The position numbers were made by a program, and so were the translations under genes. Shown in pieces: positions 1 to 64,000 of a stretch of DNA of 64,000 bases. Positions within the stretch are counted from its first letter, which is position 1. Each line of letters opens with the position of its first letter. Source of the DNA: Salinirussus salinus (GTDB taxonomy: Archaea; Halobacteriota; Halobacteria; Halobacteriales; Haloarculaceae); NCBI RefSeq assembly GCF_009831455.1, contig NZ_WOWO01000002.1, positions 744,001-808,000 on the forward strand. The letters run 5' to 3'. The notes below the pieces were generated by a model, which searched no databases, had not been told where the DNA came from, and saw nothing but the letters and a program-made list of their open reading frames with translations.

Positions 1-63
1 GACCCCGAGACCGTCGACGAACTGGTCGGGATGGCACGCGAGCGCTACCCCGTGCTCGGGTAA
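1..63 (+). CDS. 3' end of an unidentified protein (partial)
   Basis: An open frame runs from the window edge to TAA at 61-63 and gives a 20-residue C-terminus ending in ERYPVLG. Too little is visible to name a family. The stop codon lies immediately beside the right end of the tnpB element, so the element inserted at or just after the end of this gene. The last bases of this frame would also be the guide-encoding flank of the tnpB-associated RNA. Confidence 0.5.
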   Translation, partial: DPETVDELVGMARERYPVLG

Positions 64-65
64 AC

Positions 66-122
66 TACCCTACCCTACTTCGCTCGGGGGCAATGGCCCC
101 GCTCGCTCGTTGAGGGGAGGGC
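66..122 (-). ncRNA. omega-RNA (reRNA) 3' scaffold / element right end
   Basis: On the minus strand, downstream of tnpB, a 9-bp outer stem pairs 113-121 with 68-76 with one mismatch. It encloses a small hairpin with a 5-bp stem (87-91 with 96-100) and a 4-nt loop, flanked by GAGCGA-type single strands. TnpB nucleases use an RNA that covers the 3' end of tnpB and the right end and continues into flanking DNA as guide; sense overlapping RNAs of this kind are known for haloarchaeal IS1341-type genes. The predicted guide would start near 63 and read leftward into the neighbouring gene. The structure is read by eye, not folded by program. Confidence 0.65.
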
Positions 123-141
123 TTTCGCGTGGACTCCTGTT

Positions 142-1350
142 CTACGCCTCGGATGAGGCGGGAAGGTTGTACTCTCCACTCACGTTCAGCGTCCCGCGAT
201 TCAAGCGCACGTCTACGGGTGCGCCTCCGTCGTTTGCGTTTTGCCGACGACGGAGATACTGCAAACCGATATTCTTACTGGCGTTGTAGTCCGCGTGGTT
301 CTGGTAGCCGCAATCCAGACACTCGAAGTCCTCTCCGTGGCGGTTGCCGTCGTGGGTAAACCCACAGGTCGAACATCGCTTCGAGGTGTTCCGTGGGTCT
401 ACTTGCACGGCTTTGACGCCCTGTTCTCTGGCTTTGTATGCGACGTTCTCGTAGAGGCGACGGAACGCCCATAGATGGTGCCACGACGCCTGTGGCACGT
501 TCTCACGGATGTGGGTCAGGTCCTCGAACACGATGTGCGAACAGTCGTGAGAGAGGGCTTCGGCGACGATTTCGTTGGCGACACGATGCAGGAATATCTC
601 AAAGCGCCCGTCTTCTTTGCGCTCAACACCTGCAATCGCGTCGTGTGCTTCTCGCGTTCCACACTGTTGGAGGTCGCCAACCCGCTTCTCGTACTCTCGT
701 TTCCAGTGGTTAAACTCGTCTGCCGACCAGAACCGTCCGGTCGAAGCGACCGCGAGTTGATTCACACCGAGGTCCACCCCGAGGACTGTTCTGTGCCCGG
801 TGGTGGTGTCGGTGTCGTCGTCCTCTTTGAGCATCGACGCATGGAGATACCAGTCGCCGTCACGTCGATGGAGTGTCGCCCGCCGAAACTCGTAGTCCTC
901 GTCGGCGACGTACTTTGTCGGCGGGACGTCGGTATCGTCGGGAAGAATATAGTCACACTCGATACGCCCATCCGGTGTCGAGAGCGACACGTGGTCGCGG
1001 TGGAAGGTGGCACTTCGCTTGTCGTAGACGGCGGTATCAGCCGTGAACGTCGGACGAGACGTATTTTGGTCATTCTTGAGCCGCTCGACGCCGCTCTTGA
1101 CTGATTCGACGGCTTGGCGAATCCCCTTCTGGACGAGATTTGCGGTCAACTCCGTCTCCTCACGTAGCTGGTCGTACAGTGCATCCTCGGCCTTCGCTTT
1201 CGATGTGACGTGGTAGCCGTCATCGCCGTGCCAGCACCACTCGCTCGCGGTGTTGGCGCAGTAGTTGAATTGCTCGACAGTCTCCCGCAGGCGTGCATCC
1301 GCGCCTTCGGGTGTTTCGAGCTTGATAACGGCGGTTCGACGGCAGTCCAC
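142..1350 (-). CDS. tnpB: RNA-guided endonuclease TnpB (IS1341-type)
   Basis: This 402-aa protein is a TnpB nuclease of the IS200/IS605 OrfB family, which cuts DNA under guidance of an RNA from the element's own right end. The RuvC triad appears intact: D193 in GVDLGVN, E276 in FEDL and D354 in NHADYNASKN. The zinc finger has C326/C329 (CSTCG) and C344/C347 (CLDCG). The start is GTG at 1350; no in-frame ATG lies upstream before a stop, and an AT-rich TATA-like box sits about 30 nt before it. No frameshift or truncation is visible, so it may be active. No tnpA accompanies it. Confidence 0.93.
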   Translation of the reverse strand: MDCRRTAVIKLETPEGADARLRETVEQFNYCANTASEWCWHGDDGYHVTSKAKAEDALYDQLREETELTANLVQKGIRQAVESVKSGVERLKNDQNTSRPTFTADTAVYDKRSATFHRDHVSLSTPDGRIECDYILPDDTDVPPTKYVADEDYEFRRATLHRRDGDWYLHASMLKEDDDTDTTTGHRTVLGVDLGVNQLAVASTGRFWSADEFNHWKREYEKRVGDLQQCGTREAHDAIAGVERKEDGRFEIFLHRVANEIVAEALSHDCSHIVFEDLTHIRENVPQASWHHLWAFRRLYENVAYKAREQGVKAVQVDPRNTSKRCSTCGFTHDGNRHGEDFECLDCGYQNHADYNASKNIGLQYLRRRQNANDGGAPVDVRLNRGTLNVSGEYNLPASSEA

Positions 1351-1375
1351 GATGTTTTCACATATGTAGTTGTAG

Positions 1376-1387
1376 TTACTTAATTAT
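1376..1387 (-). promoter_or_regulatory. TATA-like promoter of tnpB
   Basis: The minus strand reads AATTAAGTAAC about 26-37 nt upstream of the GTG start in an AT-rich island. This spacing fits a leaderless or short-leader archaeal transcript. Confidence 0.45.
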
Positions 1388-1443
1388 TGGGAGTTAGCAG
1401 GCAACAATCTGGTGGCCGGTCAGTACCGTGTCGGCTTCTGCGC

Positions 1444-1487
1444 GCGGGCTTCGCCCGCTCGCGCGGCCCGCGGAACTTCGTTCCGCG
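1444..1487. repeat. two adjacent GC-rich hairpins
   Basis: A 6-bp stem (1444-1449 with 1453-1458) and an 8-bp perfect stem (1469-1476 with 1480-1487), each with a TTC/GAA triloop, lie between tnpB and the orphan omega-RNA-like sequence. They may be remnants of transposition or extragenic palindromes. No coding sequence covers them. Confidence 0.5.
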
Positions 1488-1490
1488 CTG

Positions 1491-1554
1491 TCCTCCCCAC
1501 CCTACTCGCTCGCCACAGCAGTGGCTCGCTCCTTGAGGGTGGGGCCTCCGCCTC
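1491..1554 (-). ncRNA. orphan omega-RNA-like right end (relic of a second tnpB-type element)
   Basis: On the minus strand this matches the structure at 66-122 but with different bases. There is a perfect 9-bp outer stem (1536-1544 with 1495-1503), an inner 5-bp hairpin GCCAC/GTGGC (1512-1516 with 1521-1525) with a 4-nt loop, and the same GAGCGA flanks. No tnpB lies on its 5' side; the next gene there is nfeD on the other strand. It is therefore probably what remains of an older element into which, or beside which, the present one inserted. It could still be transcribed as a solo guide RNA. Confidence 0.55.
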
Positions 1555-1558
1555 GAAT

Positions 1559-1642
1559 TATAGTAGGTCTTGAAAGTCATTGCACACTCGACCGCACGAC
1601 TGCAGTGTGGTCGATGTGTAAATCGTTTCAAGACCTACTATA
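1559..1642. repeat. 84-bp palindromic MITE-like element
   Basis: A perfect 17-bp inverted repeat (1559-1575 with 1626-1642, TATAGTAGGTCTTGAAA and its complement) encloses about 50 nt. The inner part is itself imperfectly palindromic, with ACACTCGACCGCAC facing GTGTGGTCGATGTGT. The whole can fold into one long hairpin. It carries no ORF. It ends about 90 nt before nfeD and may be a miniature transposable element or a structured RNA or terminator. Confidence 0.6.
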
Positions 1643-1734
1643 GGTGAGGCCGCCGGCGGTTCCCCCGAGAGCCGGGAAGAGCCGGCGACGACAGTCCCCG
1701 AAGGATTATTCGTCGCGCGACACCAAGGAGTGGT

Positions 1735-2346
1735 ATGGCTGTCTTCCCGGACCTGCTGCAGGTGGGTCTTCCGACGCTCCTGTTGCTCATCGGCACGGGG
1801 CTCATCGTAGCAGAGGCCTTCGCCCCTGGCGCACACTTTTTCGTCGCCGGCGTCTCGCTGTTCGCCGCCGGGCTCGTCGGGTTCGTCCTCCCGCCGGCGC
1901 TGGGTATCTTCAACGTCCTGATCCTCGCGGCGGTCGTCCTGGCGACCGGCGGCGCGACGCTGTACGCGTACCGCCAGTTCGACATCTACACCGGTGCGGG
2001 CGTCGACCAGACCTCGGATTCGGACTCGCTGCGCGGGCAGACCGGCCGGGTGACCGAGCGCGTCAGCCCGAGGGAGGGCGAGGTGAAACTGGAGGACGGC
2101 GGCTTCAACCCCTTCTACCGGGCCCGCAGCATCGACGGCGAGATCCCGGAGGGCACGGAGGTGATCGTCCTCGACCCCGGCGGCGGGAACGTCCTGACCG
2201 TCGAGGCCGTCGAGAACATCACCGACGACATCGACCGGGAGCTGGCCCGGGGGCGGCGGGCCGCGGACACCGAGGCAGCAGCCGAGACCGGTCAGAGCGG
2301 CGAACGCGACCGGGAACCGGAGCGGGAATCGGGCTCTCACGCCTGA
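1735..2346 (+). CDS. NfeD family membrane protein
   Basis: This 203-aa protein has three predicted TM segments (about 12-28, 33-53 and 58-78) followed by a soluble OB-fold-like region (about 100-165) and a charged C-terminal tail. That is the short NfeD layout without the N-terminal ClpP-like protease domain. NfeD proteins pair with SPFH/stomatin proteins in membrane microdomain organisation, and here the SPFH gene follows 51 nt downstream on the same strand. ATG at 1735 is preceded by CAAGGAGTGGT, which contains a possible Shine-Dalgarno. Confidence 0.85.
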   Translation: MAVFPDLLQVGLPTLLLLIGTGLIVAEAFAPGAHFFVAGVSLFAAGLVGFVLPPALGIFNVLILAAVVLATGGATLYAYRQFDIYTGAGVDQTSDSDSLRGQTGRVTERVSPREGEVKLEDGGFNPFYRARSIDGEIPEGTEVIVLDPGGGNVLTVEAVENITDDIDRELARGRRAADTEAAAETGQSGERDREPERESGSHA

Positions 2347-2397
2347 GCGGCGCCCGCGGGGAAGGCTTTTGGGTGAACGCACCGAAGAGAGAGTGTT

Positions 2398-3555
2398 ATG
2401 TCCCCGGTGTTACAGCTGCTGAGCCCGCTCTCGCTGGTGGCAGTAGTGGTCCTGCTGCTCGCCATCGTGACGGTCTACAACAGCATCGTCATCGTCGACG
2501 CGACCGAGAAGCGGGCGTACACACGGTTCGGGAAGTACCAGGGACTGCTCGAGCCCGGCCCCCGATTCGTGTTGCCCTTCGTCACCAAGACCTACCGCTT
2601 CGATATGCGGACACAGACCTTGGACGTGCCCCGCCAGGAGGCGATCACGCGGGACAACTCCCCGGTCACCGCGGACGCCGTCGTCTACATCAAGGTGATG
2701 GACGCCGAGAAGGCCTACCTCCAGGTCGACGACTACAAGCGGGCGGTCTCCAACCTCGCCCAGACCACCCTTCGGGCGGTGCTGGGCGACATGGAACTCG
2801 ACGACACGCTGAACAAGCGCCAGGAGATCAACGCCAAGATCCGCAAAGAGCTGGACGAGCCCACCGACGAGTGGGGGATCCGCGTCGAGAGTGTGGAGGT
2901 CAGGGAGGTCAACCCCAGCCAGGACGTCCAGCAGGCAATGGAGCAACAGACCTCCGCGGAGCGTCGCCGGCGTGCGATGATCCTCGAAGCTCAGGGGGAA
3001 CGCCGCTCGGCCATCGAGGAAGCCCAGGGTGAGAAACAGTCCAACATCATCCGCGCCCAGGGTGAGAAGCAGAGCCAGATCCTCGAAGCCCAGGGTGACG
3101 CCATCTCGACGGTCCTGCGGGCGAAATCCGCCGAAGCGATGGGCGAGCGCGCGGTCATCGAGCGCGGGATGGAAACTTTAGAGGAGATCGGGAAAGGCGA
3201 GTCGACGAAGTTCGTCCTGCCCCAGGAGCTCACCTCGCTGGTGGGTCGGTACGGCAAGCACCTCCAGGGGTCGGACGTCAAGGAGAACGGTCACGTCCTG
3301 GAGGGGCTTGACTTCGACGACGAGGCCCGGGAGATGCTCGGGCTGGACGACATCGAGGAGATCCTCGGCCAGATCGACCAGGACGCCGAGGCGGACATCG
3401 AGGAGATGGAGGCCCAGGCCCAGGCCGTCAAGGAGGGCTCTGCCGGCGCGGACATCCGGGACCCCGACGAAGTGATCGAGGAGATGGACCAGGAGATGGA
3501 GAGTGCGGAGGGCGCCGAGTTCAACCCCGAGGACGGCGACAGCGGGTCGAATTAG
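2398..3555 (+). CDS. SPFH/Band 7 (stomatin/prohibitin-like) membrane protein
   Basis: This 385-aa protein has an N-terminal TM helix (about 11-30) and then a Band 7 domain beginning IVIVDATEKRAYTRFGKY. A helical coiled-coil segment with four AQGE/AQGD repeats (about 197-234) follows, then a long Glu/Asp-rich tail. It resembles the QmcA/stomatin branch that forms membrane-bound oligomers with NfeD partners. It lies directly downstream of nfeD, which supports a joint role in membrane quality control or microdomain scaffolding. The acidic C-terminal tail (about 280-385) is typical of haloarchaeal versions. Confidence 0.9.
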   Translation: MSPVLQLLSPLSLVAVVVLLLAIVTVYNSIVIVDATEKRAYTRFGKYQGLLEPGPRFVLPFVTKTYRFDMRTQTLDVPRQEAITRDNSPVTADAVVYIKVMDAEKAYLQVDDYKRAVSNLAQTTLRAVLGDMELDDTLNKRQEINAKIRKELDEPTDEWGIRVESVEVREVNPSQDVQQAMEQQTSAERRRRAMILEAQGERRSAIEEAQGEKQSNIIRAQGEKQSQILEAQGDAISTVLRAKSAEAMGERAVIERGMETLEEIGKGESTKFVLPQELTSLVGRYGKHLQGSDVKENGHVLEGLDFDDEAREMLGLDDIEEILGQIDQDAEADIEEMEAQAQAVKEGSAGADIRDPDEVIEEMDQEMESAEGAEFNPEDGDSGSN

Positions 3556-3603
3556 GCGTCGGCGGAACCAAGCCTTTTAGCCACGGGCGACGTACGGCCG
3601 ACG

Positions 3604-4224
3604 ATGAGTCGCGACGGGGAGGGGGACGTCGACCCCGAGAAGCGGGCGACGTTACGTCGCTTCGCAGCCCTCGGCGCAGCGACGCCGCTGTCCCGCTTTG
3701 CCGGGACCGCATCCGCCGACGGGGAGAGCGACACCCGCGACGCGCTGGTCGGCTACGTGGGGGCGACACCCGGGGCGCACTTCTCGCGGGTCCGGGACGA
3801 CCTGAAGCTCGGGACCGGGGAGACCCAGTACCACCTCCGGGAACTGGAGAAGGCCGGAACCGTCGAGAGCCGCAAGGACGGCGACTACCGGCGGTACTTC
3901 CTTGCCGGTCGGTTCGGCGAGTTCCAGCAGGTCGCGCTGGGGTATCTCCGCCGCGAGACCCCGCGCCGGATGGTCATCGAGTTGCTGCGTGACCCCGAGG
4001 CCAGCGCCGCAGCGATCGCGGACCGGCTCGGCGTCTCGCGGCCGACTGTCAGCAGCCACGCCGCCGACCTGGAACGCGCCGGCATCCTCTCCCGGGAGGA
4101 CGGCTACGCGCTGGCCGAACCGGAGGCGCTTCTGGTCCTGCTCGTGCGCTACGCCGACTCCTTCGGCCGGGACGCCGCCGCCCTCGCGAGCGAGGCGCCC
4201 GACCTGGTCAGTCACGACGCGTGA
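3604..4224 (+). CDS. tandem winged-helix transcriptional regulator with Tat-like N-terminus
   Basis: This 206-aa protein holds two winged HTH units: about 47-100 (HFSRVRDDLKLGTGETQYHLRELEKAG) and about 118-175 (ASAAAIADRLGVSRPTVSSH). Both are of the ArsR/MarR-like type seen in many haloarchaeal regulators. Residues about 15-37 (RATLRRFAALGAATPL...TASA) look like a twin-arginine signal or membrane anchor, which is odd for a DNA-binding protein. The helix is short and contains prolines, so it may not be functional. Its target genes cannot be told from the sequence. It is convergent with the DUF7123 gene. Confidence 0.75.
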   Translation: MSRDGEGDVDPEKRATLRRFAALGAATPLSRFAGTASADGESDTRDALVGYVGATPGAHFSRVRDDLKLGTGETQYHLRELEKAGTVESRKDGDYRRYFLAGRFGEFQQVALGYLRRETPRRMVIELLRDPEASAAAIADRLGVSRPTVSSHAADLERAGILSREDGYALAEPEALLVLLVRYADSFGRDAAALASEAPDLVSHDA

Positions 4225-4473
4225 TCAGTCCGCGCGCGTGACCATCCACGTCGTCGAGGAGGAGTACCCCCACTTCTCGACGTCGAGTTCGACATCCCCG
4301 CCCTGGATCGCGGGCATGTTCGTCCCGACCTCCTTGGCGGAGAGCCCGACAGCCTCGCCGATGAGCCGCGATTTGAAGTAGGTCTGCTCGTCGGCGTGCT
4401 CGCGGAGGTGTTCGAGGATGCGGCGCTGTTTCTCCGAGAGACCGAGGCCGCTGGTGTCGGCAGTCGCGCTCAT
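4225..4473 (-). CDS. DUF7123-like small protein
   Basis: This 82-aa haloarchaeal protein has a winged-helix-like pattern: a helix rich in Glu/His (LSEKQRRILEHLREHADEQTYFKSRLIGEAVGLSAKEVGTNM) followed by a short beta region. From memory it matches DUF7123, but the number was not checked. It may bind nucleic acid, as the AVGLSAKEVGT segment resembles an HTH. Its stop abuts the stop of the upstream regulator without overlap. A TATA-like TTTAGGTG lies about 25 nt before ATG at 4473. Confidence 0.65.
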   Translation of the reverse strand: MSATADTSGLGLSEKQRRILEHLREHADEQTYFKSRLIGEAVGLSAKEVGTNMPAIQGGDVELDVEKWGYSSSTTWMVTRAD

Positions 4474-4651
4474 GTCTCTGGATAACGGGGACGCACCTAA
4501 ACCGGGTTTGGTACGGACGGTTAACAGGCCGCTGTCTGGCGGTTCTGCGCCGCCCGTCCGCAGGCCGGGCGTGGAGCGGTCCGCAGCGCCACGCGCTGGA
4601 GACGCAAGCCGGCGTGTGAGCGTCGACCCCGGCCGCGGTTGGTAGGAAACC
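4474..4651. other. intergenic region between TRAM and DUF7123 genes
   Basis: This 178-bp stretch lies between two minus-strand genes. It holds the promoter-like CCGGTTTAGGTG before the DUF7123 gene. No ORF or RNA gene is recognisable in the rest. Confidence 0.4.
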
Positions 4652-5053
4652 CTACACCGACTCTTCGATGACCTCGCCGACCGCGAAGTTGGACTTGACT
4701 TCCGTCACCTCGACCTTGACGCGCTCGCCGACCTCCGCGCCGGGGACGATGATGACGTACCCCCGCTCGACGCGCGCGATGCCGTCGCCCTGTTTGCCGA
4801 GGTCCTCGATCTCCACGTAGCGTATCTCGCCGGGCTCGACCGGCGGCTGGGGTTCGCCCGTGGGCGTCTCCTCCGTCTCCTCGGTGTCCGTCGGTTCGCG
4901 GGCGCCGGTCTCGATGAGCGCGACCCGGTACGTCCGTCCCGCCTCGACCGAGCCGGTCTCGACCTCGCGTTTCGGTACCTCGACGACGTAGCGGTCACCG
5001 TCGTCCGAGACGTCCGCACTGAACAGACACAGCAACTCATTCGAGATTTCCAA
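4652..5053 (-). CDS. TRAM domain protein
   Basis: This 133-aa protein has a C-terminal TRAM domain (about 73-133, with GDGIARVERGYVIIVPGAEVGERVKVEVTEVKSNFA). TRAM is an OB-like RNA-binding fold found in archaeal cold-shock-like RNA chaperones and in tRNA methylthiotransferases. The N-terminal 50 residues form a separate beta-rich unit, and a Glu/Thr/Pro-rich linker (about 51-70) joins the two. A TATA-like CCTATACG lies about 25-35 nt before the start. RNA binding is inferred from the family. Confidence 0.85.
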   Translation of the reverse strand: MEISNELLCLFSADVSDDGDRYVVEVPKREVETGSVEAGRTYRVALIETGAREPTDTEETEETPTGEPQPPVEPGEIRYVEIEDLGKQGDGIARVERGYVIIVPGAEVGERVKVEVTEVKSNFAVGEVIEESV

Positions 5054-5116
5054 GGGTAGCTAGACCTCCAGCCACGTATAGGCGGTCATCATCCATAGTA
5101 GTTGCCGTCTCTCCGA

Positions 5117-5866
5117 TCACTCGTAGGGGCTCCCGTCCGGGCGCTTGGGCCCCTCGGAATCGTGGACGACCACGCCGTCTGCGTCGACCGGGCGGTACGC
5201 CTCGCGGACGGCGATGGCCTCCTCCAGTTCGCGGACCGCCCGCTCCTTCAGGGTCGTTGCCAGCTCTTCCGCCTCGTCGCGGGAGATGTCCCGGCCGAGC
5301 CCCTCGCACTCGTGGGCACGGACCAGCCCCTCGCTGTCGACGGAACCGTCCGCAGCGGTTCCGTCTGCTCGCGGGACCTCGGGTCCCGCGCTGTCGACGG
5401 CCTCGCCCATCGGCTGGCTGGTCCCGCCCAGCGCGACACTGAACGGATAGGTCCGGCAGATCAGCGGCCGGTCGTCGTGGACGGTGCAGGTGCCAGGACC
5501 CTCACCGCTCCCCTCGCTCGCGCCCTCGTCTCCCTCGGACTCCTCGTAGAAGACACAGTCCCCACAGCCGTCGGTCTGGAGCGCCCACTCGAAGGTCTCC
5601 CCCTCGGGACCCTCGGCCCCGTCGCTCAGTCCGAACGGCATCGGCCGGGCGACGTCGCGCCAGTCGTAGTCGCCGGTCTCCTGGAGCCGGCGCACCTCGT
5701 CGGGAAAGACCGTCGCGGTGTGCTCCTCGGCCCCCTCCTCGGTCTCGACGGCCTTGCAACAGCCGCCACACCGGGTGCACTCGAAGCCGATCGACTCGAT
5801 GGCGTCGGCCACCTCGTCGACATCGAGTTCGCGCGCCCGCTCCAGTTCCGTTTCCAGGGAGTCCAC
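5117..5866 (-). CDS. YkgJ family cysteine cluster protein
   Basis: The 249-aa product carries the CxxCxxCC cluster (C30, C33, C36, C37 in CTRCGGCC) plus later cysteines in GCGDCVFY and in TCTVHDDRPLICRTYPF. This is the pattern of the YkgJ/UPF0153 Fe-S or zinc-binding family of unknown function. I chose GTG at 5866 over an ATG at 5920. A clear TATA box (TTTTTATC on the minus strand, 5888-5894) lies 22-28 nt before the GTG, so 5920 would be upstream of the transcript start. An acidic insertion separates the cysteine motifs. Confidence 0.8.
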   Translation of the reverse strand: MDSLETELERARELDVDEVADAIESIGFECTRCGGCCKAVETEEGAEEHTATVFPDEVRRLQETGDYDWRDVARPMPFGLSDGAEGPEGETFEWALQTDGCGDCVFYEESEGDEGASEGSGEGPGTCTVHDDRPLICRTYPFSVALGGTSQPMGEAVDSAGPEVPRADGTAADGSVDSEGLVRAHECEGLGRDISRDEAEELATTLKERAVRELEEAIAVREAYRPVDADGVVVHDSEGPKRPDGSPYE

Positions 5867-5887
5867 ACCGGGAGTTCGTCCGGCGGG

Positions 5888-5894
5888 ATAAAAA
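5888..5894 (-). promoter_or_regulatory. TATA box for the YkgJ family gene
   Basis: The minus strand reads TTTTTAT 22-28 nt before the GTG at 5866, which indicates a leaderless transcript and decides the start codon. Confidence 0.55.
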
Positions 5895-5974
5895 CGGCTC
5901 GTCGGGGCCGGACGGCACACGACGCCCCGCGGCGTCCGTGGCTATCCCGGAACGCCGGACCGTCGGGCGAACAA

Positions 5975-5982
5975 TCAAATAC
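5975..5982 (+). promoter_or_regulatory. TATA-like box for leuS
   Basis: The sequence ACAATCAAATACG lies 23-30 nt before ATG at 6005, a spacing that fits a leaderless leuS mRNA. It also argues against the very long upstream extension of the same frame. Confidence 0.45.
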
Positions 5983-6004
5983 GCGGGCCCCGCATACCGG
6001 GCAA

Positions 6005-8614
6005 ATGCCACAGGGGTACGACCACGCGCGGGTCCAGGAGTTCTGGCAACACGCCTGGGACCGCGAGAACGTCTACGAGCTGGGCGAGGCCGCCGACCCG
6101 ACCTACGTGCTGGGGATGTTCCCCTACACCTCCGGCAGCCTCCACATGGGCCACGTCCGCAACTACGCCATCACGGACGCTTACGCCCGCTACCGGCGGA
6201 TGCGCGGGGATGACGTCCTCCACCCGATGGGATGGGACGCCTTCGGCCTGCCCGCCGAAAACGCCGCCTACGAGCGCTACACCGACCCCCAGTCCTGGAC
6301 CGAGGCCTGCATCGAGCGGATGCGCGAGGAGATGGAGTCGCTGGGCTTTGGCTACGACTGGTCCCGCGAGGTCACCACCTGCGAGCCCGAATACTACCGG
6401 TGGAACCAGTACTTCTTCCGCCGGTTCTACGAGGAGAATCTGGTCGAGTACACCTCCGCGGCGGTGAACTGGTGTCCTGACTGCGAGACGGTGCTCGCTG
6501 ACGCCCAGGTCGACGAGCACGACGGCGAGGAGGTCTGCTGGCGCTGTGAGACGCCAGTCGGCCGCCGCGAGCTCGACCAGTGGTTCTTTACGATCACCGA
6601 CTACGCCGACGAACTCCTGGAGGGGCTCGAGGACCTGGAGGGGTGGCCCGACAGCGTCCGGGAGATCCAGCGCAACTGGATCGGCAGACAGGAGGGCGAC
6701 GCGGTGACCTTCGAGGTGCCCGGCCACGGCGAGGTCGACGTCTTCACCTCGCGGCTGGATACTGTCTGTGGCGCGACCTACGTGGCCGTGTCGCCGGGCC
6801 ACGACCTGGCGGTCTCGCTGGCCGAGGACGACGAGGACGTGGCCGCCTACCTCGAGCGGACCCGCGGAGACGGGGGGATGACCGGCGTCGAAACCGACGC
6901 GGTCGCGGTCAACCCGGTCACCGGCGCGGAAGTCCCGGTCTACGTCGCCGCCTACGTGCTCGACGACGTCGGGACCGGCGCCGTGATGGGCGTGCCGGCA
7001 CACAACGACCGCGACCACGCCTTCGCGCTGGAGCACGACCTCCCGATCCGGCAGGTGGTCGAGCCGGTCGAGGGACCGGACCCCTTGCCCGGCGAGCCCT
7101 ACACCGGCGAGGGGATGCTCACCGACAGCGGGGCGTACGACGGCCTCGCGAGCGCCCCCGCCCGCGAGCGCATCCGCGAGGACTTCACCGAGGTCGAGCC
7201 CGAAACCACCTACCGGCTGCGGGACTGGCTCATCTCCCGCCAGCGGTACTGGGGGACGCCGATCCCCGTCGTCCACTGCGAGGAGTGTGGCCCGGTGCTC
7301 GTCCCCGAGGAGGACCTGCCCGTCGAACTGCCCGAGTTCGTCCAGACGACCGGCAACCCGATCGAAGCGATCGACAGCTTCGTCGAGACGGAGTGTCCCG
7401 ACTGCGGCCGGCCGGCGGAGCGCGAGACCGACACGATGGACACCTTCGTCGACTCCTCGTGGTACTTCCTGCGGTACCTCTCGCCGGACCTGGAGGAGGC
7501 GCCCTTCGATGCCGAACTGGCCAACGAGTGGCTCCCCGTCGACGCCTACGTCGGCGGCGAGGAACACGCGGTGCTCCACCTGCTGTACATCCGGTTTTTC
7601 GCCCGGGCGCTCGCGGACCTGGAGCTGCTCGAGCACCGCGAGCCCGTCCAGCGGCTGATCAACCAGGGGACAGTGCTCCACGGCGGCGAGAAGATGTCGA
7701 AGACGGGAGGCAACGTCGTCGCACCCCACGAGTACGGCCCCGAAACGACGAGACTGTTCGTGCTCTCGGCGGCCCACCCCGAACAGGACTTCGAGTGGAC
7801 CGCCAAGGACGTCTCCACGGCCTACGACCTCCAGCAGCAGGTCCACGGGCTGGCCCAGGATTTCGTCGAGCGCGATGACGTCAGGGAAGAGCGCCGGTCC
7901 CACGACGAGTACGTCGCCCGCGAGGTCGACCGGACGGTGCTCGCGGCCGCGGAGGACTACGACCGCTTTCGCTTCCACCAGGCCGTGACGGAGGTCCGGC
8001 GGCTCGCGGACCTCCTGGGCCAGTACCGCGCCTACGACACGCCACATGAGGCAGTCTACCGGCGCGGGCTCCTGGTGCTGGCCCGCCTTATCGCCCCCAT
8101 CACCCCCTATCTGGGCGAGGAGGTCTGGAACATGCTCCGGGGCGGCGGGCTGGCCGTCGAGGCCGACTGGCCGGCCGTCGAGCACGAGGTCGACTCCTTC
8201 GCCGCCGAACGGGATCTGGTGGGCACGCTGCGTGCGGACGTCCGGGACATCGTGGACGTCGCGGGCCTGGAGGACCCCGGACACATCGAGGTGGCGCTGG
8301 CCCCCGAGTGGAAGTACCGCGCCCACCGGCTGGCCCGGGAGGCCGACCCCGACGCCGCCGTCGTCGGCCTTCTGATGAACGACGAGGCCGTCGGGCGACA
8401 CGGCGAGGCCGCCCAGGCCTACGCCGAGGACCTGCAGGCGAGGGCTCGCGAACTGGAGCCGGCGCTGGACGCCGACACCGAGCGCGAGGTGCTGGAGCGG
8501 GCGGCGTGGCTGCTCGACGACGAGTTCGGAGCCGACGTGACCGTCCGGCGCGCCGAGGACGGCGAGATGGCCCGGAAGGCCGAGCCCGGGAAGCCGGCGA
8601 TCCACATCTCCTGA
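6005..8614 (+). CDS. leuS: leucyl-tRNA synthetase, bacterial type
   Basis: This 869-aa class I synthetase charges tRNA-Leu. The HIGH-type motif is HMGH (47-50) and the KMSKS-type motif is KMSKTGG (from about 563). The WDAFGLPAENAA block, the QRNWIGR motif, the zinc cysteines CPDCETVL/CWRCETPV and the editing-domain stretch SRLDTVCGATYVA are all present. Overall pattern and length fit bacterial rather than archaeal LeuRS; bacterial-type LeuRS is known in haloarchaea (for example both Natrialba magadii copies). ATG 6005 was chosen over in-frame codons further upstream because homology begins there and a TATA box precedes it. Confidence 0.96.
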   Translation: MPQGYDHARVQEFWQHAWDRENVYELGEAADPTYVLGMFPYTSGSLHMGHVRNYAITDAYARYRRMRGDDVLHPMGWDAFGLPAENAAYERYTDPQSWTEACIERMREEMESLGFGYDWSREVTTCEPEYYRWNQYFFRRFYEENLVEYTSAAVNWCPDCETVLADAQVDEHDGEEVCWRCETPVGRRELDQWFFTITDYADELLEGLEDLEGWPDSVREIQRNWIGRQEGDAVTFEVPGHGEVDVFTSRLDTVCGATYVAVSPGHDLAVSLAEDDEDVAAYLERTRGDGGMTGVETDAVAVNPVTGAEVPVYVAAYVLDDVGTGAVMGVPAHNDRDHAFALEHDLPIRQVVEPVEGPDPLPGEPYTGEGMLTDSGAYDGLASAPARERIREDFTEVEPETTYRLRDWLISRQRYWGTPIPVVHCEECGPVLVPEEDLPVELPEFVQTTGNPIEAIDSFVETECPDCGRPAERETDTMDTFVDSSWYFLRYLSPDLEEAPFDAELANEWLPVDAYVGGEEHAVLHLLYIRFFARALADLELLEHREPVQRLINQGTVLHGGEKMSKTGGNVVAPHEYGPETTRLFVLSAAHPEQDFEWTAKDVSTAYDLQQQVHGLAQDFVERDDVREERRSHDEYVAREVDRTVLAAAEDYDRFRFHQAVTEVRRLADLLGQYRAYDTPHEAVYRRGLLVLARLIAPITPYLGEEVWNMLRGGGLAVEADWPAVEHEVDSFAAERDLVGTLRADVRDIVDVAGLEDPGHIEVALAPEWKYRAHRLAREADPDAAVVGLLMNDEAVGRHGEAAQAYAEDLQARARELEPALDADTEREVLERAAWLLDDEFGADVTVRRAEDGEMARKAEPGKPAIHIS

Positions 8615-8648
8615 GCACGGCGCCGGCGAGCCACGACCGCTGCCGCCG

Positions 8649-9881
8649 CTACTGCTCCAGCCGGGTCACGTCCGCCAGCGTCTCGCGGCGCCGCACCACC
8701 CGCTCTTCCTCGCCCTCGATGGCCACCTCGGCCGGCCGGGGCTGTGAGTGGAACTGGTTTGCGAGCTCGTAGCCGTAGGCGCCGGCGTTGCCGATGGCGA
8801 GCACGTCCCCACGTTCGGGGCGCGCAATCGGTCGGTCCGTGCAGAAAACGTCGGCGCTGGTACAGCAGGGCCCGCCGACCGAGACCGGCTCGTCGGGGCG
8901 GTCGGGCGCCGAGACGTTCCGGATGTGGTGGTAGGAGTCGAACATCGCCGGCCGGATCAGCGTCGCCAGCGAGGCGTCGACGCCGACGACCGTCGTCCCG
9001 GGCGCCTCCTTGACCGTGTTGACGCGGGTCAGGATGCACTCGGCGTCCGCGACCACGTACCGGCCGGGCTCGAGTTTGAGTCGACCCGGGAGGTCGCCGA
9101 CGGCCTCCCTGACCCGGCTGGCGACCTCGTCCATGTCCAGGGGCTCCTCCTCCGGGCGGTACGGGACGCCGAAGCCGCCGCCGACGTCGACGAACTCGAG
9201 GTCCGTCCCGGCGGCCGCTGCGGCCTCGCGTGCCAGGTCGGCGATGCGGGCGATAGCCTCCACGTGGTCGTCAAGGTCCTCGCGGAGGACGCCGCTGCCG
9301 ACGTGGGCGTGGACACCGACAAAGTCGAACCGGTCATCGAGGTCAGCGGCCACTTCGGACACTCGGCCGGCCGGGACCCCGAACTTGGCGTCCTTGCCGG
9401 TGGCGACCTTCTCGTGGTGGCCCGTGCCGATACCCGGATTCACGCGCAGCGCGACCCGGCCGTCGTAGCCCCGCTCGGCCAGCCGGTCGAACGTATCTTC
9501 GGCGCCGCCGGTGACCGTCAGCCCGGGGTGTTCGGCCGCGAGGTCGACGGCGTAGTCCAGGTCCCGACCCGGAGGGTTGACCGCCGTGTACTGGAGCGTG
9601 TTCGGGTCCGCGCCGGCCTCGACGGCCCGCTGGAGCTCCCCGGCGGCGGCACACTCGATGTCCGCGCCCGCCTCCAGCAGCGTCTCCAGCACGGCTCGGC
9701 CGGTGTGTGCCTTCGCGGCGTACATCACGTGGGCGTCGGGGAAGGCGTCGGCGAAGCGGCGGTAGTTCGCCCGCACGCGGTCGAGGTCGAGCACGTACAG
9801 TGGCGTGGCGTGGTCCCCGGCCAGCCGGCACAGGCGCTCCTCGTCCCAGTCGGCCAGCCGGTAGGCGGGTGTCCCGGTCAT
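8649..9881 (-). CDS. lysA: diaminopimelate decarboxylase
   Basis: This 410-aa PLP enzyme of fold type III catalyses the last step of lysine synthesis, meso-diaminopimelate to lysine and CO2. The PLP lysine is K57 in MYAAKAH, the glycine-rich phosphate loop is in DVGGGFGVP, and a catalytic-type cysteine lies in GPCCTSADVF. Its ATG at 9881 starts 1 nt after the dapD stop, and it is the last gene of the dapA-dapB-dapD-lysA operon. It converges with leuS. Confidence 0.95.
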   Translation of the reverse strand: MTGTPAYRLADWDEERLCRLAGDHATPLYVLDLDRVRANYRRFADAFPDAHVMYAAKAHTGRAVLETLLEAGADIECAAAGELQRAVEAGADPNTLQYTAVNPPGRDLDYAVDLAAEHPGLTVTGGAEDTFDRLAERGYDGRVALRVNPGIGTGHHEKVATGKDAKFGVPAGRVSEVAADLDDRFDFVGVHAHVGSGVLREDLDDHVEAIARIADLAREAAAAAGTDLEFVDVGGGFGVPYRPEEEPLDMDEVASRVREAVGDLPGRLKLEPGRYVVADAECILTRVNTVKEAPGTTVVGVDASLATLIRPAMFDSYHHIRNVSAPDRPDEPVSVGGPCCTSADVFCTDRPIARPERGDVLAIGNAGAYGYELANQFHSQPRPAEVAIEGEEERVVRRRETLADVTRLEQ

Positions 9882-9882
9882 C

Positions 9883-10713
9883 TCACTCCCGGAGCGCGTC
9901 CTCCCGTTCGGTCGCCTCCAGGGTCTCCTCCTCGACGCCCGTCGCGACGACGGCGGGCTTGTAGGCGCCGCCCTCGAAGAGGTCGTGGTCGCCGACCGAG
10001 GACTCGACGTACCGGATGAACGCGCGGCGCTCGGGCGGCAGGTGGCCGTAGACGACCTCCTCCTCGACGAGGTCGTAGACCGGGATGCGGGGGGTCAGCA
10101 GCGTGTTCTCGCCGACGACGCTGTTCTCCCCGACGACGAACCCGGAGGTGACCCGGGTCCCCGCGCCCAGCGAGACGCCGTCCTCGATGACCACGGGCGC
10201 GTCTTCGACCGGTTCGAGCACGCCGCCGATGAGCGTGTTCGCGCCGAGTTTCACGTCGGCGCCGATCTGGGCGCAGGAGCCCACCGTATCGCAGGAGTCG
10301 ACGAGCGTGCCGTCGCCGACCCGCGCGCCGATGTTGACGAAGGAGGGGCTCATCATGATGACGTCCTCCCCGAGGTTCGCCCCGCGCCTGATCACGGTGC
10401 CGTCGGGCGTGTTGCGCGAGCCGCGCCCGCCCAGGTCGGCGGTGTCCGCGAGCGGGAGCACGTCGTTGTAGGTGACGCCGCCGTGCTCCCGGGCCTGGGT
10501 CTCCCGGAGCCCGAAGTTGAGCAGGATGCCCTGCTTGACCCACTCGTTCGCCTCCCACTCGCCGCCGGACTTCTCGGCGGCCCGGACGTCGCCCATCTCG
10601 AGGGCGTCGAGAAACGCATCCAGTGTCGCGTACTCGTCGCCACCGGCGTCGGCCGCCGTCAGCCCGTCCTGGTAGCGCTCCCAGAGCGTCTCGACCTCGG
10701 ATTGCAGGCTCAT
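9883..10713 (-). CDS. dapD: 2,3,4,5-tetrahydropyridine-2,6-dicarboxylate N-succinyltransferase
   Basis: This 276-aa protein has a central left-handed beta-helix of hexapeptide repeats (for example VNIGARVGDGTLVDSCDTVGSCAQIGADVKLGANTLIGG). It succinylates tetrahydrodipicolinate, so lysine synthesis here uses the succinylase branch. Its start overlaps the dapB stop by 4 nt and lysA follows after 1 nt, so all are probably co-translated. The N-terminal 60 residues are helical as in the family. Confidence 0.92.
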   Translation of the reverse strand: MSLQSEVETLWERYQDGLTAADAGGDEYATLDAFLDALEMGDVRAAEKSGGEWEANEWVKQGILLNFGLRETQAREHGGVTYNDVLPLADTADLGGRGSRNTPDGTVIRRGANLGEDVIMMSPSFVNIGARVGDGTLVDSCDTVGSCAQIGADVKLGANTLIGGVLEPVEDAPVVIEDGVSLGAGTRVTSGFVVGENSVVGENTLLTPRIPVYDLVEEEVVYGHLPPERRAFIRYVESSVGDHDLFEGGAYKPAVVATGVEEETLEATEREDALRE

Positions 10714-11471
10714 TGGTCGTCGATCACGTCCCCGAAGGTATACCAGCCCGGATCTCTGCCGGCGAGCCAGACTGCGGCGTCGAGGGCCCCCTCGGCGAAG
10801 ACCGCACGGTCCTCCGCCCGGTGGGTCAGGGTGAGCACCTCGTCGTTGTCGGCCAGCATGACCTCGTGCTCCCCGCGGACGTTCCCGGCGCGGCGGACCA
10901 TCACGCCGACCTCCCCTTCGCCTTCCTCGCGGGGCTGGATCCCCTCGCGGCCGTAGACCGTCTCGAAGTCGCGGTGCTCGGCGACGGCCTCCAGGATGGT
11001 CTTTGCGGTCCCGCTGGGGGCGTCGCGTTTGCCGTTGTGGTGGGTCTCCATCAGCTCGAGGTCGTAGCCCGGCAGCGCCTCAAGCGCGGGCCCGAGCGCG
11101 CGCAGGAACGCCTGGACGCCCCGCGAGAAGTTCGTCGCCTTCAGCACCGGCGTCGCGCCGCTGGCCTCCTGGACGACCGAGAGGTGACTCTCCTCCAGCC
11201 CCGTGGTCCCGACGACGAGCGCCACGCCCTCGGCGGCACAGACCTCGGCGAGGTCCGCCGTCGATTCGGGTACGGTGAAGTCCACGACGGCGGCGGGGTC
11301 GTGCTCCCGGACAGCGCCGGCGACCTCGTCCGGTGTAACGAGCGGGACGTCGGCGTCCGTGTCCGTGTCGACGTCGACGCCGAAGGCGACCTCGACGTCG
11401 TCGCGGTCGGCGGCAGTCTCGATGACGGTCCGCCCCATCCGGCCGGCGGCTCCGCTGACCCCGACCTTCAT
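10710..11471 (-). CDS. dapB: 4-hydroxy-tetrahydrodipicolinate reductase
   Basis: This 253-aa NAD(P)H-dependent reductase has the N-terminal Rossmann motif GVSGAAGRMG and the DapB signature around ELMETHHNGKRDAPSGTA, which holds the catalytic histidine pair and lysine. It reduces the product of DapA in lysine biosynthesis. It overlaps both neighbours by 4 nt (dapA stop/dapB start and dapB stop/dapD start), the sign of a tightly coupled operon. Confidence 0.94.
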   Translation of the reverse strand: MKVGVSGAAGRMGRTVIETAADRDDVEVAFGVDVDTDTDADVPLVTPDEVAGAVREHDPAAVVDFTVPESTADLAEVCAAEGVALVVGTTGLEESHLSVVQEASGATPVLKATNFSRGVQAFLRALGPALEALPGYDLELMETHHNGKRDAPSGTAKTILEAVAEHRDFETVYGREGIQPREEGEGEVGVMVRRAGNVRGEHEVMLADNDEVLTLTHRAEDRAVFAEGALDAAVWLAGRDPGWYTFGDVIDDQ

Positions 11472-12406
11472 CGGCCGGCCTCCACGACCTCGTCCGTCCC
11501 GCTGTCGCTATCCGCGGCGTCGAACGCCTCGTACTCGGCGAGCAGGGCCTCGAGGCGCTCGCGGTTTTCCTCGGTCAGGTCGGTCAGCGGCGAGCGCAGG
11601 CGCCCGGACATGTGTCCGCGGATCTCCAGAGCGGCCTTCACCGGGATGGGGTTTGTCTCCCAGAACATCGCCCGGAACAGCGGGCCGAGTTCGTGGTGGC
11701 GCTCGCGGGCCCGGTCGTAGTCGCCGGCCAGCGCGGCGTCCACGAGCGCGCTCATCCGCTCGGGTTCGACGTTCGCGGCGACGCTGATGCAGCCGGTGCC
11801 ACCGACCGAGAGCACGGGGAGGGTCATCCCGTCGTCGCCCGAGAGAACGTCGAACTCCTCCGTGCGCGTGCGCTCGACGACCTCGCTGATCTGGCCGAGG
11901 TCGCCGCTCGCGGCCTTGTAGCCCGCGATGTTCTCGTGAGTGGCCAGTTCCGCGACGGTCCCGGGTTCGATGTTCTGTCCCGTCCGTCCGGGGACATTGT
12001 AGACGATCTGGGGGACGTCGACGGCGTCGGCGATGGCCCGGTAGTGGTCGAGAAAGCCCTGCTGTTCGGGCTTGTTGTAGTACGGCGAGATCAGAAGCAG
12101 GCCGTCGGCGCCGGCCTCGACCGAGCGCCGGGACAGCGAGAGGGCCTCGTCGGTGTTGTTCGAGCCGCTGCCGGCGATGACGGGGACGTCCTCCGCGGCG
12201 TCGACGACTGCCTCGACGACCTCGACGTGTTCGTCGTGGGAGAGAGTCGCGGACTCGCCGGTCGACCCCACTGGAACGAGGCCGTCGACGCCCGCCGTCT
12301 CCAGGCGGCGGACGTCGTCGCGGAGCGTCTGGAAGTCGATACTGCCGTCGTCGTGGAAGGGCGTGCACATCGCGGGGTACACGCCGCCGAAGGTGTCGTA
12401 GTCCAT
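11468..12406 (-). CDS. dapA: 4-hydroxy-tetrahydrodipicolinate synthase
   Basis: This 312-aa TIM-barrel enzyme condenses pyruvate with aspartate semialdehyde. The Schiff-base lysine is K164 in AGYKAASGDL and the catalytic tyrosine is Y136 in VYNVPGRTG; GSTGES near residue 47 is the substrate-binding loop. It is first in the lysine operon. The 276-bp region before it has a strong TATA box only about 200 nt upstream, with a possible leader micro-ORF between. Confidence 0.94.
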   Translation of the reverse strand: MDYDTFGGVYPAMCTPFHDDGSIDFQTLRDDVRRLETAGVDGLVPVGSTGESATLSHDEHVEVVEAVVDAAEDVPVIAGSGSNNTDEALSLSRRSVEAGADGLLLISPYYNKPEQQGFLDHYRAIADAVDVPQIVYNVPGRTGQNIEPGTVAELATHENIAGYKAASGDLGQISEVVERTRTEEFDVLSGDDGMTLPVLSVGGTGCISVAANVEPERMSALVDAALAGDYDRARERHHELGPLFRAMFWETNPIPVKAALEIRGHMSGRLRSPLTDLTEENRERLEALLAEYEAFDAADSDSGTDEVVEAGR

Positions 12407-12492
12407 GTTGCTGGGGTGGAACGGTAGCGTTGAGTCAGTTGCGGTCGGTGCCGGAACGGGCCCGCGACGGGGGCGCCACGCCTGCCGCGAGC

Positions 12493-12588
12493 CTACCGTG
12501 ACCGGCGTTTCCGTTTCGAGAAGGAGACCACGGCACGCCCGACGCTGTTCGCGCCGGTAGCGAGAACAGGGACGACGCCGTGGTGCAT
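12493..12588 (-). CDS. candidate 31-aa leader peptide upstream of dapA
   Basis: ATG at 12588 opens a 31-codon frame (start MHHGVVPVLATGANS, basic tail SFSKRKRRSR) that stops at 12493, 86 nt before the dapA start on the same strand. A TATA box (TATAAACG on the minus strand) lies about 25-32 nt before this ATG, the usual distance for a leaderless archaeal gene. It has a short hydrophobic part and a Lys/Arg-rich end. It may be a real microprotein, a leader peptide of the lysine operon, or chance; no family is recognised. Confidence 0.4.
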   Translation of the reverse strand: MHHGVVPVLATGANSVGRAVVSFSKRKRRSR

Positions 12589-12611
12589 ACGTCGGAGATC
12601 CGCGCGGAGGC

Positions 12612-12620
12612 GTTTATACG
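12612..12620 (-). promoter_or_regulatory. TATA box upstream of the dap operon and its micro-ORF
   Basis: The minus strand reads CGTATAAACG. It is the best TATA match in the dapA-htpX divergent region and points toward dapA, about 180 nt before the expected leader of dapA. If it drives the dap operon, the mRNA has a long leader containing the 31-codon frame. Confidence 0.5.
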
Positions 12621-12682
12621 TTGTGTGTTGCGCCTGTCAGGAGCCGTTCACCTTTTCAACACCCGTCCCCTACCGTGGGGTG

Positions 12683-13600
12683 ATGGTACGACACATCGGT
12701 CTGAAACTCAGGATGCTCCTCTCCGGGACCATCCTGTTTGCCCTCTACGCCGGTGCGGCGGGGCTGGCGTACCTGGCCTTCGGCCAGAGCACGTCGATAC
12801 TCGCCCTGTTCGCGGTGGGGAGTGTCCTGCTGGTCGGCTTCCAGTACAAGTTCGGGAAGTGGGCCGCGCTGCGCAGCGTCGGCGCGGAAGACATGCCCGA
12901 GGAGGGACGGTATCAGGAGATCCACCACGCCGTCGAGCAGCTCAGCCGCGACATGGGCATCGACAAGCCACGGCTGATGGTCGCCGAGATGGGGATGCCG
13001 AACGCCTTCGCGGTCGGCCGGAAAGGCGCGGGCGTCGTGGTCGTCTCCCAGGAGATCATCGACCTGCTCGAGCGCGACGAGCTCGAGGGGGTGCTCGCCC
13101 ACGAACTGGCCCACATCAACAACCGCGACGTGGTGATGATGCTCCTTGGACAGAGCATCGCCTCCATGGTCGGTATCGTCGTCCAGTACGTCGTCATCTT
13201 CGCGGGCGACAACCGCGGGCTGGCGGACTTCTTCATCGGGATGATCGCGGGGACCATCGCGCAGTTCCTCGTGATGATCTTCGTGTTCGCGATCTCCCGG
13301 TACCGGGAGTACGTCGCCGACAGCGACGCCGCCGAGTACACGGGCAACCCCGATGCCATGGCCCGCGCCCTGGAGAAGATCCAGCAGGGCGCCAAGGCCA
13401 AACAGGAGGCCCGCGCCGAGGCCAGGGCCAGCCGCGGTCGCGGCCGTGGCCGGGGTCGCCAGCAGCGCCAGCAAAACGACGGACTCTCCGACGAGGTCGC
13501 CGCCCTCTGTATCTTCGGCGGCGAGCGGGGGATCCTGGCGACGATCTTCGCGACCCACCCGCCGGTCGAGAAGCGCATCCAGAAGCTCCGCAGCCGCTGA
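12683..13600 (+). CDS. htpX: HtpX-like M48 membrane metalloprotease
   Basis: This 305-aa protein has two N-terminal TM segments (about 12-32 and 38-53), the zinc motif HELAH (140-144), and a second membrane hairpin after it (about 157-200). The downstream zinc-ligand region includes EYVADSDAAEY. HtpX degrades damaged membrane proteins. An RG/Q-rich basic stretch (about 235-265) is an insertion common in haloarchaeal forms. I chose ATG 12683 (MVRHIGLKLR) because an earlier in-frame ATG at 12623 adds a non-homologous lead. Confidence 0.92.
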   Translation: MVRHIGLKLRMLLSGTILFALYAGAAGLAYLAFGQSTSILALFAVGSVLLVGFQYKFGKWAALRSVGAEDMPEEGRYQEIHHAVEQLSRDMGIDKPRLMVAEMGMPNAFAVGRKGAGVVVVSQEIIDLLERDELEGVLAHELAHINNRDVVMMLLGQSIASMVGIVVQYVVIFAGDNRGLADFFIGMIAGTIAQFLVMIFVFAISRYREYVADSDAAEYTGNPDAMARALEKIQQGAKAKQEARAEARASRGRGRGRGRQQRQQNDGLSDEVAALCIFGGERGILATIFATHPPVEKRIQKLRSR

Positions 13601-13688
13601 GCGCCGTCCGCGGACTTCCCGCCCCCGCAACCCGCGGCCGTCGACCGCCCGACCCAAGAGGTTTGTTCGCCCCGCCAGTAGCGGGCGC

Positions 13689-14186
13689 ATGTCCACGACA
13701 CACCCCGGCCAGCGGGTCGCGGTTCTCGCCGACTCGCAGAACCTCTATCACACTGCACAGAGCCTCTACTCCAGGAATATCGACTACGCGTCACTCCTGG
13801 AGGCGGCCACGGACGGACGGACGCTGACCCGCGCCATCGCCTACGTCATCAGAGCCGACGCCCCCGAAGAGGAGTCCTTCTTCGAGGCCCTGGAGGACAT
13901 CGGCTTCGAGACCCGGATCAAGGAGATCCGCACTTTCGGCGACGGCTCGAAGAAGGCTGACTGGGACGTGGGGATGAGCCTGGACGCCGTTTCGCTGGCC
14001 CCCCACGTCGACACCGTCGCGCTGTGTACCGGCGACGGCGACTTCGCCCGCCTGTGCCGGTATCTCAGACACGAGGGCGTCCGCGTCGAGGTGTTCAGCT
14101 TCGAGGAGTCGACCGCAGAGTCCCTGCGGGAAGCGGCCGGCTTCTTCACGGACATGAGCGCGGATACCTCCCGCTTTCTGCTCTAA
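13689..14186 (+). CDS. NYN domain (LabA/DUF88-type) protein
   Basis: This 165-aa protein is a single NYN/PIN-like nuclease-fold domain. VAVLADSQNLYHTA carries the first acidic residue, KADWDVGMSLDA the middle one, and ALCTGDGDFARLCRYLR the CTGDGDF motif. NYN proteins are predicted metal-dependent ribonucleases; the target RNA here is unknown. ATG 13689 lies at the expected N-terminus. Its stop overlaps by 3 nt the stop of the convergent small membrane protein gene. Confidence 0.87.
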   Translation: MSTTHPGQRVAVLADSQNLYHTAQSLYSRNIDYASLLEAATDGRTLTRAIAYVIRADAPEEESFFEALEDIGFETRIKEIRTFGDGSKKADWDVGMSLDAVSLAPHVDTVALCTGDGDFARLCRYLRHEGVRVEVFSFEESTAESLREAAGFFTDMSADTSRFLL

Positions 14187-14374
14187 ACCGGGCGCCCGTC
14201 TTCGCCGGAGATACCGGCCAGCAGTGCGCCGGCTGCCATGACGAACATTGCCACTGCCAGGGATACCGGCGGGAGGGGCGGAACGACCCCCCCCAGGACC
14301 CCGAGCATCACGACTGACCCGGCGGCGATGAGGAAGACGCCGGCCGTCATCTGTGCCGTTCCATTGTCTGGCAT
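14183..14374 (-). CDS. small two-TM membrane protein
   Basis: This 63-aa protein has two hydrophobic helices (about 8-30 and 35-54) separated by a PPLPP turn and a short charged C-terminus. No family is recognised. A TATA-like AATACTTATTCT precedes the ATG by about 25-35 nt, which supports expression. It converges with the NYN gene. Confidence 0.6.
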   Translation of the reverse strand: MPDNGTAQMTAGVFLIAAGSVVMLGVLGGVVPPLPPVSLAVAMFVMAAGALLAGISGEDGRPV

Positions 14375-14512
14375 GGCTCACCGTTTTTTCGGGGCGAGAA
14401 TAAGTATTACCGAATCCGACGGGCTGTGGTACGATGTGACATTGTAACTCGACTGAACCTTTCCGTATTGGGGCGGCGACGCCGTTTAGTAGGGTCGGCG
14501 GGAACGGGAGGC

Positions 14513-14992
14513 ATGACCGACGAACTGTCGACGCTCCGGACGGTCGCGACCTACCAGTTCGGACCGGGCGCGGGGGCGGCACTGGTCCCCCCGGGAGTGT
14601 CGGTGACGCACACCAGCTCCGGCCGGCCACGCCAGCTTCACACCGAGGCCGGCCGGCTGGCGACCTACGGGACGGACGGCCGGTTCACGCTCGGCGCGAC
14701 CGGTGGCAGGCGGCTCCAGGCGGCCCTCGGCCGGCCCCGATACCGTGTGGTGGTCGGCGACGAGAGCCGCCCGTACGTCGCCGACGGGCGCAACGCCTTC
14801 GCGAAATTCGTTCGCGAGGTAGACCCCGGAATCCGTCCGGGCGACGAGGTACTGGTTGAGCACGAGGACGGCGACCTGGTCGCCGTGGGGCGTGCGCGGC
14901 TGTCCGGGCCGGGGATGGAGTCGTTCGGCACTGGCGTGGCCGTGGCCGTCCGCGAGGGGGTCGGGGACGGGTCGGCGGCGGACCGCGCGTAA
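14513..14992 (+). CDS. PUA domain protein
   Basis: This 159-aa protein has a C-terminal PUA domain (about 80-155, with [42 protein letters not shown]). PUA domains bind structured RNA, notably tRNA and rRNA modification substrates. The N-terminal half has the small beta/alpha unit usual in archaeal stand-alone PUA proteins. NAC and a tRNA methyltransferase follow on the same strand, so the group looks translation-related. ATG 14513 is used rather than the in-frame upstream lead. Confidence 0.8.
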
Positions 14993-15029
14993 CACAGCCC
15001 TTTTTGTCGGGGCCACCCGAAGCGAGTGT

Positions 15030-15422
15030 ATGTTCGGTGGAGGCGGCGGGGGGCTCAACTCCCGCAAAATGAAGCAGATGATGGAACAGATGGGCATCGA
15101 CATCGAGGAGATCGACGCCCAGGAGGTCGTTATCACGACCCCCGACGGGAAACTGGTGTTCACCGATGCGGAAGTCCAGAAGATGGACGCCCAGGGTCAG
15201 GAGACCTACCAGGTGGTCGGCTCCCCGGAACGCCGGGATGCCGACGCTCTCGAAGCGGGCGACGGCGAAGACCCCGACAGCGAAGCGGCCGACGACGCCG
15301 GGATTCCCGACGGGGACGTCGAACTCGTCGCCCAGCGGACCGGGGCGAGCGAGGACGCTGCCCGCGAGGCGCTGGAGGCGACCGACGGCGACCTGGCGGC
15401 CGCCGTGGAGCGGCTGGAGTAG
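15030..15422 (+). CDS. nac: nascent polypeptide-associated complex protein (archaeal NAC)
   Basis: This 130-aa protein has a NAC domain (about 10-65: [31 protein letters not shown]) and a C-terminal UBA domain (about 92-130: [33 protein letters not shown]), the alpha-NAC layout. It binds ribosomes and nascent chains. A glycine-rich start [15 protein letters not shown] is normal for archaeal NAC. The trmI start follows its stop by 1 nt, so the two are probably co-transcribed. Confidence 0.95.
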
Positions 15423-15423
15423 C

Positions 15424-16146
15424 GTGGCGCTGCTTTTCGTCCACGAGGACCGCGAGTACCTGCTGGACCCCGGCGAGACGCTGGAGACCGACCTGGGCGT
15501 GCTGGAGGTGCCAGAGGACGTCGCGGCCGGCGACACGGTCGAGACCCACCTCGGCGAGCAGTTCCGCGCCCGCGAGCTACGGGGACCGGACCTGTTTCAC
15601 CACCTGGAGCGGACCGGTGCACCGATGTTGCCCCGCGACATCGGGCTCGTACTCGGGCACACCGGGGTCGGCGCCGGCGACCGCGTGCTGGATGCCGGCA
15701 CCGGAACCGGGGTGCTCGCGGCCTCGCTGGGCCGCGCGGGCGCTGAGGTCGTCACCTACGAGCGCGACCCCGACTTCGCCGAGGTCGCCCGCGAGAACAT
15801 GGAACTGGCGGGCGTGGCCGACCGGGTCGACGTACGGACCGGCGACGTGGCGGCCCACCTGCCCGACCTCGGCAGGTTCGAGACGGTGACACTCGACACC
15901 GCGGACGCGCCGGCGGTCGTCGAGCGGAGTCCGTCGCTACTGGTCGACGGCGGCTTCGTGGCGGTCTACTCCCCGTTCGTCGAGGCCACCCGGGAGGCCG
16001 TTGAGGCCGCGCGGCGGGCGGGGCTGGCCGAGGTCGAGACCCTGGAGACGATCCAGCGGGAGATGGAGTTCGAGGAGCGGGGCACCAGACCCTCGACGAC
16101 GGGCGTCGGGCACACGGGGTACCTGACCTTCGCACGGCACGTGTAG
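15424..16146 (+). CDS. trmI: tRNA (adenine-N1)-methyltransferase, TrmI type
   Basis: This 240-aa protein has the TrmI layout: an N-terminal beta domain (about 1-65) and a class I SAM methyltransferase domain with motif I VLDAGTGTGVLA and motif II TYERDPDFAEVAREN. Archaeal TrmI makes m1A57/58 in the T loop of tRNA. It starts with GTG at 15424, 1 nt after the NAC stop. The TLDTADAPAVV stretch takes the place of the DLP-type substrate motif. Confidence 0.92.
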   Translation: MALLFVHEDREYLLDPGETLETDLGVLEVPEDVAAGDTVETHLGEQFRARELRGPDLFHHLERTGAPMLPRDIGLVLGHTGVGAGDRVLDAGTGTGVLAASLGRAGAEVVTYERDPDFAEVARENMELAGVADRVDVRTGDVAAHLPDLGRFETVTLDTADAPAVVERSPSLLVDGGFVAVYSPFVEATREAVEAARRAGLAEVETLETIQREMEFEERGTRPSTTGVGHTGYLTFARHV

Positions 16147-16170
16147 CCGGATTCACGGGCCCCGGTCCGC

Positions 16171-16767
16171 TCAGCGGACGCTCCGCAGGAAGTCGAAGAA
16201 ATCGTCCCGGTAGACTCGCGGCGGGGTGGAGAGGAGTTCCCCGGCACCCTCGAGCCCGAAGACGTCCGCCAGCCGTTCGGCCGGGTAGCCGCCGGTGACC
16301 ACGAAGAAGTCCTCGTCGTGCCAGGCGGCGAGCCACCCCTCGACGGGGAGAGCGTACCCGCCGGAAGTGTCGACAGTGCCGGTGTAGCTGCGGGCGCGGA
16401 CCCGCGAACCGTCGACCCGCAGCCGTTCCGACCGGTCACGGGAGACGCGGGAGACCCCGCGGTCCCGGAGACGCTGTTTGAAGCGCTGTCGCGCTTGCTG
16501 TCTGACCGACGGGAGCACGCTCGCGGGGAGCGTCCCGGGCGGGAGACCGGGCTCGAAGGTCAGCCGCGTCGCCGCGAAAAAGCGCAGCGTCTCGTCGTGG
16601 GGTGGGTCGGTCGCCGCGGCGAGGCCGTCACGCCCCGCGCGGTCCTCGTACCGGCGGCTCGCTCCGCGGACCGACATCGTCGGGAGCTCGAACAGCGTCT
16701 CGACGCCCTCTTCAGTCAGCTCCCAGCCGTCCGAAACCTCGACGATGGGGTACCGCGGGTCGGCCAT
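16171..16767 (-). CDS. uncharacterised 198-aa protein downstream of TFS
   Basis: No family is recognised. The protein is Arg-rich in the middle (about 88-125) and hydrophobic/aromatic toward the end (WLAAWHDEDFFVVTGGYPAERLADVF), with no TM segment or cysteine motif. Its ATG directly follows the stop of the TFS gene with no gap, so it is probably in the same operon. Codon use looks like its neighbours. Confidence 0.65.
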   Translation of the reverse strand: MADPRYPIVEVSDGWELTEEGVETLFELPTMSVRGASRRYEDRAGRDGLAAATDPPHDETLRFFAATRLTFEPGLPPGTLPASVLPSVRQQARQRFKQRLRDRGVSRVSRDRSERLRVDGSRVRARSYTGTVDTSGGYALPVEGWLAAWHDEDFFVVTGGYPAERLADVFGLEGAGELLSTPPRVYRDDFFDFLRSVR

Positions 16768-17091
16768 TCAGTGGTCGTCCTCGCGCCACTTGTGGCCACA
16801 CTCTGTGCAGGTGAAAAACCGGGTCTCGGACTCGTCGGCGGCGCGGATCTGCTTCATCTCGTAGCGAGCCCGGTCGTGGCCACACTCCGGACACCGGGCG
16901 CCGGTCGTCGGGCCGATGGCTTCCTCGTCAGTCTCGCTCATGTCCACGAGTTCCGTCTCCTCTTGGCCCTGGGTGGTCGTCATCGCCGCCTCCTGCTCGG
17001 TGTCGCGGGACTTCTCGAAGCCACAGCTCCCACAGACCCACCGGCCGTCCTCCGTTTTCATCATCGAGCCGCACTCGTCGCAGAATTCCAT
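16768..17091 (-). CDS. transcription factor S (TFIIS/RPA12-like)
   Basis: This 107-aa protein has an N-terminal zinc ribbon (CDECGSMM ... CGSCGF) and a C-terminal TFIIS-type zinc ribbon (CPECGHDRA ... CTECGHKW). The C-ribbon hairpin keeps the DE pair (AADESETRFF) that stimulates RNA cleavage in backtracked RNA polymerase, though the surrounding RSADEPMT consensus is altered. ATG 17091 (MEFCDECG) was chosen because the longer frame adds unrelated sequence. Confidence 0.92.
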   Translation of the reverse strand: MEFCDECGSMMKTEDGRWVCGSCGFEKSRDTEQEAAMTTTQGQEETELVDMSETDEEAIGPTTGARCPECGHDRARYEMKQIRAADESETRFFTCTECGHKWREDDH

Positions 17092-17122
17092 GTCCGTCCC
17101 TACCCGCCGGCCGTGTTTAATT

Positions 17123-17929
17123 TCACGGTTGGTCGTTTGGCTGCCACTGCTCGCAGGCGTCCATGTCGTCCATGAGTTCGTCGTGGCGGCCACAGTAGGG
17201 CGCGAGGTCACCGTCGGCGCGGACGTACTCGAAGTGGGCGCAGTTCCCGCAGTACGGGTCAGGCTGGCCGCGAGCGGTGGCCGCCTCGACCGTGTCGGGT
17301 TCGGCAGCAGGGTCGGCCACGCTTCCGCCGTCGCCCGCCGGCCGGCGGTTCGTCTGAGTCTCGACCCCGCCGTCTGGTGTCCCCGAGAGGCCGACGCCGC
17401 TCAGTCCCGGCCCAGTGTCGTCGCTCACGATACGGACCGTCCCCGCTTCGGTGACGTCGAGCCGCGCGGTCCCGCCGGGGTCGTTGCGCGTTTTGAACGT
17501 CGCGAGCCCGACGAACAGACACCAGAACGTCGCGAGCGTCCCCAGCGAGTAGACGAGGACGGTGACGACCGTCAGCGCCGGATCGACCGGGATCCACCGG
17601 TCGGGGTAGGTAAAGGCAAAGAGCGCGACGCCGAGCAGCGCGACGCTGGCGCCGATAGCCGCGAGCGCGCGGACCGTCTTCGGGGCGGGCAACACCGTGA
17701 AGATGCCGACGAACACCGCCGGGAGTCCGACGCCGGCGAGGATACCGGCCAGCTCGCGGGCCTCGTAGGTACCGAGACCGAGCAGGTCGGCAAGCCCCGT
17801 CGTGGCCACCGGGATGGCCGCGACGACCATGGCCGCGCCGAGGACGAACACGCTCGCGCCGAGCGCGCGCCGGCGGCGGTCGACGACGGCCCCGACGCCG
17901 CCGTCGTAGACGTCGGTCAGGCTGGTCAT
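17123..17929 (-). CDS. DUF7139-like membrane protein with C-terminal Cys-rich domain
   Basis: This 268-aa protein has four predicted TM helices (about 20-45, 52-75, 82-104 and 115-140), then a soluble region. The C-terminal Cys/His motif is YCGNCAHFEYV ... YCGRHDELMDDMDACEQW, a likely metal site. From memory it belongs to a haloarchaeal family (DUF7139); function is unknown. ATG 17929 is preferred over 17956 because MTSLTDVYDGG looks like the natural N-terminus. Confidence 0.7.
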   Translation of the reverse strand: MTSLTDVYDGGVGAVVDRRRRALGASVFVLGAAMVVAAIPVATTGLADLLGLGTYEARELAGILAGVGLPAVFVGIFTVLPAPKTVRALAAIGASVALLGVALFAFTYPDRWIPVDPALTVVTVLVYSLGTLATFWCLFVGLATFKTRNDPGGTARLDVTEAGTVRIVSDDTGPGLSGVGLSGTPDGGVETQTNRRPAGDGGSVADPAAEPDTVEAATARGQPDPYCGNCAHFEYVRADGDLAPYCGRHDELMDDMDACEQWQPNDQP

Positions 17930-18036
17930 GCCATCCGGTCGGGTGCGAACCGTCAAAACTCCCCGTCAGACGGGCGTCCGACATCGCCGGGCCGCGAGTC
18001 GTAAACACTAATCGCCGCCGCCGAGAAGCCGGCGGT

Positions 18037-18330
18037 ATGGCAGACGAGGACAGCGACGAGGAGGACGAGCCGGCCGTCGCGCTCGGCGAGGGCGAACCCG
18101 TCGAGGGCGCTCCGCTGGCCCGGATTTCCGCCCGGCTGATGTACGGCATCGAGCGAAGCACCGTCATCGAGCGGGAGGGCGAGACGACGGTCCGAACGCC
18201 CGACGGGCCACGGGAGCTTGCAGACGTGCTGGAGGACGTGGAGGAACCCTATTTCTCGACCAGACAGGAGTTCGAACACGCTGTGCAGGAGGCGGTCGGC
18301 ACGGGCCCGGTCCCGACCACAGAGGAGTAG
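18037..18330 (+). CDS. DUF5789-like small acidic protein
   Basis: This 97-aa protein has an acidic N-terminus and a central GxxxxxLARISARLMYG/TVIEREGETTVRTPDGPRELADVLEDVEEPYFSTRQEF block. That block is typical of a haloarchaeal family I recall as DUF5789. Function is unknown; some members look like small nucleic-acid- or protein-binding modules. It is convergent with nreA, 8 nt apart. Confidence 0.7.
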   Translation: MADEDSDEEDEPAVALGEGEPVEGAPLARISARLMYGIERSTVIEREGETTVRTPDGPRELADVLEDVEEPYFSTRQEFEHAVQEAVGTGPVPTTEE

Positions 18331-18338
18331 CAACCGGG

Positions 18339-19592
18339 TCAGAAGTCGGTCAGCTGTGACTGGACGCCAGCCACGAGTTCGGATTTTCGCCGGAGCGCGT
18401 CCAGGGAGACCGGTAGCTGCGGCGCGAGCTGTCTGACCGCGGCGTGGAAGGATTCGGCGACCGCGGGCTCGCCCTCGAAGGCGTCCCGGATCCCCTCGCG
18501 GATCTGCCAGACGCCAACCGGCGCCCAGTACTCCTCGGTGGCGTGCCGGACCACCAGACAGGTCGCCTGGCGGCCGACCGATGCCAGGTGTTCGAGCACG
18601 CCCAGCCGGGTGGCGTAGTACGCCCCTGCGGTCTCGTCGACGTAGTCGGTCCGGCCCTCGTAGGACTCGCTGTCGGCAGCCATGTAGTAGGCGCCGTCGG
18701 GCTCGGGATTCCAGACACTTCCCGGCGCCTTGAGTTCGACGAGCTCGAACTCCCAGTTGCCCGGTGCCAGGACCACCCAGTAGTCGTTGCCGAGGTAGGC
18801 GTTGTGCCAGACCTGGACCTCGTCGACCGAGGGCGACGACCGGACCTGCCCGCGGAGGTACTGACCGACGGTGTCGTCGACGGCAGTGATCGACCACCGG
18901 GTTGGAACGAGCCGTCGATTCCGGCCCTGCCCGAGCGCACCCGCCGAGAGGATGGTGTTGATGTCGTAGACGTCGAAGTCCCGCCGGTAGAGGTAGGTGA
19001 TGGCGCCCTCGGCCTGCCAGTCGTCGTCCTCCAGGGTCTTCTCGACCGGCCGGGGGACGTGAGGATTCTCCGCCAGGTCAGCGGAGGTCGCGCGGGCCCG
19101 GGGTCCGGTCGGGGTCTGGATGTCGTCGAGCGTCAGGTCCAGGTCGGGCTCGTCGCTCAGTCCGACTTCCACGTCCACGGGGTGGTCGGCAATGGCGACT
19201 TCGCGCTGGACGCCGACGAACCCGTCCCACACGTCGGTGACATCGACGCCAGTCGAGCGGGTGGAGTTCAACAGTCCCGTCCGGCGCTGGAGGACGTCGT
19301 TGATGTCGAGTCCCTCCCGGTACCAGTGGCCGCCGGTCGCGTAGCTTCCGGGGTCGGCCTCCCGGTCCATCGGGGAAAGGAGTCCGGTCGAGACGTTCGG
19401 GTAGTCCGACCGGCCGACGAAGATCTCGGGGGCCGTCGCGCCGAACAGCGAGTCACCCTGAACGGTTTCCTGAAACTGCCGTTCGACCTCGTCGAGGTAG
19501 TCCGTGATCTCGTAGGATTTCTCCCGGGCCAGTCGCCGGCGCTCGGCGGCCTCGTCGCGCTCGAAATCCTCGATGAACTCCCCGAGTCGCAT
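18339..19592 (-). CDS. nreA: DNA repair protein NreA
   Basis: This 417-aa protein belongs to the archaeal Nre family, which protects against DNA damage such as mitomycin C in Haloferax and interacts with PCNA. The last seven residues are QSQLTDF (411-417), a QxxLxxF PIP-type motif at the extreme C-terminus as known for NreA. The conserved core includes FVGRSDYPNVSTGLLSP near residue 58. No N-terminal zinc finger is visible, unlike some NreA proteins. Confidence 0.9.
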   Translation of the reverse strand: MRLGEFIEDFERDEAAERRRLAREKSYEITDYLDEVERQFQETVQGDSLFGATAPEIFVGRSDYPNVSTGLLSPMDREADPGSYATGGHWYREGLDINDVLQRRTGLLNSTRSTGVDVTDVWDGFVGVQREVAIADHPVDVEVGLSDEPDLDLTLDDIQTPTGPRARATSADLAENPHVPRPVEKTLEDDDWQAEGAITYLYRRDFDVYDINTILSAGALGQGRNRRLVPTRWSITAVDDTVGQYLRGQVRSSPSVDEVQVWHNAYLGNDYWVVLAPGNWEFELVELKAPGSVWNPEPDGAYYMAADSESYEGRTDYVDETAGAYYATRLGVLEHLASVGRQATCLVVRHATEEYWAPVGVWQIREGIRDAFEGEPAVAESFHAAVRQLAPQLPVSLDALRRKSELVAGVQSQLTDF

Positions 19593-19794
19593 CTACCAGG
19601 GCTACGGGGGAGTGGATGATGAATCTAACCCAGTGGACGCAGGCGTCGACGCCGGTCGGGCGGGTAGAGCGAACAGGCGACACGGCTGCCTGCGAGGCGG
19701 TGTGTCGCACGACCGCGTGCCGCCCCGCAGCGACGGTCACATGTGCGGGGCTGGTCGCGGTATCGCCGATAAATGTGGGGGCGAGGAGACGTCC
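19593..19794. other. intergenic region between tfb and nreA
   Basis: This 202-bp stretch lies between two minus-strand genes. A TATA-like TTAGATTC about 30-40 nt before the nreA ATG is the only signal I see. Frames in it on either strand look like shadows. Confidence 0.35.
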
Positions 19795-20760
19795 TCAGCT
19801 GTGGATGCCCATCGCCTCGATCTGCTCCTGGTACCGGTTCCGGATGGTGACTTCCGTCACCTGGGCGACATCGGCGACTTCGCGCTGTGTCTTCTTCTCG
19901 TTACAGAGCAGCGAGGCAGCGTAGATCGCGGCCGCGGCGTAGCCGGTCGGTGATTTCCCCGACAGCAGTCCCTCCTCGGCGGTCGTCTCGATGATCTCGT
20001 TTGCCTTGGTCTGGACTTCCTCTGAGAGTTCGAGTTCTGAGCAAAAGCGCGGGACGTACTTCTTGGGGTCGACCGGCTCCATCTCCAGACCCAGCTCCTG
20101 GGAGATGTAGCGGTAGGTGCGTCCGATCTCCTTGCGCTCCACCCGCGAAACGTCGGAGATCTCTTCGAGGCTTCGGGGGATCCCCTCCTTCCGGCAGGCG
20201 GCGTACAGCGCGGAGGTGGCGACGCCCTCGATCGAGCGACCCCGGATGAGGTCCTCGTCGAGCGCGCGCCGGTAGATGACGGAGGCGACCTCCCGGACCG
20301 ACCGCGGGACGCCGAGCGCGGAGGCCATCCGGTCGATCTCAGAGAGGGCAAACTGGAGATTCCGTTCGCCCGCGTCCTTCGTCCGGATCCGTTCCTGCCA
20401 CTTCCGGAGGCGGTGCATCTGGCTTCGCTTTTTCGAGGAGATAGACCGGCCGTAGGCGTCCTTGTCCTTCCAGTCGATGGTCGTCGTCAGCCCCTTGTCG
20501 TGCATCGTCTGGGTCGTCGGTGCCCCCACCCTCGATTTCTCCTGTCGTTCCTGGTGGTTGAAGGCTCGCCACTCCGGCCCCGGGTCGATGTTCTCCTCCT
20601 CGACGACGAGGCCACAGTCGTCGCAGACGAGCTCACCCCGGTCGGAGCTCTTGATGATGTTGTCCGACCCACACTCCGGACAGTCGCGGACACCCTCGGT
20701 CTCGTCCTGGTCGGTCTCGGACTCGCGCTCGCGCTCCCGCTGGCGGCTGGACCGTGTCAT
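19795..20760 (-). CDS. tfb: transcription initiation factor TFB (first copy)
   Basis: This 321-aa protein has an N-terminal zinc ribbon (C27, C30, C46, C49), the B-finger region with GPEWRAF, and two cyclin-like repeats (about 125-215 and 220-315). It recruits RNA polymerase to TBP-bound promoters and reads the BRE. The start at 20760 ([13 protein letters not shown]) follows a TATA box at about 20790-20798; the frame extends to 20790 but that would overlap the promoter. Haloarchaea have several TFBs with partly different promoter sets. A second copy lies at 46471. Confidence 0.95.
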
Positions 20761-20789
20761 CGCTCTTTTATAGTAGTATTTCCGAGCCA

Positions 20790-20798
20790 CTTAAACCC
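20790..20798 (-). promoter_or_regulatory. TATA box of the first tfb gene
   Basis: The minus strand reads GGGTTTAAG about 30-38 nt before ATG 20760, in a divergent promoter region shared with rnhA. Confidence 0.45.
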
Positions 20799-20880
20799 TC
20801 GGTCAAATATCTTTCGGCTTCCGTCGTCGTCGTGAGGACACAACGACAGCCCCTTTGCGGTTCCGGCCGGACTGAGCGGC

Positions 20881-21477
20881 GTGCCAGTCATCGACTGCGA
20901 CCCCGAGACCGCTCGCCAGCGTCTCCGCGAGGCGGGCGTCGAGGTCCAGCCCGGAAACACCGACCACGAACGGTGGCGCGCGGCCTACGCCGGGGCGACC
21001 GCCGTCGCGTACGACGGCAAGGTCGTCGTTCAGGGCGGCGACACCGCGCGCCTGGAGGGGCTGGTCCGGCCCACCTCGAACGGGCGCGCGCACGTCTACT
21101 TTGACGGCGCCGCCCGCGGGAATCCCGGCCCGGCGGCCGTCGGGTACGTCGTCGTGACCGACGGCGGCATCGTCGCGGAAGGCGGCGAGACCATCGGCCG
21201 GGCCACGAACAACCAGGCGGAGTACGAGGCGCTGGTTCGGGCGCTGTCGGTCGCCGCCGACCACGGCTTCGACGAGGTGGTCGTGCGCGGGGATTCGGAG
21301 CTCATCGTGAAACAGGTGCGCGGGGAGTACGACGTCAACGACCCCGAACTCCGTGAGTATCGGATACAGGCGCGGGAACTGCTGGCGGAGTTTTCGGAGT
21401 GGTCGATTTCGCACGTACCGCGGGAGATAAACGACCGGGCGGACCAACTGGCAAACGAAGCACTCGATGACGCCTGA
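20881..21477 (+). CDS. rnhA: ribonuclease HI
   Basis: This 198-aa RNase H cuts RNA in RNA/DNA hybrids. The acidic residues are D75 (VYFDGAARGNPG), E114 (NNQAEYEAL), D138 (RGDSELI) and D188 (NDRADQLAN). The first 68 residues form an extra N-terminal module, as in the studied Halobacterium enzyme, and are not needed for the nuclease fold. The start is GTG at 20881. The next gene overlaps its end by 11 nt. Confidence 0.93.
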   Translation: MPVIDCDPETARQRLREAGVEVQPGNTDHERWRAAYAGATAVAYDGKVVVQGGDTARLEGLVRPTSNGRAHVYFDGAARGNPGPAAVGYVVVTDGGIVAEGGETIGRATNNQAEYEALVRALSVAADHGFDEVVVRGDSELIVKQVRGEYDVNDPELREYRIQARELLAEFSEWSISHVPREINDRADQLANEALDDA

Positions 21478-22021
21478 TACGGTCCCGGAAGAGACGGAAA
21501 CGAGAGTGGAGCAACTCACGCGGCGAGCCCGCGCGGCGGCCGACGAGCGCGAGGCGGCGGCGTACCGCGAGGAGCGCGAGGAGCTGCTGGCCGAGCACGG
21601 CTACACCGCGCGGGTCCGCGAAGAGGAGCGGGCCGTGCTCGTCCTCCACCCGGCGGAGTGGGTCGAAGACGGGACAGTCCACCCCGACCGGATAGACGAC
21701 ATCGACCGCGGGATAGAGATCCCCCTGGAGGGACCCGGCGAGGATGCGGAGTGGGAGGTGGTCGCGGAACACAACCGCGAGGTTGTCGAGGCCGTGCGGG
21801 AGGAACACGGGGCCGTCCACGGGGCCAACGCGGAGGCGCTCGCGGAGTTCTGCAACAACCACTACGCGAAGCCGGTCGAGAAGCTCTCTGCCGACGAGCG
21901 CGAGGAGTTCCTGACGGAGTACTACCGGCGGAACGTCTGGCCGACCGACGAGCAGAAAGCGGTGGTCGAGGAGTCGGTGTCGCTGGCAGTCGAGGCGGCG
22001 TCTACCGGGCAGCCTCGATGA
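21467..22021 (+). CDS. rnhA operon protein (haloarchaeal, function unknown)
   Basis: This 184-aa acidic helical protein starts within the end of rnhA, an 11-nt overlap, so the pair is translationally coupled. From memory, homologues sit next to rnhA in other haloarchaea and are named for that position. Conserved-looking features are HGYTARVREEERAVLVLHPAEW and EFCNNHYAKPVEKLSADEREEFLTEYYRRNVWP. No catalytic motif is seen. Its 3' end overlaps the PadR gene on the other strand by 20 nt. Confidence 0.75.
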   Translation: MTPDTVPEETETRVEQLTRRARAAADEREAAAYREEREELLAEHGYTARVREEERAVLVLHPAEWVEDGTVHPDRIDDIDRGIEIPLEGPGEDAEWEVVAEHNREVVEAVREEHGAVHGANAEALAEFCNNHYAKPVEKLSADEREEFLTEYYRRNVWPTDEQKAVVEESVSLAVEAASTGQPR

Positions 22022-22361
22022 GGTCTTCCAGGTCGGCCGCGCGCTCCTCGTCGGTGACGACCTTCGAGAACGTCCAGGAAAGCTGGTCGAGAAGCGCCTG
22101 GTAGCCCTCCTCGGTCAGCGCGTACTGGTTGGTCCGCTTGTCGAGTTCGCTCTTCTCGACCAGCCCCATCTCCACGAGGTCGTCGAGGTTCGGGTAGAGG
22201 CGGCCGTGGTTTACCTCCGAGTCGTAGTAGGTCTCGAGTTCGCGCTTGATCGCGAGCCCGTACCGGGCCTCCTCGGCCAGGATCGTCAGGATGTTCTGCT
22301 GAAACGCTGTCAGCTCGCGCGCGATGCCGGGACTGTCGGGAACTGTTTGTGCCTCTGACAT
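22002..22361 (-). CDS. PadR family transcriptional regulator
   Basis: This 119-aa protein has the PadR winged helix: LTAFQQNILTILAEEARYGLAIKRELETYYDSEVNHGRLYPNLDDLVEMGLVEKSELDKRTNQYALTEEG. A short C-terminal helix follows. The start at 22361 lies 23 nt from a perfect 7-bp inverted repeat that overlaps the promoter, suggesting autoregulation. The ligand and other targets are unknown. Confidence 0.9.
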   Translation of the reverse strand: MSEAQTVPDSPGIARELTAFQQNILTILAEEARYGLAIKRELETYYDSEVNHGRLYPNLDDLVEMGLVEKSELDKRTNQYALTEEGYQALLDQLSWTFSKVVTDEERAADLEDLIEAAR

Positions 22362-22383
22362 AGTGAAATTCAGGTCATAATCG

Positions 22384-22401
22384 TATTTAACGCTTGTTAA
22401 A
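22384..22401. promoter_or_regulatory. candidate PadR operator overlapping the promoter
   Basis: ATTTAAC-GCTT-GTTAAAT is a perfect 7-bp inverted repeat with a 4-nt spacer, 23-40 nt upstream of the PadR start. It covers the TATA region, so a bound dimer would block TBP. Confidence 0.5.
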
Positions 22402-22544
22402 TCTCCGAGACGTTCTCGGGGGCAGATACGGAGGTTCGGCCACTGTTCTCCCCATTGGGTGGTGATATTCACAGGTGATATCCAACCCGGCGGCGCCCGC
22501 CGAGACCGAAAGTAGTTTTTCGAGCGGCGACCGAGCGCGAGACG

Positions 22545-23075
22545 ATGGTGAACCTCTGGGAAGACCTCGAGACCGGCCCGAACCCGCCCGAAGAGATCTA
22601 CGCCGTCGTCGAGTGTCTGAAAGGCGAGCGCAACAAATACGAGTACGACAAGGACCTCCCCGGCGTCGTGCTGGACCGGGTACTCCACAGCAACGTCCAC
22701 TACCCCTCCGACTACGGCTTCATCCCGCGGTCCTACTACGACGACGAGGACCCCTTCGACGTGCTCGTGCTGGTCGAGGACCAGACGTTCCCGGGCTGTG
22801 TCATCGAGGCCCGCCCGGTCGCGCTGATGAAGATGGACGACGACGGCGAGCAGGACGACAAGGTCATCGCCGTCCCGAGCGAGGACCCCCGCTGGGACCA
22901 CATCGAGGATATCGACGACATCCCCCAGCAGACCCTCGACGAGATAGACGAGTTCTTCGCGACCTACAAGAACCTCGAGGAGGGCAAGGAAGTCGAGACG
23001 CTGGGGTGGGAAGACAGGGCGGCCGCGAAAGAGGCCATCGAGCACGCGATGGACCTCTACGAGGAGAACTTCTGA
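22545..23075 (+). CDS. ppa: inorganic pyrophosphatase (family I)
   Basis: This 176-aa soluble pyrophosphatase hydrolyses PPi released by biosynthetic reactions. Family motifs are present: ECLKGERNKYEYDKD near the start, YPSDYGFIPRSYYDDEDPFDVLVL with the DxxDxxD metal site, and VIAVPSEDPRWDHIED. The length matches archaeal and bacterial family I enzymes. Confidence 0.96.
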   Translation: MVNLWEDLETGPNPPEEIYAVVECLKGERNKYEYDKDLPGVVLDRVLHSNVHYPSDYGFIPRSYYDDEDPFDVLVLVEDQTFPGCVIEARPVALMKMDDDGEQDDKVIAVPSEDPRWDHIEDIDDIPQQTLDEIDEFFATYKNLEEGKEVETLGWEDRAAAKEAIEHAMDLYEENF

Positions 23076-23099
23076 GCTGCTGTCGCCGCTGAACGGCAC

Positions 23100-23321
23100 T
23101 CAGCAGGTCTCGCCGCAAGTATCGACCCCGAGCAGCCGGTTCAGCAGACACCGCTGTGTGAGCGCGTTGAACAGGAGCCCGGCAGCGCCCGCCAGTGCCA
23201 CCAGGGCCACCGGCCGCCCGACCGCATCTGCAAGGAGACCAGCGAGCGCCACGGCCAACAGCACCGCCCCGGCGACGAACCGGACCTGTCTGTCCAGTCC
23301 GCCGACGTTCTTCTCGAACAT
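23100..23321 (-). CDS. DUF2892 (YgaP-like) inner membrane protein
   Basis: This 73-aa protein starts FEKNVGGLDRQVRFVAGAVLLAVALAG, the usual DUF2892 N-terminus, and has two TM helices (about 15-32 and 36-56). A C-terminal Cys-containing tail (CLLNRLLGVDTCGETC) follows. Related domains are often linked to rhodanese proteins and sulfur metabolism, but no such partner is here. ATG 23321 is chosen because the conserved start MFEKN lies there. Confidence 0.85.
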   Translation of the reverse strand: MFEKNVGGLDRQVRFVAGAVLLAVALAGLLADAVGRPVALVALAGAAGLLFNALTQRCLLNRLLGVDTCGETC

Positions 23322-23521
23322 ACCCGGACCACGTACGCGATCCACTTCAACGCCGTCACGACCCCCGAAGCGGCTCAACGCCGTCAACCCTCCGGGCTGG
23401 AAGCCCCCCTGTGGCCCCCCGCAGCGGCCCGGAGATATGCTCCCGGGTTATACCGGCAGGCGTTGCCGATGAATTATGATTATGGGTAATTACTTGAACG
23501 TCAAGCGGGTAGTGAGGGGTG
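23322..23521. other. intergenic region before the 40-aa micro-ORF
   Basis: A short AT-rich patch (about 23468-23500, GATGAATTATGATTATGGGTAATTAC in two pieces) probably holds the promoter of the following micro-ORF. The rest shows no gene. Confidence 0.35.
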
Positions 23522-23644
23522 ATGGCAGCGAGACACCCCCCGGTGGGTATCGCCCACCCCACGGTCGTCCCGGAGAACTTCGACCCCGAACGCCCGGAGC
23601 ACGAGGGCGAAGGCGGGGGCGAGAGTCAGCCCGAAGGTAACTGA
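23522..23644 (+). CDS. candidate 40-aa microprotein
   Basis: ATG at 23522 opens a 40-codon frame beginning MAARHPPVGIAHPTVVPENF and ending in a Glu/Gly-rich acidic tail. A GAGGGG Shine-Dalgarno-like sequence lies 4-9 nt before the ATG and an AT-rich promoter patch lies about 25-50 nt before it. The acidic composition fits a haloarchaeal protein. The IAHPTVVP block looks structured and not like random translation of GC-rich DNA, but no family is recognised. Confidence 0.5.
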   Translation: MAARHPPVGIAHPTVVPENFDPERPEHEGEGGGESQPEGN

Positions 23645-23723
23645 GTATTGCCGCGACCCCCGACAGACCCCCGGGCGGGGCCGCATGACGAACCTTCTTG
23701 TCCCCCACGCCAGTATGGAGGGT

Positions 23724-25067
23724 ATGGGTCTGTTCGACCGACTCCGCGGCGACGAGGGCCCCCGAGTCGCCTTTTTTGGTATCGACGGCGTGCCGTTCAG
23801 TCTCCTCGACGACCACCCGGGCGAGTTCGAGCACCTCGCCGCGCTCGCCGAGGAGGGCAGCGCGGGAGCGATCGACAGTATCGTCCCGCCGGAGTCGAGC
23901 GCCTGCTGGCCGTCGCTGACGACCGGCGTCAATCCCGGCGAAACCGGCGTCTACGGCTTCCAGGACCGCGAGAACGGCTCCTACGACACGTACGTCCCGA
24001 TGGGCCGTGACGTCCAGGCCACGCGCCTCTGGAAGCGGGTGACCGACGCCGGCCGGGACGCGACCGTGATGAACGTCCCCGTCACCTTCCCGCCCGAGGA
24101 GGACGTCCAGCGGATGGTCTCGGGCTTTCTCTCGCCGGGCATCGACCGGGCCGCCCAGCCCGAGGAACTCCGGACCCGACTGGACGGCCTCGACTACAAG
24201 ATCGACGTCAACGCCAAGCTCGGCCACGCCGACGACAAGTCCGATTTCATCGAGGATGCCCACGAGACCCTGGATGCCCGCTTCGAGGCGTTCAAACACT
24301 ACATCCGGGAGGACGACTGGGACCTCTTTTTCGGCGTCTTCATGACTACCGACCGGGTCAATCACTTCCTGTTCAGAGACTACGCGGAAGGCGGCGAGTA
24401 CCACGATGACTTTATCGACTTCTACCGGAAGGTCGACCGGTATCTCGGCGAGTTGCGGGGGCTGCTCGACGACGACACGACGATGATGGTCGCCTCCGAC
24501 CACGGCTTCACGACCCTGGAGTGGGAGGTCCACCTCAACGAGTGGCTCCGCCAGGAGGGGTGGCTCTCCTACGACGGCGACGACCACGAGGAACTGGACG
24601 ACATCGCCGAGGAGACCCGCGCCTACTCGCTCATCCCCGGCCGCTTCTACATCAACCTCGAGGGTCGCGAACCACGGGGCAGCGTCCCCGAAGCCGACTA
24701 CGAAGCGGTGCGGGACGAACTCAGGGCGGAACTCGAGGCCCTGGAGGGACCAGACGGTACCCCAGTCGCCGACCGCGTCGAGACCAAAGAAGAGGCCTAC
24801 CGGGGCGCTCACGCGGACATCGCGCCGGACCTCACCGTGATCCCGAACCACGGCTTCGACCTCAAGGCCGGCTTCAAGGGCAGCGACGAGGTCTTCGACA
24901 CCGGTCCGCGAAACGGGATGCACAGCTTCGATAACGCCTGTCTGTTCGTCGACGACCCCGAAGCGTCGGTCAGGGATGCGGACCTCTACGACGTCGCCCC
25001 GACGATCCTCTCGCTGATGGAGGTCGACTACGACCGCTCCGAGTTCGACGGCGCGAGCCTGGTCTGA
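23724..25067 (+). CDS. alkaline phosphatase superfamily phosphodiesterase/nucleotide pyrophosphatase-like protein
   Basis: This protein of about 447 aa belongs to the type I phosphodiesterase branch of the alkaline phosphatase superfamily. It has FFGIDGVPFSLL with the first metal Asp and SACWPSLTTGVNPGETGVYGF with the nucleophile Ser/Thr region. TDRVNHF and ASDHGFTTLEWEVHLNEWL carry metal-binding His/Asp residues, with a further His in GMHSFDN. The substrate is unknown. ATG 23724 (MGLFDRL) is preferred over 23715 and 23685, which add a few residues. Confidence 0.85.
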   Translation: MGLFDRLRGDEGPRVAFFGIDGVPFSLLDDHPGEFEHLAALAEEGSAGAIDSIVPPESSACWPSLTTGVNPGETGVYGFQDRENGSYDTYVPMGRDVQATRLWKRVTDAGRDATVMNVPVTFPPEEDVQRMVSGFLSPGIDRAAQPEELRTRLDGLDYKIDVNAKLGHADDKSDFIEDAHETLDARFEAFKHYIREDDWDLFFGVFMTTDRVNHFLFRDYAEGGEYHDDFIDFYRKVDRYLGELRGLLDDDTTMMVASDHGFTTLEWEVHLNEWLRQEGWLSYDGDDHEELDDIAEETRAYSLIPGRFYINLEGREPRGSVPEADYEAVRDELRAELEALEGPDGTPVADRVETKEEAYRGAHADIAPDLTVIPNHGFDLKAGFKGSDEVFDTGPRNGMHSFDNACLFVDDPEASVRDADLYDVAPTILSLMEVDYDRSEFDGASLV

Positions 25068-25095
25068 ATCCGGCCTACCGTGCCGTCGCCGCGGC

Positions 25096-26172
25096 TCAGA
25101 ACAGGTCGTCGAGGTTCTCGTCGAACATCTCCTCGGTCGTCGGCCCCTCACCCTCGGCGCTCGCGCTGGCCTCGCGGGCCCGCTCCATGAACTCCTCGAC
25201 CCGACGGGACCGCTCGACCCCACAGAGCAAGACGAGCGCGGCGAGACGGTCGCTATCGAGCGGAAAGTCACCGCCGCGGACCTGGAGGCTGCCGGTCTCT
25301 TCCTCGACCCACGAGCGGGCGCGCTCGACGCCCTTCCGGGAGATCCGCTCGGGCCGGCCGGCGATGACCAGAAGCGCCGCCTCCGCCTCAACGGCGTCGG
25401 GCAGGCTCATGCTCGTCAGGAGGGCGTTGCGCGTGAGGCTCGTGATGGTGTTGACGTTCTCGGCGGCGTCCTCGCTGGCTTCGGCGGTGGCGTACCCGAG
25501 GCTGGCGATCCCACCCTCCCGGAGGGTGTTGATGATCTCCGAGGAGTCGACGACGCTCTCGCCGACGCCCTCGACGGCTTCGCCGGAGGCCAGCAACACC
25601 CCGACTCGCTGGGCGATCTGGCGGTTGATCGCGTCGAACCCCTCTTGGACGCTCTCGCCGCTCTCCCGCCAGGCGTCGTTGTCGATGAGGAGGGCCGCAT
25701 CCGCCTCGCGGGTCACGGTCTTCAGCGAGCGGCCGGCGTTGGCCTGGTAGATACCCCCCTCGTCGCGACCCGGCAGGACGCCGAGCACGTAGATCGGGAT
25801 GTCGTAGATGCGGCCGAGTTCGCGCGCCAGCGCCGGTGCGCCGCCGCTTCCAGTGCCGCCGCCGAGACCGGCGACGACCATGACCGCCTCCGTCTGCGAG
25901 GTGATCCGGCCGTCGAGTCCGTCCATCACCTCGGTGGCCTCGCTCTGCATGATCTCGGCGCCGAGCTCGTTGTCGCCGCCGACGCCGTGGCCCTTCACGC
26001 GGTCCTGGCCGATGAGCATCGTGTCGATGTCCAGCGACTGGAGGTCCGCCTCCGCGGTGTTGACCGCGAAGGCGCTCTGGACCGCGCAGAAGTCCATCTC
26101 GTAGTCGAATTCGGCGATGGCCTGGGCCACCTTCCCGCCGGCCTGGCCCACACCGATCAGGGCGACTCTCAT
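25096..26172 (-). CDS. cetZ: CetZ-type tubulin/FtsZ superfamily protein
   Basis: This 358-aa GTPase has the N-terminal GVGQAGGK nucleotide loop, GHGVGGDNELGAEI, and the tubulin signature GGGTGSG (104-110). The VLPGRDEGGIYQANAGRSL block is typical of CetZ, the archaeal group that controls cell shape and motility rather than FtsZ1/FtsZ2 division proteins. The C-terminal tail is acidic and ends in EEMFDENLDDLF, possibly a partner-binding tail. It is divergent from a pilus-like operon with 73 nt between the starts. Confidence 0.9.
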   Translation of the reverse strand: MRVALIGVGQAGGKVAQAIAEFDYEMDFCAVQSAFAVNTAEADLQSLDIDTMLIGQDRVKGHGVGGDNELGAEIMQSEATEVMDGLDGRITSQTEAVMVVAGLGGGTGSGGAPALARELGRIYDIPIYVLGVLPGRDEGGIYQANAGRSLKTVTREADAALLIDNDAWRESGESVQEGFDAINRQIAQRVGVLLASGEAVEGVGESVVDSSEIINTLREGGIASLGYATAEASEDAAENVNTITSLTRNALLTSMSLPDAVEAEAALLVIAGRPERISRKGVERARSWVEEETGSLQVRGGDFPLDSDRLAALVLLCGVERSRRVEEFMERAREASASAEGEGPTTEEMFDENLDDLF

Positions 26173-26213
26173 GACCGGGTGTTGTCACACTGGTTCATGA
26201 ACGTTTGCCCCAG

Positions 26214-26223
26214 TACTTAAACC
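26214..26223 (+). promoter_or_regulatory. TATA-like box of the pilus-like operon
   Basis: The sequence GTACTTAAAC lies about 23-32 nt before ATG 26246 and would start a leaderless transcript for the ten-gene operon. Confidence 0.45.
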
Positions 26224-26245
26224 GGATCGGGGGGCCACCCGGCGT

Positions 26246-26884
26246 ATGGACGACCAACTCGAAGAGCGGGTCGCCACGCTCGAACGCGCGGTCACCGACG
26301 GCGAGGGCGACCCCGCCGCGCTCGCCGACGCGGCCGTCACCGCCGAACGGCTGGATGACCTCGAGACGGCAGCCGAGGACCTGGAGGACCGGGTTGCCGA
26401 ACTCGAGGCAGCGACGCAGGCGCTGCGCGGGTACGTCGGCGAGGTCCGCTCGGTGAACCGGGAGGTCGAGGAACGGGCCGACCTGGCGCTCTCCCGGGTC
26501 GAGGACCTGGCCGGCGGGTCGAACACCTCTGGCGACACCCGCGACGAACCGGCCGAACGGAGCCCGCGGAACGTCGGTGAGGGCTCACGGCGTCGCGAGC
26601 GCTGTGGCCGGTGCGGCCAGCCGACCGACGGCGAGCCGGGGACAGGTGGTGAGTCCGCAGCGGCGGCTCCCGGTCCGCGGCAGGAAGAGTCCCCGGAGCC
26701 GACCGGCGGCGACCGGCCGAACGCCGCAGCGCTCGACGGGGGGTCGTGGGACCCCGGCGCTTCCAGGAGCCCGGGAGCGTCCTGGGCCGGGAGCGGGCCC
26801 TCTGGCTCGCGGGAAGGCGGTGGGCAGGCCGGTGAGGGAAGCGGAGCGGACGGGCCCATCGCCCGGCTCCGGAAGCTGCTGTGA
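26246..26884 (+). CDS. coiled-coil protein, first gene of the pilus-like operon (DUF7310-like)
   Basis: This 212-aa protein has an N-terminal coiled coil (about 1-90, with ATLERAVTDGE and LETAAEDLEDRVAELEAATQAL heptads). A disordered Ser/Gly/Pro-rich region follows with one CGRCG motif near residue 115, then a short C-terminal helix PIARLRKLL. From memory it matches a haloarchaeal family next to secretion ATPases (DUF7310). It may scaffold or regulate the ATPase. GTG of the next gene overlaps its TGA. Confidence 0.65.
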   Translation: MDDQLEERVATLERAVTDGEGDPAALADAAVTAERLDDLETAAEDLEDRVAELEAATQALRGYVGEVRSVNREVEERADLALSRVEDLAGGSNTSGDTRDEPAERSPRNVGEGSRRRERCGRCGQPTDGEPGTGGESAAAAPGPRQEESPEPTGGDRPNAAALDGGSWDPGASRSPGASWAGSGPSGSREGGGQAGEGSGADGPIARLRKLL

Positions 26885-27381
26885 TCCGGGCGGTACTCGC
26901 CGTCGCGCTCACCGCCGCGCTGCTCGGCGTCTCCCTCCCCGTCGTCGAGGAGGCGGGGCGGACCCACAGCGACGCGCGGGTGGCGAGTGAACTCGACCGG
27001 GTGGAGTCTGCGGCCCGGGCACTCCGTGCGGGGTCGACGGCCACGGCGCGCGGTCCGGCCGCCAGGCGGACGCTGACGCTCTCCCTGCCCGAGCGGACGT
27101 GGGCCCACCCCGGCCTGGCTCGGCTGACCGTGCCGCCTCCAGGGGGACGCGGCAGCGTGACGTGGCGCGTCGAGGGTGGGGCCGAGCGCGACCGGCGACT
27201 CCTCGGCGGCGACGTCGTCGGTCCGCCCGGCGGGCTCACGCTCCGGGAAGGTGGCAGCAGGGAGGTGGTGCTTCTGCTCCGCCCGGAGGGGGTGGTCGAG
27301 GTCCGGCGGCTGAGTTTTATCACCGAACGCGGGAGCACCGCGGCACATGGGACTCCGAGCGTTGCTGTCGGGCGCGGATGA
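26881..27381 (+). CDS. membrane-anchored small protein of the pilus-like operon (DUF7311-like)
   Basis: This 166-aa protein has an N-terminal TM or signal segment (about 3-20, IRAVLAVALTAALLGVSLPV) and an extracellular-type beta-rich remainder. It starts with GTG overlapping the previous stop by 4 nt, and its end overlaps the ATPase gene by 35 nt. Its role is unknown; position and topology suggest a minor subunit or assembly factor. Confidence 0.65.
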   Translation: MIRAVLAVALTAALLGVSLPVVEEAGRTHSDARVASELDRVESAARALRAGSTATARGPAARRTLTLSLPERTWAHPGLARLTVPPPGGRGSVTWRVEGGAERDRRLLGGDVVGPPGGLTLREGGSREVVLLLRPEGVVEVRRLSFITERGSTAAHGTPSVAVGRG

Positions 27382-29173
27382 GTCCGGCTGTGGGTGTCGA
27401 CCCCGGTTCGAGGACGACCGGCTGGTCGTCGATGCCGACGGCTGCGACGGGGCGGGCCGGCTGGAGCGTGAGCCCGACTGCCGCGCGACCGCGGTCTCCG
27501 CTCTCGCCGGGCGGGACGCCGATACGGTCCTGACGCGAGCGGCCGGCGTCGAGCGCGCGTACACCGGACAGGCGGGCGCACTCCTCGTCGCCGCTGGCCG
27601 GTTCCTCGAGCGGGTCCGGATCCACGACGAACGGCTCGCCGACCGCGTTCGGCGCGACCCGCTGGGAGCCGCCCGCGAGGCGACGGGCCGGGCGGACACC
27701 ACCGCCGACATCGCCGCGGAAGCCGGGCTCGCCGAGGTCGCGGCGGCCGCCGGCGGTACGGCGACTGCGCTCGCTCCCGTCGAGGGACTCGCCGTCAGCC
27801 GCTGGCGGGTCGACCGGTCGGTCCCCGGCGCCCCCCTCGAGGAGCGGAGGGACCTGGAGACCGGCGGGACCGTCCGCTGCTACCGCCGGGAAAGTACCTG
27901 GAAGTACCACCTCCAGCCGGCCGGCCAGCGGCTCGACGACGGCGAGACCGCCACGCTCGCCGCGGCGGCGGAGCGCTTTGCCGCCACGGGCAGCGAGCGG
28001 ACGCCGCGGGCGGCGGTCGAGGCAGTCGCCGACGGCGTTCGGGGCGAGGCCGTCGAGCGGGTCGCTGCCGTCCTCGCGAAACACACCCGCGGATACGGGC
28101 TGTTGGAGGACCTGTTCGCCGACCCCGCGGTGAGTGACGTCTACGTGACTGCGCCGGCGACCGCGAACCCGGTCCGGGTCGTGGCGGACGGGCGGGCCAT
28201 GCGGACGAACCTCCGGCTCACCGACGGCGGCATCAACGCCCTCGCCTCGCGGTTCCGTCGGGAGAGTGGCCGGGCGTTCTCGCGGGCCGCCCCGACCCTC
28301 GACGCCGCAATCGATGTCGGCGACCGGCAGGTCCGCGTCGCCGGACTCCGGCCGCCGGCCAGCGACGGGCTGGCCTTCGCGTTCCGGGCACACGACCCGG
28401 AGACCTGGCGGCTGGACGACCTGGTCGACAACGGGACCGTCCCTCCCGGAGCCGCGGCGGTGCTCTCGCTGTGCGTCGAGCGGGGCCGGTCGCTGCTTCT
28501 CGCGGGCGCCCGCGGGGCCGGGAAGACCACGATGCTCGCCGCGCTGCTGTGGGAACTCCCGGCGGACGTTCGGACGGTGACCATCGAGGACACGCCTGAG
28601 CTGCCCGTCGAGGCGTTGCAGGCGGCCGGCCGGGACGTCCAGGCGCTCCGGACGGGGGCGGATGGCGGCGAGATACCGCCCCCGGAGGCGCTCCGGACCG
28701 CGCTCCGGCTTGGCGACGGGGCGCTCGTCGTCGGCGAGGTCCGCGGCGAGGAGGCGAGTGTCCTCTACGAGGCAATGCGCGTCGGGGCGACAAGCGAGGC
28801 GGTCCTCGGCACCGTTCACGGCGACGGCGCCACGGCCGTCTACGAGCGGGTCGTCGAGGACCTCGGCGTCGCGCCCGCGGCCTTCGGGACGACCGACCTC
28901 GTCGTGACACTCGAGGCCGCTCCCGACGGACGGCGGGTCAGCCACATCGAGGAGGTGACCGGCGGCGATCGGCCGGGGTTCGAACCGCTGTACGCCGTCG
29001 GCGACGGCGGCCTCTCGTCGACCGGCCGTATCGAGCGCGGAAACAGCCGCGTCGTCGCCGCGCTCGCACGCCCCGGAGACACCTACGGGGACGTCAGAGC
29101 TCGCCTGGAGGAGCGTACCGCGCGGTTCGCGAAGCGAGCCGACACGGCAGACGGGAGCCGACCGTGGGACTGA
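27347..29173 (+). CDS. type II/IV secretion system (T4P-like) ATPase
   Basis: This 608-aa protein is a GspE/PilB/VirB11-superfamily ATPase that would power pilus assembly or secretion. Walker A is GARGAGKTT (387-395); the Walker B region is GALVVGEVRGEE, followed by the His-box-like GTVHGDG. The N-terminal 60 residues are Cys-containing (CGCRPRF ... DCRAT), a possible metal-binding addition. The N2 domain includes YGLLEDLFADPAVSDVYVTAP. A TadC-like platform gene follows with a 10-nt overlap. Confidence 0.92.
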   Translation: MGLRALLSGADESGCGCRPRFEDDRLVVDADGCDGAGRLEREPDCRATAVSALAGRDADTVLTRAAGVERAYTGQAGALLVAAGRFLERVRIHDERLADRVRRDPLGAAREATGRADTTADIAAEAGLAEVAAAAGGTATALAPVEGLAVSRWRVDRSVPGAPLEERRDLETGGTVRCYRRESTWKYHLQPAGQRLDDGETATLAAAAERFAATGSERTPRAAVEAVADGVRGEAVERVAAVLAKHTRGYGLLEDLFADPAVSDVYVTAPATANPVRVVADGRAMRTNLRLTDGGINALASRFRRESGRAFSRAAPTLDAAIDVGDRQVRVAGLRPPASDGLAFAFRAHDPETWRLDDLVDNGTVPPGAAAVLSLCVERGRSLLLAGARGAGKTTMLAALLWELPADVRTVTIEDTPELPVEALQAAGRDVQALRTGADGGEIPPPEALRTALRLGDGALVVGEVRGEEASVLYEAMRVGATSEAVLGTVHGDGATAVYERVVEDLGVAPAAFGTTDLVVTLEAAPDGRRVSHIEEVTGGDRPGFEPLYAVGDGGLSSTGRIERGNSRVVAALARPGDTYGDVRARLEERTARFAKRADTADGSRPWD

Positions 29174-30858
29174 CTGGTCGCCTGGCCGGGCTGTACCCCC
29201 TGGAGGTAGACCCGGGGCCTGAGTTCCGGCGCGCTGTCCGGTTTCTCGGCGTCGGCCCCCGGCCGTCGGAGATGCTCGCGGCGGGGTACGTCCTCTCCGG
29301 ACTGGTCACGCTCGCGCTTGCGGGGGTTTCCCTCCTGTTTCCCGCGGGGTTGCGTCCCGCGGGGCTGCTGGCCGCGCTGGCCTGCGGGCTGGCGGGCTCG
29401 GCCGCCGCAGGGTGGCTCCCGCGGCTGTTCGCGACCGCCCGACGGACGCGGAACCTGGGTGCGGCCCCGGACCTCGTCGCGCGTGCGGCCCTGCGGATGC
29501 ACGTCACACCGGCGCCCGAGCGAGCCGCTGCCTTCGCCGCCGAGACCGGCGAGAGCGGGCTCGCGGCGAGTCTGGAACGCCACGTTCGGGCCGCCGGGCC
29601 GACCGGCGACGCTGGACTGGAGTCGTTCGCGGGCGAGTGGGAGGAGTGGTTCCCGTCGCTGGGCCGTGCGCTCGCGCTCGTCGAGGCCGCTGGCTCGGTT
29701 CCACCCGACCGCCGCGGAGACGTCCTGGACCGTGCACTGGATGCGGTCCTGGAGGGCGTCCGGACCCGGACACAGGAGTACGCGAGACGTATCACCGGCC
29801 CGGCGACCGCGCTGTACGCCTTCGGCGTGCTGTTGCCGACGGCCCTCGTCGCGCTCCTCCCCGCTGCCCGGACTGCCGGGCTGGCGGTGACGCCGCTCTC
29901 GGTGGCCGTCGTCTACGACCTCGCCGTCCCGTTAGTGGTCGTCGCGGCCGGTGCCTGGCTTCTCGCCCACCGCCCGGTTGCGTTCCCGCCGCCGCGGGTG
30001 ACGCCCGCACACCCGGCGGTAGAGAACGCCATCAGCAGACGGACTGCCCTCCTGTTCGGAGGGGGCGCGGCCGTCCTCGGCTGGCTGACCGCGGCGCGGG
30101 TCGCGCCGGGCTGGGGCCCGCCGCTGGTCGCCGTGGGCTGGGGGGTCGGAGGGCCCCTCTGGCTGTATTTCCGTCCCGTGCGGGGCGTGCACGAGCGGAT
30201 CCGGGCGGCCGAGCGGGAACTCCCCGACGCGCTCGCGCTGCTGGGCCGGCGGGTGGCTGCCGGGGAGAGCATCGAGCGGGCGGTCGAGGCCGCGAGCGAG
30301 GACGTCGGCGGCCCGGTTGGAGAGACGCTGGCCGACGGTGCACGCCGCCAGCGGCGCCTCCAGGTCGGGGTCGAGGGGGCGTTTCTCGGCCAGCGAGGCG
30401 TGCTCGGACACCTCCCGAGCCAGCGGCTGCGGGCGAGCTTCTCGATGGTCGCGCTCGCGGGCCGCGAGGGACGGCCTGCCGGCCGAGCGCTCCTCTCGCT
30501 GTCCGAGCACGTCGGCCAGCTCCAGCGCGTCGAGGCGGACGCCCGGGCGGAGCTCGACAGCGTCTGCAACACGCTCCGGAGCACGGGCACCACCTTCGGG
30601 CCGCTCGTGGCCGGCGCGACCGTCGCACTCGCGGCAGGGATGACCGGCGGCGGCTTCATCGGCGGGTCGGGAATGCCGTGGCTGGGCGGTGTCGTCGGCG
30701 TCTACGTCATACTCCTCGCCGCGCTGTTGCCCGCGCTCGCGGTCGGGCTCGAGCGGGGCTTCGACCCGTCGCTCGTAGGTCACGCGGTCGGGCGCGCGCT
30801 GTGTGTGGCCGTCGCGGTCTACCTCGCGAGTTACGCGTTCGTCGGCGGCCTCGCCTGA
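29164..30858 (+). CDS. type II secretion system F (TadC/PilC-like) membrane platform protein
   Basis: This 564-aa polytopic protein has several TM helices (about 38-85, 210-275, 290-330 and 475-560) and cytoplasmic loops with the T2SSF pattern (ERELPDALALLGRRVAAGESIERAVEAAS). It appears to hold two F-type units. It is the membrane platform that the ATPase drives. GTG at 29164 overlaps the ATPase gene by 10 nt. No prepilin peptidase gene is nearby. Confidence 0.88.
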   Translation: MGLTGRLAGLYPLEVDPGPEFRRAVRFLGVGPRPSEMLAAGYVLSGLVTLALAGVSLLFPAGLRPAGLLAALACGLAGSAAAGWLPRLFATARRTRNLGAAPDLVARAALRMHVTPAPERAAAFAAETGESGLAASLERHVRAAGPTGDAGLESFAGEWEEWFPSLGRALALVEAAGSVPPDRRGDVLDRALDAVLEGVRTRTQEYARRITGPATALYAFGVLLPTALVALLPAARTAGLAVTPLSVAVVYDLAVPLVVVAAGAWLLAHRPVAFPPPRVTPAHPAVENAISRRTALLFGGGAAVLGWLTAARVAPGWGPPLVAVGWGVGGPLWLYFRPVRGVHERIRAAERELPDALALLGRRVAAGESIERAVEAASEDVGGPVGETLADGARRQRRLQVGVEGAFLGQRGVLGHLPSQRLRASFSMVALAGREGRPAGRALLSLSEHVGQLQRVEADARAELDSVCNTLRSTGTTFGPLVAGATVALAAGMTGGGFIGGSGMPWLGGVVGVYVILLAALLPALAVGLERGFDPSLVGHAVGRALCVAVAVYLASYAFVGGLA

Positions 30859-30890
30859 CGTTTATCACCGAAGGCGTGACCACACCCCCC

Positions 30891-31352
30891 ATGCTCGACA
30901 CGGCAGCCGATACCTGGTACACGTGGCTCGGCCTCGCCGCCGCGAGCCTGGCGGTCGGGGGTGTCGTCGCCGGGCTACCGACGGCGGTGCCGCCGGACGC
31001 GGAAGCTGTCGCCGCGACCGTCGACGGCGTCGCGGCCAGCCCGTACGACGAACACGAGCGGGTCGCGGTGTCGGCGGACGCGATGCGACTCGACAGTCGC
31101 GGCCTGACACTCCGGTCCGGCGGCGGGAAGGCACACGCGGCGTTCGCGCGCCGTGCCACGCCGGTCGGGGACGGGCCCCTCGCCGAGGTCCTTCGCGGGG
31201 CACCGCCCGAGAGCGTCTACCGGACGCGGGAGTCGTTCTCCGACGCACTCCGGGAGGCCCGTGCCCGGGAGTCGGAGTGGCGGCCGGCGCCGGAGGGGTT
31301 GACGGTCAGACGCGTCGCCTGGGGGGAGGTCGATGCGACGCTCGTCGGGTAG
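30891..31352 (+). CDS. single-TM surface protein of the pilus-like operon (DUF7283-like)
   Basis: This 153-aa protein has one TM helix (about 12-31, WLGLAAASLAVGGVVAGL) near the N-terminus and an extracytoplasmic domain of about 120 residues. A possible internal TATA (GTTTATCACC) lies about 30 nt before the start. The family number is from memory. It overlaps the next gene by 20 nt. Confidence 0.65.
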   Translation: MLDTAADTWYTWLGLAAASLAVGGVVAGLPTAVPPDAEAVAATVDGVAASPYDEHERVAVSADAMRLDSRGLTLRSGGGKAHAAFARRATPVGDGPLAEVLRGAPPESVYRTRESFSDALREARARESEWRPAPEGLTVRRVAWGEVDATLVG

Positions 31353-31737
31353 AGCCGGGACGGAGCCCCTGGCTGCGCTCGTCGCCGTCGCAGTCGTCTG
31401 CTCGGCCCTGAGTCTGTACGCCGGCCTGTTGCCCGGTTCCCCGTCGACGGACGGGCGGGCGGCGGCGGCCGAACGCCTCCTCGACCGCGTCTACGGACGG
31501 ACCGCCGAGATCGGGGTGGTGCACCCCAGTCGGCTCGACCGCGCCCTCCAGTGGCAAGGCCGGTGGCAGGGCAAGTGGCGGACGAACGTCAGCGTCGAGA
31601 GCGGGACGGCGACCTGGCAACGCGGGCCGACCCCGCCCGCGGACGCCGGGAGCGTCGCGACCGTCTCGCGTCGTGTGAGCGTGCGAGGACCGCTCGGCCG
31701 GGTCCGTCCGGGCCGGCTCAGGGTGGTGGTGTGGTGA
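31333..31737 (+). CDS. pilin-like single-TM protein (DUF7285-like)
   Basis: This 134-aa protein starts MRRSSGRAGTEPLAALVAVAVVCSALSLYAG. It has a short positively charged lead, then an EPLAALVAV helix, similar to archaeal type IV pilin/TadE-like N-termini with a conserved Glu early in the hydrophobic stretch. The rest is a beta-rich exported domain. It overlaps both neighbours, which places it firmly in the operon. Confidence 0.65.
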   Translation: MRRSSGRAGTEPLAALVAVAVVCSALSLYAGLLPGSPSTDGRAAAAERLLDRVYGRTAEIGVVHPSRLDRALQWQGRWQGKWRTNVSVESGTATWQRGPTPPADAGSVATVSRRVSVRGPLGRVRPGRLRVVVW

Positions 31738-32531
31738 CCCGCGCGGTCAGTACCGTCGTCGACACCCTCCTGTTCCTGCTTCTGGTGTCGGCGGCGGTGT
31801 TCGTCGTGACCGGACCCACGACCGAACCGGTCGACGTCCCCGCGGACGACACCGCCGAGGTGCTGGCGACGAGCACCGCGACCGTCGAGTACGAGGTCGG
31901 CGGGAAGGGGGAGACGATCCGCCGGCGCGCCCGCGGAACCTACGCCGGGCTGCTCGGCCGGGCCGCGGTCGCGAACGCGACGTTTTCCGGACGACAGGTA
32001 GCTCCCGACGGCCCCGCGTTCGCCGCGGAGGTCCGCGGGAAAACTGCGGCGGTGCTCGGAGCGAACACGCAGGTGTCGGCGCGGTGGACGCCCTACCCCG
32101 GCGCGCCGGTGGCCGGGCAGGTCACCGTGGGGCCCGACCCGCCGCCGCGGGCTGACGTCCGCGTCGCCCGGCTCCGGGTACCGGTGGCCGTCCCCTCCGT
32201 CGACCCGGAGCGGACGTACGGCAGTGTCGCCAGCGGGGTATCCCGGGCCGTTGCCCGTGGGATGCTCCCCGGGAGTACGGCGGGTCTCCCCCTCGGCAAC
32301 GGCCCACACCGGCGCGCCGTGGCCCACCGCTTCGACGTGCTGACCCGAGGTAGTGTCGCACGCACGCCCGCCGAACCGGGAGACGTGACGGCGGCCCGGG
32401 ACGTCGCCGCGAGGGCGCTCGCCCCGGCGTTCGCTGCTGACCTCAGAGGTCGGTTCGACTCGCCCCGTGACGCGGCCACGGCCGTGGAAACGGGAACCGC
32501 GACGGTCGTCGTCAGGCGGTGGAAGGGATGA
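31734..32531 (+). CDS. pilin-like single-TM protein (DUF7284-like)
   Basis: This 265-aa protein starts with GTG at 31734 and reads VTRAVSTVVDTLLFLLLVSAAVFVV. The RAVS-T-VV pattern resembles the RAVSPVIG prepilin-peptidase site of haloarchaeal pilins, but the proline is replaced by threonine. A large exported domain follows. It overlaps its neighbours by 4 nt on both sides. Confidence 0.65.
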   Translation: MTRAVSTVVDTLLFLLLVSAAVFVVTGPTTEPVDVPADDTAEVLATSTATVEYEVGGKGETIRRRARGTYAGLLGRAAVANATFSGRQVAPDGPAFAAEVRGKTAAVLGANTQVSARWTPYPGAPVAGQVTVGPDPPPRADVRVARLRVPVAVPSVDPERTYGSVASGVSRAVARGMLPGSTAGLPLGNGPHRRAVAHRFDVLTRGSVARTPAEPGDVTAARDVAARALAPAFAADLRGRFDSPRDAATAVETGTATVVVRRWKG

Positions 32532-35500
32532 ACGACCGCGCCAGGGTCCCGTTCGCACTGCTCGGCGTCCTGCTGCTGGTCGGGAGCGCCACGTACGCCG
32601 CGTCGCTGTCGAGCCCGGTACCGGCCGAGCCCCGAGTCGCCGAGACCATGGAGGAGTTCGGCGCCGAGACACGGACGGCAGTGAGAGAGGGGGCCCGGGA
32701 CGCCGCGATGGAGGCGGCTGCCGATCCGGTGACCCGCCGGGCGGACACGCGGGCCGGCGGGGCGCTCGGGCGCGAGGCCACATTCCGGGATGCGCTCCGG
32801 CTCCGTATCTACACTCGCGTTCGGCAGGGGCTCGGCGACCTCGGGCGTCGGGACGGAACGCTCCGGCTCGCGGCCTCGCTTCCCGTTCCGGAGACCCGCG
32901 CGGAGCTACGCCGGGCGGTCAAGCGGGTCACCGTCGAGCGGGCCGGCCCCGACGGGGCCGAACTTCGCGTCACCGTCGAGAACGTGAGTCTGACCGTCCG
33001 ACGGAACGGACAGACCGTGGCCCACAGGGAAGTCAACCCGACCGTCCGGGTGGCCGTCCCGACGCTCGCAGTCCACGACCGCGTCGCCCTGTTCGAGCGG
33101 CGGCTCGGTGCCGGCCCGACCGGCCCAGGTCTCGGCCGCCGGCTGACTGCCAGCCTCTACCCGCTGGCCTGGACGCGCGGCTACGCCCAGTACGCGGGCA
33201 CACCGGTCGAGAACGTCATCGCCAACAGACACGTCGCGCTGGCGACAAACGGTGCGGTGCTGGACATCCAGCGGTCGGTGTTCGGGACCAGCGACCCGGT
33301 CGGCAGACGCGCGCTGCGGGAGGCGACGGCCAGGACCGCGATATCGGACGCGCTGAAGGGGTCGGGCCACGCCGGACTGAAGACGCTCGAGCGCGCCCGC
33401 GGCTACGTCGTCGACCCGTCACCGCTCCCGGACCAGAAACGGCTCGGCGACCGGGCACGGGAGCAGGGGCCTTCGCCGGAGGAGAACGTCACCGTGGGGG
33501 TGAACGAGACGGCCGACCGGGCGTTTCTCTCCGCGTTCGGCTCCGAGGCGGAGGTCCCGCTCGACGAGCGGCTCGAGCGCCACTACGAGGTGGACGTCCG
33601 GCGTCGAGTCCGCGCGACGGTGGTCTCGGACCGCCGAACCGGACCCGCCGTCCACCCGAAGGACAACTGGACGCGGGTCGGCTCCGAGCGCGAGGCGAGG
33701 ACGAGCGTTCGGGAGCGAACGACCGAGCCGCCAGAGCCAGACGGCGACTGGCACGTCCTCGCGCACCACCCGCGGCGCGTCGTCAGACGGGTCACCGAGC
33801 GACACGTCTGGTCGACCCCGGCGGGGAGGCGCACCACCGAGCGCCGTCGGGTCGTCCGGGTCGACATCACGGTGTTCCTGACGGGGAACCACGCCGTCGA
33901 CAGCGCGCCCCCCGGGAACGTCACCCCGGTCCACGCTCGCGGCGGGCCGCTGAACGGACCGAACCTGGCGGGCGTTCGGGACACCGCACGCGAGCGGCTC
34001 CTGGCGGACGAGGGCGGCGCGGACGGGATCGCACGGAGGGTCGCAGCCGGCGACCCCCGACACCTCGAGCGCCGGGCAGCGGCGCTGGAGACGGAGACGA
34101 CCGTCGCCGGCGAGCAGCCCCCGGACCTCGACGCGTGGGTGTACGGTGACCTCGCGGACCTGCGCCGCCGGGTGGCGAACGTGTCCGTGACGACGAGCCA
34201 GGGGAGGGTCGCGACGTTCGGGGTGAACCCGCCGGCGAAACTCCGGGAGCGGCTCCGGACGCGGCGGGCGGAACTGCTCGACCGCCCGGACACGTACGAC
34301 GGCGTCGCGGACCGGGCACGGGTCGCGGCGCGCGCGGCGTACCTCGAGCGAGTCTCTCGGCTGCTCGAGGCCCGCGCACAGCGCCGGGCCGACAGGGCCA
34401 CCACCGTCTCGGAGGAACTCGCCGCGGAGAGCGAGGGGAGCCTGCACGCGTCCTACCGCGACCGGACGCGGCGCTCGCCCCCCGGCGGGCTGTCGCTGCC
34501 GATGGTCGTCGACGCCCGCCCCTCCTATCTGACGACCGCAGCCGTCGACGGCGAGATACTTCCGAGCCTCGGGGAGGGACACTCCGGCCACCCGCTCGCA
34601 GTCCGGAACACGAACGTCGCGTCGGTTCCGTACGCGGACGCCGTCGGGGCGGTCATGGAGGCGTTCAGCAGCCCCGGCCGTGTCTCGCTGAGTCGGGCCG
34701 CACAGGCGCTGCGGGTGTCGGGCGCCAGCCTGGTCGCCACCGGCCGGTCGAACGAGACACACCGGGAGCTGTCCGGACAGGTCGCCGACTCGGTGGAACA
34801 CCTCCGGGGAGAGCTGGCCTTCACCCTGAAACAGGAGGGGCTCGGGCCCGAGTCCGTGCGGCGCTCGCTGGTCGCAAACGCCACCGCCGGGTGGGAGCGT
34901 CCCGACGAGGCCGCCCGCGCGTTCGTCAACGGCTCGGCGGCTGCTGCAGTCCACCGGGCGGCGGTCCGCGAGTGGCCGTCGCTCACCGGCCGCGAGCGCG
35001 ACGTGCTCCGGCTCCGGCTCGACGCTGCAGTCAGGAACGGGCTGGAAACGCCCCGTGCCGGAGTCGGGAAGCCAGCGGTACGCGAGGTCGCCGACACGGT
35101 CAGGACGGTCGCCGAGGGGGAACTGCGACGGAAGGCAGACGACCTCTCGAAAGAGGTGAGCGAGCGGGTCGCCGACCGGCTGGAGGACGAGGTACTCTCG
35201 ACCGGGACGGGCAGACGGCTCGGCGGGGAGTTCCTCGCGAAGCTCCCGACGGGCGTCCCGCTGGCGCCGGCTCCCGGGCTCTGGTACGCGACGGCCAACT
35301 TCTGGGACGTCGACGTCCGCGGGGTCTACGCGCAGTTCGTCGTCCGGGTTCCCCGGGGCGCACCCGACACGCCGGGCGGGTTCAGATACGTCCGGGACGG
35401 CGACGAGGTACGTCTCGACGTCGATGCCGACGGCGAGCGGGAGGTACTCGGGCGAGCGAGTCGGATACGCTTCGCCACCGGGACCGACATCGCCGTCGCG

Positions 35501-35587
35501 GTACCGGCCGGCCCGCGCGGGGTCGCAGACGTCGACGGCCAGCGGACCGAGGCGTCGGCCGGCTGGCCGCGCCCGGGCTGGAGGTGA
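32528..35587 (+). CDS. very large single-TM exported protein (DUF7286-like)
   Basis: This 1019-aa protein has one N-terminal TM/signal segment (about 8-26, PFALLGVLLLVGSATYAAS). The long extracytoplasmic region is rich in Arg/Asp/Glu, with many NxS/T sites (for example NVSLT, NWTR and NATAG) that could be N-glycosylated. No catalytic domain is recognised. ATG 32528 overlaps the preceding stop. It is the largest product of the operon and the likely main surface component or substrate. Confidence 0.65.
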   Translation: MNDRARVPFALLGVLLLVGSATYAASLSSPVPAEPRVAETMEEFGAETRTAVREGARDAAMEAAADPVTRRADTRAGGALGREATFRDALRLRIYTRVRQGLGDLGRRDGTLRLAASLPVPETRAELRRAVKRVTVERAGPDGAELRVTVENVSLTVRRNGQTVAHREVNPTVRVAVPTLAVHDRVALFERRLGAGPTGPGLGRRLTASLYPLAWTRGYAQYAGTPVENVIANRHVALATNGAVLDIQRSVFGTSDPVGRRALREATARTAISDALKGSGHAGLKTLERARGYVVDPSPLPDQKRLGDRAREQGPSPEENVTVGVNETADRAFLSAFGSEAEVPLDERLERHYEVDVRRRVRATVVSDRRTGPAVHPKDNWTRVGSEREARTSVRERTTEPPEPDGDWHVLAHHPRRVVRRVTERHVWSTPAGRRTTERRRVVRVDITVFLTGNHAVDSAPPGNVTPVHARGGPLNGPNLAGVRDTARERLLADEGGADGIARRVAAGDPRHLERRAAALETETTVAGEQPPDLDAWVYGDLADLRRRVANVSVTTSQGRVATFGVNPPAKLRERLRTRRAELLDRPDTYDGVADRARVAARAAYLERVSRLLEARAQRRADRATTVSEELAAESEGSLHASYRDRTRRSPPGGLSLPMVVDARPSYLTTAAVDGEILPSLGEGHSGHPLAVRNTNVASVPYADAVGAVMEAFSSPGRVSLSRAAQALRVSGASLVATGRSNETHRELSGQVADSVEHLRGELAFTLKQEGLGPESVRRSLVANATAGWERPDEAARAFVNGSAAAAVHRAAVREWPSLTGRERDVLRLRLDAAVRNGLETPRAGVGKPAVREVADTVRTVAEGELRRKADDLSKEVSERVADRLEDEVLSTGTGRRLGGEFLAKLPTGVPLAPAPGLWYATANFWDVDVRGVYAQFVVRVPRGAPDTPGGFRYVRDGDEVRLDVDADGEREVLGRASRIRFATGTDIAVAVPAGPRGVADVDGQRTEASAGWPRPGWR

Positions 35588-35620
35588 CAGCCACTTGTAC
35601 CCGGACGGCCTATTCCGGGT

Positions 35621-36049
35621 ATGCTCAGAGGGGAGTTCCCGTCGGCGGGCGAACAGTCACCGGAGACGCTCCGGGCAGCGTACGACGACCACCTGGCGAC
35701 GGTCATCGGCGCGGTCGGCGTCGAAACCGTCGCGGAGCGGGCCGGGCTCGACCCGGAGCTACTCCGGGCGCTGGTCGACGGCGAGCACCCGGAACTGACG
35801 CTGTCGGAGGCGGCGGCGGTGCTGGCGACCGACCCTGACCGGCCGGACGCCGACACCATCGCCGCGGAGGCCCGGGACATCCTCCTGATGGGGATGACGA
35901 CCGCGGTGCTGGACGTGGAGGCACTCGCCTCGGCGGTCGACGACGAACTCGAGCCCAAGGAGATCCAGCAGAAAGTCGAGGGGCGGTTCCCCGTCACGCT
36001 CGACGAGTACGCGCTGCTTCACAGCGCTATCGAGAGCCGGAAACGATGA
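35621..36049 (+). CDS. DUF5791-like protein
   Basis: This 142-aa soluble acidic protein is mostly helical, with VGAVGVETVAERAGLDPELLRALVDGEHPELTLSEAAAVLA, which resembles a helix-turn-helix. A second helical part (ALASAVDDELEPKEIQQKVEGRFPVTLDEYALLHSAIES) follows. From memory it is DUF5791. It sits 33 nt after the large surface protein and overlaps the next gene by 4 nt, so it may be co-expressed though functionally separate. Confidence 0.65.
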   Translation: MLRGEFPSAGEQSPETLRAAYDDHLATVIGAVGVETVAERAGLDPELLRALVDGEHPELTLSEAAAVLATDPDRPDADTIAAEARDILLMGMTTAVLDVEALASAVDDELEPKEIQQKVEGRFPVTLDEYALLHSAIESRKR

Positions 36050-36930
36050 CGCGAGTCGCGGTGCTTGGCTGTGGCTACGTCGGGCTCGAACTCTGTCGGC
36101 AGCTCGACACCGACGTGGTCGGGGTCCGCCGGTCGGACGCGGGCATCCGGGCTATCGAAGAGACCGGCGCGACCGCCGTGCGGGCCGACGTCACCGACGC
36201 CGACGCGCTCGAGGCGGTCCCGGACGCCGACGTCGTCGTCTTCGCGGCGAGTTCGGGTGGTCGCGGCGCCGAGGCGGCCCGGGAGGTGTACGTCGAGGGT
36301 CAGCGGACGACACTCGAACACTTCGCCGGGCGCGCGGACCCGCCAGAGCGGTACGTCTACACCTCGAGCACCGGCGTCTACGGCGACCACGGCGGCGGCT
36401 GGGTGGACGAGGAGACCACGCTGTCACCGGTGACCGAGAAGACCGAGGTGCTCGCCGAGGCCGAGACGGTCGCACTCGAGGGGGCGGCCGACCGCGGCGT
36501 CGACGGGACCGTCGCCCGCTTCGGCGGCCTCTACGGGCCCGACCGCTACCGGCTGGAGCGGTACGTCGAGGGGCCGGTGACCGAAGGGTACCTGAACATG
36601 GTCCACCGTGACGACGCGGCGGGCGCCGTCCGGTTCCTCATCGAGGCGGACGCTGCCCGCGGGGAGGTCGTGGTCGTGGTCGACGACGAGCCAGTCGAGA
36701 AGTGGGCCTTCGCGGACTGGCTGGCCGGGCAGTGTGGCGCGCCCGCCCCGCCGAAGCGGACCGTCGAGGAGCGCCTGGAGGAGGGTGTCTCGGAGGCCGT
36801 CCGGCGCCGGCTCACCACGAGCAAGCGATGCTCGAACGACAAGCTCCGCGGGCTGGGGTACGACTTCCGGTATCCGACCTATCGGGAGGGGTACCGGGCG
36901 GCTATCTCGGCCTGGAGCGGGGCGGAGTAG
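36046..36930 (+). CDS. NAD(P)-dependent epimerase/dehydratase-like (extended SDR) protein
   Basis: This 294-aa protein has the Rossmann motif VLGCGYVGLELCRQL at the start and the VYTSSTGVYGDHGG active-site region with the SDR serine. The expected YxxxK is unclear (the segment after VTEKTEVLAEAE lacks a clear YxxxK), so the family resembles YeeZ-type proteins rather than classical UDP-sugar epimerases. It has no signal peptide. ATGA overlap with the preceding gene. Confidence 0.8.
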   Translation: MTRVAVLGCGYVGLELCRQLDTDVVGVRRSDAGIRAIEETGATAVRADVTDADALEAVPDADVVVFAASSGGRGAEAAREVYVEGQRTTLEHFAGRADPPERYVYTSSTGVYGDHGGGWVDEETTLSPVTEKTEVLAEAETVALEGAADRGVDGTVARFGGLYGPDRYRLERYVEGPVTEGYLNMVHRDDAAGAVRFLIEADAARGEVVVVVDDEPVEKWAFADWLAGQCGAPAPPKRTVEERLEEGVSEAVRRRLTTSKRCSNDKLRGLGYDFRYPTYREGYRAAISAWSGAE

Positions 36931-37005
36931 GGCGCTCGCGGCAAAACCGACCGACTCGGTCGGGAAGGGGAATTTTCTTTTGACCCCGTGCTATCTGTAG
37001 TGCCA

Positions 37006-38184
37006 ATGGGTGTGATGGTCGCCGTTCCGGACGTGTGGGGCGCGTTCGACGCCGCCTCGGCGCTGGCGGCCGACCGGCCGCTGGTCGTCGCCGGAGTGGC
37101 GGTAGTACTCGTGGTTCTCCTGGCGGTCGGTGCGGTCGCGCTCCGGCGGTATCTCCGGCCGACCGGCGAGCGCTTCGCGGACCTCGTCGGCGGGTTCGAG
37201 GAAGTGACGGTGCTGATGCACCCCAACCCCGACCCGGACGCGATGTCGTGTGCGCTGGCGGTCAAACACCTTGCCGAGTCGGGAGACACCGAGGCGACGC
37301 TGCAGTATCCCGGCCAGATCCGCCACCAGGAGAACCGCGCCTTCGAGACGGTGCTGGACGCCAGCTTCGAGCGCATCGACAGCGCCAGCGACCTCGACGA
37401 CGGGGAGGTAGTACTGGTCGACCACAACGAGCCCCGCGGGTTCTCCGGCGCCGAGCGCGTCGACCCGGTCGCGGTCGTCGACCACCACCCCGGCGGCGGC
37501 GAGGGGCGGGAGTTCACCGACGTCCGGACCGACAACGGCTCCTGTGCGAGTATCTTCGCCGAGTACTTCCGGGAGACGGACTGGGAGCCCGCGGACCCCG
37601 AAGAGAACGGCGAAGCCGAGGAGGGGGAACTGTCCCCGGCCGTCGCGACCGGACTCCTCTACGGGATCCAGTCCGACACCAACCAGCTCACGAAGGGGTG
37701 CTCGCCGGCGGAGTTCGACGCCGCGCGATACCTCTACCCGGGGGTCGACGAGGACCACCTGGACCGGATCGCGAACCCCGAGGTCGACGCCGAAGTGCTC
37801 GAGGTCAAGGCGACGGCGATCACCGAACGGGAGGTACGCAACGCCTTCGCCGTCAGCGACGTCGGGACCGTCTCGAACGTGGACGCGATCCCCCAGGCCG
37901 CCGACGAACTCCTCCGGCTGGAGGGGGTCACGGCCGTTGTCGTCCTCGGCGACAAGGACGGCCAGATCCACCTCTCCGGGCGCTCGCGCGACGACCGCGT
38001 CCACATGGGCAAGGCCCTGAGCGCGGTCGTCGAGGACGTCCCCATGGGCGGGGCCGGCGGCCACGCCCGGATGGGCGGCGGCCAGCTCTCCATCGAGCAC
38101 ATGAACGGGCTCGGTCCCGGCGACGGGCTGACCCGCGAACAGTTCCACGAGCGGCTGTTCGAGGCGATGAGCGGCGAGCTGTAG
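37006..38184 (+). CDS. membrane-anchored DHH family phosphoesterase
   Basis: This 392-aa protein has an N-terminal TM helix (about 27-48, VVAGVAVVLVVLLAVGAVAL). A DHH domain with HPNPDPDAM, DHNEPRG and VDHHPGGG follows, then a DHHA1-type glycine-rich C-terminus (GGAGGHARMGGGQLS). DHH enzymes hydrolyse oligonucleotides, pAp or cyclic dinucleotides; haloarchaea make c-di-AMP, so a c-di-AMP or nanoRNA role is possible but unproven. An AT-rich promoter (GAATTTTCTTTTG) precedes ATG 37006. Confidence 0.85.
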   Translation: MGVMVAVPDVWGAFDAASALAADRPLVVAGVAVVLVVLLAVGAVALRRYLRPTGERFADLVGGFEEVTVLMHPNPDPDAMSCALAVKHLAESGDTEATLQYPGQIRHQENRAFETVLDASFERIDSASDLDDGEVVLVDHNEPRGFSGAERVDPVAVVDHHPGGGEGREFTDVRTDNGSCASIFAEYFRETDWEPADPEENGEAEEGELSPAVATGLLYGIQSDTNQLTKGCSPAEFDAARYLYPGVDEDHLDRIANPEVDAEVLEVKATAITEREVRNAFAVSDVGTVSNVDAIPQAADELLRLEGVTAVVVLGDKDGQIHLSGRSRDDRVHMGKALSAVVEDVPMGGAGGHARMGGGQLSIEHMNGLGPGDGLTREQFHERLFEAMSGEL

Positions 38185-38230
38185 CGCGCCGGAGCGGCAG
38201 GTGGAAGTGGCCGGAGCACCCACCGTCGGT

Positions 38231-39316
38231 ATGGCGACCGCAGACGCGACCTGGGACTACCGGGACCGCCACGACGGCTTCGCGCGCACCTACTTCCGGG
38301 CCTTCGGGGATTGTGTGGTCTCGTCGGTCGGCGTGGGAACCTACCTCGGCGAGCCGACCGACGCCGCCGACGAGGCCTACCGCGAGGCGGTCGTCGAAGC
38401 CCTCGAGTCCGGCGTCAACGTCGTCGACACGGCGGTCAACTACCGGTGCCAGCGCAGCGAGCGGGCGGTCGGCGCGGCCATCGAGACAGCCGACATCGAC
38501 CGCGAGGCCGTCCTGGTCGCAACGAAGGGCGGCTTTCTTCCCTTCGACGGGTCCCGGCCCGACGACCCGGGGCGGTACGTCCGCGAGGAGTACGTCGACC
38601 CCGGCCTGGTGGACCCGGCGGACCTCGTGGGGGGGCGGCACTGTCTCTCCCCCACCTTCGTCGACGACCAGGTGGACCGCTCGCTCTCGAATCTCGGCCT
38701 CGACACCCTCGACCTGTACTACGTCCACAACCCCGAAACCCAGCTCCAGGAACACTCCCGGGAGGAGGTCTACGACAAGCTCGAGGCCGCCTTCGAGGTC
38801 CTCGAGCGGCGGGTTCAGGCCGGCGACATCCGCCACTACGGCGTCGCGACCTGGGAGGCGTTCCGGGTCGAACGAGGGTCCGAGACGTATCTCTCCCTCC
38901 CGGAGGTCGTCGAGCGTGCGCGGGCCGCCGCGGAGACCGTCGGGTCGACCGCCACGAGCCTGCGCGCGATACAGCTCCCCTTCAATATCTACATGGCCGA
39001 CGCCTTCACCGTCGTCGCCCACGACACCCCCGACGGCGCGAAGAGCGCGCTCTGGTTCGCCAGCGACGCCGGCCTGGACGTCTTCACGAGCGCCTCGCTC
39101 ATGCAGGGGCGGCTCGCCAGCGAGATGCCCGAGAGCGTGGCGGCGAAACTCGAGGGCGAGACCCGCGCACAGCAGGCGATCAACTTCGCACGCAGCGCGC
39201 CCGGCGTGACGAGCGCGCTCGTGGGCACGGGCTCGCCGGAGCACGTCGCGGAGAACGTCGGCGCCGGCACGTACGAGCCGCTGGGTGCCGGTGCCTTCGA
39301 CGCCGTCTTCGAGTGA
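38231..39316 (+). CDS. aldo/keto reductase family oxidoreductase
   Basis: This 361-aa TIM-barrel protein has the AKR pattern: VVDTAVNYRCQRSERAVGAAI near residue 65, LVATKGG with the catalytic lysine, and LDLYYVHNPE. A C-terminal cofactor-binding region TSALVGTGSPEHVAEN closes it. The segment DVFTSASLMQGRL matches the AKR strand 7-8 region. The substrate is unknown. It ends at 39316, immediately before the stop of the convergent zinc finger gene. Confidence 0.88.
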   Translation: MATADATWDYRDRHDGFARTYFRAFGDCVVSSVGVGTYLGEPTDAADEAYREAVVEALESGVNVVDTAVNYRCQRSERAVGAAIETADIDREAVLVATKGGFLPFDGSRPDDPGRYVREEYVDPGLVDPADLVGGRHCLSPTFVDDQVDRSLSNLGLDTLDLYYVHNPETQLQEHSREEVYDKLEAAFEVLERRVQAGDIRHYGVATWEAFRVERGSETYLSLPEVVERARAAAETVGSTATSLRAIQLPFNIYMADAFTVVAHDTPDGAKSALWFASDAGLDVFTSASLMQGRLASEMPESVAAKLEGETRAQQAINFARSAPGVTSALVGTGSPEHVAENVGAGTYEPLGAGAFDAVFE

Positions 39317-39487
39317 TCAGGGCATCTCGCGCCACTCGGTGCCACAGCCCGGGCAGACCCGCCGCTTCCCGACGTCCTCGGGCATGGCCTCGGTGGCCAG
39401 CTCCTCGCCGCAGTCGGCGCAGGTCAGCCGCTCGTAGGTGTCCTTCTCGATGTCCCCGGAACGGAGCCCTCGCCTGACAGATTCCAT
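39317..39487 (-). CDS. HVO_0758-like small zinc finger protein
   Basis: This 56-aa microprotein has two CPxCG-like motifs (CADCG and CPGCG) forming one zinc finger and starts MESVRRGLRSGDIEKDTYERL. It closely resembles the HVO_0758 family of haloarchaeal zinc microproteins as I remember it. Such proteins are often regulatory or stress-related, but the function here is unknown. Confidence 0.82.
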   Translation of the reverse strand: MESVRRGLRSGDIEKDTYERLTCADCGEELATEAMPEDVGKRRVCPGCGTEWREMP

Positions 39488-39595
39488 ACCTGTCGGTAGC
39501 CCGCCCGCGACCAAAAAGCCAGCGCGCCCGCGAGCGTCGGAGAGACGAGGCATCGAACCGCGGGTTTTTGGACGCTGAGACCCGACAACGGCGCA

Positions 39596-40693
39596 ATGGA
39601 GTACGTCCAGGAGGCAGTCACGACGCTCCACGACTTCGGGGACGCGTACCCCCCGGCCCCGACCGAGCGGGCGGCGGTCGTCGTCCCGATGACCGAGCGC
39701 GACCACGCCGCCCTCGCGGCCGAGCGGGTCCTCCGGACGCTCGAGGAACTGGACCTCGGGCGGGTAATCGTCCCCCTGCGTGCCGGCCCCGACGAGGTGG
39801 GTGACGTGGTCGCGTGGGTCGAGAGCTTCGACGTGCCCGCGGAGGTGGTGTGGTGTACGGCGCCGGCCGTGGAGTCGGCGCTCGCCGAGGCAGACCTCGC
39901 GGGTGCGGCAGGCAAGGGCCGGGACGTCTGGCTGGGGGTCGGCGCAGCCCTCGCCGGGGACGCCGAGTACGTCGTCGTCCACGACGCCGACGCGACGACC
40001 TACAGCCGGGCACACGTCCCCCGGCTGTTACACCCCGTGGCGAACGGCTTCGCCTTCGCGAAGGGGTACTACGCCCGCGTCGAGAACGACCGCATCTACG
40101 GCCGGCTCTGCCGGCTGTTCTACGAGCCGCTGGTCCGGGCGCTCGCCGAGGCCCACGACGACCCGGTCGTCGAGTACCTCGGCGCCTTCCGGTACGCGCT
40201 CGCCGGGGAGTTCGCCGCCACCGCCGAGGTCGCCGAGCAGTTGCGCGCCCAGCGCGGGTGGGGACTCGAGGTCGGGACGCTCGGCGAGGCCTTCGCCGTC
40301 GCGGGTCCCGAGGGAACCGCGCAGGTCGACCTGGGCGTCCACGAGCACGACCACCGCTCGGTCGGCGGGCCAGACGGGCTCGGTGACATGTGCACCGAGG
40401 TCGGGGCCGCGCTCTTCCGTGCCCTCGCGGACAACGGCGTCGGGCCCGATTACGAGTCGCTCCGGGAGCGCTACCGCGAGCACGCCTACCGGCTGGTCGA
40501 CCAGTACGCCGCCGACGCCGGCTTCAACGGGCTGGACTACGACCCGGCCGCCGAGCGCGAGCAGGTCGACACCTACGTCGCGGGGGTCCGGGCACCGCCC
40601 GCGGACGACCGGCTCCCAGCCTGGGAGGACGCGCCGCTCGACCCGGCGGTCGTGCGCGAGCAGTCGGCGGCGGCCATCGCGGAGGAGGGCTGA
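39596..40693 (+). CDS. GT81-like glycosyltransferase (glucosyl-3-phosphoglycerate synthase type)
   Basis: This 365-aa GT-A fold protein has AAVVVPMTERDHAALAAERV near the start and a GKGRDVWLGVGAAL lysine-containing loop. VVVHDADATTY is the DxD-type metal site, and FAFAKGYYARV, EYLGAFRYALAGEFA and LEVGTLGEAF with QVDLGVHEHDH follow. This order matches GpgS enzymes, which make glucosyl-3-phosphoglycerate, the precursor of the compatible solute glucosylglycerate. The exact donor and acceptor cannot be read from sequence. Confidence 0.75.
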   Translation: MEYVQEAVTTLHDFGDAYPPAPTERAAVVVPMTERDHAALAAERVLRTLEELDLGRVIVPLRAGPDEVGDVVAWVESFDVPAEVVWCTAPAVESALAEADLAGAAGKGRDVWLGVGAALAGDAEYVVVHDADATTYSRAHVPRLLHPVANGFAFAKGYYARVENDRIYGRLCRLFYEPLVRALAEAHDDPVVEYLGAFRYALAGEFAATAEVAEQLRAQRGWGLEVGTLGEAFAVAGPEGTAQVDLGVHEHDHRSVGGPDGLGDMCTEVGAALFRALADNGVGPDYESLRERYREHAYRLVDQYAADAGFNGLDYDPAAEREQVDTYVAGVRAPPADDRLPAWEDAPLDPAVVREQSAAAIAEEG

Positions 40694-40732
40694 CGCGGAA
40701 ACGCTGAAGGCGTCCGCGCCCGCGGGTCCGGT

Positions 40733-41236
40733 ATGGACCCCGGCCCCGACGACATGGCGGGCGTGGTCGACCTGTTCGGCGCGCTCGCGCGGGCGGAACT
40801 CCGGCAGGCGCTCTCGGAACTCGCCTTCCGGCAGGGCGAGCAACGCGAGCCAGCGGCCTTCGAGGACAGCGTCGAGGGGGCCGTCGACTCCTATCACCTG
40901 GTGGCGGTCCCGGCCGACGCCCTCGGGGAGAGTGTCGAGCGCGAGGGAGGAGCCGACCTGCTCGTCGCCGGCCCGGTCGCGTTCCCGAGGCTGCCGGAGG
41001 GCGGCGAGGACCTACCCCACATCATGGATGTCCCCGACCGGGAAGTCGACCGCGAGGCGGCCGCGGCGGCCGCCGAAGAGCAGTTCCGGGCCGACGCCGC
41101 GGCGGCCGTCGGCGCCGGCGACACCGAGCGCGTCGGGACGCTGCTCGACGTCAGCTACGAGCTGGAGGCGTGGGGCCCGGTCGACCTCGCGGACGTCCGC
41201 CGGCGGCTCGACGCCGCGAGGGATGGGACGAATTAA
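40733..41236 (+). CDS. DUF7109-like protein
   Basis: This 167-aa acidic helical protein starts MDPGPDDMAGVVDLFGALARAELRQALSELAFRQG, a likely helical bundle or HTH-like start. No TM segment or cysteine motif is present. From memory it is DUF7109; function is unknown. It lies between the glycosyltransferase and the Nudix gene on the same strand. Confidence 0.65.
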   Translation: MDPGPDDMAGVVDLFGALARAELRQALSELAFRQGEQREPAAFEDSVEGAVDSYHLVAVPADALGESVEREGGADLLVAGPVAFPRLPEGGEDLPHIMDVPDREVDREAAAAAAEEQFRADAAAAVGAGDTERVGTLLDVSYELEAWGPVDLADVRRRLDAARDGTN

Positions 41237-41261
41237 GAGCGTGGACCACGTCGTGGCGGGT

Positions 41262-41861
41262 ATGGACCTGGAGGGGGTGCGCCGACACGAGCCGTCGACG
41301 GTGACCGGTCAGGAGCGGGAGGCGGCGGTCGTCGTCCCCGTCATCGACCGGCCGGACGGCCCGGCACTCCTCTTCACCAAGCGCGCCGACCACCTCTCGG
41401 ACCACCCCGGACAGATGAGTTTCCCCGGAGGTGGCCGCGAGCCCGAGGACGCAGACCTCAAGGCGACCGCCTGCCGCGAGGCAGAGGAGGAGGTCGGGAT
41501 GCGCCGCGAGGAACTGGACTTCGTCGGCCGGCTGGACGACATCGAGACCGTCACCCGCTACTCCGTGCGCCCGTTCGTCGCCCGCGCCCCGGACCGGGAG
41601 TACGTCCCCGGCGACCAGGAGGTCGCCGAGGTGGCGGTCCTCTCGCTGGCGGACCTGACCGACCTCGACAACTACGAGAGCGAGCGCCGGGACCACCCCT
41701 ACTACGGCGACATCCGCCTGCACTTCTTCTACGTGGACGGCTACACCGTCTGGGGAGCGACCGCCCGCATCTTCGTCCAGTTCCTCGAACTCACGACGGA
41801 CTGGGAGATGCCCCCCGAGCCGGACCGCCGCGTCGAGCGGGACGCCGACTACCCCACCTGA
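41262..41861 (+). CDS. Nudix hydrolase, CoA pyrophosphatase-like
   Basis: This 199-aa protein carries the Nudix box G-x5-E-x7-REAEEEVGM (about 58-80) preceded by LLFTKRADHLSDHPGQMSFPGG. That signature is typical of the CoA pyrophosphatase (NudL/UPF0035) subgroup. It would hydrolyse CoA or related nucleotides to 4'-phosphopantetheine and adenosine 3',5'-bisphosphate. ATG 41262 is chosen; an in-frame ATG at 41223 would overlap the preceding gene. Confidence 0.88.
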   Translation: MDLEGVRRHEPSTVTGQEREAAVVVPVIDRPDGPALLFTKRADHLSDHPGQMSFPGGGREPEDADLKATACREAEEEVGMRREELDFVGRLDDIETVTRYSVRPFVARAPDREYVPGDQEVAEVAVLSLADLTDLDNYESERRDHPYYGDIRLHFFYVDGYTVWGATARIFVQFLELTTDWEMPPEPDRRVERDADYPT

Positions 41862-41941
41862 GGCCGGTCGCGCCGCTGCGTGAGGCTGACGTCGGCCGGG
41901 TCGTGGTCTGCCCGCCCCGCGGGCTCGCCGCGCTCCGTGAG

Positions 41942-42424
41942 TTACTCCCCGTCGGTAGCGGCATCGTCGCCGTCGTCCTGGGTACTCGTGTCCCCCGCGT
42001 CGGCCTCGTCGACCTCCTCCTCGACAGTGACCCGCGTGTCCTCGCCGGTCTCTCCGTCCACCTTTGGGACGCGGACCTGGAGCGTGCCGTTGTCCGACAG
42101 CGTCGCCGTGGCGCCGCCGGGGTCGACGGACGCCTCCGGGAGTTCGACGTGCCCGTCGAGCGCGAGCCCGCGGCCGGGGAAACGCATCTCGAAGCCCTCG
42201 TGGAAGTCCCGGAAGCGGTCGACCCGGACCTGGATCTCGCCGTCCTCGAACCGGACCTGGACGTCGCTGGCCGTCGCGCCGGGAGCGTCGAAGACCGCGA
42301 GGTAGGCGTCGTCGCTCTCGAGCAGGTCGACGGGGAGCGGGCGGGTCTCCTGTGCGCGCCCGACCGCCCGGCCGACCGTCTCGACGACCGTGTTCCCGAT
42401 GGACTCGCCGAGTTCGCGTATCAT
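41942..42424 (-). CDS. Hsp20/alpha-crystallin family small heat shock protein
   Basis: This 160-aa protein has an alpha-crystallin domain (about 28-125) with LPVDLLESDDAYLAVFDAPGA at its start and NGTLQVRVPK near its end, the latter corresponding to the G-x-L family motif. The C-terminus is very acidic. It would bind unfolded proteins as an ATP-independent chaperone. Its start overlaps the stop of the upstream 52-aa zinc protein by 4 nt. Confidence 0.83.
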   Translation of the reverse strand: MIRELGESIGNTVVETVGRAVGRAQETRPLPVDLLESDDAYLAVFDAPGATASDVQVRFEDGEIQVRVDRFRDFHEGFEMRFPGRGLALDGHVELPEASVDPGGATATLSDNGTLQVRVPKVDGETGEDTRVTVEEEVDEADAGDTSTQDDGDDAATDGE

Positions 42425-42579
42425 AGCTCGATGGCTTCCAGCGACTCCGTCCCCTGGCAGTACGGGCAGACGAAGTCGGCCACGCCAACGTCGTCGGGCA
42501 TATCGTAGGTGTAGTGGAGCTCGAACATATCCATCTCGCAGTCAGCGTCGTTGCACACGACTTCGAGGGTGGCAGGCAT
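42421..42579 (-). CDS. 52-aa zinc-binding microprotein (DUF7559-like)
   Basis: ATG 42579 starts MPATLEVVCNDADCEMDMFELHYTY. Cysteines in CNDADC and CPYCQG form a likely CxxxxC/CxxC zinc site. The family (recalled as DUF7559) is small and haloarchaeal. The longer frame upstream is unlikely because it runs into the opposite promoter region. It overlaps the Hsp20 gene by 4 nt (ATGA), so the two are probably co-translated. Confidence 0.75.
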   Translation of the reverse strand: MPATLEVVCNDADCEMDMFELHYTYDMPDDVGVADFVCPYCQGTESLEAIEL

Positions 42580-42680
42580 ACCCGCTCGTAGGGGCGGGGC
42601 ACGTATCAAAGTCGCGGCTCCGGCGGTGTGTCGGACGCCGAGCAGACACGCTCTTTTGCGTCGAGGCGATAGGGGCGGCA

Positions 42681-44399
42681 ATGACCGACCCAGCCGACAT
42701 CGACGCCACCATCGTGGACGGCTACGTCGACGAGCCGGCCCACTTCGGTGTCCCTCCATACATCTCCACCTACCCGCGGTACGTCGCGGGGGCGCTCGTC
42801 GACGCCGGCCTCGACCGCGAGCAGGTCACCTACCACACCATCGACGAACTCCGCGACCACCCCCGCCGGTGGCGCGACGTCGAGGAGGCGGATCTTTTGG
42901 TCTACGTCGGCGGCATGACCGTCCCCGGGAAGTACGTCGGCGGGACGCCCGCCGAGCCCGACGAGGTCCGCAAGCTGGCCTGGACGGCCGACGGCGTCAG
43001 CGTGATGGGCGGGCCGGTCCGCTTCGGCGTCGGCGAGCAAAACGAGGGGGCGACCGAGACCGAACGCGACGACCTGGACTTCGACTTCCTCGCGATGGCC
43101 GACGTCGAGGCCGCCGTGTTCGACCTCGTCGAGAGCGGCCTGGGGGGGTTCAACGACCGGTATCGCGAGGTCGAGGAGGTCACCCGGTGGGCGCAAAAGG
43201 GCGCGTACGTCATCGAGGACCACCCCAACCATCCCGACTACCTGATCTGCGAACTCGAGACCTCGCGGGGGTGTCCCTACCGGTGTTCGTTCTGCACGGA
43301 GCCGCTGTACGGCGACCCGGACTTCCGGCCGCCGGAAAGCGTCGTCGGCGAGGTCGACGCCCTCAGCGAGCGAGGGGCGCGCCACTTCCGGCTCGGCCGG
43401 CAGGCAGACATCCTCGCCTACGGCGGCGACGGCGAGGCCCCCAATCCCGACGCGCTCCGCGAGCTGTACGGCGGGATCCGCGAGGTCGCGCCCGACCTGG
43501 AGACGCTGCATCTGGACAACATGAACCCCATCACGGTCGTGAAGTGGCCGGAGAAGGCCCGCGAGGGGATCCGGGTCATCGCCGAGCACAACACGCCCGG
43601 CGACACCGCAGCGTTCGGGCTGGAGTCGGCGGACCCCGTGGTGCAGGAGCAAAACCAGCTGAACGTCACCGCCGAGGAGTGCTTCGAGGCCGTCCGGGTC
43701 GTCAACGAGGTGGCCGGGTGGCGTCCGGGCGGGGACCGGGAAAACGCGCCGACCTTCGGCGACAGTGCGACCCGCCGGCTGCCGAAGCTGCTCCCGGGGA
43801 TCAACCTCGTCCACGGGCTTCAGGGCGAGCGCCAAGAGACCTTCGAGCACAACAAGCAGTTCCTCGAGCGGGTCTACGACGCCGGCCTGCTGCTCCGGCG
43901 GGTGAACATCCGGCAGGTGATGGCCTTCGAGGGGACGGAGATGGCCGACACCGGCGCGGAGATCGCCCGCGACCACAAAAAGCAGTTCAAGCGGTACAAG
44001 CGGGAGGTTCGCGAGGAGATCGACAACCCGATGCTCCAGCGGGTCGCCCCGCCCGGAACGGTCCTCCCGGACGTCCACCTGGAGTACCACCAGGACGGGA
44101 CGACCTTCGGCCGACAGCTGGGGACGTACCCCCTCCTCGTGGGGATCCCCGGCGAGCGCGAACTCGGGCGGACGGTCGACGTGGCGGTCACCGACCACGG
44201 CTACCGCTCGGTGTCGGGCATTCCCTACCCGCTGGACGTCAACGCGGCGTCGATGGACGAGCTCGCGGCGATCCCGGGCGTGGGCCGCCAGACCGCGGGC
44301 AACATCGTGGTCGACCGACCCTACACCTCGGTGAGCGAGGTCGGCGTCGAATCCATCGACGCCTTCGCGACCGCCGGGTCGCCGGAAAGCGCCGACTGA
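42681..44399 (+). CDS. radical SAM protein with C-terminal helix-hairpin-helix
   Basis: This 572-aa enzyme has the 4Fe-4S motif GCPYRCSFC (C198, C202, C205) and a radical SAM barrel. Before it stands an N-terminal domain of about 180 residues like the B12-binding-type domains of this group, and after it a C-terminal HhH motif (MDELAAIPGVGRQTAGNIV). HhH suggests nucleic-acid contact, so an RNA or tRNA modification role is possible. The substrate is unknown. Confidence 0.87.
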   Translation: MTDPADIDATIVDGYVDEPAHFGVPPYISTYPRYVAGALVDAGLDREQVTYHTIDELRDHPRRWRDVEEADLLVYVGGMTVPGKYVGGTPAEPDEVRKLAWTADGVSVMGGPVRFGVGEQNEGATETERDDLDFDFLAMADVEAAVFDLVESGLGGFNDRYREVEEVTRWAQKGAYVIEDHPNHPDYLICELETSRGCPYRCSFCTEPLYGDPDFRPPESVVGEVDALSERGARHFRLGRQADILAYGGDGEAPNPDALRELYGGIREVAPDLETLHLDNMNPITVVKWPEKAREGIRVIAEHNTPGDTAAFGLESADPVVQEQNQLNVTAEECFEAVRVVNEVAGWRPGGDRENAPTFGDSATRRLPKLLPGINLVHGLQGERQETFEHNKQFLERVYDAGLLLRRVNIRQVMAFEGTEMADTGAEIARDHKKQFKRYKREVREEIDNPMLQRVAPPGTVLPDVHLEYHQDGTTFGRQLGTYPLLVGIPGERELGRTVDVAVTDHGYRSVSGIPYPLDVNAASMDELAAIPGVGRQTAGNIVVDRPYTSVSEVGVESIDAFATAGSPESAD

Positions 44400-44493
44400 G
44401 TACGAGGGCGCCGGTGCGCGCGACGCGGTTCGCCCTCGACCGCGGTGTCGGCAAGCAGAAGGTACTTGCCCGTTCTCGCGGAACCCAGGACCA

Positions 44494-46302
44494 ATGAGCG
44501 ACGTCGAGGTGAGCGTCGTCCTCCCGGCCTACAACGAGGAGGAGACCATCGAGGGGACCGTCGGAGTGACCCTCGAGGCGCTCGCCTCCTTCCTGCCTCC
44601 CGAAAGCTACGAGGTCATCGTCGCCGAGGACGGCTGCGAGGACCGCACCCCAGAGATCGCCGACCGACTCGCCCGCGAGCACGAGGCCGTGCGACACGTC
44701 CACAGCGACGAGCGGCTGGGCCGGGGCGGCGCGCTCGAACACGCCTTCCGGGAGAGCCGGGGGGAGACCCTGGTCTACTTCGACACCGACCTCGCGACGG
44801 ACATGGCCCACCTCGAAGAGCTGGTCGAGAGCGTCCGCTCGGGGGAGTACGACCTCGCGACGGGGTCGCGGTGGCTGCCCGACAGCGAGGCCGACCGGCC
44901 GGCGAAACGGGGCGTCCCGAGCCTGGGGTACAACAGGCTCGTCAGGCTGGTCCTCCGCTCGGAGGTCCGGGACCACCAGTGCGGGTTCAAGGCCTTCGAC
45001 CGCGAGGCGCTGTTCGACCTCCTGGCGGACGTCGAGGACGAGCACTGGTTCTGGGACACCGAAGTACTGGTCCGGGCCCAGCGGGCGGGCTACCGGGTGA
45101 AGGAGTTCCCCGTCGCGTGGGACCCCCAGACCGACTCGAAGGTGAACATCGTCCGGGACGTCCTCGGGATGGGAAGCCAGGTCGTCCGGACCTGGTGGCA
45201 GCTCAGCGTCAGCCCGCGGGTCACCCGCCGGGTGAGTCTTGCCGCCGGGACGCTGCTCGTCCTGTTGGCGCTCGCGCTGATGACGCTGTATCTCGACCCC
45301 TCCGCCGTTCTGGCACGGCTCGGCAGCGCCGACCCCGCGCTGGTCGCGGCCAGCGCGCTGGTCTACCTGCTCTCGTGGCCGCTCCGGGGGATCCGGTACC
45401 GGGACATCCTGGCGGCCATCGGCTACCGCGAGCGGTGGACGTTCCTGACCGGCGCGGTCTTCATCAGCCAGACCGGTAACCTCGTCTTCCCGGCCCGGGC
45501 GGGGGACGGCGTCCGCGCATACGTCGTCAAGGCGCGCCGCGGCATTCCCTACCCCTCCGGGTTCGCCTCGCTGGCGGTCGAGCGCGTGTTCGACCTGCTG
45601 ACGATCGCCGTCCTCGCGGGGACAGTGGTCGGAGGGCTCGTCGTGACCGGTGAGGCGGGCACGCTGGCGACGGCACTGGTGGGGGGAGTGGGTGGTGACA
45701 CCGCAGCAGCCGGCCGGACCGCCCTCGTCGTCGCCGCGGCCGTCGGGGTCGCCGCGGTGCTTGCCACCCTGCTGATCGTCGCCAGCGCCCGCTCGGAGCG
45801 CAACTACGCCCGGCGGCTGGTCACCCGCGTCAGCTCCGACGCCTACGCCGACTACGTGGCCGGCGTGCTCGAGCAGTTCGCCGGCGACGTCCAGACCGTC
45901 GCCCGGGACCGCGGCGCCTTCGCCCGCGTGAGCGCGACCAGCCTGCTGGTCTGGTCGCTGGACGTCGCAGTCGCGGTCGTCGTGATGTTCGCTTTCGACG
46001 TCGCGCTCGCGCCCGGCGTACTCGTGGCGGTCACCTTCCTCGCGGTCAGCGTCGGCAATCTCGCGAAGGTCCTGCCGCTCTCGCCGGGCGGCGTCGGTCT
46101 CTACGAGGGGGCTTTCACCCTGCTGGTGGCCGCGCTGACGCCGGTGGGGGCGGTCACGGCCCTGTCGGTGGCGGTGGTCGACCACGCTGTCAAGAACGTG
46201 GTCACCATCGCCGGCGGACTGGTCTCGATGGCGCTTCTGAACGTCTCGCTGACGACGGCCGTCGAGGAGAGCCGCGACGTCGAGGCCAGCCCGCAGGACT
46301 GA
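44494..46302 (+). CDS. aglD: AglD-like dolichol-phosphate hexosyltransferase with flippase-like domain
   Basis: This 602-aa protein fuses a GT2 domain (about 1-230; VSVVLPAYNEEETIEG, D97-T-D99 metal site, YDLATGSRW) to about eight or nine TM helices of the UPF0104/flippase-like family (about 245-590). This is the layout of Haloferax AglD, which makes dolichol-phosphate-linked hexose for the last sugar of the S-layer N-glycan. Haloarchaea have several similar proteins, so the exact orthology is not certain. Confidence 0.8.
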   Translation: MSDVEVSVVLPAYNEEETIEGTVGVTLEALASFLPPESYEVIVAEDGCEDRTPEIADRLAREHEAVRHVHSDERLGRGGALEHAFRESRGETLVYFDTDLATDMAHLEELVESVRSGEYDLATGSRWLPDSEADRPAKRGVPSLGYNRLVRLVLRSEVRDHQCGFKAFDREALFDLLADVEDEHWFWDTEVLVRAQRAGYRVKEFPVAWDPQTDSKVNIVRDVLGMGSQVVRTWWQLSVSPRVTRRVSLAAGTLLVLLALALMTLYLDPSAVLARLGSADPALVAASALVYLLSWPLRGIRYRDILAAIGYRERWTFLTGAVFISQTGNLVFPARAGDGVRAYVVKARRGIPYPSGFASLAVERVFDLLTIAVLAGTVVGGLVVTGEAGTLATALVGGVGGDTAAAGRTALVVAAAVGVAAVLATLLIVASARSERNYARRLVTRVSSDAYADYVAGVLEQFAGDVQTVARDRGAFARVSATSLLVWSLDVAVAVVVMFAFDVALAPGVLVAVTFLAVSVGNLAKVLPLSPGGVGLYEGAFTLLVAALTPVGAVTALSVAVVDHAVKNVVTIAGGLVSMALLNVSLTTAVEESRDVEASPQD

Positions 46303-46362
46303 GCTATTTGAACCGATTAATCATGTCCGAAGATGTACGGGAAGCGCCCGTGAACGACTCGC

Positions 46363-46420
46363 TTACGTCGCGGTAACGTAATCTTTAAGTATATTTCGGT
46401 TGAATCCAGCTTTACCGAAA
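46363..46420. promoter_or_regulatory. promoter with two inverted repeats upstream of the second tfb
   Basis: TTACGT (46363-46368) faces ACGTAA (46376-46381), just upstream of the TATA-like CTTTAAGTATA at about 46383-46393. A second repeat TTTCGGT (46394-46400) faces ACCGAAA (46414-46420) just downstream. The tfb ATG is 51 nt further, so this gene has a real leader. Confidence 0.45.
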
Positions 46421-46470
46421 CAGGTCCGGGAGACAGGGGCCCGAGAGCCCCGCCCGGCGGATTCGATACG

Positions 46471-47421
46471 ATGACTCAACGGACACAGACCCAGGAGACC
46501 GAAGAGGAAACGGCGGACCAGGATCTGGCCTGCCCGGAGTGTGGCGGGAACGTCGTCGCCGACGAGGAGCGCGGCGAGACGGTGTGTACCGAGTGTGGCC
46601 TGGTCGTCGAGGAGGGCGAGATCGACCGCGGGCCCGAGTGGCGCGCCTTCGACTCCCAGGAGAAAGACGAGAAGTCCCGCGTCGGCGCCCCGACCACCAA
46701 CATGATGCACGACAAAGGGCTGTCGACCAACATCGACTGGCGCGACAAGGACGCCTACGGCAACTCGCTGGACGCCAAACAGCGCCAGAAGATGCAGCGG
46801 CTCCGGAAGTGGAACGAGCGGTTCCGCACGCGGGACTCGAAAGAACGGAACCTCAAGCAGGCACTCGGCGAGATCGACCGGATGGCCTCCGCGCTCGGCC
46901 TCCCCGAGAACGTCCGCGAGACCGCCTCGGTCATCTACCGCCGCGCGCTCGACGAAAACCTCCTGCCCGGTCGCTCCATCGAGGGCGTCTCCACGGCGTC
47001 GGTCTACGCGGCCGCCCGCCAGGCCGGCGTCCCGCGCTCGCTCGACGAGATCACCGACGTCTCCCGCGTCGAGAAGTCGGAGATCGCCCGCACCTACCGC
47101 TACGTCGTTCGCGAACTCGGCCTCGAGGTCAAGCCCGCGGACCCGGAGAGCTACGTGCCCCGGTTCGCCTCGGATCTCGACCTCTCGGAGGAGTCCGAGC
47201 GCCGCGCCCGCCAGCTGCTCCAGAACGCCAAAGAACAGGGCGTCCACTCCGGCAAGTCACCGGTCGGGCTCGCGGCTGCCGCGGTGTATGCCGCCTCGCT
47301 TCTCACCAACGAGAAGACCACGCAGGCCGCCGTCAGCGACGTCGCGGACATCTCCGAGGTCACCATTCGCAACCGCTACCACGAGCTACTCGAGGCCGAG
47401 CAGGACCTGCCCGCAGCCTGA
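46471..47421 (+). CDS. tfb: transcription initiation factor TFB (second copy)
   Basis: This 316-aa protein has a zinc ribbon (C21, C24, C39, C42), the B-finger segment GPEWRAFDSQEKDEKSRVG, and two cyclin repeats. It is similar to the copy at 19795 across its length, but the C-terminus (HELLEAEQDLPAA) differs. Multiple TFBs in haloarchaea drive different gene sets. The promoter has paired inverted repeats, so expression is likely controlled. The aroD start follows about 92 nt downstream. Confidence 0.96.
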   Translation: MTQRTQTQETEEETADQDLACPECGGNVVADEERGETVCTECGLVVEEGEIDRGPEWRAFDSQEKDEKSRVGAPTTNMMHDKGLSTNIDWRDKDAYGNSLDAKQRQKMQRLRKWNERFRTRDSKERNLKQALGEIDRMASALGLPENVRETASVIYRRALDENLLPGRSIEGVSTASVYAAARQAGVPRSLDEITDVSRVEKSEIARTYRYVVRELGLEVKPADPESYVPRFASDLDLSEESERRARQLLQNAKEQGVHSGKSPVGLAAAAVYAASLLTNEKTTQAAVSDVADISEVTIRNRYHELLEAEQDLPAA

Positions 47422-47512
47422 GTCGCCGCCGCGACCCCGTCCCCCGCGCCATCGCGCCCTCCGCGTCGCTGTGGACCCGGATGCTTTTGTCGACGCCCGT
47501 CGACCGGCAGGT

Positions 47513-48226
47513 ATGGACTTCGGGGACTTCCGGCTCGCCGCCTCGACCGCGGACCTCGCCGACGAGCCGGCAGCCCGCGAGCACGCCGACGTCGTCGAGT
47601 TCCGGCTGGACCTGGCGGCGGAGCCGATGGCACAGCTGCGCGCCTACGACGGCGACCTCCCGCTGCTGGTCACCAACCGCGCCGCGTGGGAGGGCGGCGA
47701 GGCCGCCGACACCACCCGGCGACTGGACCGGCTGGCGACCGCCGTCGAGCATCCCCGCGTCGAGGCGGTCGACCTCGAACTCGCGGCGCTGGCAGACGCG
47801 GTCGACGACGCGAAGGCCGCTCACTCCGCGACCCGCGTCCGCGAGGCAGCACGCGAGCACGGGGTGGCGGTCCTCGCCTCCGTCCACGACTTCGAGGGGA
47901 CGCCCGACCGGAAGCGGATGGCGGAGTTGCTCGCGCGGGCCGGGCGGGAGGGTGACGTCGCAAAGCTCGCGGTGACCGCCGCGTCGCCGGACGACGTACT
48001 GGACCTGCTGGCGGTCACCCGGGCAGCGAGCCGCGAGGGGCGGCAGGTGGCGACGATGGCGATGGGCGAGGCGGGTCGGCACTCGCGGGCGGTCGCGCCG
48101 CTGTACGGCTCGCGGGTCGGCTACGCGCCCGTCGACCCCGCGGAGGCGACCGCGCCGGGGCAGTACGACCTCGCGACGCTGGCGGGGCTGGTCGAGCAAC
48201 TGGGCGTCGAGCGGGCGGAAGATTAA
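47513..48226 (+). CDS. aroD: 3-dehydroquinate dehydratase, type I
   Basis: This 237-aa type I enzyme converts 3-dehydroquinate to 3-dehydroshikimate. HADVVEFRLDLA gives the substrate-binding E/R pair. SVHDFEGTP holds the catalytic His; the Schiff-base lysine is in VAKLAVTAAS, and MGEAGRHSRAVAPLYGS lies near the C-terminus. ATG 47513 is chosen because earlier in-frame codons would run through the tfb end. The product of the 3-dehydroquinate synthase gene at 48711 is its substrate. Confidence 0.93.
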   Translation: MDFGDFRLAASTADLADEPAAREHADVVEFRLDLAAEPMAQLRAYDGDLPLLVTNRAAWEGGEAADTTRRLDRLATAVEHPRVEAVDLELAALADAVDDAKAAHSATRVREAAREHGVAVLASVHDFEGTPDRKRMAELLARAGREGDVAKLAVTAASPDDVLDLLAVTRAASREGRQVATMAMGEAGRHSRAVAPLYGSRVGYAPVDPAEATAPGQYDLATLAGLVEQLGVERAED

Positions 48227-48233
48227 ACAGGCG

Positions 48234-48680
48234 GTGACCACGGAGCCTCCAGTAGTGGAAACAGACTCGGCGGACCCGGCCGACTCGCCGGACTCGACGG
48301 GCAAGCGGCCGTGGTTAGCCGCGCTGCTCTCGGTGCTCTATCCCGGCCTCGGTCACGTCTACCTCCGGCTGTGGGGGCGTGCCCTGCTGTGGTTTCTCTC
48401 GATCGTCACCGCGACCGCGCTGCTCGTCCCGCCGGAGGTCTACCCCTCGACGCTGTCGGTGAGCGCGGCGATGGAGGCCGCGCGGGCGCTGCCGCTGACG
48501 GTCAGCCTCACCATCCTGTTGATGACGCTTTTGAACGTCCTCGATGCGTACATGATGGCAAAACAGGGCAAAACGAGCGGCGCTGAGGGGCCGGAGGGGG
48601 AGGCGACCTGTCCGAACTGCGGCAAGGAGGTCGACGAGGAACTCGACTTCTGTCAGTGGTGTACGACCGAACTCGAGTAG
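48234..48680 (+). CDS. two-TM protein with C-terminal zinc ribbon (DUF7575-like)
   Basis: This 148-aa protein starts with GTG. Two to three hydrophobic segments (about 27-48, 48-66 and 86-106) with a PGLGHVYLRLWGRAL turn resemble TM2-type domains. A zinc ribbon CPNCGKEVDEELDFCQWC ends the protein. Function is unknown. It starts 8 nt after aroD and is probably co-transcribed. Confidence 0.72.
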   Translation: MTTEPPVVETDSADPADSPDSTGKRPWLAALLSVLYPGLGHVYLRLWGRALLWFLSIVTATALLVPPEVYPSTLSVSAAMEAARALPLTVSLTILLMTLLNVLDAYMMAKQGKTSGAEGPEGEATCPNCGKEVDEELDFCQWCTTELE

Positions 48681-48710
48681 CTCCGGGGGACGCCCCGCCG
48701 GCCGTCCCGG

Positions 48711-49871
48711 TCACTTCTCGATGATCGACTCCTCGACGGCCTCGCCGAAGTGGCGGGCGGTGTCCTCGTAGTAGACCAGCAGTTCGTCGCCGGGTTCGAG
48801 GTCGGTGACGGCGGTGCGGCCCTCGCGCGTGTGGACCTTGATCGTCTCGGCGTTCTGCAGTAACGTCTCGATCCTGTCGCCGTCCTCGGTCTCGGCCTGG
48901 ACCCGGAACATCGGGCGCTTCTCGATCTTCGCGCGCCCGACGACGGCCTCGCGGGTGTTGCCGTCCGTGTCGACGATCTGGACCTCGGTGCCGCTACCGA
49001 CCTCGGAGAGGTAGGTCGTCTCGCCGCCCGGTACCCGGAGGTAGGCGTGGACCGCGCCGGCGTTGACCCGGAAGGGTCGGGAGGCGACGTAGGGGGACTC
49101 GGCGGTCTCGGCGTGGACGAAAAAGAGCCCGCGGGACATCGAGCCGACGAGCATCCCCTCGTCGTGGTCCATCATGTTCGCGGTGTCGATACAGACCCGG
49201 TCGGCCGAGCCGGTCTGCTCGATTTCGGTCACCTCGGCGTACTCCAGGTCCAGCGTCTCCCGCTCGACGGCGTCGCGGGCCTCGACGGTCCGGCGGATCT
49301 CGCCGGGGTCGTCCGTATCGAGCAGGACGGCGTCGGCACCGATCTCCAGGGTCTCGTAGGCGGTCGCGGCCTCTTCGGCAGTCCGGACGCCGGCCACGAG
49401 CGTCGTCTCCTCGCCGATCCGCGCGATCAGGTTCTCCAGGGGGATGATCTGCCAGTCCTCGCCGACGACGAGGGTGTACTCGGCCTCCTCCGCGACTGCC
49501 TCCGCGAAGGCCTCGTAGCTCTCGTCGAAGATCCGGACGTACCCCCCCTGTGCGCCGTCGGCCCGCAGCGCCGAGAGGTCCGCAGAGCCCGAGAAATCGG
49601 AGGGGAGGTCGACCGTCCCGTCGCCCTCGCCGTCCTTGCCGACGACGGTGGCATCCGGGCTCGGCCCCTCCTCTTCAGCCTCCATGACGTGGACATCGCC
49701 GCCGCCGAAGGCTGCGACGTCGACCTCGCCGAGTTCCCGGACCCGCTCGACGTCGCTCCGGTCGACCAGCACCCAGTCGACGCCGGCCTCCAGCCCGGCG
49801 GTGATCCGTCGCTTGCGGGCCTCCCAGTCGCCGACCTCGTCGTCCGCCTTCAGCCAGACCGAGCGTGTCAT
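48711..49871 (-). CDS. 3-dehydroquinate synthase II (archaeal type)
   Basis: This 386-aa protein starts MTRSVWLKADDEVGDWEARKRRITAGLEAG, as in the archaeal family. That enzyme oxidatively deaminates and cyclises 2-amino-3,7-dideoxy-D-threo-hept-6-ulosonate to 3-dehydroquinate using NAD. Motifs include GADAVLLDTDDPGEI, DRVCIDTANMM and GMLVGSMSRGLFFVHAE. It replaces bacterial AroB; the synthase for its substrate lies at 52292 in this window. Confidence 0.94.
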   Translation of the reverse strand: MTRSVWLKADDEVGDWEARKRRITAGLEAGVDWVLVDRSDVERVRELGEVDVAAFGGGDVHVMEAEEEGPSPDATVVGKDGEGDGTVDLPSDFSGSADLSALRADGAQGGYVRIFDESYEAFAEAVAEEAEYTLVVGEDWQIIPLENLIARIGEETTLVAGVRTAEEAATAYETLEIGADAVLLDTDDPGEIRRTVEARDAVERETLDLEYAEVTEIEQTGSADRVCIDTANMMDHDEGMLVGSMSRGLFFVHAETAESPYVASRPFRVNAGAVHAYLRVPGGETTYLSEVGSGTEVQIVDTDGNTREAVVGRAKIEKRPMFRVQAETEDGDRIETLLQNAETIKVHTREGRTAVTDLEPGDELLVYYEDTARHFGEAVEESIIEK

Positions 49872-49920
49872 GTCACAAGGCTGGCGGGCGGGTGGCTTCA
49901 ACGTGGCGGATCCGGGGACC

Positions 49921-49939
49921 GGGCGGCCGCGAGCCGCCC
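49921..49939. repeat. GC-rich hairpin in the 49.9-kb intergenic region
   Basis: GGGCGGC and GCCGCCC form a 7-bp stem with a 5-nt loop, upstream of the palindrome. It may be a terminator-like or regulatory structure. Confidence 0.4.
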
Positions 49940-49950
49940 CGCAGCCGAGA

Positions 49951-49968
49951 CTCAAACGGCCGTTTGAG
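49951..49968. promoter_or_regulatory. perfect 18-bp palindrome, candidate operator
   Basis: CTCAAACGGCCGTTTGAG is a perfect palindrome 42-59 nt before the ATG of the membrane-anchored ArsR-type regulator and just upstream of its TATA-like GCTATACTC. Such a site suits a dimeric winged-helix repressor or activator. Confidence 0.55.
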
Positions 49969-50009
49969 CCTACGGCACGGCTATACTCTCCCCCACCGCA
50001 GGGACAGTC

Positions 50010-50666
50010 ATGAGTCAGGTCTTCCCGCTGCGGTCGACGGTCGAGCTCGGGGACCGCGAGCCCCGGCTGGTCGACATGGACGACGAGCGAGCCGACGAGG
50101 TGTTCGAGGCGCTGGCGTCGGGCACCACGCGGCGGGTGCTCTCGGCGCTGCACGAGGAACCGCGAACGGCGTCGGACCTGGCGGAAGTCACCGATACCTC
50201 GGTCCAGAACGCCCAGTACCACCTCGGGAAGCTCCAGGACGTCGAGCTGATAGAGCCCGTCGACACCTGGTACTCCGAGCGGGGGACCGAGATGACCGTG
50301 TACGCGCCCGCCGACGAGGCGCTTGTGCTCTTCGCCGGCGAGGACCGCTCGCGGTCGCTGCGGTCGCTGTTCAAGCGCGTCGTGGGCTCGGTCGGGCTGG
50401 TCGCGCTCGCCAGCCTGCTGGTCGGCGCGGTGACCGGACAGGTCGTCGAGGCGCCCGCGCCGGCTCCGGAACCCACGGACGGTCCGGGAGCCATGACGGC
50501 CGAGCGGGTCCAGGACGCCGCGTCCGGTGCTGCGGAGGCCGCCGGCGCCGTCGACCCGGCCCTGCTGGCTGGGCTGGCTTGCTTCGTCGGCGGCCTGGTC
50601 GTGCTCGCCGCCGTTGCCGGGGTCCGGTACCGGAGACGGCGGGCGCGGGAGACGGTCGCTGCGTGA
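50010..50666 (+). CDS. membrane-anchored ArsR-type winged-helix regulator
   Basis: This 218-aa protein has an N-terminal winged HTH (about 24-90, with ALASGTTRRVLSALHEEPRTASDLAEVTDTSVQNAQYHLGKLQDVELIEPV). Two TM helices follow (about 125-146 and 185-206), separated by an Ala/Pro-rich extracytoplasmic loop, and the protein ends in an Arg-rich cytoplasmic tail. It may sense a signal at the membrane and act on DNA directly. A perfect palindrome in front of the gene suggests self-regulation. Confidence 0.8.
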   Translation: MSQVFPLRSTVELGDREPRLVDMDDERADEVFEALASGTTRRVLSALHEEPRTASDLAEVTDTSVQNAQYHLGKLQDVELIEPVDTWYSERGTEMTVYAPADEALVLFAGEDRSRSLRSLFKRVVGSVGLVALASLLVGAVTGQVVEAPAPAPEPTDGPGAMTAERVQDAASGAAEAAGAVDPALLAGLACFVGGLVVLAAVAGVRYRRRRARETVAA

Positions 50667-50754
50667 GGTCACGAGCCCTGCCGGTGGCACCCCTGGCTGT
50701 GTGTCCGGTGTGACCGGGCAGAAAACATTCGCCTCTCGATAAAGGACCCCCTCT

Positions 50755-51345
50755 ATGCGACGGCGCTCGTTCCTCTCGACGGTCGCGGGCTGTGGCGCGG
50801 TCGGTACTGCAGGGTGTGCCAGTATCGGCGGTTCGAGCGGCGAGGTCCGTCCGGACCGGACTCCCCGGAACGTGCCCGCCGAGTTCGTCTGCGAGGCCGA
50901 CGGCTTCGACCGCCACCCGTCGGGCTACTCCGAGGATGCACTCCGGTGGGGTGACGCCGCCGGGTTCTCGTTGCGCGTCGACGAGGTCGCGTTCGAGTAC
51001 GGAGAGACCGCCGAGATCCAGCTGGAGGGGGACGGGGAGCGAGGCAACCGACACAAGTTCAACGTCGAGCTGTACACCGAAACCGGGTGGAGGGAGGTGC
51101 GAGGGACGACCGAGGATGCGGTGCTCGCGTACACCGACGAGGCCGTCTCGGGAGGGTTCACCACAGAGGTCGAACTGACGGAGGCGGGTATCGTCGAGGC
51201 GAGCCATCACGACGACGTGCTCGACGTCTGTCCGGACCTGGTCCCCGGCCGCTACCGGTTCGTCTTCTGGGGACTGATCGGTGACCCCGCCGTTGCAGTC
51301 GCGTTCGACCTGGCGTCTGCCGGACACAGCAAAACGACGCGGTAG
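50755..51345 (+). CDS. predicted Tat lipoprotein
   Basis: This 196-aa protein starts MRRRSFLSTVAGCGAVGTAGCASIGG: a twin-arginine motif, a short hydrophobic stretch and a lipobox GTAGC. It would be exported folded and lipid-anchored at C21. The mature domain is beta-rich with no recognised family. It follows the membrane regulator by 88 nt; a TATA-like CGATAAAG precedes it. Confidence 0.72.
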   Translation: MRRRSFLSTVAGCGAVGTAGCASIGGSSGEVRPDRTPRNVPAEFVCEADGFDRHPSGYSEDALRWGDAAGFSLRVDEVAFEYGETAEIQLEGDGERGNRHKFNVELYTETGWREVRGTTEDAVLAYTDEAVSGGFTTEVELTEAGIVEASHHDDVLDVCPDLVPGRYRFVFWGLIGDPAVAVAFDLASAGHSKTTR

Positions 51346-51403
51346 CAGTACGGACCGGGCGCGGACGGGGCCTTTTTGCGTCTTCCGTCCGAGGAGCCAG
51401 TGG

Positions 51404-52249
51404 ATGAACGCAAGCGACACGTTCGACATCGGCGGCAGCACGACGGTCCACCGGATGGGCTACGGCGCGATGCGGATCACCGGCGAGGGGATCATCGGCC
51501 CGCCCGAGGACGAGGCGGCCGCGAAAGAGGTTCTGCGACACGCGGTCGAACTGGGCGTCGACTTCGTCGACACCGCGGACTCCTACGGCCCCGGCGTCAG
51601 CGAGCGGCTCATCGGCGAAGCGCTGGAGCCCGACGATGCAGTCGTCGCGACCAAGGCCGGCCTGCTTCGCGATACGAGTACCGAGTGGAAGCCACACGGT
51701 CACCCGGACTACATCAGAAACCAGGTGCTCGTGAGCCGCGACCGGCTGGGCGTCGACCAGATCGACCTCTACCAGTTCCACCGCCCGGACCCGGACACCG
51801 ACTTCGAGGCCTCGGTCCAGGCCTTCGCTGAACTGAAAGACGAGGGGCTGGTCAAGCACGTCGGGCTCTCGAACGTGAGCGTCGAGCAACTCGAGACCGC
51901 CCGCGACCACGTCGAGGTCGCCACGGTCCAGAACCACTACAACATCGGCGAGCGCAGCTCCGAGGACGTCCTCGAGGCCTGTGAAGAGTACGGGGTCGGC
52001 TTCATCCCGTGGTTCCCGATCGCCGCCGGCGAGATGGACGACCTCGGCGAGACCGTCGACGAGGTGGCCGAGTCCCACGGCGCGACCCGCGCACAGGTCG
52101 CCCTCGCGTGGCTGCTCGAACACTCCGACGTGATGCTGCCGATCCCCGGAACCTCGAGCATCGAGCACCTCGAGGAGAACGTCGCGGCGAGCGGGATCGA
52201 CCTGACGGAGGCCGAATACGCGCGGCTGACCGAGGCAGGCGCGGAGTAG
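51404..52249 (+). CDS. aldo/keto reductase (YdhF/oxidoreductase-like)
   Basis: This 281-aa TIM-barrel AKR has MGYGAMR near the start, the FVDTADSYGPGVSERLIGEAL block with catalytic Asp and Tyr, VVATKAGL with the Lys, and LYQFHRPDPDTDF with the His. LPIPGTSSIEHLEENVAA at the end binds NADP. Substrate unknown. It is convergent with the aminodideoxyheptulosonate synthase gene. Confidence 0.9.
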   Translation: MNASDTFDIGGSTTVHRMGYGAMRITGEGIIGPPEDEAAAKEVLRHAVELGVDFVDTADSYGPGVSERLIGEALEPDDAVVATKAGLLRDTSTEWKPHGHPDYIRNQVLVSRDRLGVDQIDLYQFHRPDPDTDFEASVQAFAELKDEGLVKHVGLSNVSVEQLETARDHVEVATVQNHYNIGERSSEDVLEACEEYGVGFIPWFPIAAGEMDDLGETVDEVAESHGATRAQVALAWLLEHSDVMLPIPGTSSIEHLEENVAASGIDLTEAEYARLTEAGAE

Positions 52250-52291
52250 CGGCAGGCGGGCGCGGAGTACGCGGGGCTCCGGTACGCGAGG

Positions 52292-53098
52292 CTACGCTTC
52301 GACGGCCAGGCCGGCGCGCTCCAGCGCGTCCGCGGCGGCGTCGTCGTCGTGGACGACCGCGGCGACGGCCTCGGTTATCTTCTCGGGCTCGTCGTGCTGG
52401 AAGATGGAGCGGCCCATCGAGACCCCGGCAGCGCCGGCGTCCATCGCCCCCCGAACCATCGACAGCGTCTCCTCGTCGGTCCCCTTCGACCCGCCGGCGA
52501 TCAGCACCGGCAGCCGGGTCGACTCGACGACGTGCTCGAAGGTCTCGGGCGTGCCGCTGTAGCCCGTCTTGATGACGTCCGCACCGAGCTCCTCCCCCAG
52601 TCGGACGGCGTGGCCCAGGTCCTCGGCGAAGGCTTCCGGGTCGTCGGTCCGGACGTCGTGACCCCTGGCGTAGGTCATCGCGAGCACCGGCATCCCGTAC
52701 TCGGCGGCGTCGCTGGTCAGCTCCGCGAGCCCCTCGATCTGGCCGGGTTCGTACTCGCTGCCGACGTTGATGTGAAAGGAGACGGCGTCGGCGCCCGCCC
52801 GGATGGCATCCTCGACGGTGCCGGAGGGGCGTTTGTCCCGCTCGTCCGGGCCGATGCTGGTGGAGGCGTTGAGGTGGACGATGTAGCCGGCGTCGTTCTT
52901 GTTGGGGTGGACCCGCGGTGCGACCCCGCGCTGGGCGAGGACGGCGTCGGCGCCGCCGCGGGTGACCGCGTCTATCGTGGATTCGATGTTCTTGAGGCCT
53001 TTGACGGCCCCGAGTGTGATCCCGTGGTCCATCGGGACGACGAGGTAGCGCCCGCCTGTCCGGATGCGCGCGAGCCGTGCGGATTTCCCTGCAGTCAT
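52292..53098 (-). CDS. 2-amino-3,7-dideoxy-D-threo-hept-6-ulosonate synthase
   Basis: This 268-aa DeoC/FbaB-type aldolase has VPMDHGITLG (D24), MTYARG (Y143) and VIKTGYSG with the Schiff-base K177, the residues used by the archaeal enzyme. That enzyme makes the first intermediate of the archaeal shikimate route from aspartate semialdehyde and 6-deoxy-5-ketofructose 1-phosphate. A class I FBP aldolase is the main alternative; co-location with the trp and 3-dehydroquinate synthase genes favours this call. The TATA-like CTTATGTCC lies about 30 nt before the start. Confidence 0.87.
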   Translation of the reverse strand: MTAGKSARLARIRTGGRYLVVPMDHGITLGAVKGLKNIESTIDAVTRGGADAVLAQRGVAPRVHPNKNDAGYIVHLNASTSIGPDERDKRPSGTVEDAIRAGADAVSFHINVGSEYEPGQIEGLAELTSDAAEYGMPVLAMTYARGHDVRTDDPEAFAEDLGHAVRLGEELGADVIKTGYSGTPETFEHVVESTRLPVLIAGGSKGTDEETLSMVRGAMDAGAAGVSMGRSIFQHDEPEKITEAVAAVVHDDDAAADALERAGLAVEA

Positions 53099-53265
53099 GG
53101 TGTGCGGGACTGTGTCAAGTACGGACATAAGGGTTGCGAGAGGGGCAGCCTGTTGGGTCATCGGGGACGGTGGGACCGCGGAACCGGGCCTGGACAGACC
53201 GCAGGTCAACGGACCAGCGCCGGACGGGTCCGGACGCCCCGTAGCGCGAGCGACGCGGCGTCGGG

Positions 53266-53544
53266 TTACCGGACGGCGATCGTGCCTGCGTCGTCGACCC
53301 GGACCTCGTACCCCTCGTACTCGAACCGGACCTCGCTGACGCCGCGCTCGGAGCCTGGACCGAACGCTTCGCGGACCGCCTCCACGTCGACGCACTCGTA
53401 GAGGTAGACCTCGTCGGAGACGCCCTCGAGAGCGTGGAACACACGGCAGAGCGACGTCTCCAGCGCAGTCGAGTCGGTCCAGTCGTGGTTCGCGAGAACG
53501 CGCCAGTCGGGCTGGGAGTCGCCGGACTCCGAATCTACCGCCAT
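53266..53544 (-). CDS. HalOD1-type small protein
   Basis: This 92-aa acidic protein has DSTALETSLCRVFHALEGVSDEVYLYECVDVEAVREAF and a C-terminal EVRFEYEGYEVRVDDAGTIAV hairpin, the pattern of the haloarchaeal HalOD1 output domain. Those domains often end signal-transduction proteins; stand-alone forms are frequent and of unknown function. It sits between trpA and the aldolase gene and has its own AT-rich promoter. Confidence 0.75.
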   Translation of the reverse strand: MAVDSESGDSQPDWRVLANHDWTDSTALETSLCRVFHALEGVSDEVYLYECVDVEAVREAFGPGSERGVSEVRFEYEGYEVRVDDAGTIAVR

Positions 53545-53603
53545 TATCCTAAAGAGCTGCCGGAAGTAGAAAAACGGGACGCTCCGGTTATCGATTCTGA
53601 GAA

Positions 53604-54428
53604 TTACTCCGCCCGTGGCACTCCGGCACCGCGGACCGCCCCGCGTTTCAGTTCTCGGGCTTTCTCCTCCAGGCGCGCCGCGACGTCGGCGGTCGACTCG
53701 TCGACACCCTCCGCCACGATGTCGACGAGGGCGGACCCGACGATGATCCCGTCCGCGCCGGCGGCGACGATCCGCTCGGCGTGGTCGCCGGTCTTGATGC
53801 CAAAGCCCACGGCTTTCGGGACGTCCCAGTCCGCCAGCCGGGAAAGCGAGCGTTCGGTGTAGTCACTGACCTCGTCGCGGGCGCCCGTCGTCCCCAGCCG
53901 GGACTGGACGTAGACATAGCCCGAGACGCGCTCGCGCATGCGCTCGAGGCGCTCGCCTTCTGTGGTCGGTGCGACGATGAAAATCAGGTCCAGCCCGAAC
54001 TCGTCACAGGCCTCCCGGAGCGGCCCCGCCTCCTCGGCAGGCAGGTCCACCACGACGAACCCCTCGATCCCCGCCTCTGCGGCCCGCTCGACGAACGGGC
54101 GGGGGCCCTTCTCCGCCTCGCTCGCGCCGTACTGGTAGACCAGGTTGTAGTAGGTCATGCAGACCAGCGGCACGTCCACGTCCAGGTCCTCGACGAACTC
54201 GAAGTAGCGGTCGGGGGTCATCCCGGCCTCCAGCGCCCGGACGACCGCCTCCTGGATCGTCGAGCCCTCCGCGATGGGCTCGGAGAAGGGCAGGCCGAGT
54301 TCGATGACGTCGGCGCCGCCGCGCTCAAGCGCCTCGACGTACTCGAGTGAGGCCTCGTAGCTGGGGTCGCCCGCCGCGAGGTACGGGATGAAGGCCGGCC
54401 CGTCGGCGAAGGCCTCCTCCAGGCTCAC
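53604..54428 (-). CDS. trpA: tryptophan synthase alpha chain
   Basis: This 274-aa TIM barrel cleaves indole-3-glycerol phosphate to indole. It has [11 protein letters not shown], the catalytic Glu in [19 protein letters not shown], and the catalytic Asp in the VVDLP strand. [14 protein letters not shown] and [12 protein letters not shown] form the phosphate-binding region. Its start overlaps the trpB stop by 4 nt. Confidence 0.95.
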
Positions 54429-55675
54429 AGCCGACCACCGCCGACCTCGCGGAAGACCCCCATGTCGGGCGCGATGTCCAGGTCACGGTCCATCGTCTCC
54501 TCGATGACCGTCTCCAGGTCCTTGTCGCCCCGGCCGGAGACGTTGACGACGACCGTCTCGCCGATGTCGTCGTGGTACTTTTCCAAATACCCAAAGGCGT
54601 GGGCAGTCTCCAGGGCGGGGATGATCCCCTCGTCCTGGGAGAGCCGGTGGAAGGCCTCCAGCGCAGCGTCGTCGTCGACGTTGACCGCCCGGACGCGGCC
54701 CTCGTCGACGAGGTGGGCGAGTTCGGGGCCGACGCCGGCGTAATCGAGGCCGGCGGAGACCGAGTGTGACTCCATGACCTGGCCGTCCGTGTCCTGGAGC
54801 ACCTTCGTCCGGGCGCCGTGGAGTACCGCTTCCTCGCCGGTCGACAGCGACGCCGAGTTGGGGGCGACGCCCTCGGCCTCGTCGACGGACAGCGAGGAGC
54901 CGCCGGCCTCCACCGCGTACAGGTCGACGTCCTCGTCGTCGACAAAGTGGTGGAAGGCGCCCATGGTGTTCGACCCGCCGCCCGCGCACGCGAGGACGGC
55001 GTCGGGCAGACCGCCGGTCCGCTCGCGGGTCTGTTCGCGGGCCTCCTCGGAGATGACCGCCTGGAAGGTCCTGACCATCTCGGGGAAGGGGTGAGGGCCG
55101 ACGACGCTCCCGATGACGTAGTGGGTGTCCTCGACGGTCGTCGCCCAGTCCCGCATCGTCTCGCTGATGGCCTCTTTCAGGGTGCCACGGCCCGTGGTGA
55201 CGGGAGTCACCTCGGCGCCGTTGGTGCGCATCCGGAAGACGTTGGGGCGCTGGCGGGCGATGTCGGTCTCGCCCATGTACACCTCACAGGGCATATCCAG
55301 GTGGGCCGCGGCCATCGCCGTCGCGGTGCCGTGCTGGCCGGCGCCGGTCTCGGCGACGATCCGCTCTTTGCCCATGTACTTCGCGAGCAACACCTGCCCG
55401 AGCGCGTTGTTCAGCTTGTGGGCGCCGCCGTGAAGCAGGTCCTCGCGTTTGAGGTAGACCTCCCGGTCGTAGCGGGCCGAGAGCTGGTCCGCGCGCTGGA
55501 GCGGGATGGGCCGGCCGCCGAAGTCGCGCAGCCGGGCGCGGAACTCGTCCATGAAGCCGTCCTCGTTTTCCAGGACGTACCGCTCGTAGGCGTCGGCCAG
55601 CTCCTCGATCGCCGGCATCAGCACCTCAGGCACGTACTGTCCGCCGTAGTCGCCGAATTTGCCTTGGCTACTCAT
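54425..55675 (-). CDS. trpB: tryptophan synthase beta chain
   Basis: This 416-aa PLP enzyme joins indole with serine. The PLP lysine is in [12 protein letters not shown]; the phosphate loop is [11 protein letters not shown], and [12 protein letters not shown] is a family motif. It is of the TrpB1 type that pairs with TrpA. Upstream in the 67-bp gap to trpC are repeated CCGAGACACGA units. Confidence 0.96.
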
Positions 55676-55742
55676 CGTGTCTCGGTTCGTGTAGTCGGTT
55701 CCGTCGTGTCTCGGCCGGTCGTTCGCGTCTCATTGTGGTCTC
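55676..55742 (-). repeat. direct repeats in the trpC-trpB gap
   Basis: CCGAGACACGA occurs twice (around 55676 and 55705, spacing 29 nt), the second unit touching the trpB start codon on the minus strand. A related GAGACGCGA lies at about 55725. Confidence 0.4.
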
Positions 55743-56501
55743 TCACTGCCGCTCCGCCGTGGTGAACTCGTGAACTGTTTTCCGGGGGTGGCCCGCCATC
55801 AGCGCCGACCCGACGAGCAGGGCGTCGGCCCCCGCCGCCCGCATCCGCCGAACGTCCTCGACGGTCCCTATGCCGCTTTCGGCAATCAACGTGGCGCTCC
55901 CCTCGACGGCCGGCGCGACCCGCTCGAAGGTACCCAGGTCGACCTCCAGGCGGGCGAGGTCGCGGTTGTTCACGCCGACGACCTGCGCGCCCGCCGCGAG
56001 GGCGCGCTCGGCCTCGGTCTCGGTGTGGACCTCGACGAGGGGCTGAAAGCCCCGGTCGCGGGCCGCCGCGACCATCCCCTCCAGGTCGTCGAGAAACCGG
56101 GCGATCAGGAGGACCAGGTCCGCGGCGACGGTGTCGAGTTGCTCCTCGCGGAGGAGGAAATCCTTGCGCAACACGGGGACGTCGACCGCCTCGCGGACCC
56201 GCCGGAGGTCCTCCGGCGTCCCCCCGAAGTGCTCGGGCTCGGTCAGCACGGACAGGGCTGTGGCCCCGCCCTCGACCATCGCCTCCGCCGTCTCCACCGG
56301 GTCGAGGTCGTGCTCGCCGTCGGTCGTCGGCGAGGTCGGCTTGACCTCCGCGACCAGCGGGACCCGCCCCTCGCGTTCGGCGCGCTCGAGCGCCGCGGGA
56401 AACGAGCGGGCGTCGACCGAGACACGCTCGCCGCCGCCGCGCTCGCGGGCCGTCGCCAGGATCGACTGTACCGCCGGCGCGAGCTCCTCGTCATGGCCCA
56501 T
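55743..56501 (-). CDS. trpC: indole-3-glycerol phosphate synthase
   Basis: This 252-aa TIM barrel makes indole-3-glycerol phosphate. It shows [13 protein letters not shown] with the catalytic Lys, [14 protein letters not shown] with the second Lys, and [13 protein letters not shown] with [14 protein letters not shown] at the end. It is the first gene of trpCBA; the other tryptophan genes (trpD, E, F, G) are not in the window, as usual in haloarchaea. A TATA-like TTATGAAC lies about 25-33 nt before ATG 56501. Confidence 0.95.
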
Positions 56502-56688
56502 TATTGAACACTAATGGACAGAGATGTTCATAAGACTTGCGCACCTCCCGCGGGTGTCGACGCAGGCTCTCGGTTTGAAATACACGATACGATACCGGAA
56601 TATGGTTAGGGAGTGTGTTTCGATACGCAAAATACCTGCCCAATACTTACATTTATATGGGAGAGGGAGCCAATACGTTGTATAACAC
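56502..56688. promoter_or_regulatory. AT-rich divergent promoter region of trpC and the zinc ribbon gene
   Basis: This 187-bp region is clearly richer in AT than its surroundings. It holds a TATA-like element for trpC (about 56526-56534) and another, TTTATAT (56652-56658), 31-37 nt before the zinc ribbon gene. The repeats ACGATACGATACC and TTTCGATACG lie between them. Confidence 0.5.
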
Positions 56689-56835
56689 ATGAGCGTGGCA
56701 CGACAGCTGTTCGAGCGAATCAGGGAGGTAGGCGGGCCGGCATACGAGTGTGGGTTCTGTGGACTGACGTTCGACCGGGAGCCGCACAACTGTCCAGCCT
56801 GCGGGAGTGAGGTCTACCGGCGCGGGAAAGCATGA
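56689..56835 (+). CDS. 48-aa zinc ribbon protein
   Basis: ATG 56689 starts MSVARQLFERIREVG and two Cys pairs follow, CGFCGLTF and CPACGSEVY, as in a CPxCG zinc ribbon. It has a clear TATA box (TTTATAT) upstream and ends with TGA inside ATGA, the start of the alkyltransferase-like gene, so the two are translationally coupled. It is a real-looking small gene; the family name is unknown to me. Confidence 0.8.
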   Translation: MSVARQLFERIREVGGPAYECGFCGLTFDREPHNCPACGSEVYRRGKA

Positions 56836-57323
56836 AGGTCGCGGCCGCCGAGGGAGTGGGTATGGACGACGTCGCCGGTATCTTCGCCCGCGAGTTCCCC
56901 GCAGTCGACGGCTACATTCAGGTGGGAGTCGCGCAGGGGCGGGTCATCTCCGTCGACTTCCCCGCCCGTCCACAGGACGACGCCACCCCCGACCACGACC
57001 TCCTCGACCGCGTCGGGGCGTACCTGAACGGCGACCCCGACGACTTCCGGGACGTGACCGTCGCGCTAACGCTCCCGACCGACGAGCGCCGCGTGCTCGA
57101 GGCCCTCCGGGAGGTCCCCTACGGCGAGGCCGTGACCGCCGAGCAGCTCGCCCGGATGACCGCCGGCCTCGACGACGAGGACGAGGCCGACCTCCGGACC
57201 GTCCGCGACGCGCTGACCGGGAATCCCGCCCCGATTCTCATCGGCGACCACCGCGTCCGCGACGCCCCGGGCGCGACTCCCGCCGACGTCGCCGCGCTCT
57301 GTCGCCGGGTCGAGGGGCTGTAG
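56832..57323 (+). CDS. alkylguanine alkyltransferase-like protein lacking the catalytic cysteine
   Basis: This 163-aa protein has the MGMT/ATL fold: an N-terminal ribonuclease-H-like region and a C-terminal domain with VLEALREVPYGEAVTAEQLARM. The active-site segment reads NPAPILIGDHRV, where the usual PCHR motif has become GDHR (138-141). The methyl-accepting Cys is therefore replaced by Asp. Cys-less homologues (ATLs) bind O6-alkylguanine and recruit excision repair instead of repairing directly. It is coupled to the 48-aa zinc ribbon gene. Confidence 0.82.
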   Translation: MKVAAAEGVGMDDVAGIFAREFPAVDGYIQVGVAQGRVISVDFPARPQDDATPDHDLLDRVGAYLNGDPDDFRDVTVALTLPTDERRVLEALREVPYGEAVTAEQLARMTAGLDDEDEADLRTVRDALTGNPAPILIGDHRVRDAPGATPADVAALCRRVEGL

Positions 57324-57346
57324 GGGCGCTCGTCTCGCGGAAGCGG

Positions 57347-58243
57347 TCAGGACGACCACAGCCGCGGCCTGTCGAGCAGTTCGTGAACGGCGAATTCGAG
57401 CGCGTTCACCAGGTAGTGAGCCACGACGACGACCAGCAGGCTCCCGGTGGCTGCGTATGCGCCCGCGAGAACGAGCCCCAGCCCGCCGGTCACGGCGACG
57501 CCGACCCGACCCTGCGCGCCGTGCCCGAGCGCGAACGCGCCCGCGGAGACGGGCACGAGCGCCCAGACCGGCGTGCCAAAGCCCGCTGCCGGCACACCGA
57601 TGACCGCCGCACGGAAGACGAATTCCTCGACCAGTGCCACGACGGGGAGGACGACCCCGAACAGTACCGCCCACCCGGTGCCGGAGTCGGGCGAGAGCAT
57701 CTCCCGGAGGGTCTCGTCGTAGCCCGCCCCGACGGCGTCCGCGAGGACCGCGGCCAGTTCGTTGCCGGCCCAGAGCACGGCACCGAGCCCGACGCCGACG
57801 GCCAGGAGTGCGAGGTCCTCCCCACCCAGCCCGAGCGCCGAGGCCGGGATTTCGAAGTAGAAGGCCCCGACGGCGAGGACCCCGCCGAACAGCCCCTGGG
57901 TGACCGCAACGTTCGCCAGCAACGCACCCGCCGAGAGCGACGGCGTCCCGTCGGCGACGCCGGGCGGGTCCTCCCAAGGGTCGGAGTCCGCCCGACGGCC
58001 GGACGGCTCGGGATCTTCGGCCCCGGACGGGGGACCCGACACCGGGTCCGGTCCAGAGTCGACGGCTGCGTCGGGACCCGTGGCTGGGCCGTCGTCGACA
58101 GTGTCGCTGGCGTTATCCGGGTCCCCGTCGGACAGTTCCTCCGCCGGAGGGTCACGGACCGCGCCCTGTGAGAGGCGCGCGAGACCGAGAAAGAGGGTCA
58201 AAACGACGCCGGTGAGCCCGAGGAAAGCCGCCCACCGCGCCAC
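57347..58243 (-). CDS. CPBP family intramembrane glutamic protease
   Basis: This 298-aa membrane protein has an N-terminal TM helix, a long acidic, Pro/Ser-rich linker (about 30-100), and about six further TM helices. The CPBP motif 1 is VEEFVFR (E206, E207, R211), motif 2 lies at FALGH, and the last motif is HYLVN near residue 277. CPBP (CAAX-type) proteins process prenylated or other membrane peptides. It ends 1 nt before lonB starts to read, on the same strand. Confidence 0.87.
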   Translation of the reverse strand: MARWAAFLGLTGVVLTLFLGLARLSQGAVRDPPAEELSDGDPDNASDTVDDGPATGPDAAVDSGPDPVSGPPSGAEDPEPSGRRADSDPWEDPPGVADGTPSLSAGALLANVAVTQGLFGGVLAVGAFYFEIPASALGLGGEDLALLAVGVGLGAVLWAGNELAAVLADAVGAGYDETLREMLSPDSGTGWAVLFGVVLPVVALVEEFVFRAAVIGVPAAGFGTPVWALVPVSAGAFALGHGAQGRVGVAVTGGLGLVLAGAYAATGSLLVVVVAHYLVNALEFAVHELLDRPRLWSS

Positions 58244-58244
58244 G

Positions 58245-60314
58245 CTAGTTGGGGCTCGGGCTGCTGGAGCCCCGGCCGACGTCGTGTTCCAGGGCCTGTC
58301 CGGTGATGGACTTCAGCCGCGAGACCAGCGAGTCCTTCTCCGGTTCGCCCGCCAGCGCGACCTCCAGGACCTCGCTGATGTGGGAGACGGGGATGATCTC
58401 CACCATCTCCTTGTACTCGTCCTCGATCATCACGTCCTGCTCGTTGGCCTTCGGGATGATCACCTTGTCGAGGCCGGACTTGGCGGCGGCCTCGATCTTG
58501 TGGGTGACCCCGCCGACCGGCAGGACGTCGCCACGGACCGACAGCGAGCCGGTCATGGCGATGTTCTGCTCGACGGGGACGTCCTCCAGCGCGGAGATGA
58601 CCGCGGTTGCGACGGTGATGGAAGCGGAGTCGCCGTCGACGCCGCCCTCCCCGACCTGGACGAACTGGATGTGGACGTCCTTCTCCGAGATGTCCTCGTC
58701 GGAGAACTTCTTGATGATGGCGGAGACGTTCTGGACCGCCTCCTCGGCCATCTCCTGGAGTTGCCCCGTCGCGATCACTTCGCCGGGCCCCTGTGAGGGC
58801 GTGACCTCGGCCATCACGGGCAGGACGATACCGGAGTCCTCGCCCATCACGGCAAGGCCGTTGACCCGGCCGACCACGTCGCCCTCCGAGACGGTGAGCT
58901 CGTAGTCCTTGCGGCGCTCGATGTAGTTGTCCGCGAGCTGTTGCTCGATCGAACGGGAGCGCTTCTTGGCCTGGAGGACGTCGCTGCGCTCGGTGAACTC
59001 CTTGTCCTCCGCGCGGGCGATGTCGCCGGCGACCCGGACCAGCCCACCGAGGTCCCGCAGCTTCAGCGTGAGGTGTTCCTTCCGGCCCGACCGGCGCTGG
59101 GCCTCGAGGATGACCTCCTCGATGGCGTCCCGCGTGAAGTGGGGCAGGCGGCCGTCCTTCTCGACCTCCTGGGCCACGAAGCGGGCGTACTTCCGGCGCA
59201 TCTCGGGGGTGTCGTCGATGGTGTCGTCCATGTACACCTCGTAGCCGTACCCCTTGATCCGGGAGCGCAGCGCCGGGTGCATGTTCTCCATGGCGTCGAG
59301 GTTCCCGGCTGCGACCATCACGAAGTCACAGGGGACGGGCTCGGTCTGGACCATCGCGCCCGAGGAGCGCTCGGACTGGCCGGTGATCGAGAACTCGCCC
59401 TCCTGGATCGCGGTCATCAGCTTCTGCTGGCTGCGGATGTCGAGGGTGTTGATCTCGTCGACGAACAGCACACCCTTGTTGGCCTTGTGGATGGCCCCGG
59501 GCTCGACGCGGTCGTGGCTGGGCGTCTCCATGCCGCCGGACTGGAACGGGTCGTGGCGGACGTCGCCCAGCAGCGCGCCGGCGTGGGCGCCGGTGGCGTC
59601 CTCGAAGGGCGCCTGCTGCTGGTCGGCGTTGTTGACCAGCAGGTTCGGGATCATCGAGTCGTTGCCCCGCGAGCCGTAGCGGAAGGCGAGGTAGATGACC
59701 CCTGCCGCGAGCACGCCCAGCAGGATCTGCCGGGCGATGATCAGCGAGTAGCCGATCACGATGGCGATGATGATCCACATCAGGAAGGTCCGCATCTGGT
59801 TGCGCTTGCGGGCCTCCTCCTTGTGGGCCTCGACGATCTGTTCACCCTTCCCGGCCGGGACGGTCCGGACCTTCGGCTCGTTGCCGTCGTCGGGGTTGTG
59901 GTACACCAGGACGTCCTGCAGTTCTTCGTTGGGAAGCAGCTGGCTCATCGCCTTCGCGAGCATCGACTTGCCCGTCCCGGGCGAGCCGATCATCATCACG
60001 TGGCGGCGCTGTTTGGCCGCCTTGAGGACGATGTCGCGGGCGTGGTCCTGCCCGATGACCTGGTCGACCAGCCGGTCGGGGACCTCGATCCCGTCGGAGC
60101 TGTCGACCTGGAGTCCACCCAGCGGGTCCTCGTCGGCGATCTCCTCGTCGACCTCCATCTCCTCGTCGACGTCAACTCCAACTTCGCTCCCCAGGTCGTC
60201 CAGCCCCGGGGAGTCGTCGGAGCCTGGGTCTTCGACCGGCTCCTCGACGGCCTCGTCGGCGTCGACCTCCCGGGCGATGCCGGGGGCTTCCTCGGTGTCT
60301 CTATCGTTACTCAT
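58245..60314 (-). CDS. lonB: membrane-bound ATP-dependent protease LonB
   Basis: This 689-aa protein has an acidic N-terminus and an AAA+ domain with Walker A GSPGTGKS (110-117) and Walker B GVLFVDE (281-287). Two TM helices insert in the AAA+ domain (about 177-212). The protease domain carries the Ser-Lys dyad S563 (DGDSAS) and K606 (GGVTHK). LonB is the essential membrane-associated archaeal Lon; in Haloferax it controls carotenoid synthesis. The promoter has a TATA box between 12-bp inverted repeats. ATG 60314 is the natural start. Confidence 0.96.
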   Translation of the reverse strand: MSNDRDTEEAPGIAREVDADEAVEEPVEDPGSDDSPGLDDLGSEVGVDVDEEMEVDEEIADEDPLGGLQVDSSDGIEVPDRLVDQVIGQDHARDIVLKAAKQRRHVMMIGSPGTGKSMLAKAMSQLLPNEELQDVLVYHNPDDGNEPKVRTVPAGKGEQIVEAHKEEARKRNQMRTFLMWIIIAIVIGYSLIIARQILLGVLAAGVIYLAFRYGSRGNDSMIPNLLVNNADQQQAPFEDATGAHAGALLGDVRHDPFQSGGMETPSHDRVEPGAIHKANKGVLFVDEINTLDIRSQQKLMTAIQEGEFSITGQSERSSGAMVQTEPVPCDFVMVAAGNLDAMENMHPALRSRIKGYGYEVYMDDTIDDTPEMRRKYARFVAQEVEKDGRLPHFTRDAIEEVILEAQRRSGRKEHLTLKLRDLGGLVRVAGDIARAEDKEFTERSDVLQAKKRSRSIEQQLADNYIERRKDYELTVSEGDVVGRVNGLAVMGEDSGIVLPVMAEVTPSQGPGEVIATGQLQEMAEEAVQNVSAIIKKFSDEDISEKDVHIQFVQVGEGGVDGDSASITVATAVISALEDVPVEQNIAMTGSLSVRGDVLPVGGVTHKIEAAAKSGLDKVIIPKANEQDVMIEDEYKEMVEIIPVSHISEVLEVALAGEPEKDSLVSRLKSITGQALEHDVGRGSSSPSPN

Positions 60315-60328
60315 ACAAGCGTTTCTAA

Positions 60329-60372
60329 CAGGGGGAGAAAGGGGCTGTCTACTGATATACTTTCTCCCCCTG
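60329..60372. promoter_or_regulatory. 12-bp inverted repeats flanking the lonB TATA box
   Basis: CAGGGGGAGAAA (60329-60340) and its exact complement TTTCTCCCCCTG (60361-60372) flank a 20-nt spacer holding the minus-strand TATA box GTATATCA (60353-60360). The near arm lies at the expected transcription start. Confidence 0.65.
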
Positions 60373-60481
60373 GCCGGTATTACCGTGCCACTAACCGCAG
60401 GACAGCGCCACGACACCCGGACCCGGTCTCGTCGTCACCGGACCCGGTTGGTTTATGAAACGGGGACCCCACGCCACCACC

Positions 60482-61027
60482 ATGGCTACCACGCGGGGCT
60501 TTCTCGTCGGCCGGTTCCAGCCGTTTCACCACGGCCACAGGCAGCTGGTCGAGGAGGTCGCGACCGAGGTGGACGAGCTGGTCGTCGGGATCGGGAGCGC
60601 CGACGCCTCCCACACCGTCCGGAACCCGTTCACCGCCGGCGAGCGGACGATGATGATCACCGGCGTACTGGCGGACATCGACGTCCGGCACTACGTCGTC
60701 CCCCTGGAGGACATCGACCGCAACGCCGTCTGGGTGAGCCACGTCGAGAGCATGTGCCCGCCCTTCGACGTCGTCTACTCGAACAACCCGCTCGTGATCC
60801 GGCTGTTCGAGGAAGCGAACTACGAGGTCCGTGACCCACAGCTGATCGACCGCGGGCGCCTGCGCGGGACGACGATCCGCGAACGCATCGTCGCGAGCGA
60901 GCCCTGGCAGGACCGCGTCCCGGACGCCGTCATCGAGACGATCCGGGAGGTCGACGGTCTGAACCGGCTGCGGAAGGTCGCCACGACCGACGCCGGTGGG
61001 GGCGACGACGGCGACAGTGACGGCTGA
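60482..61027 (+). CDS. nadM: nicotinamide-nucleotide adenylyltransferase
   Basis: This 181-aa nucleotidyltransferase makes NAD from nicotinamide mononucleotide and ATP. GRFQPFHHGH (10-19) holds the HxGH motif; GSADASHTVRNPFTAGERTMMI and GTTIRERI (ISSTxxR type) follow. It is the archaeal NadM length. ATG 60482 (MATTRGFLVGRF) is preferred over 60455, which adds a basic lead of nine residues. Confidence 0.95.
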   Translation: MATTRGFLVGRFQPFHHGHRQLVEEVATEVDELVVGIGSADASHTVRNPFTAGERTMMITGVLADIDVRHYVVPLEDIDRNAVWVSHVESMCPPFDVVYSNNPLVIRLFEEANYEVRDPQLIDRGRLRGTTIRERIVASEPWQDRVPDAVIETIREVDGLNRLRKVATTDAGGGDDGDSDG

Positions 61028-61081
61028 CACGGCGGCTGACGGCCGGAAACGTACAAGTCAGTCACCGTCGTACCCGGAGCC

Positions 61082-61864
61082 GTGATCACGCTCAGCTCCG
61101 ACTTCGGCTCGCCGTACCCCGCAGCGATGAAAGGTGTCATCGCGGACCGGACCGAGGCCCGGTTGGTCGACGTCGCCCACGACCTCCCACGCCAGAACGT
61201 CCAGGCCGGCGCCTTCTGGCTCCGGGAGGTCCTGCCGTACTTCCCGCCGGCGGTCCACCTGGCCGTCGTCGACCCCGGCGTCGGGACCGACCGCGGCGCG
61301 GTCGTCGTCCGGGCCGGCGAGCACGCGGTCGTCGCCCCGGATAACGGCCTCGCTCTCCCGGCTGCCCGCCGGCTCGCTGACGACCTCGACATCTTCGGGC
61401 TCGACTACCGGGGCGGGGCCGGCGACTGGCTGCCCGACCCCGCGAGTTCGACCTTCCACGGCCGGGACGTCTTCGCCCCCGCGGCCGCCCGCGTCCACGA
61501 AACCGGCGTCGACGCCGTCGCGTCCGTTCCCGGCATCGAGCCCACCGGGGAGTACGTCGACCTTCGCCTCCCGGAGCCGGAGGTCGGCGAGGACGGAGCC
61601 GTCGGCGAGGCGCTGGCCGTCGACGGCTTCGGTAACGTCATCACGAACATCCCGGGCGAGGCCCTCGAGGGACACTTCGAGGAACACGTCAAGGCAAACG
61701 GCGTCTGGGCGAGCACCCGGCGTACCTACGCAGCCGTCGATGAGGGTCACCGGGTCATCACTGTCGGCAGCCACGGCAACGTCGAGCTCGCGGTCAACCA
61801 GGGCCGGGGCGACGAGACCTTCGGCGTCTACGCCGGCGGCCGGGTCTCCCTGCAGTGGTCCTGA
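61082..61864 (+). CDS. SAM hydroxide adenosyltransferase (DUF62 family)
   Basis: This 260-aa protein starts with GTG and reads ITLSSDFGSPYPAAMKGVI, the DUF62 N-terminus with the conserved Asp. VVDPGVGTDRG, APDNGLA, TFHGRDVFAPAAA and VDGFGNVITNI follow. The archaeal family hydrolyses S-adenosylmethionine to adenosine and methionine, using water where related fluorinases use halide. The role may be SAM homeostasis. Confidence 0.92.
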   Translation: MITLSSDFGSPYPAAMKGVIADRTEARLVDVAHDLPRQNVQAGAFWLREVLPYFPPAVHLAVVDPGVGTDRGAVVVRAGEHAVVAPDNGLALPAARRLADDLDIFGLDYRGGAGDWLPDPASSTFHGRDVFAPAAARVHETGVDAVASVPGIEPTGEYVDLRLPEPEVGEDGAVGEALAVDGFGNVITNIPGEALEGHFEEHVKANGVWASTRRTYAAVDEGHRVITVGSHGNVELAVNQGRGDETFGVYAGGRVSLQWS

Positions 61865-62007
61865 CCGCTCTCCGGACAGCCTGATTACAGTCGACTGACA
61901 CGGCGGCAGAAAACGCGACGGGCCGAAAACACAGGCGGGTCGCGACGTCGGTCACTCAGCACGCCAATCAGCACCGACCACGACCTCGCGATGAAACGCT
62001 CGGCCGG
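61865..62007. other. intergenic region between convergent genes
   Basis: This 143-bp stretch contains a T-rich run toward the thermosome side (minus strand GTTTTCGG and GTTTTCTG), consistent with termination of the thermosome transcript. No gene is visible. Confidence 0.3.
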
Positions 62008-63585
62008 TCACTCGGCGCTGATGACGTCGTCGATCCGGACGATCATCGTGCCCGCCTCGGTGGCGGACTCGATGGCCTCGTGCTTCACGGCGGCGGGGTC
62101 GAGCACGCCGTACTCCACGGGGTCCTCGATGGAGCCGTCCTCGCCCTCGGCGATGATGCCGGCGCGCTCGCCGCTCTCGTTTGCGGCCCGGAGGTCGACC
62201 AGCGCGTCGATGGGGTCGAGGCCGGTGTTCTCCGCGATGGTGCGGGGCAGCACGTCGACGGCGTCGGCGAAGGCCTCGACAGCGAGCTGCTGGCGGCCCT
62301 CGATACTCGCGGCCTCCTCGCGGATGTGGTCGGCGATGACGATCTCCGTCGAGCCCGCGCCGGGGACGACGCCGCCGGCGTCGAGCGCGGCAGTGACGAC
62401 GTCCAGCGCGTCGTTCAGCGCCCGCTCGAGCTCGTCGACGACGTGCTCGGTGCCGCCGCGGGCGAGGATGGTGACCGACTCCGTGGCCGCGCCACCCTCG
62501 ACGAAGGCCATCTCGTCGTCGCCGAACTTCTCGACGCGGACGGTCTCGGCGTGGCCCAGGTCCTCCGCCTCGAGGGTGTCGACCGAGCCCGAGCGGGAGG
62601 CGCCCGTGGCCGAGCCGACCGCCTGGCCCTCGTCCTTGTCGAGGTCGTTGAACGCGAGGATCCCGCGCTCGGCGAGGTAGGTCTTGACGCGGCTGTCGAT
62701 CTCGCCTTCGGTGAAGACGACGTCCGCGCCGGTGGCGTCGACCTTCTCGGCGAACTCCCGAAGCTCCTCGGTCTCGGACTCGATGGCGGCGTTGAGCTGG
62801 TCGACGCTGGAGACGTCGTACTCGGCGTCGATGTTGGTCTCCCGCACCTCGAAGTCCTCGGTGACGATGGCGATGTCGGCGTCCTCGACCCGCCGGGGCA
62901 TGTTCTCGTGGGCGGGGTCCTGGTCGACGATGACCCCCTCGACCAGCTCGGTCGCGCTGGAGGAGCCGCCGGCCTGGGTCTGGATGCTGATGTTGTCGCG
63001 GTTGACCCCGCCGTTGCGGACCTGCTGGACCGCCTTGACGACCGTCTCGGCCAGGTCGGCGGCGGTCACGTCGCCGGTTCCCTTCCCGGTCATACTCGAC
63101 TCGGCGACCTGCCGGAGCCGCTCCTCGTCGAGTTCCTCGTCCAGGGTCGCCTCGTCGATGGCCTCGTGGGCCAGCGCGGCGGCCTCGTGGTAGCCCTCGA
63201 CGATCGTCGTCGGGTGGACGTCGTCCTCGAGCAGCCCCTCGGCTTTGCCGAGGAGTTCGCCCGCCAGGACGGCGGCGGTGGTGGTGCCGTCACCGACCTC
63301 CTCCTCCTGGGCCTGGGCGACCTCGGTCAGCATCTGTGCCGCGGGGTGCTCGATGTCCATCTCGTCGAGGATGGTCGCGCCGTCGTTCGTGATGACGACG
63401 TCGCCGCTGTCCGAGACGAGCATCTTGTCCATCCCGCGGGGCCCGAGTGTGGTGCGTACGGTCTCGCTGACCGCCTTGCCGGCCGTGATGTTGGCCGACT
63501 GGGCGTCCTCGCCGCTGGTTCGCTCGCTGTCCTCGCTGAGAATGAAGAGGGGCTGTCCCCCCATGCGTCGCTGTCCAGATGCCAT
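62008..63585 (-). CDS. thermosome subunit (group II chaperonin)
   Basis: This 525-aa chaperonin has [12 protein letters not shown], the ATP site motif [26 protein letters not shown], and [16 protein letters not shown] in the C-terminal equatorial domain. It folds proteins in the cytosol as a hexadecameric ring. ATG 63585 begins [17 protein letters not shown] strong TATA box TTTATATA lies about 30-37 nt upstream, fitting the heat-inducible promoters of these genes. The C-terminus is short, without the GGM tail. Confidence 0.96.
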
Positions 63586-63614
63586 GGTAGTCAATAGTTC
63601 ATCGTTAGCGGTTC

Positions 63615-63622
63615 TATATAAA
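63615..63622 (-). promoter_or_regulatory. TATA box of the thermosome gene
   Basis: The minus strand reads TTTATATA, 30-37 nt before ATG 63585, giving a leader of under about 12 nt. Confidence 0.6.
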
Positions 63623-63697
63623 CATACCGGACTCGGGAGCGACGGGGGCGGGTACCGGCGGCGGGATTTAAGCCCCGCGACCGCAAACGCCCGGTCG

Positions 63698-64000
63698 ATG
63701 CTCGAACTGGAGCACGGCTTCCGCGTCGTCGACGTCCACATCGAGCTCGAGCCCGACGAAAAGCGTCGGGCGGGCAGCGTCGGCGACCCGGAGGAGATCG
63801 AACGCGAGCTCCACCAGGCCGGGGTCGTCCGCGGAGTCGTCTTCCCCGCCGACCGGGAGGGCGGGTACCTCAAGGCCAACAACGCCGTGGCCCGCATGAG
63901 CGTCGGCCGGCCCTTCATCGCCTTCGCCCGGGTCAACGGTCCCCGCGACCCCGGCAGCGGCCCGGGGTCGCGGCTGCGGAACATCGCCAACTCGCGCTCG
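63698..64000 (+). CDS. amidohydrolase family protein (partial, 5' end)
   Basis: The first 101 residues run off the window edge. [10 protein letters not shown] near residue 10 resembles the first metal-binding strand of TIM-barrel amidohydrolases, but the usual DxHxH is DVHIE here. [23 protein letters not shown] and [16 protein letters not shown] follow the pattern of archaeal COG2159-like enzymes. Substrate unknown. Confidence 0.6.

Follow-up and report, generated by a model that had tools for sequence, protein, structure and literature searches.

An eight-gene operon of the haloarchaeal pil-2 type in Salinirussus salinus and its giant pilin-like exported protein

The locus was analysed within a 64,000-nucleotide stretch of Salinirussus salinus DNA (the window; from contig NZ_WOWO01000002.1), on whose forward strand the consecutive open reading frames between positions 26246 and 36930 either share 4 to 35 bases or sit at most 33 bases apart. 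The original prediction had described mostly overlapping genes for a coiled-coil protein, an ATPase, a TadC-like protein, four small single-TM proteins and an exported protein of 1019 residues, and this description is borne out by the open reading frames, the Pfam matches and a scan for transmembrane (TM) segments. According to the scan, DUF7310 and the ATPase contain no TM segment, DUF7311, DUF7283, DUF7285, DUF7284 and DUF7286 have one each at the N-terminus, and the TadC-like protein has about seven; the T2SSF match of the latter is slightly under the Pfam cut-off. The fifth frame is presumably DUF7283, an assignment made by frame and position. The operon consists of eight genes (26246-35587, + strand), in the order DUF7310, DUF7311, ATPase, TadC-like, DUF7283, DUF7285, DUF7284 and DUF7286, which are listed with their neighbours in Table 1. 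DUF7310 is probably arCOG07564 of Makarova 2016, going by the match of descriptions, and the CetZ-family gene (25096-26172) is probably CetZ2, going by published synteny.

Table 1. Features of the locus, with positions in the window (↓, putative class III cleavage site).
Feature	Position	Strand	Basis
DUF7310 coiled-coil protein, cytosolic, acidic	26246..26884	+	PF23991 6e-27; conserved gene 1 of the operon; TM scan: none
DUF7311, one N-terminal TM	26881..27381	+	PF23993 1e-33; methanogen pilin-like homologue keeps class III leader
PilB2-type secretion ATPase (motor)	27347..29173	+	T2SSE 5e-20 (Pfam)
ATPase N-terminal four-cysteine motif C15, C17, C33, C45	27389..27481	+	C-x-C-x15-C spacing in relatives
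TadC-like membrane platform, PilC2 type	29164..30858	+	T2SSF 9e-5; ~7 TM; conserved beside ATPase
DUF7283-type small protein, one N-terminal TM	30891..31352	+	Open frame; conserved in 64 loci
DUF7285, pilin-like, single TM	31333..31737	+	PF23956 3e-25
DUF7285 putative class III dipeptide R7-A8 (RA↓GTEP)	31351..31356	+	Sequence; relatives R[GA]Q[TV]EP
DUF7284, pilin-like, single TM, alpha/beta head	31734..32531	+	PF23955 4e-61; model pLDDT 90
DUF7284 putative class III dipeptide R3-A4 (RA↓VST)	31740..31745	+	Sequence; conservation among relatives
DUF7286, 1019-aa giant exported pilin-like protein, one N-terminal TM	32528..35587	+	PF23957 2e-295; AlphaFold2 pLDDT 81
DUF7286 putative class III dipeptide R4-A5 (DRA↓RVPFALLGVLLL)	32537..32542	+	Conservation before TM
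DUF5791 and epimerase genes	35621-36930	+	Pfam; close behind operon, 4-base mutual overlap
CetZ-family tubulin gene	25096-26172	-	CetZ_C 6e-68; divergent, 73 bases from operon

To delimit the unit, 69 loci of relatives were annotated with profiles built for this analysis. The full set of eight genes, DUF7310 to DUF7286, is present in 55 of them, an arrangement far beyond chance. The original prediction had staked itself beforehand on the small genes co-occurring with the ATPase in other genomes, and they do so strictly (55 of the 69 loci, 116 genomes). Among the 116 haloarchaeal genomes sampled, DUF7286 is found in 89 and DUF7311 and DUF7284 in 85 each, the latter two never without DUF7286 (0 cases); DUF7286 is without a DUF7311 match in four genomes, including the three with DUF7286 remnants. 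The conserved unit is nevertheless smaller than the ten-gene operon first proposed, which we reject because DUF5791 and the epimerase gene persist after loss of the operon (loci L097, L098 and L108) and are both missing beside 12 of the 55 complete operons. They are syntenic bystanders, travelling independently of it. CetZ is likewise unsupported as a part of the machine, as it is missing in 24 of the 55 complete loci (some of these absences may be mere locus ends) and is retained after operon loss. In L097, L098 and L108, only pieces of DUF7286 remain between CetZ and DUF5791, which lie about 1 kb apart or have overlapping stop-to-stop frames, compared with 8 to 9 kb in intact loci; this indicates en bloc loss of the operon. 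One internal TAG is present in the DUF7286 gene of L020 (G100), and in L057 the gene is read as a pair of fragments; the break may be recent. A CxxC motif of DUF7310 was considered as a zinc finger and rejected, as it is present in only 5 of 58 relatives.

The closest solved relatives of the ATPase are 2oap, CpaF (8rjf, E-value 8e-23) and FlaI (4ii7, 2e-18). It scores 88.7 bits with the archaellum-motor profile NF058587 (cut-off 550) and 30.9 bits with the GspE profile TIGR02533 (cut-off 630), so that these profiles assign it neither to the ArlI type nor to type II secretion. In the tree, it groups with haloarchaeal operon ATPases and their methanogen counterparts in a single clade (support 100/100). 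The cysteine spacing of its N-terminus is common to operon ATPases of the genomes G058 (two) and G001, and the four cysteines possibly bind a metal. Another pilin cluster of the genome (L171, G000:C4:334000-352000) is located near a very divergent T2SSE ATPase, with a branch of 4.8 changes per column.

For an archaeal prepilin peptidase, position -2 must be charged and position -1 must be G, A or S. A [KR][GAS] dipeptide is found ahead of the TM segment in 73 of 82 DUF7286 relatives, 64 of 74 DUF7285 relatives and 48 of 75 DUF7284 relatives (in the last mostly as RAVS, RGVS or RAIS). The patterns among relatives are [DE]R[AG]↓RVPFALVGVLLLV for DUF7286, R[GA]↓Q[TV]EP for DUF7285 and R[AG]↓[VI]ST for DUF7284; P8 and F9 of DUF7286 are invariant across 45 sequences, methanogens included, and the DUF7284 site (RA↓VST) is the same motif as that of H. 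volcanii PilA4-6 (RAVS). In one haloarchaeal lineage, DUF7284 begins at the mature helix and the class III site is missing. The dipeptide precedes the TM segment in 0 of 64 DUF7283 proteins, where a class III site was not found, and there is no convincing site in haloarchaeal DUF7311, the apparent RA motifs falling upstream of the likely start. DUF7284, DUF7285 and DUF7286 are likely candidate pilins and substrates of a prepilin peptidase, and the earlier statement that no classical pilin is present is probably wrong, since all three carry conserved class III motifs. The statement that a prepilin peptidase is lacking holds for the operon but not for the genome, which has one Peptidase_A24 gene elsewhere (G000:C3:235551-235961, 39.7 bits with a cut-off of 26.5). 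The giant protein had also been proposed as the substrate of the machine, which is likely, since DUF7286 has a pilin-type N-terminus.

The AlphaFold2 model of DUF7286 has an N-terminal helix and a flexible linker, followed by mixed alpha/beta and helical parts, while that of DUF7284 consists of a TM helix, a linker and an alpha/beta head. With Foldseek, the DUF7286 model gave no match under an E-value of 0.001 in the PDB and none among viral models, and the DUF7284 model gave none under 0.001 among solved structures. A second look with each model returned best Z scores of about 6, for SecB-like and helical parts with DUF7286 (VIA) and for a ribosomal protein of the small subunit (C-terminal part) with DUF7284, both within noise; sequence-profile searches of the PDB yielded nothing convincing. 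Since the scores lie within the noise of the tool, the fold searches of these models speak neither for a known fold nor for a new one. The net charge of the heads is +0.043 per residue for DUF7284 and +0.020 for DUF7286, compared with acidic PilA-type heads of the same genome. Across species, the five exported families of the operon have heads of near-neutral or slightly basic charge, and the flanking cytosolic proteins are acidic. Such exported heads (26881-35587) are unusual for a haloarchaeon, and we note them as a lead. As a sign of DNA binding, the basic heads were considered too weak, the pilin cluster L171 of this genome having near-neutral heads too.

A phylum-wide search retrieved relatives of DUF7286 in methanogens, where the DUF7285, DUF7284 and DUF7286 genes are found together or nearby. 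Two further pilin-like genes precede DUF7285, which gives the haloarchaeal order (7311-like, 7283-like, 7285, 7284). The first of them matches DUF7311 by profile (probability 94%, E-value 1.4e-7), and the match of the second to DUF7283 is marginal (13.5%, E-value 0.002). The methanogen relative of DUF7311 has about 20 extra N-terminal residues with a site of the KGAD or RAAD type, that is a leader with a class III-type site, so that the haloarchaea have lost theirs. A gene for a sarcinarray MAST-domain surface protein comes after DUF7286. The ATPase-TadC pair sits elsewhere in the methanogen genome; with the operon ATPase profile, each of four methanogen genomes has exactly one ATPase of about 400 bits, all others scoring under 160. 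In L163 and L165, a HerA-like ATPase lies in the vicinity of this pair, as do a DUF7311-like gene and a probable prepilin peptidase (translations read by eye). A tandem array in L125 (G276:C40, 84-4381) alternates short proteins matching the C-terminal part of DUF7286 with proteins of about 200 residues whose sequences resemble the sarcinarray kind.

The operon is almost certainly pil-2 (pilB2-pilC2; arCOG01818), a type IV pilus operon of haloarchaea, and probably belongs to subclade 4F. Its parts are hence not undescribed, as first thought, the locus being the published pil-2 or pilB2-C2; the idea of a dedicated pilus-type machine is supported. The DUF family names of the operon proteins were found nowhere in the literature searched. 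What the operon encodes is most likely a machine that builds a type IV pilus or a short pseudopilus and displays DUF7286. In the working that we propose, the details of which we lean towards rather than assert, Sec would insert DUF7284, DUF7285 and DUF7286 into the membrane, and the prepilin peptidase encoded elsewhere would cut their short positive leaders directly ahead of the TM helix. Through the TadC-like platform, the ATPase would raise the cut subunits out of the membrane to build a surface fibre or a short pseudopilus. DUF7286, with about 980 extracellular residues on its pilin-type helix, may be displayed as a tip or adhesin-like subunit, with DUF7311 and DUF7283 as putative membrane-anchored assembly or minor subunits and DUF7310 as a putative cytosolic regulator. 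Taken as a whole, an eight-gene pil-2 type IV pilus operon working in this manner is the best explanation, in which we have good confidence, and its computed basis is the gene content, the strict co-occurrence, the conserved class III motifs and the orthology of the ATPase. Against it stand the lack of a PilA-type major pilin in the operon, the heads of the DUF7284 and DUF7286 models, which match no solved pilin in Foldseek, and the lineage in which the DUF7284 gene starts at the mature helix. The machine is found in about three quarters of the sampled haloarchaeal genomes, yet what it builds has escaped observation. That no filament of the pilB2-C2 system has been observed, and that H. volcanii with PilB3-C3 deleted has been reported to be without pili, also count against the explanation.

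The absence of a major pilin could be explained if the ATPase-TadC pair assembled PilA-family major pilins from elsewhere, the pilin-like proteins of the operon serving an ordinary long pilus only as minor or initiator subunits. This is a real possibility, if a doubtful one: the ten PF07790 (PilA-type) matches of the genome are all outside the operon, stand-alone major pilins (arCOG02981 and arCOG10216) have been proposed for subclade 4F (Makarova 2016, PMC4858521) and pilins encoded in trans likewise serve the PilB3 locus, but no particular pilin could be linked with the operon as its partner. The several large or minor-type pilins, again with no major pilin in the operon, would also suit a pseudopilus for protein secretion or DNA uptake, in which they form a short piston, with DNA or a different exported molecule as the true cargo. 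The slightly net positive heads of DUF7284 and DUF7286, as opposed to the acidic PilA-type ones, and the near-neutral heads of the five exported families across species are in line with this. We consider it rather unlikely, however, as the loci read hold no cargo gene associated with the operon, no DNA-channel gene was seen in the operon itself, and the heads in L171 are near neutral as well. It is a little less probable still that no long pilus is made and that the product is a short S-layer-coupled surface complex, with the giant pilin DUF7286, of a fold unseen in solved structures, as the main displayed subunit; were this true, the methanogen sarcinarray protein would be its cell-wall partner.

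A 2023 CetZ study (PMC9856176) suggests pilB2-C2 as a mobile or recently gained regulon, on which view the block would be a recently acquired mobile element. In that source pilB2-C2 is present or absent beside a constant cetZ2 neighbourhood, and relocated operon copies without the usual flanks are indeed found here (L076, L093, L094, L100-L109). Absence is, however, due to loss in at least three cases, those with DUF7286 remnants between cetZ and DUF5791, and the order of the exported protein set is kept in methanogens, which makes recent acquisition highly improbable. Losses with remnants, together with the methanogen relatives, argue instead that the operon is old and has been repeatedly discarded.

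Among known systems, the Tad pilus resembles this one in its ATPase, CpaF being a relative, and its TadC-like platform, but there is one platform gene here, and no Flp pilin or secretin match among the scanned operon proteins. The ATPase is also homologous to FlaI of the archaellum (ArlI/ArlJ), from which the system differs in the profile score (89 against 550) and in having no archaellin in the operon. Of the hallmarks of archaeal type IV pili, the class III signal peptides are matched here as sequence motifs only, and the genome has a prepilin peptidase gene. Subclade 4F systems are described as having a Cys-rich ATPase N-terminus, a coiled coil and an FtsZ-family neighbour, with methanogen members and an S-layer-like protein in relatives (PMC4858521). 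The operon shares with them the ATPase gene beside that of a TadC-like platform, the Cys-rich N-terminus, the cytosolic coiled coil (DUF7310) and the CetZ/FtsZ-family neighbour; membership rests on these traits and the methanogen orthologues, the sequences of the published tree being outside the tree made here. In the report by Losensky and others (PMC4292770), the H. salinarum pil-2 locus contains PilB2 (OE1347R, arCOG01818) and PilC2, with seven co-transcribed genes and three FlaFind-positive prepilins. There, pilB2 is 8.5-fold higher in adherent cells and interrupted in strain NRC-1; pil-2 has been called restricted to haloarchaea. The CetZ study places pilB2/C2 next to cetZ2, arCOG04674 and the epimerase arCOG03095. 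The likeness to pil-2 and H. volcanii pilB2-C2 includes the ATPase, the platform, the pilin-like genes and the CetZ2 and epimerase neighbours, DUF5791 taking the place of arCOG04674 and the epimerase that of arCOG03095 (by position, not by arCOG number). In their available parts, the giant protein is not singled out as a pilin, and the en bloc loss and methanogen orthologues found here do not figure. The system itself is already known; what is added here is its delimitation to eight genes, the likely pilin nature of the giant protein, the loss of the DUF7311 leader and the deletions. With the unit delimited and DUF7284, DUF7285 and DUF7286 as likely peptidase substrates, families of unknown function become testable pilin candidates.
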